Source: Verrucomicrobiota bacterium (GTDB lineage: Bacteria; Verrucomicrobiota; Verrucomicrobiia; Opitutales; Opitutaceae). Taken from it: a stretch of DNA of 37,773 bases. The position numbers and the translations under genes were made by a program. Each line of letters starts with the position of its first letter. The stretch's first letter is position 1. Shown here in pieces: positions 1 through 37,773 of the stretch. Below the pieces are notes generated by a model that was not told the DNA's origin, did no database searches, and was given only the letters and a program-made list of their open reading frames with translations. Location of the stretch: assembly GCA_016209255.1 (NCBI GenBank), contig JACQWL010000443.1:1-37773 (forward strand). Reading direction: 5' to 3'.

Positions 1-17
1 GAAAAGAACCGCATTGA

Positions 18-103
18 CCTAAATTCCGCAGTAACCACTCGCTGGCGCTCGTGGCCACGAGCGCCAGCGAGTGGGTCATTCGACAGAACTGCGGAATCCA
101 GGA
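18..103. repeat. long palindromic element with perfect 40-bp core
   Basis: The core at 35-74 is a perfect palindrome: each 20-base arm (35-54 and 55-74) is the exact reverse complement of the other with no loop. An outer pair, ATTCCGCAGT at 23-32 and ACTGCGGAAT at 88-97, adds a second stem, and the bases just outside (CCT/AGG) extend it with two mismatches. As RNA it would fold into one long hairpin. It could be a strong bidirectional terminator, a small non-autonomous element, or a cruciform-forming site. There is no T-tract, which speaks against a classical terminator. Confidence 0.75.
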
Positions 104-139
104 TTAACGCGACGGCGCGAGCGTGGTGCCGCGCGTTGC

Positions 140-364
140 TCATTTGCCCGCTTGCTCCCATTTCTCGCGGCTGATGCCCGCTTGCTTGAGGATTCGTTTG
201 GTGAGCGACTAATCGATCTCTCCGCGGTGCGGATTGGGAACAGGTACTTTCAAGCCACTGAACAGATGACGCATCGACTCGTGCCGGCCACCCGGAAACG
301 GACCGTCGAAACCCAGCTCACGCCGACGGCGGATCAACTCTCGCCGACTAACGGGCCTTGGCAT
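140..364 (-). pseudogene. hicA: HicA-like toxin with in-frame amber stop
   Basis: Reading leftwards from the ATG at 364, the product begins MPRPVSRREL and contains FPGGRHESMRH and VPNPHRGEID. This is the compact HicA mRNA-interferase pattern, with the catalytic His in the GxH context (GGRHE). A TAG at 209-211 interrupts it. The same frame then continues with TKRILKQAGISREKWEQ to a TGA at 140-142, which is the usual HicA C-terminus. The gene is therefore full length apart from one nonsense codon. Its start overlaps the end of the upstream hicB remnant by 17 bases, the usual coupled arrangement. Loss of the last helix probably inactivates the toxin; a sequencing error or stop readthrough are alternatives. 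Confidence 0.7.
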
Positions 365-551
365 GGCGGCCAATCTTGTTGAAATTGATCCCGCCGACCA
401 CCGGAACACCGTCACCAAAACGGAATGCAATCAGCACCCAGTCCTCGAGCGTCGAAATCAATTCGCGCCGCGCCGCCTCGACCGTCTTGCCCTCGGCCCA
501 CAGCTCCCAGAACATCGCCTGCAAGCAGGCGCCTACCTCCCGCCAATCCAA
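348..551 (-). pseudogene. hicB: HicB-like antitoxin remnant, 5' end replaced by a repeat
   Basis: The last ~50 residues (WAEGKTVEAARREL, LEDWVLIAFRFGDGVP, GGINFN) match the C-terminal half of HicB-type antitoxins, where the pattern is xGxTxEEAxxxLxxxLEDWxxxxLxxGDxIP. The expected N-terminal strand segment is missing. In its place the first residues (MDWREVGACLQA) are encoded by a REP-type repeat at 514-536, so this start is probably fortuitous. The ORF overlaps the hicA start by 17 bases. The antitoxin is likely nonfunctional, which fits the nonsense mutation in the toxin. There is no room for an intact hicB start before the neighbouring gene's end at 599. Confidence 0.6.
514..536 (-). repeat. 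REP-type palindromic repeat, single arm (family 1)
   Basis: This 23-base unit, read on the minus strand, begins GTAGG and contains the stem GCCTGC-TT-GCAGGC ending in GAT. It differs at one position from the arms of the paired elements at 24450-24525 and 27271-27345. Here only one arm is present, lying inside the 5' end of the hicB remnant. The GTAGG head followed by an imperfect stem-loop resembles REP elements mobilised by RAYT transposases in Pseudomonas. Confidence 0.75.
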
Positions 552-598
552 ACCGAAGCAAGCTTCGGCGGATCAAACCCATCACGAATCCACGCCGC

Positions 599-3500
599 TC
601 AATGCCGCACCACCGCCGCCTGGCGCGCCGCCTGCAACGTCCGCAGGCCCACTGCCGCCTGATCCGCCACCAGGGCAGCCGGGTGCTCCGCCAGCACCCG
701 AGCGAGCAGGGTCTCGATCCCGGGCGCGCGGGCTTCGGTCAGCCCCGCCAGCGCCCCGGCGCGCAGCCAGATGTTCTCGCTCTCCAGCAGCCGGCGCACC
801 TCGGGATGCCCGAGGTCCGGCGCCAGCCGGGCGATGGCCTTGGCCGCCGGGTAGCCCAGGCCCATCCCCGATGGCCCGTGCATGCCGGGCGGACTTTCCG
901 CCCGGGCAAATCGCGCCAGCGCGGGCAGCGCGTCGACCACACCGCGCCGCGCCAGGGCTTCACACGTCCAGTGGAATCCCACCGTCTCGGCCGCCTTGGC
1001 AAAGGCATCGAGCTTTTTGAGCAGCAGGGCGTTCAATTCGGGGTGCCGCCCGGCAAGCAGTTCCCGCAACGCGAGGTATTGGGCGAACGGATTCGGCGAC
1101 TCCAGCAGCCGCCGCAATGCCGGTGCCGCGTGTTCCGGATAATGGGCCGCCAATGCCGCCACCGCCCGGTCCAGCGAATCGATGCCACTCACCATCATCC
1201 GCTTTGCGCCGGGCGCCTGGTTGTTCGAGTTGTTCAGGTTGCGGTAATGCGCGTCCCTCAGCCCCTCGGCGATTTCGCGCTCGAGCGTCGCGAGGTCTGG
1301 CGCCTCCGGCGCTTCCCGATCCGGCCGCGTTTCCACCACTGGTCCCGGCCACGACAGGCCCCGCGGGGAATACCATGCCTCGAACGGCATCGGCTCCGGC
1401 AGCGCGATCTCCGGCACCGTCTCGCCGGCCAGCCGCAGCGACTGCTGAATTGACCGCAGCGACTCCAACGCCTGGCGACGCACCGCGGCGATCGGGTCGC
1501 GCGTCGCCAGTTCGACCAACAGTCCAATCCCGTCCGCCCTGGCCCGGGTGCCCAGTCCCACCGCCAGCCCGTAGCGCACGTCGCGATAGCGGGTCTTCGG
1601 ATCGGCGAAGGTGCGCAGGGCGGCCACGTCCCCGGCATGTCGGGCGAGGGCCATCACGAGGTAACACTTGTCGCGGACGTCCGGGTCGACCCGGCCTTTG
1701 CCGATCGACATGATCTCCTTGAAACCGTACGGCTTCGCCGCCTCGGCGTGCAGGGCGGCGGCGGTCGCGGCGTCAAAACCGATCCGGTGCAGCAGGACGG
1801 CGGCGTCGATCCGCTCGCGCTCGTTGGCGCTCGCGAGGGAGGGTGTGATTAGCGCCGCGGGCACCTCGGCCGGTTCCGTCGTGAGGCAGCCCAGCAGCCA
1901 GAGCGCCTGTTCGGCCGCCAGCGTTTTCACCACGGGAAAGGCGCGGCCGTGCTCGCTGAACGGCCGCTCCAGGTTGATGCCCTCGCGAATTTTTTGGTAC
2001 AACGGATTCGCATCGGGCGCGGGGTCGCCCCGCAGCACGCCCGTCAGCAGCCCGACCGCCGGCTGCCGGTGCCCGGCATTTTCGAGCAGCCGGCGCACCA
2101 GCAGCACCCGTTGCGACTCGGGCCGGAGGCGGTCTTCGAAGCGGGGTTTTTCCAAGAACGTGCCGGGCAACAGGCCGATCACCAGCGGCACATCCGGCAG
2201 CGCGGGCTTCGCCCCGGCCAGGACCAGTCCGTGGAGATACGCGTATTCCTCCGGCCGCGGCCCCTGCAGGAAATAGCGCGACAAGTAAACGGTCCGCTTG
2301 GGCACCTGCTCGTGGACGGCCCGCCACAGGGCCTCGATGGCCGGCGGCGTGCCGATCCGGCCCAGCGCCAGGGCCGCTTCGCACGCGTGATCTTGGTACT
2401 CCGGCCGCGTAAGCCAGGGGATCAGCAGCGGGACCGCGAGGGCGTCGCGCGTCCACCCCGCCGCGCGGATGGCGCCCAGGGCGGGCGGGCGCGGCCCCAA
2501 ATCGCGCCGCTTTCCCTCCACCGGCTCGAAGATGAAGGGGGGCGGCACGGGAACCTGCAGCGCGGCGCGCACGATGTGGCGGGCGGCATCCGGCGCCGCC
2601 GCCCCCAGCCGGCCGATCGCCTCGAACCAGCGGCCATTCAGGTCTTCGCCCGGCGGCTGCCCGTGTTCGCCGAGCGCGGCCGGGCCTTTGCCCAGCAGCC
2701 CGGCCAGCCCCCGCGCTCCCCCCACTGCGGTCATCAGGCGCGGGTGAAACCTGGCGCCTTCGGCCGCGCCCGCCCCGCCCGGCGGCAGACAGGCCGTGAT
2801 CGCCTCGAGCGCGGTACCGGCGTGAAACCGGACCTGCCAGTCGGCATCGTCGAGGGCCCGGCAGAGCGCAAGCGCCGTATCCGACGTGCCGAGACGCGTG
2901 AGGGCCAACGCGGCCGCGCGCCGCACCGCGATCGACGGATCGCCGAGCAACCGGGCAATCGCGCCCGCTTCCGGCCGCGCCCCGTCCTCCAGGTTCATCA
3001 GCATCTCGCAACCCTGGCGGCGCAATTCCGGGTCGGGGCTGGCCAGCCAGGCGCGGCATTTCACTTCGTCGCCCACGCGGGCCTGGCAGCGGTATTCCTC
3101 CGGCTCGTTGCGCCGGAAAATGATGTCGGTCACGTCACGCTCGATCCGGACCGGATCGCGGGCGGAGGCCGACGGCAACACGGCGTGCGCGGGCGCATGG
3201 TCCAGCGGCGCGTGGCAGCCGTGACAGGACTTGGTTTCGCCGGGCCGCGACGTGACGTACGTCATCTCGATCAGATTTTGCGGCGAGCCGAACGGCACTG
3301 ACGTGACCGGGTAATTCCAGTCGAACGCGATCCGCCGCTGGGCGGCGTCCAAGGGCTCCACATACAGGGGAGTGTCCGCCGGCGCCTCGTAGTACGCCGA
3401 CCCGTCCGGCAGCACCGGCACGACGCCGAGGATGCGCGTCGCCAGGTTGGTGTGACTCGAGGAGGTCACGGCGGTCGGCAGCGCCTCGATCACCCGGTAA

Positions 3501-4837
3501 TAGCGAACCCGCTCCAGCACGGCCGCGTGGTTGGGGTTGTCCGATCGCCGGGCGTTGACGACCACCTGGCGGGAGCGGCCGGTGACGGGAACGAGGGCGG
3601 GTTCCGGCGGCGGCGGGCGGTCGCGGGCCGGCTCCTGCTTCGACGCGGAGAACGCGGCTTTGGGCGCAAGCGTCACCGGCCGCGGGCGCTCAAGCAGAAT
3701 GGGGCGGGCGTCAAACTCGGCGGTGTTGGGCCGATTGAACACCAGCTGGACCGCCCGCGTTTTGGGGTCGGCCACGTAAATACCGAGATCGCGGGCGCCC
3801 GGCGGCGTGGCCGAGAAGAGAAAACGTCCATCGGGCAGCGGATACGGCGTGGTCTTCGATCCGGTCGGTGAAAGATGGACGCGATGGGTCGCCCCGCCGA
3901 GCTGGATTGTGGTCGTGCCGGGAAAGACCGGCCAGAGTGCCTTCTCCGGGCTGAGCCCCTGCCGGGGATCGAGGATCGACGGCCCCAGCTCCGTCAGCAC
4001 GAGGAAGGTGCCATCGTGCCTTTCACGCGCCTGCGTGTAGGCCAGCCCGGAATGCCGCTCCCGGCTGAAAAAACGATACTGGCCGATGCCAAAAAAGTGG
4101 CTCTCCTCCGTGCCGTCGGGCCGGATGGTCATCAGGTAGTTCTCGTGCTTGTCCAGCGGTGGGACGTTCAGGTGAAACGTATCCCAAAGCGTGAACAGGA
4201 TCCGGCCGTCTTGCAGCACCGTCGGATCGAAAACCGTGCCGGGGTTGAACGTGAGCTGTTGCATGCCCGTTCCGCCGGCCTCCATAATCCAGAGGGTTTC
4301 GGTGCGTTCCTCGTGGTATTCGTCCAGGTAGCCGGCGCGATCGCTGACGAAGACAATCCGTCCGTCGGGGAGATAGACGCCCGAGATGTCGTTGAACGGT
4401 CCGTCGGTCAACTGCACGAGGTTCCGGCCATCGGCTCCGATTTCGTAGAGATTGAACCAGTCCTCGCCGTCGCGGCGCAGGCTGAAGAGAATCCTGCGGC
4501 CGTCGTAGGAGGGTTCCGGATTGAAGACCTCGCCGTTGGTGAGATGCGTGATGCGCCGGAGGGTGCCGTCCGGCTGCGCCGGCATGAGGGTGTAGAGATT
4601 GCGCCCGGGCCGCGTGGGGGTCGTCGTCCGTTCCAAGGGATGCGAGGAAGTCCCGCGGTGGAAAATGTAGCCTTCGCGCCAGTGCGCCGTGCCCGACCGG
4701 CCATCCTCCATCAGGTGGTGCGGCCCGTAAATGTCATCCGCGACGAAGACGATGCCCGGCAGCCGTTCGCCCGCCCAGCCCCTGACCGCGCACAAAAGCA
4801 ACCCAACAATTGCGACAGCTGCTTCGAACGTGCGCAT
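599..4837 (-). CDS. exported propeller / CxxCH / HEAT-repeat protein (HzsA-related)
   Basis: A 1412-residue protein. Residues 1-22 form a signal peptide (hydrophobic AIVGLLLCAV, then GWAGE). About residues 25-400 carry repeated TolB-like WD40 (PD40) blades such as NPEPSYDGRRILFS, YLPDGRIVFVSDR and PLPDGRFLFSA. A CxxCH heme-type motif (SCHGCHAPLDHA) sits near residue 536, in a section resembling the HzsA-related proteins of planctomycetes and verrucomicrobia. From about residue 600 to the end are HEAT/armadillo-like repeats with many 'DPSIAVRRAAALALTRLG'-type helices. It is divergent from the PSD1 gene at 4894, with 56 bases between. It is probably a periplasmic or outer-membrane scaffold or heme protein; the substrate is unknown. 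Fusion of the three parts in one frame is uninterrupted. Confidence 0.8.
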   Translation of the reverse strand: MRTFEAAVAIVGLLLCAVRGWAGERLPGIVFVADDIYGPHHLMEDGRSGTAHWREGYIFHRGTSSHPLERTTTPTRPGRNLYTLMPAQPDGTLRRITHLTNGEVFNPEPSYDGRRILFSLRRDGEDWFNLYEIGADGRNLVQLTDGPFNDISGVYLPDGRIVFVSDRAGYLDEYHEERTETLWIMEAGGTGMQQLTFNPGTVFDPTVLQDGRILFTLWDTFHLNVPPLDKHENYLMTIRPDGTEESHFFGIGQYRFFSRERHSGLAYTQARERHDGTFLVLTELGPSILDPRQGLSPEKALWPVFPGTTTIQLGGATHRVHLSPTGSKTTPYPLPDGRFLFSATPPGARDLGIYVADPKTRAVQLVFNRPNTAEFDARPILLERPRPVTLAPKAAFSASKQEPARDRPPPPEPALVPVTGRSRQVVVNARRSDNPNHAAVLERVRYYRVIEALPTAVTSSSHTNLATRILGVVPVLPDGSAYYEAPADTPLYVEPLDAAQRRIAFDWNYPVTSVPFGSPQNLIEMTYVTSRPGETKSCHGCHAPLDHAPAHAVLPSASARDPVRIERDVTDIIFRRNEPEEYRCQARVGDEVKCRAWLASPDPELRRQGCEMLMNLEDGARPEAGAIARLLGDPSIAVRRAAALALTRLGTSDTALALCRALDDADWQVRFHAGTALEAITACLPPGGAGAAEGARFHPRLMTAVGGARGLAGLLGKGPAALGEHGQPPGEDLNGRWFEAIGRLGAAAPDAARHIVRAALQVPVPPPFIFEPVEGKRRDLGPRPPALGAIRAAGWTRDALAVPLLIPWLTRPEYQDHACEAALALGRIGTPPAIEALWRAVHEQVPKRTVYLSRYFLQGPRPEEYAYLHGLVLAGAKPALPDVPLVIGLLPGTFLEKPRFEDRLRPESQRVLLVRRLLENAGHRQPAVGLLTGVLRGDPAPDANPLYQKIREGINLERPFSEHGRAFPVVKTLAAEQALWLLGCLTTEPAEVPAALITPSLASANERERIDAAVLLHRIGFDAATAAALHAEAAKPYGFKEIMSIGKGRVDPDVRDKCYLVMALARHAGDVAALRTFADPKTRYRDVRYGLAVGLGTRARADGIGLLVELATRDPIAAVRRQALESLRSIQQSLRLAGETVPEIALPEPMPFEAWYSPRGLSWPGPVVETRPDREAPEAPDLATLEREIAEGLRDAHYRNLNNSNNQAPGAKRMMVSGIDSLDRAVAALAAHYPEHAAPALRRLLESPNPFAQYLALRELLAGRHPELNALLLKKLDAFAKAAETVGFHWTCEALARRGVVDALPALARFARAESPPGMHGPSGMGLGYPAAKAIARLAPDLGHPEVRRLLESENIWLRAGALAGLTEARAPGIETLLARVLAEHPAALVADQAAVGLRTLQAARQAAVVRH

Positions 4838-4869
4838 AGGCCAAGGCGCGAAGGATCGACCCGAGGGAC

Positions 4870-4889
4870 AAGAACGTCAACTCGTTCTT
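4870..4889. promoter_or_regulatory. inverted repeat in divergent intergenic region
   Basis: AAGAACG at 4870-4876 and CGTTCTT at 4883-4889 form a 7-bp dyad around six bases. It is centred between the start of the minus-strand propeller/HEAT gene (4837) and the PSD1 gene (4894 or 4924). Its position suits an operator or overlapping promoter for both genes. No clear -10 box could be assigned. Confidence 0.35.
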
Positions 4890-4893
4890 CCCT

Positions 4894-7800
4894 TTGCGCG
4901 ATTTCGGGTGTTGTTTTTTGCCGGTGAGCATTTCCCCCTTCCCACCGGGTATTCGCCTCTCGCACTTCTGCGCGCTGCTGTGCCTCGGCAGCGGCCCCGC
5001 CGGCGCGTCGCCCGACGCCGCTGCTTCTGCCACGCCGCTCGGGTTCAATCGCGACATTCGCCCGATCCTGTCGGAGAACTGCTTCAAGTGTCACGGACCC
5101 GACCAAAACCAACGCAAGGCCGAACTGCGCCTTGATCAGCGTGAGGTCGCGATTGCGAAGGGTGCCATCGCCCCCGGCAAGCCCGGCGACAGCGAGGTGA
5201 TTTACCGCATTTTCGAGACCGATCCCGAAGAGAGGATGCCGCCGATCGATTCGAACCGCGAGCTCTCGGCCGCGCAAAAAGAGACCCTCAAGCGCTGGAT
5301 CGCGGAGGGCGCCGCCTACGAGCCACACTGGGCCTTCGTCCCGCCCGTGCGTCCCGCGGTGCCCGCCACCCGGAGCGTGCCCGCCCCGCGCTACCCCATC
5401 GACGCGTTTATCCTCGCCCGGCTGGAACAGGAGGGCCTGCCACCCGCGCCCGAGGCCGATCGCCGCACGCTGATCCGGCGCCTGAGCCTCGACCTCACCG
5501 GACTGCCGCCCGCGCCATCCGACGTCGCAGCCTTCGTGCGCAGCCGCGATCCGCAGGCGTACGAGCAGCTGGTCAAACAGTACCTCGCCTCGCCGCACTA
5601 CGGCGAACGCCTCGCGCTACCGTGGCTCGATCTCGTGCGCTATGCCGACACGGTTGGCTTTCACAACGATGTGCCGATCCGCGTCTGGCCCTATCGCGAT
5701 TACGTGATCGATGCCTTCAACCGCAATCTGCCCTTCGACCAGTTCACGCGCGAGCAGCTTGCCGGCGATCTGCTGCCCGATTCCACGATCACCCAGCGCA
5801 TCGCCTCCGGCTATAACCGCCTTCACCGCATCAGCGCGGAGGGCGGCATCCAGGACAAGGAGTATTTCGCGAAATACTCCGCCGACCGCGTCCGCACCAC
5901 GTCGACCGTGTGGCTGGGCGCGACGATGGCCTGCGCCGAGTGCCACGACCACAAGTTCGATCCGTTCACGATCAAGGATTTTTACCGCTTCGCCGCGCTC
6001 TTCTCCGACCTCAAGGAAAAGGGCGCCTACAACCTGAGCGGCGGCTTCACCCGCGAAAACCTCACCGAGGAAATGATCTTTGCCTCCCCCGAACAGCAGC
6101 AGCGGATGGAGTCGCTCGACGCGGAGATCGCGAAACTCCGCACGGAGGTCGACGCCGTGACGGATGCCCAGCTCGCCGCCAGCCGGGCCGAATGGGAGGC
6201 CGCGACGCTTGCCGCCGCCGCGGCGGACACGCTCGCGTGGTCGGTGCAGCGGCCGCTCGAGGCCATCTCGCCCCTGGGCACGCCGCTCGCGATCGAGGAG
6301 GACAACTCGATCGTGCCAGGTGGGAAAAACCCGCCGAACGACACCTATGTCGTCACGATTCCCGCGCCGCTCGAACGCATCACGGCGTTGCGCGTCGAGG
6401 TGATCCAGGATCCGCGTTTTCCCGGCGATGAGGTTTCGCGCGGGGGCGCGGCGTTCTTCATTTCCGAAATCGAGGTGCTCGGCTCCGCCGCAGCCGGTGC
6501 GCCGCCCCAGCCGCTGCGCATCGTGGCCAGCCAGGCGGCCAGTCGCACCGAGGCTGGTTATCCGGCCGAGGCGGTGTTCGATGGCGATCCGAGCACCGCG
6601 TTGTCGTTCGTCCGCAAGGTCGGGGGCGGCGTGGCCCTGCAGTTGGCGGAGGCCTGGCGCGGCGGACCGGAGGCGACCCTCGCCGTGCGGATCCGCCACT
6701 CGGAAAACCACCCTTATCAAAATCTCGGCCGCTTCCGCCTCTCGTTACACACGCTGCCCGAACCTGGCCCCTACGCGGATGCGGTGCCCGATAATTTGCT
6801 GAAAACCCTCCGCGTGCCCGCCGCCCAGCGAAAACCCGCGCAGGTGAAGGAAATCGCGGCCTACTATCGCACCGTCGCGCCGGCCCTCGCCGCCGCTCGC
6901 GAGCGGCTCACGGCCGCGGTCAACACCCGCGACTATCTCGCCAATGCCATTCCCACCATGCCGGTGTCGAAGAGCGTCGAACCGCGGCCCATCCGTGTCC
7001 TGCCGCGGGCCAATTGGATGGACGACAGCGGTGAAATCGTCGAACCCGGCGTGCCTGGGTTCATGCGGCAAATCGAGCCGGCGCCCGGCGCCCGCGCCTC
7101 CCGGCTCGACCTCGCGAACTGGCTCGTCGCGCCCGACAACCCGCTCACCGCGCGGACGTTCGTCAACCGGCTCTGGCGGATCTATTTCGGCGCCGGCTTG
7201 TGCCGCACGCTCGACGATCTCGGCTCGCAGGGCGAATGGCCGTCCCATCCGGAGCTGCTCGACTGGCTGGCGGTCGAGTTTCGCGAGAGCGGCTGGGACG
7301 TGAAGCACATGGTCCAGCTGATCGTCACTTCGCGCACCTACCGGCAGTCGTCGCGCCCGGCGCCCGCGCTCGACGAACGCGACCCGCTCAACCGGCTGCT
7401 GGCGCACCAGGCCCGCTTCCGGCTCGAGGCCGAGGTGGTGCGCGACAATGCGCTCGCGGTCAGCGGCCTGCTGGTCACCCGGATCGGCGGCGAGAGCGCC
7501 AGGCCGTATCAGCCGGAGGGTTACTACGGGGCGCTGAACTTTCCGAAACGCGAATATGTGCCGGACCTCGGCGACGGGCTCCACCGGCGCGGCGTGTACA
7601 CGCACTGGCAGCGGACGTTCCTGCACCCAAGCCTGATGGCCTTCGATGCGCCCGCGCGCGAGGAATGCACCGCCAACCGCGCGACTTCGAACACGCCGCT
7701 GCAGGCGCTCGTGCTGCTCAACGACCCGACCTACGTCGAGGCCGCCCGCGCCTTCGCGGAGCGAATCGTGCGCGAAGGCGGCTGGACGTTTCGCGGCAAG

Positions 7801-8040
7801 GTAACGTGGGCCTTCGCGCGCGCGCTGGCCCGGAAGCCGACCAAGGACGAGACGCGGCTGCTCGAGGGATTGTTCCGGCAGCAGCGCGAGCGCTACCGCG
7901 GGGACGAGCCGGCGGCGCGGGAGCTGATTTCCGCCGGCGCCGCGCCCGGGGCGAAAAAGATCGCGCCCGCCGACCTGGCCGCCTGGACCTCCGTGGCCCG
8001 TGCGATCCTCAACCTGCACGAAACCATCACGCGCAACTGA
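4894..8040 (+). CDS. PSD1 and planctomycete cytochrome C domain protein (DUF1549/DUF1553)
   Basis: This protein has about 1048 residues. The frame opens at a TTG (4894); the GTG at 4924 gives a more convincing signal peptide (MSISPFPPG then LSHFCALLCLG), so the true start is uncertain. The PSCyt1 domain carries CFKCH (C63, C66, H67 from the TTG), a covalent heme site. The PSCyt2/DUF1549 domain begins near YPIDAFILARLE and contains GATMACAECHDHKFD, a second CxxCH. A ~250-residue middle region with DTYVVTIPAPL and AVFDGDPSTALSF looks like a discoidin-type carbohydrate-binding insert. The PSD1/DUF1553 domain (LVAPDNPLTARTFVNRLWR, NTPLQALVLLNDPTYVE) closes it. The DUF1501 gene downstream is its usual partner. 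It is probably exported; its exact reaction is not known. Confidence 0.9.
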   Translation: MRDFGCCFLPVSISPFPPGIRLSHFCALLCLGSGPAGASPDAAASATPLGFNRDIRPILSENCFKCHGPDQNQRKAELRLDQREVAIAKGAIAPGKPGDSEVIYRIFETDPEERMPPIDSNRELSAAQKETLKRWIAEGAAYEPHWAFVPPVRPAVPATRSVPAPRYPIDAFILARLEQEGLPPAPEADRRTLIRRLSLDLTGLPPAPSDVAAFVRSRDPQAYEQLVKQYLASPHYGERLALPWLDLVRYADTVGFHNDVPIRVWPYRDYVIDAFNRNLPFDQFTREQLAGDLLPDSTITQRIASGYNRLHRISAEGGIQDKEYFAKYSADRVRTTSTVWLGATMACAECHDHKFDPFTIKDFYRFAALFSDLKEKGAYNLSGGFTRENLTEEMIFASPEQQQRMESLDAEIAKLRTEVDAVTDAQLAASRAEWEAATLAAAAADTLAWSVQRPLEAISPLGTPLAIEEDNSIVPGGKNPPNDTYVVTIPAPLERITALRVEVIQDPRFPGDEVSRGGAAFFISEIEVLGSAAAGAPPQPLRIVASQAASRTEAGYPAEAVFDGDPSTALSFVRKVGGGVALQLAEAWRGGPEATLAVRIRHSENHPYQNLGRFRLSLHTLPEPGPYADAVPDNLLKTLRVPAAQRKPAQVKEIAAYYRTVAPALAAARERLTAAVNTRDYLANAIPTMPVSKSVEPRPIRVLPRANWMDDSGEIVEPGVPGFMRQIEPAPGARASRLDLANWLVAPDNPLTARTFVNRLWRIYFGAGLCRTLDDLGSQGEWPSHPELLDWLAVEFRESGWDVKHMVQLIVTSRTYRQSSRPAPALDERDPLNRLLAHQARFRLEAEVVRDNALAVSGLLVTRIGGESARPYQPEGYYGALNFPKREYVPDLGDGLHRRGVYTHWQRTFLHPSLMAFDAPAREECTANRATSNTPLQALVLLNDPTYVEAARAFAERIVREGGWTFRGKVTWAFARALARKPTKDETRLLEGLFRQQRERYRGDEPAARELISAGAAPGAKKIAPADLAAWTSVARAILNLHETITRN

Positions 8041-8045
8041 CGCCG

Positions 8046-8066
8046 GGGCGTCGCCCGCCGACGCCC
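8046..8066. repeat. hairpin GGGCGTCG/CGACGCCC, copy 1
   Basis: GGGCGTCG (8046-8053) and CGACGCCC (8059-8066) form a perfect 8-bp stem with a five-base loop just after the PSD1 stop codon. The same stem recurs at 8211-8231 with a different loop. It could act as a transcript-stabilising or terminating hairpin, but no T-run follows. Confidence 0.6.
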
Positions 8067-8114
8067 GCGAACACCTTTCTGTTGCTTGCCCCCGCCCAAA
8101 CCGCGCAATTACCG

Positions 8115-8134
8115 GGTAACCTATTGGGTTACTC
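8115..8134 (-). repeat. GAGTAACC palindrome, copy 1
   Basis: On the minus strand this is GAGTAACC, the loop CAATA, then GGTTACC, missing the final arm bases of the other copies. Identical 21-base copies lie at 11063-11083 and 11133-11153. All three are intergenic. The low-GC sequence stands out from its GC-rich surroundings. Confidence 0.75.
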
Positions 8135-8210
8135 CACCTCTGATTTGCTCACGAATTTCGATGAATACTTAACCGGGTGATGCTGCCGCGGATACTGCAC
8201 TTCCGACGAC

Positions 8211-8235
8211 GGGCGTCGGCAAGCGACGCCCCTAC
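8211..8235 (-). repeat. REP-type element (family 2)
   Basis: Read on the minus strand from 8235 it starts GTAGG and forms the stem GGGCGTCG / CGACGCCC around CTTGC. It shares the GTAGG head and the CTTG loop with the family-1 REP elements but has a different stem. It lies 30 bases before the DUF1501 start. Confidence 0.65.
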
Positions 8236-8265
8236 CTTCGCCCCCAACCCTCCCGACCCTTTCCC

Positions 8266-9705
<1,440 letters not shown>

Positions 9706-9718
9706 GGGAAAATTCGCT

Positions 9719-9740
9719 GCCGAAATGCCGGCGGTGCGGG
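9719..9740 (+). repeat. 22-bp direct repeat of the sialidase-like gene's 5' coding sequence
   Basis: The 22 bases just after the DUF1501 stop recur exactly at 9992-10013, where they encode AEMPAVR of the sialidase-like protein. The two copies are 273 bases apart and bracket a tandem repeat and a small inverted-repeat element. This looks like the scar of a local duplication or recombination event. Confidence 0.7.
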
Positions 9741-9766
9741 GGCCGATCCGATGGGGCCGATCCGAT
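9739..9766 (+). repeat. 14-bp unit repeated twice in tandem
   Basis: The unit GGGGCCGATCCGAT occurs at 9739-9752 and 9753-9766 and runs directly into the GGGG that opens the inverted-repeat element at 9767. It probably arose by slippage or at the insertion junction. Confidence 0.75.
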
Positions 9767-9848
9767 GGGGTCAGTCCGCTAGTTGTTAAATCTCAATATT
9801 TGCCATTGCATCACCTCCGCTCGAATTAGCTTCTAGCGGACTGACCCC
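9767..9848. mobile_element. 82-bp MITE-like element with 16-bp perfect terminal inverted repeats
   Basis: GGGGTCAGTCCGCTAG at 9767-9782 is the exact reverse complement of the sequence at 9833-9848. The 50-base interior is AT-rich and has no coding potential. It ends 38 bases before the sialidase-like ATG, so it may carry or disturb that gene's promoter. No target duplication could be identified with confidence. Confidence 0.7.
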
Positions 9849-9886
9849 GTGGTCCGTCCGGCAGCCAAGACCATCCCAACGTGCTT

Positions 9887-10969
9887 ATGAAATCGAATAA
9901 ACCGATATCGGTCGGGGGCATCCGCCGCCTGATCCTTCCCGCCCTGCTGGCAACCGCGCCGGCGGGGTTTTATCCGTCGTCTCTTGCCGCCGCCGAAATG
10001 CCGGCGGTGCGGGTGGAAAATATCCGCCGTGCCTTCCACAACGGGGAACACAACGCCTTCACCGACCTGATTCGCTGGCGCGGCCGGTTTTGGCTGGCGT
10101 TTCGCAGTTCCCCCGATGGCCATGGGGTCTTTGCGAGCGGTTCCGTCATCATTCTCTCTAGCGACGATGCGAAGAGCTGGCGGCAGGTGCACCGCTTTTC
10201 CGTGACGGAGCGCGACACCCGCGATCCGCATTTCCTGATTTTCGGCCAAAAGCTGTTCATCTACACAGGAACGGCGCATGTGGGCAAGGAAGGCAAGCGC
10301 CACACTGACTGGAATGCCCACCTGGGATACGCCAGCTGGACCGACGACGGTCCGACGTGGGCGAAGCCGCGCGCTCTCGAGGGGACCTACGGTCATTATA
10401 TCTGGCGGGCGGCCGCCCATGGCGGCAAGGCCTATCTCTGCGCCCGGCGCTGGCGCGAACACCAACCCGGTGCGGATCGATCGACCATGGAGGCGGCGCT
10501 GCTCGAGAGCGAAGACGGCCTGCACTGGCGTTTCCGATCGCTGATCCAGGAGACCCTGGGCAACGAGACGGCCCTCCTGTTCCAGCCCGACGGCACCTTG
10601 ATCGCGGTGAGCCGCGGCAGCCCGGAACACTCGTTCCTTGGGCGGACACGGCCGCCGTATCAGGAATGGACCCGCGAGAATCTGCCCGGATACGTCGGCG
10701 GCCCGATGCTCGCACGCTGGGGTGACCGGCTGGTGGTCGGCGGGCGCCGGACAACTCCGCAGGGCTCGCGCACGAACTTGTTGTGGCTGGTTGGCACCCA
10801 ACTGCTGCCCTTGGCCGAACTCCCCAGCGGTGGCGACAACTCCTATCCCGGATTTGTGGAACTCGACGACGGACGCGGATTGGTTTCGTGGTACTCCACT
10901 CATGAAAAGGAAGCCGACGGCAAGCCGATCACCGCGATCTATCTCGCGGAGCTGACGACAAGAAGCTGA
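9887..10969 (+). CDS. exported sialidase-like / BNR-repeat beta-propeller protein
   Basis: With the ATG at 9887 (rather than the GTG two codons upstream) the product has 360 residues. It has an N-terminal signal (RRLILPALLATAPAGF, ending SLAAAE). Three Asp-box-like motifs mark propeller blades: SSDDAKSWRQ, SWTDDGPTWA and ESEDGLHWRF. This supports a six-bladed sialidase or exo-glycosidase-like fold. The arginine triad of true sialidases cannot be assigned by eye, so substrate specificity is open. It follows the DUF1501 gene on the same strand but is separated by 181 bases with a mobile element. A 22-bp stretch of its early coding sequence (9992-10013) is duplicated upstream. Confidence 0.75.
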   Translation: MKSNKPISVGGIRRLILPALLATAPAGFYPSSLAAAEMPAVRVENIRRAFHNGEHNAFTDLIRWRGRFWLAFRSSPDGHGVFASGSVIILSSDDAKSWRQVHRFSVTERDTRDPHFLIFGQKLFIYTGTAHVGKEGKRHTDWNAHLGYASWTDDGPTWAKPRALEGTYGHYIWRAAAHGGKAYLCARRWREHQPGADRSTMEAALLESEDGLHWRFRSLIQETLGNETALLFQPDGTLIAVSRGSPEHSFLGRTRPPYQEWTRENLPGYVGGPMLARWGDRLVVGGRRTTPQGSRTNLLWLVGTQLLPLAELPSGGDNSYPGFVELDDGRGLVSWYSTHEKEADGKPITAIYLAELTTRS

Positions 10970-11062
10970 AGGCCCAGTAGCAACGATTTTCGCTTCCCGC
11001 CGCCGATGCCTCTGGAATTTCCGCCAAGAACTCCTCAAGATCCGTGCCAGGATTCACGGGTC

Positions 11063-11083
11063 GAGTAACCCAATAGGTTACTC
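11063..11083 (+). repeat. GAGTAACC palindrome, copy 2
   Basis: GAGTAACC, loop CAATA, then GGTTACTC, a perfect 8-bp stem. It lies between the convergent sialidase-like and TPR-protein genes, 70 bases from an identical copy. Position between convergent stops allows a terminator-like role, though no T-tract follows. Confidence 0.8.
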
Positions 11084-11132
11084 TCTGGAATTTGGCCAAT
11101 CCGGTTTGGGAGCGGCGCGGGTGCATTTCGCC

Positions 11133-11153
11133 GAGTAACCCAATAGGTTACTC
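11133..11153 (+). repeat. GAGTAACC palindrome, copy 3
   Basis: Identical 21 bases to the copy at 11063-11083, in the same orientation and 70 bases downstream. The sequence between the two copies shows no coding potential. Confidence 0.8.
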
Positions 11154-11194
11154 GGTCTGGAACCTGCCGCCGATTCACGCCAGCCAGCCCGCCC

Positions 11195-12910
11195 TCACCT
11201 GACCGCGTTGACCCGCGCCTGCAAGGCCTCGAAGCGCGCGCGCGCGGGGGCGTCGGGCGCCAAGGTCAGGCCCAGGGTAATCAGCCAGCGGGCGGTGTCG
11301 GTGTAGCCATGGCGGAGGTTGAGTTCGGCGGTGCGGTAGACGAGTTCGGTGCGGTGCGGGAAGGTGCGGACGCCCTCCTCGAGCACGGCGAGTTGGGCGC
11401 GCGTCGGCACTTGGGTGCAGACCGCCCAAACCTCGGCGATCAAATCGTAAACTTCGGCCAGCGGCGGATCCTGCTCGCGAGTCGCCAACAGCGGCGCGAA
11501 CACCTCGCTGGCCTGCTCGGGCGTGAGACGGGGCCCGGCGCCGGCGCGTTGGGCGCTCAACGCGGCGAAGCGCAGCCGCGCGAGTTCGAACCACGCGCGC
11601 GGCCGGAGTGTCTTGGTGCGCGCGGCGGCGGCCTCGAGGAATTCGCGCGCGCCGGCGTCGTTGCCGGCGTCGACTTCGCACAGGCCGATCACCGCGAGCA
11701 ACCGCGGGTCGCGACTGCCGCGGTCGTAGGCCCGCATCAGGGTGCGGCGGGCCTGCTCGAGATATTTTTGCGTGAGCGCCGGGAACTGCGCCTTCACGTA
11801 ACCAATTTCGAGCCGTTCCCAGTCGCCCTTGATTCGCGCCATTTCCACTTCGTTGGCCGGGCGCAACGGGTAGTCGGGCAGGCGCGGTCGTTGCGCCGGG
11901 CGGAGCGCGAGCCGGTCACGCATTGCTTCCGGGAGATACACCGCGAGCTGCTTTTGCCCGGTCGCGAAATCGAGGCCGAACCATTCCTGAAAAAGCGCCT
12001 CGGTTACCGGCTCGACCGCCGCCCGCGCCGCGAACTTCCAGAGCGCCGCCCGCCGTGGCGCGCCGCGGCCGCCGAGCCCCCAGCGCACGAACAAGGCGGC
12101 CTGCGCCTGCCAGAGCGACAGCGCCTCGCCCAGCGCCGGGTCGCCCGGCGGGAGTTCGCCCGCGAAAAACTCCGCCAGCGGCAGCAACGGGCGGTTCGCT
12201 TCCGGACCGGTCTTCAGCGCCGCGCTGCCCGTTTCCGAAAGCCAGTCCAGACGCTCGAGCGTGAGCGTGTCCTCGGTGAACGTTGCCCGCGCAAACAGCG
12301 TGAGGACGCCGCTGATGAACCACGGGGGCAACGCGGGCAGCCGGTTCCGCAGGATATAAGCAACGTAGTCAGGCGTGAGCGCGACGCGGTTGGCGTTGAA
12401 CTCGCTTTCCCGCACAATGGCAAACAGCACCCCTGCGTCACGATCCCACAGCCGAAGATTCGGCAGGAAGGTGTAGCGCGGCGGCGGCGGGCGACGGCGC
12501 AGGCGGCCGTCGTCGAGCGGCACCGCGACATCGTCGAGGCGGTCCTGCTCGGCCGCGGTCAGGGCCATTCGCGCCACGACTTCCTGCGACGTGCGGGGCT
12601 GCTGCGCACTGTCGACGAAAAGCAGGGTTCGCTTCTCGGTCGTTCTCAACTGCAGCGCGGGGGGCAGCAGTTCGCCCAGCAGAACGTGCAGACGGTGGTG
12701 GTTCGCGATGAGTTCGCGCGTGAGCCGCTCCGAGCAGCACGATAACACCTCCAAACCGCCCACCTCCGCGTAGCGCCACGGCAAACCTTTCACCGTCTCC
12801 TCGACGAGGAAGGGCGGCAGCGCGACCACGTTGGCCTCCGCTGCCCCGGCCGCGAATGCGCCGAGCCCGAGGGCGGCGGCGAACGAAAGGAGGTGGCGGG
12901 ACCGGCTCAT
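11195..12910 (-). CDS. exported protein with C-terminal TPR repeats, function unknown
   Basis: The start is placed at the ATG at 12910, which gives a 571-residue product with a clean signal peptide (MSRSRHLLSFAAALGLGAFAAGAAEA); an upstream in-frame ATG at 13012 would add 34 unlikely residues. The middle section (VLSCCSERLTRELIANHHRL, RTLLFVDS, NRLPALPPWFISGVLTLFA) resembles exported peptidase-like proteins, but no HExxH metal site is seen. The last ~200 residues are alpha-helical, with TPR-type patterns such as RDPRLLAVIGLCEVDAGNDA and AELNLRHGYTDTARWLITLG. It is convergent with the sialidase-like gene and faces the TonB-receptor remnant divergently. No function is proposed. Confidence 0.8.
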   Translation of the reverse strand: MSRSRHLLSFAAALGLGAFAAGAAEANVVALPPFLVEETVKGLPWRYAEVGGLEVLSCCSERLTRELIANHHRLHVLLGELLPPALQLRTTEKRTLLFVDSAQQPRTSQEVVARMALTAAEQDRLDDVAVPLDDGRLRRRPPPPRYTFLPNLRLWDRDAGVLFAIVRESEFNANRVALTPDYVAYILRNRLPALPPWFISGVLTLFARATFTEDTLTLERLDWLSETGSAALKTGPEANRPLLPLAEFFAGELPPGDPALGEALSLWQAQAALFVRWGLGGRGAPRRAALWKFAARAAVEPVTEALFQEWFGLDFATGQKQLAVYLPEAMRDRLALRPAQRPRLPDYPLRPANEVEMARIKGDWERLEIGYVKAQFPALTQKYLEQARRTLMRAYDRGSRDPRLLAVIGLCEVDAGNDAGAREFLEAAAARTKTLRPRAWFELARLRFAALSAQRAGAGPRLTPEQASEVFAPLLATREQDPPLAEVYDLIAEVWAVCTQVPTRAQLAVLEEGVRTFPHRTELVYRTAELNLRHGYTDTARWLITLGLTLAPDAPARARFEALQARVNAVR

Positions 12911-13029
12911 CGGAAGAAAATCGAGCCGCCACGCTAACAGCGGCTCGAGTCCGAGGACGAGCGCGAATCGGCTCGGCGGCGGCGGAAGGGCGCATCTCAC
13001 TTTCTGGCCCATCCGATGGAGGCAGTCCG

Positions 13030-13499
13030 CCTCGTTAGGTTATCTATTCTCCACCCAAGACAACGCAGCCGGCTTCGACATCAAGGGATACGAGCTGGGG
13101 TACAGCCAGCAACTGTCGTTTCTGCCGGGAATTCTCCGCGGGCTCGGCCTGTTCGGAAACTATGCTCGCACCAGATACAGCCGGCCGGAGCTGGCCTATG
13201 GCCGGGCTCCGCAGACGGCGTCGGGGGGAATTTCCCTTCGTTATCGGCGGCTCAACACGGCCCTGCGATGGTCCTGGACTCCCGACACGCTGACCGCCGC
13301 CACGACCCATCGCAAGTCCCGCCACATGCTCAGTTCGAGCGTCAGCCATCAGCTCACGCAGCACACGTCGCTGTTCCTTACCGGAAGAAACATGTTGAAC
13401 GCGCCGATCGCAACGTACCGGCGGGACCTGGCCGGTTATCTCCAACAAAAAAACAAATACGGATCGAACTGGACCTTCGGCGTGAAGGGCACGTATTGA
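13030..13499 (+). pseudogene. 3' fragment of a TonB-dependent receptor
   Basis: The frame reads ASLGYLFSTQDNAAGFDIKGYELGYSQQ, then FLPGILRGLGLFGNYARTRY, HQLTQHTSLFLTGRNMLN and finally YGSNWTFGVKGTY before the stop. These are the last beta-strands of a TonB-dependent outer-membrane receptor, ending in the usual aromatic residue. The plug and most of the barrel are absent. Upstream is the divergent TPR-protein gene, so roughly 80% of the receptor has been lost. The frame is open further upstream but without receptor features. The fragment directly precedes a ceramidase-family gene, suggesting the lost receptor once belonged to that gene's locus. Confidence 0.8.
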
Positions 13500-13555
13500 T
13501 TCGCCTGAGGCGCCATCGCCCGCGCCGCCGACCTTTGCCATCACCTGCGATTTTC

Positions 13556-15082
13556 ATGAAAAAGCACCCCATCGCTTCGTTGACCGCTGTTTGTACCGCG
13601 TGGTTTCTATTTGCCGCCACGGCCTTGGGCCAGCCGGCGGTGCAAAGCGGCACCGTCGCCGAAACGAAGGTGTTCAAGGCCGGCGCGGCGACCAGCAACG
13701 TCACGCCACGGCTGGGCACCTCGATCAACACCGACCGGCCGGCCACCCACATTCACGACGAATTGCTGGCGCGTTGCCTTGTCCTGGACGACGGCCGGAC
13801 CCGGCTGGCGTTCGCGGTCGTGGACGGATGCATCATTCATCAGGAAGCGTTCGACCAGGCAAAACAGCGGGTCCATGAACGAACCGGCCTTCCCATCGAT
13901 CGGATCCTGATTTCCTCCACCCACACCCATTCCGCCCCCGACGCAGTCGGCCGCCCGCAGGGCCTCCGAAACCCGGAAGAGCAGAAATCCATGGTATCGC
14001 GGATCGTGGATTCCCTGAAGCCGGACCGGGATCCTGTGTATTACGCTTTCCTGTCGGAACGCATCGCGGACGGCATAATCCGGGCGATCAACAACCTCGA
14101 GCCGGCGCGCATCGGCTGGGGCCGGGGGTCCCTGCCCGAACACCTCTTCAACCGCAGGTGGTTTATGAAACCGGGCACCCCGATGCCGAATCCCTTTGGG
14201 GGCCAGGACCGGGTGCGCATGAACCCGGGCGCCGGCAATCCCAGTCTCCTCGAGCCGGCGGGCCCCACGGATCCGGGGGTGAATTTCATCTCGATTCAGT
14301 CCCCGGCCGGCACCCCGATCGCTTTGCTCGCCAACTACTCGTTGCACTACGTGGGCGGAGTGGGTGCCAGCGAGATTTCGGCCGACTACTTCGGGGTGTT
14401 CGCCACGCGCATCGGTGAAATGTTGCGGGCGGAGCGGAAAAGCCGGCCCTTCGTGGGCATTCTTTCCAACGGGACGAGCGGCGACGTCAACAATACCAGC
14501 TTCCGCGAGCCCAGGCCGCGGCAGGCGCCTTACGAACAGATTAACCGGGTGGCCAATTCTCTCGCCGCGGAGGTCTTCAAGGCGCACCAGCAGATCACGT
14601 TTCAGGACTGGGTCTCGCTCGACGTCCTTCACCGGCGGATCGATCTCGGCGTCCGGCTGCCGACGGAAGCGGAACTGGTCCGCGCCCGGAAAATCGTCGC
14701 GGGCGCCAAAGCCCGTCCCCGGATGCAGACCCCCGAGGAGGTCTACGCCCGCGAAGCGATTCTCCTGAGCGGATTCGCCGCGGCCGTCCCCGTTTACCTG
14801 CAAGCCATCCGGATTGGCGACCTCGCGATCGCCGCCATTCCGTGCGAAACCTTCGCCGAGTCGGGCCTCGATCTCAAGGCGCGCAGCCCCTTTCCCGCCA
14901 CCTTCACGATCGAGCTCGCCAACGGCTATCACGGCTACATGCCCACGGCGCGCCAGCATGAGTGGGGCGGATATGAAACCTGGCGGGCCCGTTCGAGCTA
15001 TCTGGAGAAGGACGCCGCCTCGAAGGTGGTGGACACCCTGATCGAGCTCCTCGGCCAACTGCAGGCCCGGGCCGGCCGTTGA
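13556..15082 (+). CDS. exported neutral/alkaline ceramidase-fold hydrolase (paralogue 1)
   Basis: This 508-residue protein has an N-terminal signal (MKKHPIASLTAVCTAWFLFAATALGQ). It belongs to the neutral/alkaline non-lysosomal ceramidase N-terminal family. Visible motifs are the zinc ligands in SSTHTHSAPDA, a further His in NYSLHYVGG, the acidic segment IPCETFAESGLDLK and the NGYHGYMPT...YETW segment. The family's nucleophile motif GDVSPN is replaced here by GDVNNT, so the catalytic Ser is an Asn. It is therefore unlikely to cleave ceramide by the classical mechanism; another zinc-dependent hydrolysis is possible. It lies 56 bases after the TonB-receptor remnant and ends convergent with a GT4 gene. 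A second member of the family is at 29213-30640. Confidence 0.85.
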   Translation: MKKHPIASLTAVCTAWFLFAATALGQPAVQSGTVAETKVFKAGAATSNVTPRLGTSINTDRPATHIHDELLARCLVLDDGRTRLAFAVVDGCIIHQEAFDQAKQRVHERTGLPIDRILISSTHTHSAPDAVGRPQGLRNPEEQKSMVSRIVDSLKPDRDPVYYAFLSERIADGIIRAINNLEPARIGWGRGSLPEHLFNRRWFMKPGTPMPNPFGGQDRVRMNPGAGNPSLLEPAGPTDPGVNFISIQSPAGTPIALLANYSLHYVGGVGASEISADYFGVFATRIGEMLRAERKSRPFVGILSNGTSGDVNNTSFREPRPRQAPYEQINRVANSLAAEVFKAHQQITFQDWVSLDVLHRRIDLGVRLPTEAELVRARKIVAGAKARPRMQTPEEVYAREAILLSGFAAAVPVYLQAIRIGDLAIAAIPCETFAESGLDLKARSPFPATFTIELANGYHGYMPTARQHEWGGYETWRARSSYLEKDAASKVVDTLIELLGQLQARAGR

Positions 15083-15145
15083 CACTCCGGGCCCTGCCCT
15101 CGGCCTGCTCCCTCGCACGCGGAGCCGGTCGCGGGCCCGCCCGCC

Positions 15146-16435
15146 TCACACGCCCTCGCCGTAGAGATTGGCGAGCCGCGCCGCGAGTTTCCGGCGCGCC
15201 ACCGCGTAGGAAAAATATTTCACGCCCAGCGCGAAGTTCGCCTCCGCCCACGCCTCGCGCTGCGCCCGATCGGCGAGCACCGCCCGCGTCTGCGCCACGA
15301 CCTCGTTGGTCACGAGCTGGGTCATCTCGATCGTCTTGAACCCGAGCGGATCGATGTCGCGCGCGTAGACGGCATATTTGTTCACGACGACGGGCTTGCG
15401 GAAGTAAATCGCCTCGAGAAACGCGTTGCCGAAGCCTTCGTAGTGGCTCGGGTAGGTCACCAGGTCGGCATGCGGGTAGACGTCGGCCAGGGTGTAGATC
15501 TTCCTGCCCTCGGCGTTCATGCCCCGCTGCTCGCCGACGCGGTCGGCAATGAAGCGCACATCGATCCGCGCGTCCGCGATCCGTTCGCGCAGCATCTGGA
15601 TGTAGCCGCCACCTTCGTCGCCGGCCGGATGCGAGATGACGAGCTTCGCGCGCGAGTCTTCGAGCCGGCGGACGAGCTCGATGGCGTGTTCGATGCCCTT
15701 GCGCATGACGACGCGCGTGGGCTGGAGGATGAAAATGTCGTCGTCGCGCAGCCCGATCTCGCGGCGCAGATCGGCGTTGTAGCCGTCGAGGCCCGGCGGC
15801 GGCGTTTCGAAATCGAGCACATTGGGAATGACGGCCGAGGGCAGGCTGCACCGCCGCGCCAGTTCCTTTTGGGCCATCGAATTGATCACGACGTGCTCGA
15901 CCCGCGGCAGCGCGCCCGGAAACGCGGCCCGCAGGTAGTCGTTGATCGCGCTGACGACGAAGCGCTCGCGCTCCCACGCGAAGTCGTGGTGATGCGCGAT
16001 CGTGGGCAGACCGGTTTCCGCAATCACTTCCGTCATCGCCAGACCCAGCGGCACGTGCATCGGGATCGCATGGATGTTCTCGGGGATGAGCACCTCGATC
16101 CGGAATTTCTCGATGAACCGGTAGAGCTCGTCCTTCAGCCGCTCCTTGAGGGCCTGGATTTCGTTGGTCACCGCGCGGGGCCGCACGGTGACGCCAAACA
16201 GCTTCTCCTGCACCGCGAGCACCTCCGGGTGGTTGAAGAACGCCAGCGGCGCCTCGTGGCTGACGGCGGCGGGCGCATCGAGCAGGCCCGCCATCCAGTA
16301 ACACGAGTGCCCCATGCCGCGGAGAATGTCCGCCCACTTGCGCGCCTCGAGGGTCACGCCGTCCGTGCCCTGAAACCGCGTCGAAACGAAGCCGATCCGG
16401 CGCGGCGCGCCCATCGTCAGAATGCAGCTGTCCAT
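15146..16435 (-). CDS. GT4 glycosyltransferase, candidate mannosylglucosyl(phospho)glycerate synthase
   Basis: This 429-residue GT-B enzyme has its N-terminal Rossmann start in IGFVSTRFQGTDGVTLEARKW. The acceptor-side motif is IAHHHDFAWERERF. The donor half contains QPTRVVMRKGIEHAIELV and the GT4 signature HYEGFGNAFLEAIYFRKPVVVN, with the E(x7)E pair. An internal Met eight codons in (16414) is an alternative start. It is the last gene of a minus-strand set (GT4, HAD phosphatase, GT4) that faces a GT81-type glucosyl-3-phosphoglycerate synthase. Mannosylglucosylglycerate synthesis requires such a GT4, and this protein's N-terminus resembles that group as I recall it. The sugar and acceptor remain inferred. 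It lies 43 bases after the HAD gene, consistent with one transcript. Confidence 0.75.
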   Translation of the reverse strand: MDSCILTMGAPRRIGFVSTRFQGTDGVTLEARKWADILRGMGHSCYWMAGLLDAPAAVSHEAPLAFFNHPEVLAVQEKLFGVTVRPRAVTNEIQALKERLKDELYRFIEKFRIEVLIPENIHAIPMHVPLGLAMTEVIAETGLPTIAHHHDFAWERERFVVSAINDYLRAAFPGALPRVEHVVINSMAQKELARRCSLPSAVIPNVLDFETPPPGLDGYNADLRREIGLRDDDIFILQPTRVVMRKGIEHAIELVRRLEDSRAKLVISHPAGDEGGGYIQMLRERIADARIDVRFIADRVGEQRGMNAEGRKIYTLADVYPHADLVTYPSHYEGFGNAFLEAIYFRKPVVVNKYAVYARDIDPLGFKTIEMTQLVTNEVVAQTRAVLADRAQREAWAEANFALGVKYFSYAVARRKLAARLANLYGEGV

Positions 16436-16478
16436 GGCCCGAGAGAATCCACCGCCCGGTGCTTGGCAACACGTCCGG

Positions 16479-17195
16479 TCACTTCACTGCCAGCGCCGCC
16501 GCGAGCTGCGCCCAGTCGCCGCCGTCCCGCCCGTCGCCCGCTCCGAGCCGCCACGTCCGCCATCCCTGCGCCCGCGCGGGCGCAAGGTCGTTGTCCACGC
16601 GGTCGCCGACCATGAGCGTCTCGTGCGGTGCTACGTCCGTCGCGCGCAGCCGCGCCGTCAACAGCCGGATTACATGCGGAGAGGGTTTGCCAAAGCCGTG
16701 CGCAAACGACCAGAAGCACAGCGCCGGCTCGAACCACGCCGACGACGCGCCCGCGCCGGCCAGCGCCTCCTCCAGCTCGCGCAGCGTGTAGGGCTGCGCA
16801 TTGGACGCGATGCCGAGGAGGATGCCCCGCTCGCGCAATCCACGCAAGGCCGCCGCCGCTCCCGGCATCAGCTGCACGGTGTGCCAGAGCGCCGTCTGGC
16901 GAAACGCAAACTCCGCCTGCCCCGCCGCGTCGAGCGCCGCCACCTCGAACACCACCGCCCTCACGACCTCGGGCCAATACACTTCCGGGAACGCAATGCC
17001 CGCCGCCCGCGCCGCCGCGTGCTCGCGCGCCACGACCGCCTCGCAACCCGCGCCGAACTCCGCCAGCGTCAGCCGCGGCGCCCGGCCGAGCATCTCGCGC
17101 CACAGCGCGAACCACCGCGCCTCCGCCGCGTCGGGCGGCGGACCGACGTCGAGCACGGTGCCGTAGATGTCGCAAATGACGGCCCGAAGGTTCAT
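16479..17195 (-). CDS. HAD-superfamily hydrolase, candidate (mannosyl)glucosyl-phosphoglycerate phosphatase
   Basis: This 238-residue protein shows HAD motif I as CDIYGTVLDVG, motif II in ILLGIASNAQ, a Lys/Pro in FGKPSPHVIRLL, and motif IV in MVGDRVDNDLAPARAQGW. The nucleophile Asp is present, but the usual second Asp (DxD) is Tyr, as in DxYGT haloacid-dehalogenase-like members; some of these are phosphatases. The ATG overlaps the upstream GT4 stop in an ATGA, so the two are translationally coupled. A phosphatase is expected next to a phosphoglycerate-glycosylating enzyme, to release the free glycosylglycerate. This role is inferred from context; a dehalogenase activity is the alternative. 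Confidence 0.75.
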   Translation of the reverse strand: MNLRAVICDIYGTVLDVGPPPDAAEARWFALWREMLGRAPRLTLAEFGAGCEAVVAREHAAARAAGIAFPEVYWPEVVRAVVFEVAALDAAGQAEFAFRQTALWHTVQLMPGAAAALRGLRERGILLGIASNAQPYTLRELEEALAGAGASSAWFEPALCFWSFAHGFGKPSPHVIRLLTARLRATDVAPHETLMVGDRVDNDLAPARAQGWRTWRLGAGDGRDGGDWAQLAAALAVK

Positions 17196-18766
17196 GGCGC
17201 GCGGCTCCACAGGAGCGGATATTGGTTCTCCCAGGCGAGCTTGGCGCGGAAAAACTCGTCCGCGATCCGCTCCGGTGCGTCGTCCGCCACCGCGCCCGGC
17301 GCCGCGTGCAACAACTGCGCAAATCTCCGCGCATACGCTGCCGCCCCCAACCAGCGCTCCGCGCTGTGCGGCCATCGCGAGGCCGCCAGTGCCCCCGCCC
17401 CCGCTCGCGACCGCCAGCGGCGCAGCAGCGGATTGAGCGCGGCGCAGCGCGCCCACGAGTCCTCGGGCGCGTGCGCGAGCACCTGCAGTTGCGCCGTGAG
17501 CGTCAGGCGGCTGAACGCCACCGGCCCCCCACCTGCATCCAGCCATGGCGGACGGCCCGCGAGAGCCCGGCAGCGGCGCGGCAGCCCGGCGCGCCACGCC
17601 TGCCAGCGCCGCTCCTGCCGCGCGGTCTCGGCCCGCGCATCGAAAAGTCCGCGCTCGATCCACACCTCGTCATAAGCCTGCGGAAACCGAAACCCGAACG
17701 TCGCCAAATCCGGCGCGATATTCGGCAGCGTCCGCACGATCAGCGGACGTCCCGCCGCCGCCGCCTCAAGGTTCGGCAGGCCGAAACCCTCCTGCAACGA
17801 GGTGAGCAGCACCACCTCGCTCGCCGCCAGCAGCGCCGGCACCGCCGGCTTCACCGCCTCCGCTTCCGCCAGCACGCCCAGCCGCAGCCGCCAGCCGTGC
17901 CGCATCCCGGCCGCGCGCAGCGTGTCGGCATAGGCGCGCTCGTCGGCCGAGCTCACGCCGCCCGTCGTGACAAGCCACGCCTCCGGTCGCAGCCAGCGGG
18001 TGAGCAGCAACGCCTCCGCGAGGTTTTTCCGTCGCAACAGCCGGCACGGCACGAGCCAAACCGGCGCCCGCCCGCCGAGGGTTTCCCGCAGCCAGTCTTG
18101 CGCCTGCCGCACCGCCGCCGTTGGCGGCGCGGACGGCGCGGCCGCGAGATTCGGCAGCCAGCCCGCGCGCGCGCCGAGATGCCGGGCCAGTATGCGATGA
18201 TCGCCCCGGTTGATCGTCGCATGCCGCACCGTCGGTGCCGCCGCGAAAACTGTCCGCGCCACCGCGCCGAGGGAACCGAATCCCGCCCGCCGCATCTCCG
18301 GCCAGCGCTGCCAGCGGTTGTCGAACCACCAGTCGTGATGATGCGCCACCAGCGGCACGCCGCGCCGCGCACACGCCTGAGTGAGCGCGCGCGCCAGCGT
18401 CAGGTTGCGCCCGAGGCCGAGATTGTGCGCCCATACGACCGTGTCCGCCGGTCTCGCCCCGCCCAGCAGTCCGGCCGCAAACGCCCGCACCCGCCGCGCG
18501 ACTGCCGACGCCGGCCCGCGCGCCTCCGATCGGTAGCCCGCCGCGGGCGCGATCGCGCAGGTCACGTCGACGCCAGGCACGCTCGCCCGCAGCGCGGCGA
18601 GCCACGCCGCGTCCGGCGCTTCGCCGCCCGCGAGCACAACCGCGTCGAGACCGGGCCGCCGCGCGCCGGCCAGCGCCGGCAGCGCCAGCTCGATCACGCG
18701 CCGCACGCCGCCCGGCCGGTAGTGACTGTGAACGATGACGAGTCTCACGCGCGCAGAATTTTTCAT
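17192..18766 (-). CDS. GT4 glycosyltransferase
   Basis: This 524-residue GT-B protein begins RLVIVHSHYRPGGVRRVIE, the glycine-rich start of many GT4 enzymes. It has VAHHHDWWFDNRW in the N-terminal domain, VPCRLLRRKNLAEALLL at the start of the donor domain and SLQEGFGLPNLEAAAAGRPLIV as the GT4 nucleotide-sugar signature. A C-terminal ~100-residue extension rich in Arg and Ala (FRAKLAWENQYPLLW) is unusual. It leads the minus-strand set, overlapping the HAD gene by four bases, and is divergent from gpgS with 210 bases between. It probably adds a sugar to glycerate, phosphoglycerate or an intermediate made by the divergent GT81 enzyme; the exact step is unknown. Confidence 0.78.
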   Translation of the reverse strand: MKNSARVRLVIVHSHYRPGGVRRVIELALPALAGARRPGLDAVVLAGGEAPDAAWLAALRASVPGVDVTCAIAPAAGYRSEARGPASAVARRVRAFAAGLLGGARPADTVVWAHNLGLGRNLTLARALTQACARRGVPLVAHHHDWWFDNRWQRWPEMRRAGFGSLGAVARTVFAAAPTVRHATINRGDHRILARHLGARAGWLPNLAAAPSAPPTAAVRQAQDWLRETLGGRAPVWLVPCRLLRRKNLAEALLLTRWLRPEAWLVTTGGVSSADERAYADTLRAAGMRHGWRLRLGVLAEAEAVKPAVPALLAASEVVLLTSLQEGFGLPNLEAAAAGRPLIVRTLPNIAPDLATFGFRFPQAYDEVWIERGLFDARAETARQERRWQAWRAGLPRRCRALAGRPPWLDAGGGPVAFSRLTLTAQLQVLAHAPEDSWARCAALNPLLRRWRSRAGAGALAASRWPHSAERWLGAAAYARRFAQLLHAAPGAVADDAPERIADEFFRAKLAWENQYPLLWSRAP

Positions 18767-18976
18767 GCCCGCGATTTCGCGGCGAACTAATTTCCGCCTT
18801 TTCGCGAAAGCGGCTTGTCACGCTTCCCGCGTTCTCGCTGCATGGGCGCAGGCTCGGAGCGCCGACAAAGCCCCGACCCGAGGGTCCGGTGTGGCGGTCG
18901 CACCGGAGGTCACGCGGATGGTCGGGCCATCATTCGCACTCACAATCATCACGCGCCTGCGGGCGCACTCGCGATC

Positions 18977-20188
18977 ATGTCTGACTTTTTTCAAACCGGA
19001 GCCGTCGCCACGCTGCACCGCCTCGGCGCGCCCGATCTCCCGCGCCTCGAACGCGAGCTCGGCCAGTTCGCGCAGGAGACACCGATCGCGCTCGTCCTGC
19101 CCTGCCACATCCGCGAAGTCGGCACCAAGGCCCTCCGCGTCATCGCCCGCGAGCTGAAGCACGTCTCCTATCTCAGCCAGATCGTCATCGGCATCGACGG
19201 GGCCAATCTGCGCAGCTGGAAGAAAGCCCGGCGCTTTTTCGCCCAGTTGCCGCAAAAACCCACGCTCCTCTGGAACGACGGCCCGCGGCTGCAGCAAATG
19301 TTCAAGAAACTCGAGGCCGCCGAACTCGGCGCCGGCGCCCCCGGCAAGGGCCGCAATGTTTGGGCCTGTTTCGGCTACGTGCTCGCCAGCGACCGCGCCC
19401 GCATGGTCGCCGTGCACGATTGCGACATCCTCACCTACAATCGCGAGTTGCTCGCCCGCCTCTGCTACCCCGTCGCGCACCCGAGCCTCGGCTTCGACTT
19501 TTGCAAGGGCTACTACGCCCGCGTGACCGAGCACCTCAACGGCCGCGTCATGCGCCTGCTCGTCACGCCGCTGCTGCGCGCGTTGAAGAGCATCCTCGGC
19601 CAGCACCCCTACCTCGTCTACATGGACACGTTTCGCTACCCGCTCGCCGGCGAGTTTGCGATGGACCTCGATCTCGTCCGCCGCGTCCGCATCCCCGCCG
19701 ACTGGGCGCTCGAGGTCGGCATGCTTTCGGAGGTGATCCGCAACTGCGCGCCCCGCGCCATCTGCCAGTCGGAGCTCTGCGACAACTACGACCACAAACA
19801 CCAGGATCTCTCGGTGCGCGATCCCGAGCGCGGGTTGAACAAGATGGCGTCCGACATCGCGCGCGCCTTTTTCCAGCGCATGGCCGCCGAGGGGATCAAA
19901 CTCGACACCGGCCTCTTCGACACGCTCATGAGCGCCTACATGCGCCAGGCCGAGGACACGCTCCGCTTTTACGCCGCCGACTCCGCGCTCAACGGCCTCA
20001 AATACCCGCGCCACGACGAGGAGACCGCCGTGGCCACCTTTGTGCGCAGCATCCGGCTCGCCTCCAAGGGGCTCCAGGATGACCCGCTCGGTGCGCCGCT
20101 GATCTCGAATTGGAACCGCGTCGAGTCCGCCCTGCCCAATTTCCTCGACGAACTGCGCGAAGCCGTGCGTCTCGACAACGAGGCGTAG
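18977..20188 (+). CDS. gpgS: glucosyl-3-phosphoglycerate synthase-like GT81 glycosyltransferase
   Basis: With the ATG at 18977 the product has 403 residues, close to long bacterial GpgS proteins. Upstream in-frame codons back to 18815 give low-complexity sequence and are rejected. The GT-A fold is visible as ALVLPCHIREVGTKALRVIA, IVIGIDGAN and the metal-binding DxD in MVAVHDCDILTY. The family segment LNGRVMRLLVTPLLRAL follows, then FAMDLDLVRRVRIPADWALE and NYDHKHQDLS near the catalytic end. GpgS joins NDP-glucose to 3-phosphoglycerate, the first step to glucosylglycerate-type compatible solutes. It is divergent from two GT4 genes and a HAD phosphatase that could finish the pathway. A different phosphorylated acceptor is possible. 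Confidence 0.78.
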   Translation: MSDFFQTGAVATLHRLGAPDLPRLERELGQFAQETPIALVLPCHIREVGTKALRVIARELKHVSYLSQIVIGIDGANLRSWKKARRFFAQLPQKPTLLWNDGPRLQQMFKKLEAAELGAGAPGKGRNVWACFGYVLASDRARMVAVHDCDILTYNRELLARLCYPVAHPSLGFDFCKGYYARVTEHLNGRVMRLLVTPLLRALKSILGQHPYLVYMDTFRYPLAGEFAMDLDLVRRVRIPADWALEVGMLSEVIRNCAPRAICQSELCDNYDHKHQDLSVRDPERGLNKMASDIARAFFQRMAAEGIKLDTGLFDTLMSAYMRQAEDTLRFYAADSALNGLKYPRHDEETAVATFVRSIRLASKGLQDDPLGAPLISNWNRVESALPNFLDELREAVRLDNEA

Positions 20189-20239
20189 CCCGCCTCCGCG
20201 CCGGGCAGAGCCTGAGCTTGGAATCAGCCGTTGAGGCAG

Positions 20240-20398
20240 GTCACAGAGGGCACAGAGCGCGGTAGGAGAACACAGAGAAATGATCGGGCGTAGGCGGGCT
20301 TTTCTGGATGAATTCACCCGATGGGTGCAATCGTGAAGCCCAATTCCGCCATTTCAACTCTCTGTGAACTCATGCATTGCCTCTGTGTTCTCTGTGAC
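20240..20398. repeat. inverted-repeat element with CACAGAG arms
   Basis: GTCACAGAGGGCACAGAG at 20240-20257 pairs with the sequence at 20381-20398 (16 of 18 positions). Further copies of ACACAGAG lie at 20270-20278, and a CACCC-GAT-GGGTG dyad sits in the centre. The 159-base element fills most of the gap between the convergent gpgS and ppk2 genes. A related element with CACGGA arms is at 26027-26172. It has no coding potential. Confidence 0.65.
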
Positions 20399-20416
20399 GA
20401 ACTGCCGAATCTGGGC

Positions 20417-20437
20417 TGAAAGACCGACCGTCTTTCA
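20417..20437 (-). terminator. hairpin overlapping the ppk2 stop codon
   Basis: TGAAAGAC (20417-20424) and GTCTTTCA (20430-20437) form a perfect 8-bp stem with a five-base loop that includes the ppk2 TGA. It suits termination between convergent genes, but there is no T-tract on either side, so it may instead protect the 3' end. Confidence 0.4.
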
Positions 20438-21313
20438 ATACACCTCCGGCACGAACGTCTGGTCCGTGATTGGCGGTCGAACGTAGCTGCTCTTGTTCTC
20501 GCGCGACGGGAGTTTCATCGGCTTCGGGGTCAGATCCTTGTAGGGAATCGCGTTCAGCAAATGCCGGATGCAGTTGAGCCGCGCGCGCTTCTTGCTGTCG
20601 GCGTTCACCACCAACCAGGGCGCCTGCTTGATGTCCGTGTAGGCAAACATCTCGTCCTTGGCCCGGGAGTAATCCACCCACCGCCGGCGCGACTCCAGAT
20701 CCATCGGGCTGAGCTTCCAGCGTTTGGTCGGATCATGAATGCGGCTCTGGAACCGGCGCTCCTGCTCCTCGTCGCTGACGGAGAACCAATACTTGAGGAG
20801 CACGATGCCGGAACGGATGAGCATGCGTTCGAATTCCGGGCAGGAGTGAAAAAACTCCGCCACGTCGTGATCCGCGCAAAATCCCATCACGCGCTCGACC
20901 CCGGCCCGGTTATACCAACTCCGGTCGAACAGCACCATTTCCCCGGCCGCCGGCAGATACGGGACGTAACGCTGGAAATACCACTGCGTCTTTTCGCGCT
21001 CGGTCGGCGCGGCCAGCGCCGCCACCCGGCAGATGCGCGGGCTCAGGTGCTGCGTGATGCACTTGATCACGCCGCCCTTGCCGGCGGCATCGCGACCTTC
21101 GAAAATCACCACCACCTTCAATCCTTGCGCCTTGATCCACTCCTGCAGCTTCACGAGTTCGATCTGCAGGCGGGCCAGTTCCTTCTGGAAAAACTTCTTT
21201 TTCTGCTTTTTCGACAGTTTTTCCGGCTGTTTTTCCGACGGCTTTCCCAGTTGCTTGTCCGACGGCTCCTCCGACTGTGCGCGGGCCGGCTTTTTCGCAT
21301 TTTTCTTGGCCAT
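20435..21313 (-). CDS. ppk2: polyphosphate kinase 2
   Basis: A strong GGAGGA ribosome site lies before the ATG at 21313, giving 292 residues; the frame is open upstream but that start is better. Residues 1-50 form a Lys/Glu/Ser-rich charged tail (KPSEKQPEKLSKKQKKK). The catalytic core carries the Walker A FEGRDAAGKGGVIK, the lid PTEREKTQWYFQRYV, the Walker B-type LFDRSWYNRAGVERVMGF and the terminal motif KRARLNCIRHLLNAIPY. It is a single-domain PPK2, moving phosphate between polyphosphate and ADP or GDP in the cytoplasm. It stands alone, convergent with gpgS. The 450-base upstream region holds two palindromes that could be regulatory. Confidence 0.93.
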   Translation of the reverse strand: MAKKNAKKPARAQSEEPSDKQLGKPSEKQPEKLSKKQKKKFFQKELARLQIELVKLQEWIKAQGLKVVVIFEGRDAAGKGGVIKCITQHLSPRICRVAALAAPTEREKTQWYFQRYVPYLPAAGEMVLFDRSWYNRAGVERVMGFCADHDVAEFFHSCPEFERMLIRSGIVLLKYWFSVSDEEQERRFQSRIHDPTKRWKLSPMDLESRRRWVDYSRAKDEMFAYTDIKQAPWLVVNADSKKRARLNCIRHLLNAIPYKDLTPKPMKLPSRENKSSYVRPPITDQTFVPEVY

Positions 21314-21580
21314 GTTCTCCTCCGGGTAGGGCGGTTGAAACTCGGGCGGCTCGCGGTCGGAGGCGGTCTGCCTCACAGGGATACCGGCGATCCCGGTCCT
21401 GTGCCTATCTGGCCGGGCCAGACGTGTCAATCGCCGGCCGGGCGCAAAACCGATGCCTCTCACTCCAGGGGTGGCCTCTAATGGATGACTTCTCGCCAAG
21501 CGAAACCCGGTCCGGTCGGCCGCGTCTGGCCCCAAGGGCTGTTCCGTCCGACCCATCCGCAGTTTTGCCGCCTCGCGCAA

Positions 21581-21603
21581 AGTGTCACGTATTAAGTGAC
21601 ACT
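21581..21603. repeat. AGTGTCAC palindrome, copy 1
   Basis: AGTGTCAC and GTGACACT flank a seven-base centre. It is a near-identical 23-base partner of the site at 21635-21657, with a start-to-start spacing of 54 bases. The pair looks like tandem operators for a dimeric regulator or the ends of a small element. Confidence 0.75.
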
Positions 21604-21634
21604 ACGCAGCGGTCGTCGAGGGAACTTTGGTTAG

Positions 21635-21657
21635 AGTGTCACGTAATACGTGACACT
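21635..21657. repeat. AGTGTCACGT palindrome, copy 2 (perfect)
   Basis: AGTGTCACGT and ACGTGACACT, each ten bases, flank AAT in a perfect palindrome. It differs from copy 1 mainly at the centre, where the inner ACGT dyad is intact only in this copy. Confidence 0.8.
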
Positions 21658-21766
21658 TCTCAGACGACGCCATTTGGATCGGAATCGGCTTTGCAGAAGA
21701 TCCCGGGCCGTGCCCCGGGAGGACTCTTCCTTCGCGGTTTCAGACTAGCAACCGCCGGGATTGGAT

Positions 21767-23320
21767 TCAGCCGTTCTGCGGCCCGGCCTTGTTTTCCGGC
21801 CACAGCGCCCGCACCGCCCCCGCCACGCCGAGCGTCACGCAGGTGCCGATGAGCGTGAACCACGGCCAGAATACCTCGGCGCCGAACAGTTTCAGCCACG
21901 CGTCTCGCACCCCGGGGATGTTGGGCGGCCAGTAGATGAGATTCATGACGACGAGCGACGCCGTCATCCCCACCATGGCCGCGCGTGGACCGACGCGCCG
22001 CCAAAACAGCGCGAGAATCAAGCCGCCCAGCAACGCCCCGCTGGTGAGCCCGCGCAGCGAGAAGGCGGCATTGAGCACGAACTGCACCTCGCGCGACACC
22101 CAGGCCACGCCCACCAGCACCGCCGCCCAGAAGACCGTCGAGTACTTGCTGAAGCGGAGAAAATATTCCTCGTCCCGCCCCTTCACCATCTGCCGGATGA
22201 AATCCATCGTCGACACCGAGGCCAGCGACGTGATCGCCGAGCTGATGGACGACATGGCCGCCGAGAGGATCGCCACGATGAGGAAACCCTTCAAAACGTG
22301 CGGCACTTCGGTCATCATGAAGATGGGAAAAATAAAGTCGTTCGACTTGATGCCGGGGCGGGCCTCCGGCAGCGGGATCTGAAACGGGTGGCTCTGGTAG
22401 AAGACCCACAGCATCACGCCGACGAGCAGGAAAATCAGGAACAGCGGGAAGATGAGCACCGCGCTCAGGACGAGCGCCTTCCGGCCGTCGGCAACATCGC
22501 GGCAGGCGAGCACGCGTTGCACGATGAGCTGCTCGGCGCCGTGGGTGGAGAGCACCATCACGGTGCCGCCGATCACGCCCATCCAGATGTTGAACGGCGC
22601 GGAAAACGTGAAGGCCGTGTTCAGCCAGGTGAGCTTTCCCGCCTCGCCCGCCTGTGCCATCGCGGCGCTCCAACCGCCCTCGACCAGCGTCGGGATGTAG
22701 AAGAGGGCGAACAGTCCGCCGGCGAGGAACAGCCCGAACTGCACCGCATCCGTCCAGATGACGGCCTTGACGCCGCCGATATAGGTGTAGATGAGCGAAA
22801 GGCCGACGAAGATCAGGATCGCCCCCAGGATCGGGTCCACCACGCCGCCCAGGCTGCACACCTGTTCGCCGAGCATGAGGCGGATGGGGATGCACGCCAC
22901 GTACACGCGCACGCCCGCGGCCATCGTTTCGAGAAAAAGGAAAAAAGCCCCGGCCAGCCGGCGCGGTCCGCGGCCGAGATGCTGCTCGAGCAACTGGTAG
23001 GGCGAATAAATCTCGCCGGCCATGTAGTGCGGCACCATCACGACAGCCAGGATGATGCGGGCGATGACATAGCCCACGATCATCTGGATGAACATGATGT
23101 TCGAGCCGTAGGCGATGGCCGGCACGCCAATGATCGTCAGCGCGCTCGTTTCGGCGGCGACGATCGACACCCCGATGCCCCACCAGGGGATGTTGCGGCT
23201 GCCGAGGAAATAATCGCGCGTGTTGCGCTGATCCTTCCCGAACCACATTCCGAGCCCGACGATGCCGCCGAGGTAGACGAGGATGACGAACCAGTCGCCG
23301 AGGTTGAAGTAGCCGTTCAT
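21767..23320 (-). CDS. sodium:solute symporter (SSS family)
   Basis: The ATG at 23320 gives 517 residues and a first membrane helix (WFVILVYLGGIVGLGMWFG) at the N-terminus; longer starts add implausible sequence. About 13 hydrophobic helices follow. SSS hallmarks include RDYFLGSRNIPWWGIGVSIVAAETSALT and the GGVKAVIWTDAVQFGLF segment, with AILSAAMSSISSAITSLASVSTMDF near the sodium site region. It is a sodium-coupled inner-membrane importer; the substrate is not readable. It is divergent from a lactonase-type amidohydrolase, hinting at a sugar or sugar-acid substrate. Its leader carries several palindromes (23351-23424). Confidence 0.92.
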   Translation of the reverse strand: MNGYFNLGDWFVILVYLGGIVGLGMWFGKDQRNTRDYFLGSRNIPWWGIGVSIVAAETSALTIIGVPAIAYGSNIMFIQMIVGYVIARIILAVVMVPHYMAGEIYSPYQLLEQHLGRGPRRLAGAFFLFLETMAAGVRVYVACIPIRLMLGEQVCSLGGVVDPILGAILIFVGLSLIYTYIGGVKAVIWTDAVQFGLFLAGGLFALFYIPTLVEGGWSAAMAQAGEAGKLTWLNTAFTFSAPFNIWMGVIGGTVMVLSTHGAEQLIVQRVLACRDVADGRKALVLSAVLIFPLFLIFLLVGVMLWVFYQSHPFQIPLPEARPGIKSNDFIFPIFMMTEVPHVLKGFLIVAILSAAMSSISSAITSLASVSTMDFIRQMVKGRDEEYFLRFSKYSTVFWAAVLVGVAWVSREVQFVLNAAFSLRGLTSGALLGGLILALFWRRVGPRAAMVGMTASLVVMNLIYWPPNIPGVRDAWLKLFGAEVFWPWFTLIGTCVTLGVAGAVRALWPENKAGPQNG

Positions 23321-23350
23321 TCGATTTGGGCGGTGGGGGTGGAGGCCAAT

Positions 23351-23424
23351 CGAGCGAAAACGCTTTTCGCTTGGCGAGGAGAATCCTCGGCAACGCTTGA
23401 GGCCGGGATGGAAACCGGCCCTAC
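23351..23424. repeat. cluster of three palindromes including a GTAGG-headed REP-like element (family 3)
   Basis: Three dyads are packed upstream of the symporter start. They are GCGAAAA/TTTTCGC around 23354-23370, CGAGGA/TCCTCG at 23375-23389 within a longer imperfect stem, and GGCCGG/CCGGCC at 23401-23420. The last, read on the minus strand from 23424, begins GTAGGGCCGG. Its head matches the other REP-like elements here, with yet another stem. They lie in the 238-base divergent gap between symporter and amidohydrolase genes. Confidence 0.6.
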
Positions 23425-23558
23425 TTCCACCCGATGAACAACTCCACCCGCCACGCCATCGCCGGCTCGCGCTGACCCGGAGGTTCATGCTGCTGCGAAG
23501 GAAACTCCAAACGCCAGGCACCAAGCTCCAGTCAGACTCACGAACCGCCACGTCCATC

Positions 23559-24410
23559 ATGCCAAACTTCCCGATCATCGACACGCACCTTCACCTCTGG
23601 GACCTCGGCCGCCTACGCTACCCGTGGCTGGCCGGTGTGCCGCTGCTCAACCGAAGCCATCTCATTGCCGACTTCCGTCGCGCGTGCGGGCCGGTGCAGG
23701 TCGCGAAGATGGTGTTTCTCCAATGCGAGTGCGACGTTGCGCAATATCAGCAGGAGGCCGACTGGGTGACGGACATCGCGCGCGAGGATCCGCGCATCCG
23801 CGGCATCGTCGCGTGGGCGCCGCTCGAAAAGGGCGATGCCGCCGGGCCCGACCTCGCGCGGCTCGCGGCCAATCCGCTCGTGAAGGGCATCCGCCGCATC
23901 ATCCAGTTCGAGCCGGACATGGAATTTTGCCTGCGGCCGGATTTCGTGCGCGGCGTGCAGCTGCTGGCGCGCCACGGGCTGAGCTTCGACCTCTGCATCA
24001 ACCACCGGCAGCTGGCCAACGCGCTCAAGCTCGTGCGGCAGTGTCCGAACGTGAGCTTCATCCTCGACCACATCGGCAAGCCCGACATCAAGGCCGGTCT
24101 GCTGGATCCGTGGCGCGCCCAGTTGCGCGAACTCGCGCAATTTGAGAACGTGTGGTGCAAGCTCAGCGGCCTCGTGACTGAGGCCGACTTGGAGCGGTGG
24201 ACGCCCGCGGACCTCCGGCCCTACCTCGATCATGTAGTCGGGTGTTTCGGTGGCGATCGTGTGATGTTCGGCGGGGACTGGCCGGTGAGCACGCAGGCCG
24301 CCGATTACCCCCGCTGGGTCGCGACGCTCGACGACGCGCTGCACGGCTGCTCGCCGGACGAACTGCACAAGATCTATGTGCGCAACGCGGAGGAGTTCTA
24401 CCGGGTTTAA
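23559..24410 (+). CDS. amidohydrolase 2 family lactonase-like protein
   Basis: This 283-residue TIM-barrel hydrolase starts at the ATG at 23559, where MPNFPIIDTHLHLWD supplies the HxH-like metal motif of the family. Later motifs are IVAWAPLEKGD, GIRRIIQFEPD, ILDHIGKPDIK and MFGGDWPVST, matching the L-fuconolactonase / L-rhamnonolactonase group (COG3618). No signal peptide is seen, so it is cytoplasmic. Length is normal for the group. It likely opens a sugar lactone or related cyclic ester in monosaccharide breakdown. The divergent sodium symporter may bring in the substrate. Which sugar is involved cannot be told from sequence alone. Confidence 0.85.
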   Translation: MPNFPIIDTHLHLWDLGRLRYPWLAGVPLLNRSHLIADFRRACGPVQVAKMVFLQCECDVAQYQQEADWVTDIAREDPRIRGIVAWAPLEKGDAAGPDLARLAANPLVKGIRRIIQFEPDMEFCLRPDFVRGVQLLARHGLSFDLCINHRQLANALKLVRQCPNVSFILDHIGKPDIKAGLLDPWRAQLRELAQFENVWCKLSGLVTEADLERWTPADLRPYLDHVVGCFGGDRVMFGGDWPVSTQAADYPRWVATLDDALHGCSPDELHKIYVRNAEEFYRV

Positions 24411-24449
24411 TTCGAGTTCGCGGACAAGCTGAAGCACATCCGTGATTTT

Positions 24450-24525
24450 GTAGGAGCCTGCTTGCAGGCGATTTTACCGCGCAACGACGGACAACGTCTC
24501 GAATCGCCTGCAAGCAGGCTCCTAC
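24450..24525. repeat. paired REP element (BIME-like), family 1
   Basis: The 23-base arms at 24450-24472 and 24503-24525 are perfect inverted copies starting GTAGG, each with its own stem GCCTGC-TT-GCAGGC and ending GAT. A 30-base spacer separates them. It lies between the convergent amidohydrolase and phosphatase genes. A diverged pair is at 27271-27345 and a single arm at 514-536. Confidence 0.85.
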
Positions 24526-24598
24526 CTCCCGGCAGCTTCGTCGGGCCACGCGCCCGATTGGGTACGCGGGTGCGTTCAGCCGCCGCAACATCTTGCCC

Positions 24599-25963
24599 TC
24601 ACCGGCGGCGGGCGGTGTACCGGTCGATCGTCTCGCCCTTGATGTTGATGGCCTCGAATTGAGCGGAGGGACCGTTCAGCCGGGCGAGGATAAAATGGTT
24701 CACGGGCTCCGTCTTTTCCAGATACCACCGCTGGTCGAGATCCTTCGCCAGGCCGCTCACCAATACGCCCCAGGCGCCGTCGCCCAGATACACCACCCCG
24801 TTTTCCGGATCCTTCTTTTCGTTTCGGATCGGGTAGGTCCGCTTGAAATTGTGGTCGTGGTTCTCAAACACCACCGGCAAATTGTACTTTTCGAACACCG
24901 GCACCCAGTGCTTGCGCGCCCCCGCTACGCTCGGGTCATTGAGAGCCCGGAGTGAGGGAAAGGCTGGAACGTGGTAGACGGGAAAAACGTGGGGCACCAC
25001 CGCGCGGGCGCGCAGCGTCTCGTCCAGCCAGGCGGTTTGCGCGCCCTCAATCGGGTTGTTGTGACCCGAATCGAGCAGGATCAGGCTCAGATAATCGCCG
25101 AAATCGAGCACGTTGTAACCGGGCTGCCCGGGAAACGCGAAGAAGCTGTAGAAGTACGGGGAAATCTTTTTCCGGGTGGCGTCGTTTTGTACATAAGGAC
25201 CACCAATCGCCTCCTTGACTTTCGCGCTTGCATAATAACCTCCGAACGTTTCGTGGTTGCCGATGCCGATTACGACGGGAATCCGCCGGCCGTCCTTGCC
25301 GACGAGGGAGCGGGTCAGTGATTCAAAAAAACCGTACCAGCGTCCGAGTCGCTGCCGCTCGCCGTCGCCGTAGGCAATGTCGCCGCCCCAGACGGCAAAA
25401 TCCGGGTCATGGGAGGCCGCCACGCGATTCATCCGCTCGGTCCAGACTCCGTAGCCAACATCGCCGCCCATCGCAATGCGCACCTCCCGTGTGAGTGTCT
25501 TGGGCAGCGTGCGGAAGCGGTGAGCCTTGCCGCTTTCGTCAAAACGAAATTCGTAACGGGAGTCGGGCAGCAGTCCGGTCAACTCGACGCGGTGAATGGT
25601 CCGTCCCTGCGGGGGAAAGGGCTGGCTGTAGCCGTCGCGGTGCAGGCCGCTCATGCGCTCCTCGACAAACGGGAACGGTTCGCTTTTCCCCGTCGTCCGG
25701 ATCCATCGCGTCTGCCCCGCCTGTCTGTATTCCAGCACGGCGGCCCGCGGGCGCGAAACCACCGGAATCGTGATCGGAACCTTGTGCTGGGCCACGCTCG
25801 GAACGATATCGATGTCGCCGTTCTCCCCGTCGACCGAGTGCCAGTCGATGGTCATGGTGGTGGTGGGATCGCGCTGCCAGGTCAGGAGGATGCCCGAGGG
25901 TTCAAACGTGTCCGCCGCAACCGCGACCGCGATGGACGCCCATAAAGTGAGGAATCGAATCAT
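24599..25963 (-). CDS. exported metallophosphoesterase, purple acid phosphatase-like
   Basis: This 454-residue protein starts with a short signal (MIRFLTLWASIAVAVAADT). Residues ~20-175 form a fibronectin-like domain (ILLTWQRDPTTTMTIDWHS, HRVELTGLLPDSRYEFRF), as in purple acid phosphatases. The calcineurin-like catalytic domain follows with GGDVGYG, WGGDIAYGDGERQ, IGIGNHETFGGYY, FPVYHVPAF and FENHDHNFKRTYP, giving the full set of metal-ligand motifs. It should hydrolyse a phosphate ester outside the cytoplasm. The order and spacing of motifs are normal. It is followed on the same strand by nothing closer than 188 bases; the PIG-L deacetylase is upstream with 256 bases between. Confidence 0.9.
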   Translation of the reverse strand: MIRFLTLWASIAVAVAADTFEPSGILLTWQRDPTTTMTIDWHSVDGENGDIDIVPSVAQHKVPITIPVVSRPRAAVLEYRQAGQTRWIRTTGKSEPFPFVEERMSGLHRDGYSQPFPPQGRTIHRVELTGLLPDSRYEFRFDESGKAHRFRTLPKTLTREVRIAMGGDVGYGVWTERMNRVAASHDPDFAVWGGDIAYGDGERQRLGRWYGFFESLTRSLVGKDGRRIPVVIGIGNHETFGGYYASAKVKEAIGGPYVQNDATRKKISPYFYSFFAFPGQPGYNVLDFGDYLSLILLDSGHNNPIEGAQTAWLDETLRARAVVPHVFPVYHVPAFPSLRALNDPSVAGARKHWVPVFEKYNLPVVFENHDHNFKRTYPIRNEKKDPENGVVYLGDGAWGVLVSGLAKDLDQRWYLEKTEPVNHFILARLNGPSAQFEAINIKGETIDRYTARRR

Positions 25964-26026
25964 ATGAATTTAAGTGTGGCTGCCGCCGTCAGGGCGTTGG
26001 TGTTAGCCATCGATTCAGCAAGGGCT

Positions 26027-26172
26027 GCCCACGGAACACACAGAACACACGGAAAAAGCGATCTATGGACACTTCGAAAAAGAATTCGCGTACCGAATAG
26101 TGCGCTCGTCCAAGCGCGATTGTGGGGGTTGATGCGGTTTCGCTTCCGTGTTTTCCGTGTGTTCCGTGGGCC
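26027..26172. repeat. inverted-repeat element with CACGGAACACAC arms
   Basis: Arms at 26027-26054 and 26144-26172 are imperfect inverted copies built from ACACGGA-type units; the outermost 12 bases, GCCCACGGAACA, match perfectly. The interior has smaller dyads such as ATTCG/CGAAT near 26081-26095. The element fills the gap between the phosphatase and deacetylase genes and resembles the CACAGAG element at 20240-20398 in design. Confidence 0.65.
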
Positions 26173-26219
26173 AATCAGATCTGGCGGCTGATTGGACACG
26201 GCTGAGGGCGAATTTTCCA

Positions 26220-27161
26220 TCAGTCGAAAAACGGAAACAGTTTTTTCAACTCGTCCTGACCGGGACGACGGCCGTATTCGCAGATCTCGAAGACCTCGGC
26301 GAGTTTCACCGCGCTGCCGCGCTCCTTGCCGTACCAGCGGACGAGCGCCTCGCGAAAGCGATTCGCCTCGCCGCTTTGGCGGGCGGTCCAGCTGGTCTTG
26401 AGCCAGGCCCGGCGGCCGGCGGGATCGCGCGCCGGGGGGACCGTGGCCATGTGTTCCTCGCTTCCGCCCGCCCCGCCTTCATACGCCTGTGACACCAGTT
26501 CGTTGATCGCATCGAGCTTCTTCTCGAACACGTCGTCGACCGCCACGGCAATGTCCGCCCGGAAGGGATAGGGTGTCTGGAAACGGTCGCTCGAAAAGAG
26601 GAACACCGGGTTCTTCTTCATGAACGGCGTGTCGGGGCAGAAGAACGGCACCGTCACCATGAAGGCCGCATCCTGAACCAGGATACCCACGTAACGGTGG
26701 TCAGGATGATAATCCCAAGGGCGGTGCGAAACGACCACGTCTGCCTTCCACTCGCGGATCAAGCGGGTGATCTTCTGGCGATGCTCGAGGGTCGGCAGGA
26801 TCTCACCGTCGTGAATGTCCAGCACCTCGCTGGTGGTGCCAAGCTGCCGGCCGGCTGCCTTCGCCTCGGCCGTCCGGCGCTGCGCGAGCGGGCCGCCGGC
26901 CAGGTTCCAGTGCCCGATGTCGCCATTGGTGACGGAGACCAGTTTGACGTGGTGCCCGAGCCGGGCCCATTTCGCCGCGGTACCGCCCGCCTTATACTCG
27001 GCATCGTCGGGATGGGCGCCGAATACGATGATCCGCAACTTGCCGTCATCGGGCGGCAGCGCCCGGGCTTCACCCGCGCCGGCGTCCCGGCTATAGGGGC
27101 CGCCGATGATGGCGGCCAGGAGCGCGCAGTACAAACGGAGGGTCAGGGATTTTCTTGGCAT
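26220..27161 (-). CDS. exported PIG-L family deacetylase
   Basis: This 313-residue protein has an N-terminal signal (LTLRLYCALLAAIIGGPYS). The PIG-L/LmbE fold is shown by IIVFGAHPDDAEYKAGG (the AHPDD zinc and base motif), KLVSVTNGDIGHW, DGEILPT and VVVSHRPWDYHPDHRYVG with the second zinc His pair. An AAGGAC ribosome-site-like stretch precedes the ATG. It should remove an acetyl or acyl group from an amino sugar or similar substrate outside the cytoplasm. The C-terminal ~60 residues (RRAWLKTSWTARQSGEANRFREALVRWYG) suit family members of this length. The neighbours are also exported hydrolases. Confidence 0.9.
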   Translation of the reverse strand: MPRKSLTLRLYCALLAAIIGGPYSRDAGAGEARALPPDDGKLRIIVFGAHPDDAEYKAGGTAAKWARLGHHVKLVSVTNGDIGHWNLAGGPLAQRRTAEAKAAGRQLGTTSEVLDIHDGEILPTLEHRQKITRLIREWKADVVVSHRPWDYHPDHRYVGILVQDAAFMVTVPFFCPDTPFMKKNPVFLFSSDRFQTPYPFRADIAVAVDDVFEKKLDAINELVSQAYEGGAGGSEEHMATVPPARDPAGRRAWLKTSWTARQSGEANRFREALVRWYGKERGSAVKLAEVFEICEYGRRPGQDELKKLFPFFD

Positions 27162-27270
27162 GTTGTCCTTGGGGGATGAGGTTGGAATTACTCCGACAAT
27201 TCTACTTTTCGATTATTGCTCCTGAAGGAGCGGCATTAAGCCGCGATGGATTTACTTTAATTGGCTGGAG

Positions 27271-27345
27271 GTAGGAGCCGGCTTGCAGGCGATGAGATAC
27301 GTCATTTGTTGGCGCGCCTGGAATCGCCTGCCAGCAGGCTCGTAC
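27271..27345. repeat. paired REP element (BIME-like), family 1, diverged
   Basis: Arms at 27271-27293 and 27323-27345 are inverted copies with three mismatches and a 29-base spacer. They are the same family as 24450-24525. It lies between the deacetylase start and the esterase-fusion stop. The mutations break pairing within the inner stem of each arm, suggesting an older insertion. Confidence 0.8.
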
Positions 27346-27421
27346 CCGCGGATCAATTTTTCCCGAAGGTGTTTGTTTCTGGAGGTGAAATTTCTGCGCT
27401 GTCACCAAGGGAATGCCCGGC

Positions 27422-29080
27422 CTACCGCCCAACCTGCCGGACGCGATCCTCGGCGCGGGCCTCGATTTTCTTCAGCTTTGCGGCGTAACCGTACAGGGCA
27501 AGTGTGAACGCGGTATTCGTGTACTTGTACTCCAGTTTTCGAAACCGGCCGGCCAGCAGGACGGTTTCGCGTTCGACCACCTGGCCTTCCATGGCGACAG
27601 TATAGCTGCGCGCCGGGTCGAGATTGCTCGAGACAATACGCTGCCCGGCCGGGCGCGACGGATCGAAAGTATAGCGGGCCCCTGAAATCTGCACCAAGCG
27701 ACTGGCCGGTTGCACCGGCGGCTGGCCCGCGGGCCGTTTCGCCTCCGCTGCGTTCGCGTCGAGAATCTCCAACAGGTCGCGGCCAGTGAGCCGGACCGTG
27801 ACCAGATACTGATCGAAGGGCCGGCTGCACTGGATGAGATCCGCGATATCGACTGTGCCTTGGGGAATCCCCAGGCCCCGGTCGTGCATGCGATTGTAGA
27901 TGGCGATGTCGGCGCCGGTCGCATCCCGCATGGCGTCCGTTATCCAGTTGGCCAGAAGCGACTCGGTTCCCCGGTTGTCGAGGGCCGCGGGCGCCACGGC
28001 GACCGGATGCGTGCGATACGCCGTCAAGTCCTCGTCTTGTCGCGGTTCGACCGCCGCCTTCCACGTTTTTCCGCTCGCCACCAGACGCAATTGCCGGTCG
28101 CTCGGAAGCATGCCGGAGTACGCCTCGGTCTGGTTGACAACGACCGCCAGAGGCTTGGCGGGATCGAACACCAGCGCATCTGGAAAAAAGGCCAGCGAAG
28201 CGACGTTCTCCAAATCGAGACGGACGCGCTGGGGCCCTTCCGCCCTGGCCCGCACGGAGGCCATCTTCCCGGGTTCGGCGATGGCGTCCACGGCGGTCCA
28301 GTACGCCCGGCCGTGCAAAGGCGTGTCCACCTCGAAAACGTACTCACGCGGGTGTGAGACCCGCTGGTGGCCCACGAGCCAAGCGACGACCTCGTCGATG
28401 CGTTGCAGGCCGGCGGGGTGCTCTTCGCCCGGAATCAGATCGCGTTTCACCGGCACGCCGAGCTGCCGCATCCGGTCGATGCCCACGCCGGCGCCCACCA
28501 GATAAAACCCGGCATCCTTTGCGCCTTGGATCCACCACGATGGCACATGCTTCAAATTGGCCGCGAGCCAGGGAAAACTGTACGCCGGGGCGAGCGGAGC
28601 GACCGCCGCAAACAAATGCGGATGATGCAGCGCGAGGTACGAGGCGCCGGTTCCGCCCATGGACTGGCCGGTCAGGTACACCCGTTCCGCGTCGATCCGG
28701 TAGCGCTTCCGGATATCGGCCAGCACGCAAAAGATGTCGTTTTCCCCGATGCCGCGATACTCGGTGGTTCCGCGGCCCAGCGGGCTCACCATTAACACGC
28801 CATGCTTCTCGGCCACCCGCCTGAAGGTGTCGGGCGGAATCCGTTTGTCCTCGAACAAACTGGACTCATTTCCGCCGGTCCCATGCATCGCGATCACGCA
28901 CGGAATCGGCCGCTGGCCGTCGTAGGAACTGGGGACGTAAACCCGATAGGGCTGCTCGGTTTGGTCGATGCTGGAGACATACGTCAACCGCAGATCTTTT
29001 CCCGGCGTGGCCGTTTCCGCCGGCTGGGCGAAACCAATGACCGGCGCCAGCAACGCCGCAGAAATCCACTGATGGGACAT
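27422..29080 (-). CDS. exported esterase (alpha/beta hydrolase) fused to a 5'-nucleotidase C-terminal domain
   Basis: This 552-residue protein has a signal peptide (ISAALLAPVIGFAQPA). The first half is an alpha/beta hydrolase of the polyhydroxybutyrate depolymerase/feruloyl esterase type: PCVIAMHGTGGNESS, the nucleophile elbow LTGQSMGGTGAS, a likely Asp in QGAKDAGFY and a His in PGEEHPAG. From about residue 366 a 5'-nucleotidase C-terminal (PF02872-like) domain follows. It reads TESLLANWITDAMRDATGADIAIYN, DIADLIQCSRPFDQYLVTVRLTGRDLLEIL, and LVQISGARYTFDPSRPAGQRIV with YTVAMEG. The metallophosphatase domain that normally precedes this part is absent. The frame is continuous. The C-terminal part may bind a ligand rather than catalyse. 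Confidence 0.85.
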   Translation of the reverse strand: MSHQWISAALLAPVIGFAQPAETATPGKDLRLTYVSSIDQTEQPYRVYVPSSYDGQRPIPCVIAMHGTGGNESSLFEDKRIPPDTFRRVAEKHGVLMVSPLGRGTTEYRGIGENDIFCVLADIRKRYRIDAERVYLTGQSMGGTGASYLALHHPHLFAAVAPLAPAYSFPWLAANLKHVPSWWIQGAKDAGFYLVGAGVGIDRMRQLGVPVKRDLIPGEEHPAGLQRIDEVVAWLVGHQRVSHPREYVFEVDTPLHGRAYWTAVDAIAEPGKMASVRARAEGPQRVRLDLENVASLAFFPDALVFDPAKPLAVVVNQTEAYSGMLPSDRQLRLVASGKTWKAAVEPRQDEDLTAYRTHPVAVAPAALDNRGTESLLANWITDAMRDATGADIAIYNRMHDRGLGIPQGTVDIADLIQCSRPFDQYLVTVRLTGRDLLEILDANAAEAKRPAGQPPVQPASRLVQISGARYTFDPSRPAGQRIVSSNLDPARSYTVAMEGQVVERETVLLAGRFRKLEYKYTNTAFTLALYGYAAKLKKIEARAEDRVRQVGR

Positions 29081-29212
29081 GGTTCAAACCCTGCCTTCGG
29101 GAATGGCCGGATGTCAATGCGGCGCGGATCCGACAAGTTCGGCTGGCCATTCTCGGACCAAGGGCTAGATCGCTGGCATCACGCCGGGCCCCAACCCAAA
29201 CCCCTCTCAAGT

Positions 29213-30640
29213 ATGATCCGTCTGCGATCTCTGTATTTTCGATTGGCGGCTTTTCTAATTTGCGCCGCCACTCTTGCCGCGCCGGCCTTCGGTCAGTGGA
29301 AAGTCGGCGCCGCTGCGATCGAGATTACGCCGGACCTTCCGATGTGGATGTCGGGCTACGGATCGAGAACGCGGCCAGCGAACAGCGTCGCCCTGAAAAT
29401 GAACGCCAAGGCGCTGGCTTTGGAGGATGCGACGGGCCGCGTGGTGGTCATCGTCACGACCGATCTCCTGGGCATTCCGCGGGTGCTTCGCCAGGGGGTG
29501 GAGGCAAGAGTCCAGCAGCAATACGGCGTTTTCCCGGAGAACCTCCTCATCAATGCTTCCCACACGCACTGCGGTCCCGAGTTGCGGGGGGTCGAAACCT
29601 CTCTGAGCAAGGCCGATGCGGACCGGGCGAAAAAAGTCGCAGCTTATCAGGCGGAAACCGAGGAGCGCCTGGTCGCGGTTGTTGGTCAGGCACTCGCCCG
29701 CCGGGAACCGGCCGCGCTTTTCTTCGGGCAGGCCAAAGCGGGAATTGCGATGAACCGCCGCGCCAATTACAAACTCGCCCCCGCCGATTTTCGGCACGGC
29801 AAGGTGCCCAATCCTGACGGACCGGTCGACCACGACGTTCCGATATTGCAGGTGAAGACCCCGGACGGGAAAATGCAGGCGGTCTTGTTCGGATATGCGT
29901 GTCACAACACGACCAGCGGCGAGGACATTTTTCACGGCGACTACGCCGGTTTCGCCCAAGCCGCGCTCGAAGCCACCTATCCGGGAACGGTGGCGCTCTT
30001 CATGCTCGGTTGTGCCGGCGACCAGAATCCCTATCCGCGCCACAACTCGAGTCCGGGACGAACGTCCATCGATTTGGCGAAGTTGCACGGCCAGACCCTC
30101 GCCTCCGCAGTCGAAGCGGGGCTGAACGCTTTTCCGCGACCGGTTTCCGGCCCCTTGCGCGCGGTGATGGAGAATGTTGCGCTGCCCTATCTCCCAGCGC
30201 CCACCCGGAGCCAGCTCAACGAGCGGCTCGCTTCCAAAGCCAAGGCGGATCGCGAATATGCGCAGGTCCTGTTGGAGATTCTGGATCGCGACGGCCGGTT
30301 GCCCGCGAATTATTCCTATCCAGTGCAGGTGCTGCAATTCGGGAAGGACCTGACGTTGGTCGCGCTGGCCAGCGAGACGGTGGTGGATTTTTCCCACCGG
30401 CTGAAGCGGGAACTGCCGGGTCCGGCCGTCTGGGTGGCGGGGTACAGCAATGACTTTCTGGGCTACATTCCGAGCCGTCGCATCTGGGAGGAGGGTGGCT
30501 ACGAGGGCGGCGGGTCGTTGACGTACTATCAGTCGACCCTCTGGCGAATCATCCACCCCAATATCTGGGATCCTTCGGTGGAGGAACTCATCGTGGGAAA
30601 AGTCCACGAACTCGCGCGGAAGGTGTCCGGCAATCGCTGA
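29213..30640 (+). CDS. exported neutral/alkaline ceramidase-fold hydrolase (paralogue 2)
   Basis: The ATG at 29213 gives 475 residues with a signal peptide (YFRLAAFLICAATLAAPAFGQ). Family motifs are VGAAAIEITPDLPMWMSGYG at the N-terminus, the zinc motif NASHTHCGPELRG, a further His in FGYACHNTTSG, and LASETVVDFSHRLKREL with WVAGYSNDFLGYIPSRRIWEEGGYEG near the end. The ceramidase nucleophile motif GDVSPN is replaced by GDQNPY, so the Ser is again Asn. True ceramidase activity is therefore doubtful. It is divergent from the esterase-fusion gene by 132 bases and belongs to the exported hydrolase group. It is clearly diverged from the paralogue at 13556-15082. Confidence 0.87.
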   Translation: MIRLRSLYFRLAAFLICAATLAAPAFGQWKVGAAAIEITPDLPMWMSGYGSRTRPANSVALKMNAKALALEDATGRVVVIVTTDLLGIPRVLRQGVEARVQQQYGVFPENLLINASHTHCGPELRGVETSLSKADADRAKKVAAYQAETEERLVAVVGQALARREPAALFFGQAKAGIAMNRRANYKLAPADFRHGKVPNPDGPVDHDVPILQVKTPDGKMQAVLFGYACHNTTSGEDIFHGDYAGFAQAALEATYPGTVALFMLGCAGDQNPYPRHNSSPGRTSIDLAKLHGQTLASAVEAGLNAFPRPVSGPLRAVMENVALPYLPAPTRSQLNERLASKAKADREYAQVLLEILDRDGRLPANYSYPVQVLQFGKDLTLVALASETVVDFSHRLKRELPGPAVWVAGYSNDFLGYIPSRRIWEEGGYEGGGSLTYYQSTLWRIIHPNIWDPSVEELIVGKVHELARKVSGNR

Positions 30641-30680
30641 TACACGGCGGCATGAAATTTTGCGCAACCACAGGAAAGCC

Positions 30681-30734
30681 GGGCTCCGCCGAGGCCGAAA
30701 TACCACCGCCAACGAAGTGGCCTCGACGGAGCCC
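30681..30734. repeat. inverted repeat GGGCTCCGCCGAGGCC
   Basis: The 16-base arms at 30681-30696 and 30719-30734 pair with one mismatch around a 22-base loop; partial pairing continues outside. It sits between the convergent ceramidase-fold and oxidoreductase genes and may act as a bidirectional 3' hairpin or REP pair. Confidence 0.75.
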
Positions 30735-30757
30735 GACCCTCCACGATCGGGGAAAAT

Positions 30758-32215
30758 TCATGACGTCGCGTATATTTCCTTCTCGGCCGGCACGACGAAC
30801 GGCTTGCGGTATTCGCGGGTGAGAAACGCGTCGGCCCTCGGATTGTCCAGAAACTTTTCCTTGTCCGGAGCGAGCCGCAATGCGCGGCCGAGGGTCAGTT
30901 TGGATTTCTCCAAATCAACCCCGTTTTCCGCCAGGTGCCGGCGGGTCCGGTCCAGTGTCTCCAGCACATCGTCGTGCACTTTCAGCTGGCTCAGCTCCTT
31001 CTGCAGCTCGTCGGGCGAGGAGGGGCGGCCGAGTCGATAGGAGATGTTGCCGACGTGGCAGAGTGCGGTCGATTGATGGCCCTCCAGGATGTCGGCGTTC
31101 AGCTCCGAAACTTTCCGGCTCCGCACGGCCTTCAGGAAATTGGCAAAATGGCTTCCCGACTTGCCCTCAAAGGTGCGGACCAGCTTGCCGGCCGGGTCGA
31201 ACAACGACGTGCCGGAGATGATGCCCTCGGTGCCAACGAAGATCCAGCCCCCTTTGAAATTCGGATTGAAGGGCGCCGTCTTCAGCCCGCGCGTTTCCGT
31301 CACGATCGTCTTGCCGCCGAAGTCGTGAATTCCCACCTGGGTGTTGGGCGTTTCCGCCGCATCCGTGTACCCGAGCCGTCCGCCGTAACTGATGACGGAG
31401 CGGCCCAGCCCTTTGACGCCGAGACCCCAGCGGCAGATGTCCAGCGAGTGAATATTGTTGTTTCCCAACTCGCCGTTGCCGGTGTTCCAAAACCAGTGCC
31501 AGTCGTAATGAAACTTTGGCCGCGTCAGCGGGCTCATCGGCGCCGGGCCGGCAAACAGATCGTAGTCCACACTCGCGGGAACCTCATACTGGCCGGGTCC
31601 GCCGATGGAGCCGCGCCCGCCGTAGACAATGCTGCGGGCCAGTTTCACTTCGCCGAGCTTGCCGTCGTGAATATACCTGATGGCCGCCGCCAGCGCCTGG
31701 TTGGAGCGGTTCTGCGTTCCCCCCTGGCAGATGCGGCCGAACTGGCGGGCCGCTTGTACAATCCGGCGGCCCTCACTGATGTTGTGACTCACCGGTTTCT
31801 CAACGTAGACATCCTTGCCGGCCTGCATGGCCCAGATGGCCGCCAGTGCGTGCCAGTGGTTCGGCGTCGCCACAAAGACGGCGGCGACCGACTTGTCCCC
31901 AAGCACGATCCGCAGGTCCTGCACGGCCTTGGGCCGGGGGCGCCCCTTGGCTTCGAGGTCGGCCGCGAGGGCGGCAGCTCGATCGCGATCCGGGTCGCAA
32001 ACGTAGGCAATCTCGCAGTCCGGCATCCTGGTCAGTTCGTTCGCGTGCTGTTTGCCGCGGATGCCGCAGCCCAGGATGGCCACGGTGATCTTGTCGTTGG
32101 CGCTCACGGCCCGCGGTTCCGCCGCCCCGAGCGACCGGGGAAGCGAGGCCGTCGCAGCCGCGGCCGCGACGAGAATGGAATCTTCGAGAAACTGGCGGCG
32201 GGTGAGGTTTGGCAT
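30758..32215 (-). CDS. Tat-exported Gfo/Idh/MocA family oxidoreductase
   Basis: This 485-residue protein opens with a twin-arginine signal (LTRRQFLEDSILVAAAAATASLPRSLG), so a cofactor-loaded enzyme is probably exported. The Rossmann motif is VAILGCGIRGKQHANELTR with an acidic residue after the second strand (VCDPDRDRAAAL). The family EKP motif is YVEKPVSHNISEGR. The C-terminal domain holds YDWHWFWNTGNGELGNNNIHSLDICRWGLG, typical of the secreted glycosidase-like or oxidoreductase subfamily. It would use a bound NAD(P) on a sugar or sugar-like substrate. A second Gfo/Idh/MocA gene lies upstream on the same strand with 143 bases between, so one operon is plausible. Confidence 0.9.
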   Translation of the reverse strand: MPNLTRRQFLEDSILVAAAAATASLPRSLGAAEPRAVSANDKITVAILGCGIRGKQHANELTRMPDCEIAYVCDPDRDRAAALAADLEAKGRPRPKAVQDLRIVLGDKSVAAVFVATPNHWHALAAIWAMQAGKDVYVEKPVSHNISEGRRIVQAARQFGRICQGGTQNRSNQALAAAIRYIHDGKLGEVKLARSIVYGGRGSIGGPGQYEVPASVDYDLFAGPAPMSPLTRPKFHYDWHWFWNTGNGELGNNNIHSLDICRWGLGVKGLGRSVISYGGRLGYTDAAETPNTQVGIHDFGGKTIVTETRGLKTAPFNPNFKGGWIFVGTEGIISGTSLFDPAGKLVRTFEGKSGSHFANFLKAVRSRKVSELNADILEGHQSTALCHVGNISYRLGRPSSPDELQKELSQLKVHDDVLETLDRTRRHLAENGVDLEKSKLTLGRALRLAPDKEKFLDNPRADAFLTREYRKPFVVPAEKEIYATS

Positions 32216-32358
32216 AAGATGATGGGGAGGGTGATCAGTGGGCCGCGGACCCGCGGCCCTTTCGGGACGTGCGCACGGGCGGAAGAATTCCGGCGGCGCC
32301 GGTGGGATGCATGGCCCACACCGAAGCAGGTGAGATCAGCCGGGAACTGCAGCTCATG

Positions 32359-33396
32359 TCATTTGATCGCCTTCGCGGCCGCTTGCGCCTTCGCTTTCGC
32401 CATCACGCTGGCCAGGGACACCGGTGCTCCCCCCTGTCGTTTGCTTTCGTCGGCGGCCTCCATGAAGGCGAAAATTTCCAGGGTCTCCTCGGCCGTCACC
32501 GGTGGCTTCCCGGTTTTGAAGAAGCGGCCGATCTCGTTACCCAAGGACTCATAAACCCCTCCTCGCGCGGCGGGCACGATGGCCTTGCTGCCGAATGCCA
32601 TGGCCCCGAACTCGGCCTTGCTGCCGCGAATCCCGCGATAAGCGCCGATCCGGCCACCCTTCCAGACGCCCGCTACGAGATCGGTGTCCTTCGTCTGGAT
32701 GCGGGTGACCGTCTCGCAGCCCGGGCCCATGAGCACGAACAGCGGCTCAATGCCGTGGATGCCGTAGAAAAACATGTCGGGAATGCCTGCTTGATACGAG
32801 CAGGGGCCCCAGGTCATGGCGCCCATGATGGTGCCGAGCGTTTCGTTCTTCAACAGGCCCCGCACGCCGGGGTCATACCGCAGCGACGAACTGGAAAAGC
32901 ACGGCACGTTGTGCTTCTTCGCCAGATCGAAAATGGCGATGGCGTCGGCGAGCGAGCCGGCGACCGGTTTGTCGATGAACAGAGGCTTGCCCGCGAGGAT
33001 GACGGGGATGGCCTCCTGCAGATGGATCCGCCCGTCCACGCTTTCCAGAAACACGACGTCCACTTTCTGCAGCAGCGCGGGAATCGAAGCGACGATCTCG
33101 ACGCCTGTCTTTCGCAGGTCTTCGGTGAACTTGACCACGCGATCGCGGCTGGCCGGGATGTCCGTGCCGCCGGGATAACCGGCCACGATGCGGATCCCCG
33201 CCACGTCACCGGTGGCTTTGGGGTTGTTGAAGAGCTTGGCGAACGCCGGAACGTGCGACGTGTCCAGGCCTATGATACCGGCCCGGAGCGGCGCGGCCTC
33301 GGCCGCGCGAACCTCGCGGGCGATGCCGGTCATGACGAGGAAGAGGAGGGCGCGGAACCAGGGATTCCGTCCGCAGGGGCGAGTCGGGGATTTCAT
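32359..33396 (-). CDS. exported Gfo/Idh/MocA-like oxidoreductase with GLDTSH motif
   Basis: The ATG at 33396 gives 345 residues with a signal peptide (FRALLFLVMTGIAREVRAAEA). The nucleotide-binding turn reads LRAGIIGLDTSHVPAFAKLF: only two glycines and a TSH, a pattern of one Gfo/Idh/MocA subgroup. The EKP motif appears as FIDKPVAGSLADAIAIF. The family C-terminal fold follows (TWGPCSYQAGIPDMFFYGIHGIEPLFVLMG). The weakened glycine motif raises doubt about tight NAD binding. It is first in a probable two-gene operon with the Tat-exported oxidoreductase. The upstream 290 bases hold a CGCCC repeat and the hip operator array. Confidence 0.85.
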   Translation of the reverse strand: MKSPTRPCGRNPWFRALLFLVMTGIAREVRAAEAAPLRAGIIGLDTSHVPAFAKLFNNPKATGDVAGIRIVAGYPGGTDIPASRDRVVKFTEDLRKTGVEIVASIPALLQKVDVVFLESVDGRIHLQEAIPVILAGKPLFIDKPVAGSLADAIAIFDLAKKHNVPCFSSSSLRYDPGVRGLLKNETLGTIMGAMTWGPCSYQAGIPDMFFYGIHGIEPLFVLMGPGCETVTRIQTKDTDLVAGVWKGGRIGAYRGIRGSKAEFGAMAFGSKAIVPAARGGVYESLGNEIGRFFKTGKPPVTAEETLEIFAFMEAADESKRQGGAPVSLASVMAKAKAQAAAKAIK

Positions 33397-33530
33397 GTCA
33401 GGACCAGTCGCTACACGAACGGCAGCCCGCCGGCCAGAACTGAATGGACCGACCGAAGAACGATTGACGGGCTTGTATTCTTGCCCGGCGGGGCGGCCTG
33501 CCGGGTGGCCGACGTCGCCGCGTCCCGGCC

Positions 33531-33555
33531 CGCCCCGCCCCGCCCCGCCCCGCCA
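33531..33555 (+). repeat. CGCCC pentanucleotide tandem repeat, about five units
   Basis: Four CGCCC units and a fifth ending CGCCA run without interruption upstream of the 32359-33396 gene and hipB. Copy number probably varies by slippage. No coding frame uses it, so any effect would be on promoter spacing. Confidence 0.8.
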
Positions 33556-33612
33556 CTTGCCGACCCGCGTTGCGCGGTCTGTGACCCCGGCAATGCGCAA
33601 GGATACCACCTA

Positions 33613-33676
33613 AAGATAGTAATTGCCGGTTACTATCTTAAAGTAGTATCTTGCATTTACTACGTCAAGGTAGTAA
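33613..33676 (+). promoter_or_regulatory. hip operator-like repeat array
   Basis: Directly before hipB are AAGATAGTAA / TTACTATCTT (33613-33622 and 33630-33639, spacer seven) and GTAGTA / TACTAC (33643-33648 and 33658-33663). A half-site GTAGTAA follows at 33670-33676. The shared core is a TAGTA-like half-site repeated five times in alternating orientation. It is AT-rich in a GC-rich setting. This fits autorepression by HipB dimers covering the promoter. Confidence 0.65.
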
Positions 33677-33686
33677 CTTTTTTGCC

Positions 33687-33995
33687 ATGAATTATCCCGT
33701 AAACACATCCCCACAGCTCCGTGCCGTCCTGCGTGGGTTGCGGCAGTCCCGGGCGCTCAGCCAGGCGCAAGTCGGGCAGTTGCTGGGCGTGAATCAGAAG
33801 CGGGCGGCGCGAATCGAGAGCGCGCCTGGGGTCACCGCCTTCGATCAGATCGCCCGTCTCGTCGCTGCGCTGGGCGGCCGGCTTGTTGTCGAGATGCCGG
33901 ACACGCCGCCACCGGCCACCCCGGCTGCGACCAAAAAGGGTGCGGCCCGCAAAGCCGCCGCCTTGGCCGCCAAGGCGGACCAGGGTGGCTGGTAG
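33687..33995 (+). CDS. hipB: HipB-like XRE-family antitoxin
   Basis: The product has 102 residues from the ATG at 33687. A helix-turn-helix is clear in LRAVLRGLRQSRALSQAQVGQLLGVNQKRAARIES, followed by TAFDQIARLVAALGGRLVVEM, the short beta-strand end common to HipB proteins. The last ~30 residues are rich in Ala, Lys and Pro, a likely disordered tail. It binds DNA and neutralises the downstream HipA-type kinase; the operator-like array sits 11 bases before its start. The stop is 16 bases before hipA, an operon arrangement. No ribosome site is visible. Confidence 0.9.
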   Translation: MNYPVNTSPQLRAVLRGLRQSRALSQAQVGQLLGVNQKRAARIESAPGVTAFDQIARLVAALGGRLVVEMPDTPPPATPAATKKGAARKAAALAAKADQGGW

Positions 33996-34011
33996 CAGGC
34001 AAGCTCCGGCC

Positions 34012-35325
34012 ATGCCGCAATCGACCCTCTCGATTTGGATGAACGGGCTGCGGGTCGGCACCTGGACGCAGGTGCGCGGCACGCACCGGCTGCAATACGA
34101 GCCCGGTTGGGTGCAGTCACCGGCCGGTCGCGCGCTCTCCCTGTCGCTTCCCTTCACTCCCGGCAACGCCGCCCACCGCGGTGACGTGGTCGCAAACTAC
34201 TTCGACAACCTCCTGCCCGACAGTGACACCATCCGCAGCCGCCTTCGGTCGCGGTTTTCCACGTCCTCAACCGGGGCGTTCGATTTGCTGACCGCGATTG
34301 GGCGGGACTGCGTCGGTGCGGTGCAGTTGTTGCCAGAGGACGAAACCCCCGCCGGTTTTGATCGCATCGAGGCCGCGCCGCTGACCGACGAAGGGGTTGA
34401 ACGGCAGATTGCCGCCTCCCTTTCCGGGGCGCGGGTGCTGGGGCGGGAGGAAGCCGGCGATTTCCGCATCTCCATTGCCGGTGCCCAGGAGAAGACCGCG
34501 TTGCTGTTTCATCGCGGAAAATGGTGTCGTCCACTGGGGGCAACGCCGACGACGCATATTCTAAAACTGCCGCTCGGTTTGATCGGTCATCTTCAGGTCG
34601 ACCTGCAGAACTCGGTCGAAAACGAGTGGCTCTGCCTGCGCCTGATGCGGGCGTTTGGCCTGCCCACGGCCTCAGGCGAAATGGTTGAGTTCGGCGCGCG
34701 AAGGGTCCTCGCGGTGGAACGTTTCGACCGCGCGTCGCAGCCGGCCGGGTGGATCGCCAGGTTGCCGCAGGAAGATTTTTGCCAGGCGCTGGGACTCCCG
34801 GGCTCGAAGAAATACGAATCCGATGGCGGGCCCGGGATGCGCGAGATCCTGCGCGTGCTCGATACCAGCGTTCGAGCGACCGAAGACAAACGGGCGTTTG
34901 TGAAAGCCCAGATCGTCTTCTGGCTGCTCGCCGCGACCGACGGGCATGCGAAGAACTTCTCGATCTTCCATGAACGCGGCGGCACCTGCCGGCTCACGCC
35001 TTTCTACGACGTCTTGTCGGCTTGGCCGATCATCGGACGCGGCCCGAACCACCTCGACTGGCACAAGGCCAGGCTCGCGATGGCCGTGCGCAGCAAAAAC
35101 GCCCACTGGAAACTGGGCGAGATCAAAGCCCGGCACTGGGACGCCGTTGCGCGTGCGGCAGGATTGGGCAGCGCCGGCCCACTACTCCAGGAGATCGCCA
35201 CCCAAATGCCGCGCGCCATCGAGAGCGTGAACCGCCAGATTCCGCCAAAGTTTCCGGCTGCGGTGCACGATAAGATATTCACGGGGTTACAGCGAACCGC
35301 CGCGCAACTTTCTGGCGGTTTGTAG
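34012..35325 (+). CDS. hipA: HipA-type serine/threonine kinase toxin
   Basis: This 437-residue protein matches the length of E. coli HipA. Its N-terminal domain has LSIWMNGLRVGTW and LSLSLPFTPGN...VVANYFDNLLPD. The kinase core shows FRISIAGAQEKTALL, with Ser154 at the place of the autophosphorylated Ser150 of E. coli, then HILKLPLG, ENEWLCLRLMRAFG and VERFDR. The catalytic Asp310 lies in TDGHAKNFS and the metal-binding Asp333 in TPFYDVLSAWP. All key residues are present, so it should be active against its aminoacyl-tRNA synthetase-type target. It follows hipB by 16 bases. Its TAG at 35323 is followed in the same frame by a Fic C-terminus. Confidence 0.93.
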   Translation: MPQSTLSIWMNGLRVGTWTQVRGTHRLQYEPGWVQSPAGRALSLSLPFTPGNAAHRGDVVANYFDNLLPDSDTIRSRLRSRFSTSSTGAFDLLTAIGRDCVGAVQLLPEDETPAGFDRIEAAPLTDEGVERQIAASLSGARVLGREEAGDFRISIAGAQEKTALLFHRGKWCRPLGATPTTHILKLPLGLIGHLQVDLQNSVENEWLCLRLMRAFGLPTASGEMVEFGARRVLAVERFDRASQPAGWIARLPQEDFCQALGLPGSKKYESDGGPGMREILRVLDTSVRATEDKRAFVKAQIVFWLLAATDGHAKNFSIFHERGGTCRLTPFYDVLSAWPIIGRGPNHLDWHKARLAMAVRSKNAHWKLGEIKARHWDAVARAAGLGSAGPLLQEIATQMPRAIESVNRQIPPKFPAAVHDKIFTGLQRTAAQLSGGL

Positions 35326-35742
35326 CGCGACAATGGCCGCGGGCATCTCGGCGAACGCGCTCTCTGGGAATTCTGCCACTTCACGCTCACCGTCATGATC
35401 GACCAGATCGTTTTCATGGACCAGATTCTCGACCTGGATGGACTTGAGCGGCGCATTGAGCACTACGTCCGCGTCGTCGATCCCGTGATCGCGCCGGAAG
35501 CCGACCGCGTGTTCCTCCTCCTCCGCGAAGCCCTCGCCCGCGGACAATGCGCACGCGGCGAGGCCGGCCGCATCGTCGGCGCGAGCGAAAGGACCGGGCG
35601 CACCGCCCTCGGCCTGGCAATCGACGCGGGCTCGCTGGCGTCCGACTCATCCAAAGCTCCCGTCAAGCTGGCGCTGCCCGCCAAGGTGCTCGACAGCTAC
35701 TTCCCGCGGCTCTTCTCGCCCGGCCAGACAGGCGCGACGTAG
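35326..35742 (+). pseudogene. C-terminal remnant of a Fic-family protein, in frame with hipA stop
   Basis: Immediately after the hipA TAG the same frame encodes RDNGRGHLGERALWEFCHFTLTVMIDQIVFMDQILDLDGL, then LLREALARGQCARGEAGRIVGASERTGRTAL and SDSSKAPVKLALPAKVLDSYFPRLFSPG. This is the pattern of the C-terminal linker and winged-helix part of long Fic proteins. The catalytic HPFxxGNGR motif and everything before it are missing. An ATG at 35395 could still give 115 residues. The abrupt joint with hipA suggests a deletion or insertion that removed the front of the fic gene. Readthrough of the TAG would make a HipA-Fic tail fusion. Confidence 0.65.
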
Positions 35743-35766
35743 GCCGCCACGGTTGCCGCCAAGCGT

Positions 35767-36327
35767 TCATCGCGGGGCCGCGAGCCCGGCACAGACGAGC
35801 TCACGATCGCTCCGCACGAAGATGTGACGATAGGCGAAGGCGGGGTGCGACCAGGTTACCGCCCGGCCGCGCGGTCCCTGCTCCGCAGTCGGGTCCAGCA
35901 GCCTCGCGCGCGCCAACTCATGGTACCCCTCGGCGTTCAGCCGGGCCAGGATTAGGTTTCCCTGCTCGGTGAAAATCCACGCGCGATCGCCCGAGTCGCC
36001 CGCCCGCACGAGGTGCATGGTCGCGTGCCACGCCTTGGGCATGGGCTCGAGCGTTTCCCAAAGCCGCTTGCCCGTCATGAGATCGAGACAGCGGAGCTCG
36101 CCGTCGGTCTGGACGCCGATCACGAGCCCGTTCATCACCAGCGGATCGGGAATGACGGGGGTCAGCGTGTCATCGCTCCTTGGCCGGCGACCGCGCTCCC
36201 ACACGATTTCGACCGCCGGCCGATCGCGCGCGAGCCGGAAGAGGTACGACCCGGCGTGCGCGGTGCAGAAGAACATCAGGTCGCCGTGGACAACGGGCGC
36301 AGGAATCGCGCCCGCCTTCAACGGCAC
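35767..36327 (-). pseudogene. C-terminal remnant of a PQQ-type beta-propeller protein
   Basis: The frame encodes VPLKAGAIPAPVVHGDLMFFCTAHAGSYLFRL, VWERGRRP, LVMNGLVIGVQTDGELRCLDLMTGKRLWE and WIFTEQGNLILARLNAEGYHELARARLL. These are the last blades of a PQQ-binding-like propeller. The natural N-terminus and signal peptide are missing. The frame runs on into sequence antisense to the next gene's start (ATG at 36378), so a 204-residue product is formally possible but looks truncated. It converges with the Fic remnant 24 bases away. Confidence 0.65.
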
Positions 36328-36376
36328 CGAATGAGCTTGCCGGGATTTTTTAACTGCGCCGATACTCGCGCCCTCC

Positions 36377-37540
36377 ATGAAAAAAGTCCGTCTCGGCATC
36401 GTCGGTCTGGGCAACATCGGCAAGTTCCATGCGGGTTACCTGCTGGAAAAGAAAATCGCGCGGTGCGAGCTGACGGCGGTCAGCGACGCCTTCGCGCCCA
36501 GCCTGGAGCCCTTCAAGGGCCGGCCCAACCTCAAGGCCTTCGCGAGTTGCGATGAGATGATCGCGTCCGGCGAGATCGACGCCCTCGTCATCGCCACGCC
36601 CCATTATTTGCATACGACCATTGGCATGGACGCCCTGAAAAAGGGGCTGCACATCATGGTCGAGAAACCGATCTCCGCGCACAAGGCGGACGCCGAGCGC
36701 CTGATCGCGGTGCACCAGCAGCATCCCACGCAGATTTTCGCCGGCATGTTCCAGATGCGCGTGGAGCCCCGTTACCTGAAAATCCGCAAGCTCATCCAGA
36801 GCGGCGACCTCGGCCAGCTCGTGCGCGTGAACTGGATCATCACCGACTGGTTCCGCACCGAGGCCTACTACGCGAGCGGCGGCTGGCGCGCCACGTGGAA
36901 GGGCGAGGGCGGCGGCGTGTTGCTCAACCAGTGCCTCCACCAGCTCGACATGCTCCAGTGGCTGTGCGGCATGCCGGCGCGCGTGCGCGGCTTCTGCAAA
37001 CTCGGCCGTTTTCACAACATCGAGGTCGAGGACGACATCACCACCTACCTGGAATGGGCCAACGGCATGACGGGCGTCTTCCTCTCCTCCACCGGCGAGG
37101 CCCCGGGCACCAACCGCCTCGAGCTCACCGGCACCCGCGGAAAAATCGTGGTCGAAAACAACCGGATCAATTTCACGCGCAACGACGCCGACATGATCGA
37201 GTTCAACCAAGCGGCCAGGAGCGGCTTCGCGAAACCGGACGTGTGGAACGTCGAGATTCCGTTCGAAAACGCGAACAATCCGCACGGCATCCTGATCCAG
37301 AATTTCGTCGATGCCATCCTCGATGGCACGCCGCTGATCGCCCCCGGCGCCGACGGGATGGGCTCGGTCGAGCTCGCCAACGTGCTCCTCTATTCGTCGC
37401 TCATCGATCAGACCGTCGAGCTGCCGATGGAAAGCGCGGCCTGGGAGAAAAAGCTCAACCAGCTCATCGCCGAGTCGCGGCACGAAAAGAAGGTCGTCCA
37501 GGTCGCGGCCGAGGATTTCACGAAGTCGTTCAACCGGTGA
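36377..37540 (+). CDS. Gfo/Idh/MocA family oxidoreductase (cytoplasmic)
   Basis: This 387-residue protein has no signal peptide and starts directly with the Rossmann motif VRLGIVGLGNIGKFHAGYLLEKK. The family EKP motif is MVEKPISAHKADAERLI. The C-terminal domain shows GGWRATWKGEGGGVLLNQCLHQLDMLQWLCG, the usual H..D pair near the active site, then EDDITTYLEWANGMTGVF. It should be an NAD(P)-dependent dehydrogenase of sugars, inositols or sugar acids. The length and all motifs are normal. It is divergent from the PQQ-propeller remnant with starts nearly touching, so part of its promoter must lie over that remnant. Confidence 0.93.
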   Translation: MKKVRLGIVGLGNIGKFHAGYLLEKKIARCELTAVSDAFAPSLEPFKGRPNLKAFASCDEMIASGEIDALVIATPHYLHTTIGMDALKKGLHIMVEKPISAHKADAERLIAVHQQHPTQIFAGMFQMRVEPRYLKIRKLIQSGDLGQLVRVNWIITDWFRTEAYYASGGWRATWKGEGGGVLLNQCLHQLDMLQWLCGMPARVRGFCKLGRFHNIEVEDDITTYLEWANGMTGVFLSSTGEAPGTNRLELTGTRGKIVVENNRINFTRNDADMIEFNQAARSGFAKPDVWNVEIPFENANNPHGILIQNFVDAILDGTPLIAPGADGMGSVELANVLLYSSLIDQTVELPMESAAWEKKLNQLIAESRHEKKVVQVAAEDFTKSFNR

Positions 37541-37633
37541 GGCGCGGTGGGCGCAACGCCGCGATGTGGTTGTTGGGGCGGGGATATCGCGGTGTGACGC
37601 CCGACCAAAAACATCCAAGAGAACGTGGAAAGT

Positions 37634-37698
37634 GCTTAAAAACCACATTCAAGCCATATATACTTGCCTTATAGGATGCTTTTAGGCAGTTTTTAAGC
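37634..37698 (+). promoter_or_regulatory. inverted repeat and AT-rich promoter-like region
   Basis: GCTTAAAAAC (37634-37643) and GTTTTTAAGC (37689-37698) are perfect inverted copies; TGCCT and AGGCA form an inner dyad. TATATA between them could be a -10 element. The right arm abuts the GTG of the next gene, so this is probably its promoter and operator. Confidence 0.45.
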
Positions 37699-37773
37699 GT
37701 GATCGGTTCAAAAACAGAACGGCTCGGTGTGCTGCGCCAGTTCAACCCGTGGTGGCGCGGCGAACGCCAGAAC
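37699..37773 (+). CDS. 5' end of a probable ATPase gene, cut by the window
   Basis: From the GTG at 37699 the frame reads TERLGVLRQFNPWWRGERQN to the window edge. The pattern LRxxNPWWxG is common at the start of DUF4143-type AAA ATPases. An in-frame TAG at 37672 and the lack of another start between support this GTG. Only 25 codons are visible, so the assignment is tentative. Confidence 0.4.
   Translation, partial: MIGSKTERLGVLRQFNPWWRGERQN

Follow-up and report, generated by a model that had tools for sequence, protein, structure and literature searches.

The window, by which the whole analysed stretch of 37,773 nucleotides from a member of the Opitutaceae (Verrucomicrobiota) is meant, holds four neighbouring genes between positions 15146 and 20188, which are arranged as follows:

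15146..16435, minus strand: GT4a, a GT4 glycosyltransferase of 429 aa, relative of the MggS/MggA type by NF041101 match and tree grouping
16479..17195, minus strand: HAD hydrolase of 238 aa, candidate phosphatase (MggB-like), from PF00702, alignment and model
17192..18766, minus strand: GT4b, a GT4 glycosyltransferase of 524 aa from an uncharacterised family, with Pfam GT4 domains and a helical C-terminal part
18767..18976, no strand: intergenic region of 210 bp between the divergent GT4b and GpgS genes
18977..20188, plus strand: GpgS-like glucosyl-3-phosphoglycerate synthase of the long type, 403 aa, from its NF040724 match

All four reading frames were intact in the list of open reading frames, and the two divergent units described in the initial annotation were confirmed, with 210 bases between them. 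The HAD gene begins with the ATG at 17195, in an ATGA overlap with the stop codon of GT4b, and ends at 16479, followed by a gap of 43 bases and the start of GT4a. Judging from homologues, the start of GpgS is best placed at 18977 rather than at 18815, where the open reading frame opens. In 13 pairwise gene comparisons dN was well below dS and internal stops were absent, with rough dN/dS values of about 0.3 for GT4b and HAD as opposed to 0.06-0.17 for GpgS and GT4a.

The GpgS-like protein matches NF040724 over its full length (309 bits, E 5e-92, residues 5-401 of 403), at a score under the curated equivalog cut-off of 700 bits, and the same holds for NF010496 (65 of 262 bits), whereas in a sister family a GpgS of the short type lies above the latter cut-off (380 vs 262 bits). 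One of the long-type homologues is a fusion with a GH13 domain. Among the genomes compared was one with a contig of 7,145,576 bp, which we take to be Rhodopirellula baltica SH1; its GpgS homologue is 41% identical to that of the window over 399 columns.

GT4a likewise matches the MggS model NF041101 along its full length (residues 14-412 of 429), scoring 221 bits against a cut-off of 640, under which all other scanned relatives fell as well, including ten MggS-like sequences with 320-392 bits. In a phylogeny of the GT4 enzymes, which the initial annotation had suggested, GT4a and the MggS relatives, unlabelled in the tree, formed one side of a branch with an SH-aLRT of 100. GT4a and GT4b each fell into a supported group of their own, distinct from the six other GT4s included, of which four have very long branches; the grouping with lipopolysaccharide enzymes that had been named as the outcome speaking against the pathway was not seen, the comparison being with these six unlabelled and mostly long-branched outgroups. 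The GT4a homologue of the putative R. baltica genome (50% identity) reached 248 bits on the MggS model, whereas its GT4b homologue gave no match, which makes GT4a the better candidate for MggA and GT4b the candidate for an additional transferase. GT4a may hence be regarded as MggA-like.

The HAD protein matches Pfam PF00702 (4e-16), and its residues S131 N132, K170, G197 and D203 were invariant in 43 aligned sequences, that of the window included; these represent motifs II-IV (Ser/Asn, Lys and acidic Mg site). Its motif I reads DIYGT, with Tyr instead of the second Asp (DxD) that is usual for most HAD phosphatases. The form DxY(G/A/K/Q)T recurs in 64 of the 65 HADs in which the motif was readable, from 69 distinct proteins. 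Foldseek neighbours of the predicted structure (pLDDT 96.5) comprise phosphatases as well as haloacid dehalogenases and do not tell the substrate. We infer an MggB-like candidate phosphatase.

GT4b gave profile matches to general GT4 models and a weak one to NF041101 (23 bits). An alignment of 66 of its 76 usable relatives plus the window protein (67 sequences) showed H144, R245, K247, E326 and E334 to be invariant. The C-terminal extension noticed in the initial annotation is borne out and modelled as helices with high confidence (pLDDT 94.3 for the predicted structure), being a trait of the whole family, in which homologues mostly measure 460-562 aa. Structural neighbours are GT-B/GT4 enzymes in general with Z values of 19.7-21.6 (HepE 21.6, GlgM 20.0, BshA and WaaG 19.7) and do not tell the substrate. 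By its sequence, GT4b is a separate, co-conserved clade of GT4 enzymes, for which we know of no assigned job.

Co-conservation was evident at several taxonomic levels. Close homologues of all four proteins occurred in six of the 37 family genomes searched (G000, which is the window's own, G002, G018, G023, G034 and G014, the latter with the set split over two contigs), and those of GpgS, GT4a and GT4b were found in these same six. Of 20 other families in the order, the same eight contained both GT4a (50-53% identity) and GT4b (25-35% identity within the aligned parts), weak matches in G053 being excluded; a short-type GpgS lay on the same strand within 451 bases of GT4b in six of the eight. 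Among 248 genomes of the class of one planctomycete, 40 possessed GT4b (at least 188 bits, a line that removed weak GT4 matches, present in 117 of the 248 at E <= 0.001), 38 possessed GT4a (E <= 1e-40) and 37 both, counts in which misses are possible because scoring was limited to the 6 or 7 top candidates in each genome. Of 81 loci with sufficient context, 63 have HAD adjoining GT4b or fused to it, with fusions in five loci (L267-L271), and the remaining 18 show no HAD beside GT4b. A contiguous row GpgS-GT4b-HAD was found in 11 of 85 distinct loci, the window not counted; these neighbour counts ignore kinship, and the profiles behind them were built from few sequences. Some of the planctomycete-class loci were picked by GT4b alone, and adjacency of GT4a is biased upward in loci L086-L189, since these were partly found via GT4a. 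The set is conserved across Verrucomicrobiota and Planctomycetota, and its recurrence in the six family genomes goes beyond chance.

In relatives the set often occurs together with a GH13_18 gene whose product carries the (T/S)ETN motif, which was present in 65 of 66 distinct GH13 proteins from their loci (at least 500 bits) and is described as a mark of glucosylglycerate phosphorylase in the available part of one source (PMC7178133). This gene adjoins GpgS in G002, G014 and G034, and elsewhere GT4a and several MggS-like relatives. In the window genome, an assembly 85% complete, a GH13_18 match was absent at E <= 1e-20.

Several known systems resemble the set. The enzymes of the mannosylglucosylglycerate (MGG) pathway in R. 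baltica are GpgS, MggA and MggB, and we know of no role for a second GT4 in it. In the putative R. baltica genome each of the four window proteins has a homologue (HAD 28%, GT4b 25% identity); HAD, GT4a and the phosphorylase are contiguous there, with GpgS elsewhere and GT4b alone and distant from the other genes of the set, whereas the window has all four genes contiguous and no phosphorylase. Petrotoga mobilis makes MGG via GpgS/MggA and via Ggs/MggS. The window shares with the pathways of Petrotoga and Thermotoga maritima the GpgS-type start and a GT4 that matches the MggS model over its full length, a model which found matches in T. maritima as control genome, but differs in that GT4a scores below the cut-off of this model; by title, no Thermotogota record was among the best 80 of 503 matches of the contig scan. 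Sucrose-phosphate synthase/phosphatase and similar couples also link a GT4 with a HAD by fusion or coupling, which implies that a phosphorylated product becomes dephosphorylated; GT4b and HAD, however, form separate families according to the profiles applied and accompany GpgS. With the GpgS/GpgP pathway and its GH13_18 phosphorylase, as far as the available parts of the sources describe it (PMC7178133, PMC10873239), the set has in common GpgS, a candidate phosphatase and a TETN-type GH13_18 found in many of the relatives, whereas the two GT4 enzymes are extra and the window genome gave no GH13_18 match. R. baltica accumulates MGG, which according to the available part of a 2013 account was by then found only in this species and two species of Petrotoga (PMC3694870). 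A description of the GT4b-HAD pair, or of the set in Verrucomicrobiota, did not turn up in the literature listings and abstract openings consulted.

The four genes very probably encode a glycerate-glycoside pathway, and an MGG-type pathway as a class is well supported by the co-conservation of the genes, the grouping of GT4a with MggS relatives and the homologues of all four in the putative R. baltica genome. The glucosylglycerate or MGG pathway of the initial annotation thereby stood with regard to the GpgS-type start, the MGG-type GT4a, the HAD and the conserved set, and is weakened by a HAD that lacks the second Asp of motif I. To the narrower reading, an MGG-type pathway with GT4b as an extra transferase, in which substrates, order of steps and product are all as we infer them, a probability of roughly 0.5 may be given. 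GpgS would use a nucleotide sugar as glucose donor and 3-phosphoglycerate as acceptor, forming glucosyl-3-phosphoglycerate, to which GT4a would add the next sugar, probably mannose. GT4b would then act beside HAD on the still phosphorylated intermediate and add one further sugar, and HAD would remove the phosphate. The product would be MGG itself or, with greater likelihood, a glycoside of glycerate that carries one sugar more, serving as a charged compatible solute, a kind of protectant against salt stress. Tentatively, GT4b might be a new transferase for a third sugar on the phosphorylated MGG precursor, from which HAD would release an undescribed triglycosyl-glycerate as compatible solute; just as tentatively, and jointly with this, such a pathway might span Verrucomicrobiota, Planctomycetota, Spirochaetota and deltaproteobacterial lineages. 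Counted against the main reading were the isolated GT4b of the putative R. baltica genome and the 18 of 81 GT4b loci without a neighbouring HAD, as were the Tyr in HAD motif I, the dehalogenases among the Foldseek neighbours and the scores under the NF041101 and NF040724 cut-offs. For R. baltica, the available part of one source names MGG and no longer glycoside (PMC3694870), which was counted against an extra transferase.

The strongest alternative, in our view somewhat unlikely, assigns the MggA-type step to GT4b, which would place mannose on glucosyl-3-phosphoglycerate, with HAD releasing MGG and GT4a acting in the MggS manner on free glucosylglycerate; the two routes of P. mobilis to one MGG product are an analogue. 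The contiguous GpgS-GT4b-HAD row in 11 of 85 loci fits GT4b directly after GpgS and counts against the extra-transferase reading, and the five fusions and the 63 of 81 loci with HAD adjacent or fused, the faster dN/dS shared by GT4b and HAD, and the phosphorylase for free glucosylglycerate next to GT4a and several MggS-like relatives point the same way. Petrotoga MggA, however, is reportedly somewhat similar in sequence to MggS, as GT4a is strongly and GT4b hardly, and the putative R. baltica genome has both GT4s, though R. baltica reportedly lacks MggS. The longer glycerate oligosaccharide, which the initial annotation derived from a second GT4, is made possible by GT4b being a genuine family of its own, conserved together with the set; if GT4b is the enzyme of the phosphorylated step, the product would be only MGG.

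Glycosylation of cell envelope or exopolysaccharide, with the GpgS-like enzyme using another acceptor, is improbable: GT4 is a huge family, HepE and WaaG are among the structural neighbours of GT4b and the window proteins score under the curated equivalog cut-offs, but the set is co-conserved with both GpgS types and a glucosylglycerate-type phosphorylase, GT4a groups with MggS relatives, and the scanned neighbours in the window included no recognisable gene for polysaccharide export. Least probable, with no observation in its favour in this DNA, is the polymer start also raised in the initial annotation, in which the genes would prime a longer polymer inside the cell in the manner of mycobacterial methylglucose lipopolysaccharide, whose first intermediates are glucosylglycerate and diglucosylglycerate in the available part of PMC4555173, as genes for branching enzymes, methyltransferases or acyltransferases were not recognised among the scanned window neighbours.

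These genes suggest MGG-type chemistry across several phyla. Among the sampled genomes of the planctomycete class, GT4b is retained in 37 of the 38 that have the MGG-type GT4, mostly tied to the phosphatase candidate. This indicates that an enzymatic step is missing from the picture or that a product has gone unseen, in R. baltica as well.

The grouping proposed in the initial annotation was borne out, as all four genes were found intact at the claimed site; they are given here with two other genes of the window:

15146-16435, minus strand, GT4a, intact open reading frame
16479-17195, minus strand, HAD hydrolase, intact open reading frame
17192-18766, minus strand, GT4b, intact open reading frame
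18977-20188, plus strand, GpgS-like gene, intact open reading frame
20435-21352, minus strand, PPK2 (polyphosphate kinase 2), from the domain scan of window neighbours
33883-35325, plus strand, HipA-like kinase gene with HipA_C and Couple_hipA domains

HAD and GT4b share an ATGA overlap and 43 bases separate HAD from GT4a, so that the minus-strand trio looks like one predicted operon. The GpgS-like gene lies divergent from GT4b at a distance of 210 bases. The PPK2 gene is convergent with it, and the scan also recovered neutral-ceramidase-like, amidohydrolase, purple-acid-phosphatase-like and DUF1501/PSD1 proteins; no additional sugar-pathway genes were recognised among the neighbours scanned.

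As a class, a glycerate-glycoside pathway of the mannosylglucosylglycerate (MGG) type, as initially proposed, is well supported for the four-gene set (probability about 0.85). Against NF040724 (GpgS, methanogen type) the GpgS-like protein gave a full-length match of 309 bits (curated cut-off 700), and against NF010496 it scored 65 bits (curated cut-off 262), reaching neither cut-off. Residues 14-412 of GT4a matched NF041101 (mannosylglucosylglycerate synthase, MggS) with 221 bits, below the cut-off of 640; among 14 control genomes this model matched in Thermotoga maritima and two archaea, exceeding the cut-off in one of these. GT4b matched general GT4 models, NF041101 weakly (23 bits), and profile scans placed HAD among the broad HAD hydrolases. 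Of the GH13_18 proteins accompanying the set in relatives' loci, 65 of 66 carry the (T/S)ETN motif, a mark of glucosylglycerate phosphorylase (PMC7178133), which links the four genes with glucosylglycerate chemistry. In the literature searched, which covers few subscription papers, no description of this gene set was found.

Conservation was followed in 57 genomes, 37 of the window's family and one from each of 20 other families of the order. Close copies occur in six of the 37 (the window's own genome G000, G002, G014, G018, G023 and G034), with identities to the window, in the five other than G000, of 79-81% for GT4a, 56-68% for GT4b, 80-87% for GpgS and 50-61% for HAD; in G014 the set is divided between two contigs. 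The phosphorylase adjoins GpgS in G002, G014 and G034, and had no match in G000, G018 and G023 at E <= 1e-20. Elsewhere in the order, GT4a (50-53%) and a distant GT4b (25-35%) co-occur in the same eight of 20 families. Six of these eight have a short-type GpgS, unlike that of the window, on the strand of GT4b and no more than 451 bases from it, and that of one family exceeds the NF010496 cut-off; the pairing of GT4b with GpgS therefore persists despite exchange of the GpgS type. Two further loci were observed in the order: a second, broken GT4a/GT4b/GpgS copy with frame breaks and stops on contig C465 of G000 (L092, 5160-8155), which may reflect decay, assembly error or another strain, and a long-type GpgS fused with a sucrose-phosphorylase-like GH13 domain in one 988-aa frame with a TETN motif (L105:6776-9742, genome G046).

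Gene order was compared in 85 distinct GT4b loci, the window excluded, 81 of which have at least 900 bases 3' of GT4b. HAD lies within 600 bases of GT4b or is fused to it in 63 of the 81, including five fusions in one open frame (L267-L271), and is not alongside in 18. Among 49 well-covered loci (at least 5 kb on each side), HAD is present in 38, GpgS within 6 kb in 30, GT4a within 6 kb in 33 and GH13_18 within 8 kb in 27; HAD, GpgS and GT4a are all near GT4b in 20, and none of the three in 3. GpgS is immediately 5' of GT4b on the same strand in 24/85 loci, a GpgS-GT4b-HAD row occurs in 11/85, and the order GT4b, HAD, GT4a in 35/85, plus five with the fusion. Eight of 20 planctomycete stretches show the order GT4b-HAD-GT4a-GH13_18-GpgS, GT4b and HAD being fused in four of them.

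The GT4b model (mean pLDDT 94.3) aligns with the GT-B/GT4 enzymes HepE, GlgM, BshA and WaaG (Z 19.7-21.6, 340-357 residues, rmsd 3.5-4.0); the alignments stop near residue 490, and the extension is modelled as helices at about residues 377-510. An alignment of 67 sequences shows H144, R245, K247, E326 and E334 among its invariant positions, so GT4b looks catalytically intact. In HAD (model pLDDT 96.5), Tyr replaces the second Asp of motif I in 64 of the 65 readable proteins (of 69), a feature of haloacid dehalogenases, although acidic motif IV is retained in the alignment; it is therefore on gene context that HAD is taken as a candidate phosphatase.

In a quick tree of 78 sequences (SH-aLRT support without bootstrap), GT4a joined MggS-like rows (SH-aLRT 100) and GT4b formed a separate group (SH-aLRT 99). 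Six other GT4s, four of which had long branches, fell outside both. The 17 MggS-like rows are uncharacterised enzymes, and the ten scanned against NF041101 reached 320-392 bits, under its cut-off. Because MggA of Petrotoga reportedly resembles MggS, the MggS match of GT4a favours it as the better MggA candidate, with the contiguous HAD as the better MggB candidate, and GT4b as additional, an extra transferase at about even odds. That GT4b itself performs the MggA-type step is the less likely reading. In its favour, the GpgS-GT4b-HAD rows, the GT4b-HAD fusions and the shared pace of GT4b and HAD (dN/dS 0.29-0.36 and 0.28-0.33, against 0.14-0.17 in GT4a and 0.06-0.13 in GpgS; rough values, dS being near or above 1) fit a position of GT4b just ahead of dephosphorylation. 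Both lines of evidence would be reconciled if GT4b acted after GT4a on the still phosphorylated intermediate.

The MGG enzymes of Rhodopirellula baltica are reportedly named GpgS, MggA and MggB, MggS being absent. In G485 (7.1 Mb), which is probably R. baltica SH1, HAD, GT4a and the phosphorylase are contiguous, whereas GT4b stands alone elsewhere, beside an ORF that is methionyl-tRNA synthetase-like by eye. Identities to the window are 50% (GT4a), 28% (HAD) and 25% (GT4b); GT4a reached 248 bits on NF041101, and GT4b matched none of the NCBIfam models. The single GpgS match is of the window's long type (41% over 399 columns); a short type may have escaped the same query, which failed to detect that of genome G106. 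According to the available extracts, R. baltica accumulates MGG, increasingly under nitrogen limitation and salt (PMC3694870), and its MGG biochemistry has already been characterised (PMC13342039).

The best 80 of 503 loci from a scan of named genomes place homologues of GT4a in Verrucomicrobiota, Planctomycetota, Spirochaetota, Chloroflexota and deltaproteobacterial bins; a GH13_18-like protein often comes after them. In the genomes of 50 of these 80 loci, GT4b reached at least 300 bits in 26 and 168 bits in one further, the Chloroflexota giving weaker GT4 matches only. Of 248 genomes in the class of planctomycete G105, 40 carry GT4b (at least 188 bits), 38 GT4a (E <= 1e-40) and 37 both, a raw tally that ignores kinship, with the best 6 or 7 candidates scored per genome. 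MggS-like genes were also seen in Lachnospiraceae (L123, L126; Lachnoanaerobaculum saburreum and an oral taxon), an unexpected host for such chemistry. At L145:5644-7626 and L151:7400-9304 the short-type GpgS is extended at its N-terminus by about 300 residues, universal-stress-protein-like by eye.

The second GT4, GT4b, is real, co-conserved and unexplained, and the longer glycerate oligosaccharide first suggested for it is plausible. Chloroflexota loci L138, L145 and L146 each hold two GT4a-type genes from separate tree branches, with more GT4-like frames and GpgS or GH13_18 close by; longer glycerate oligosaccharides are possibly made there too.
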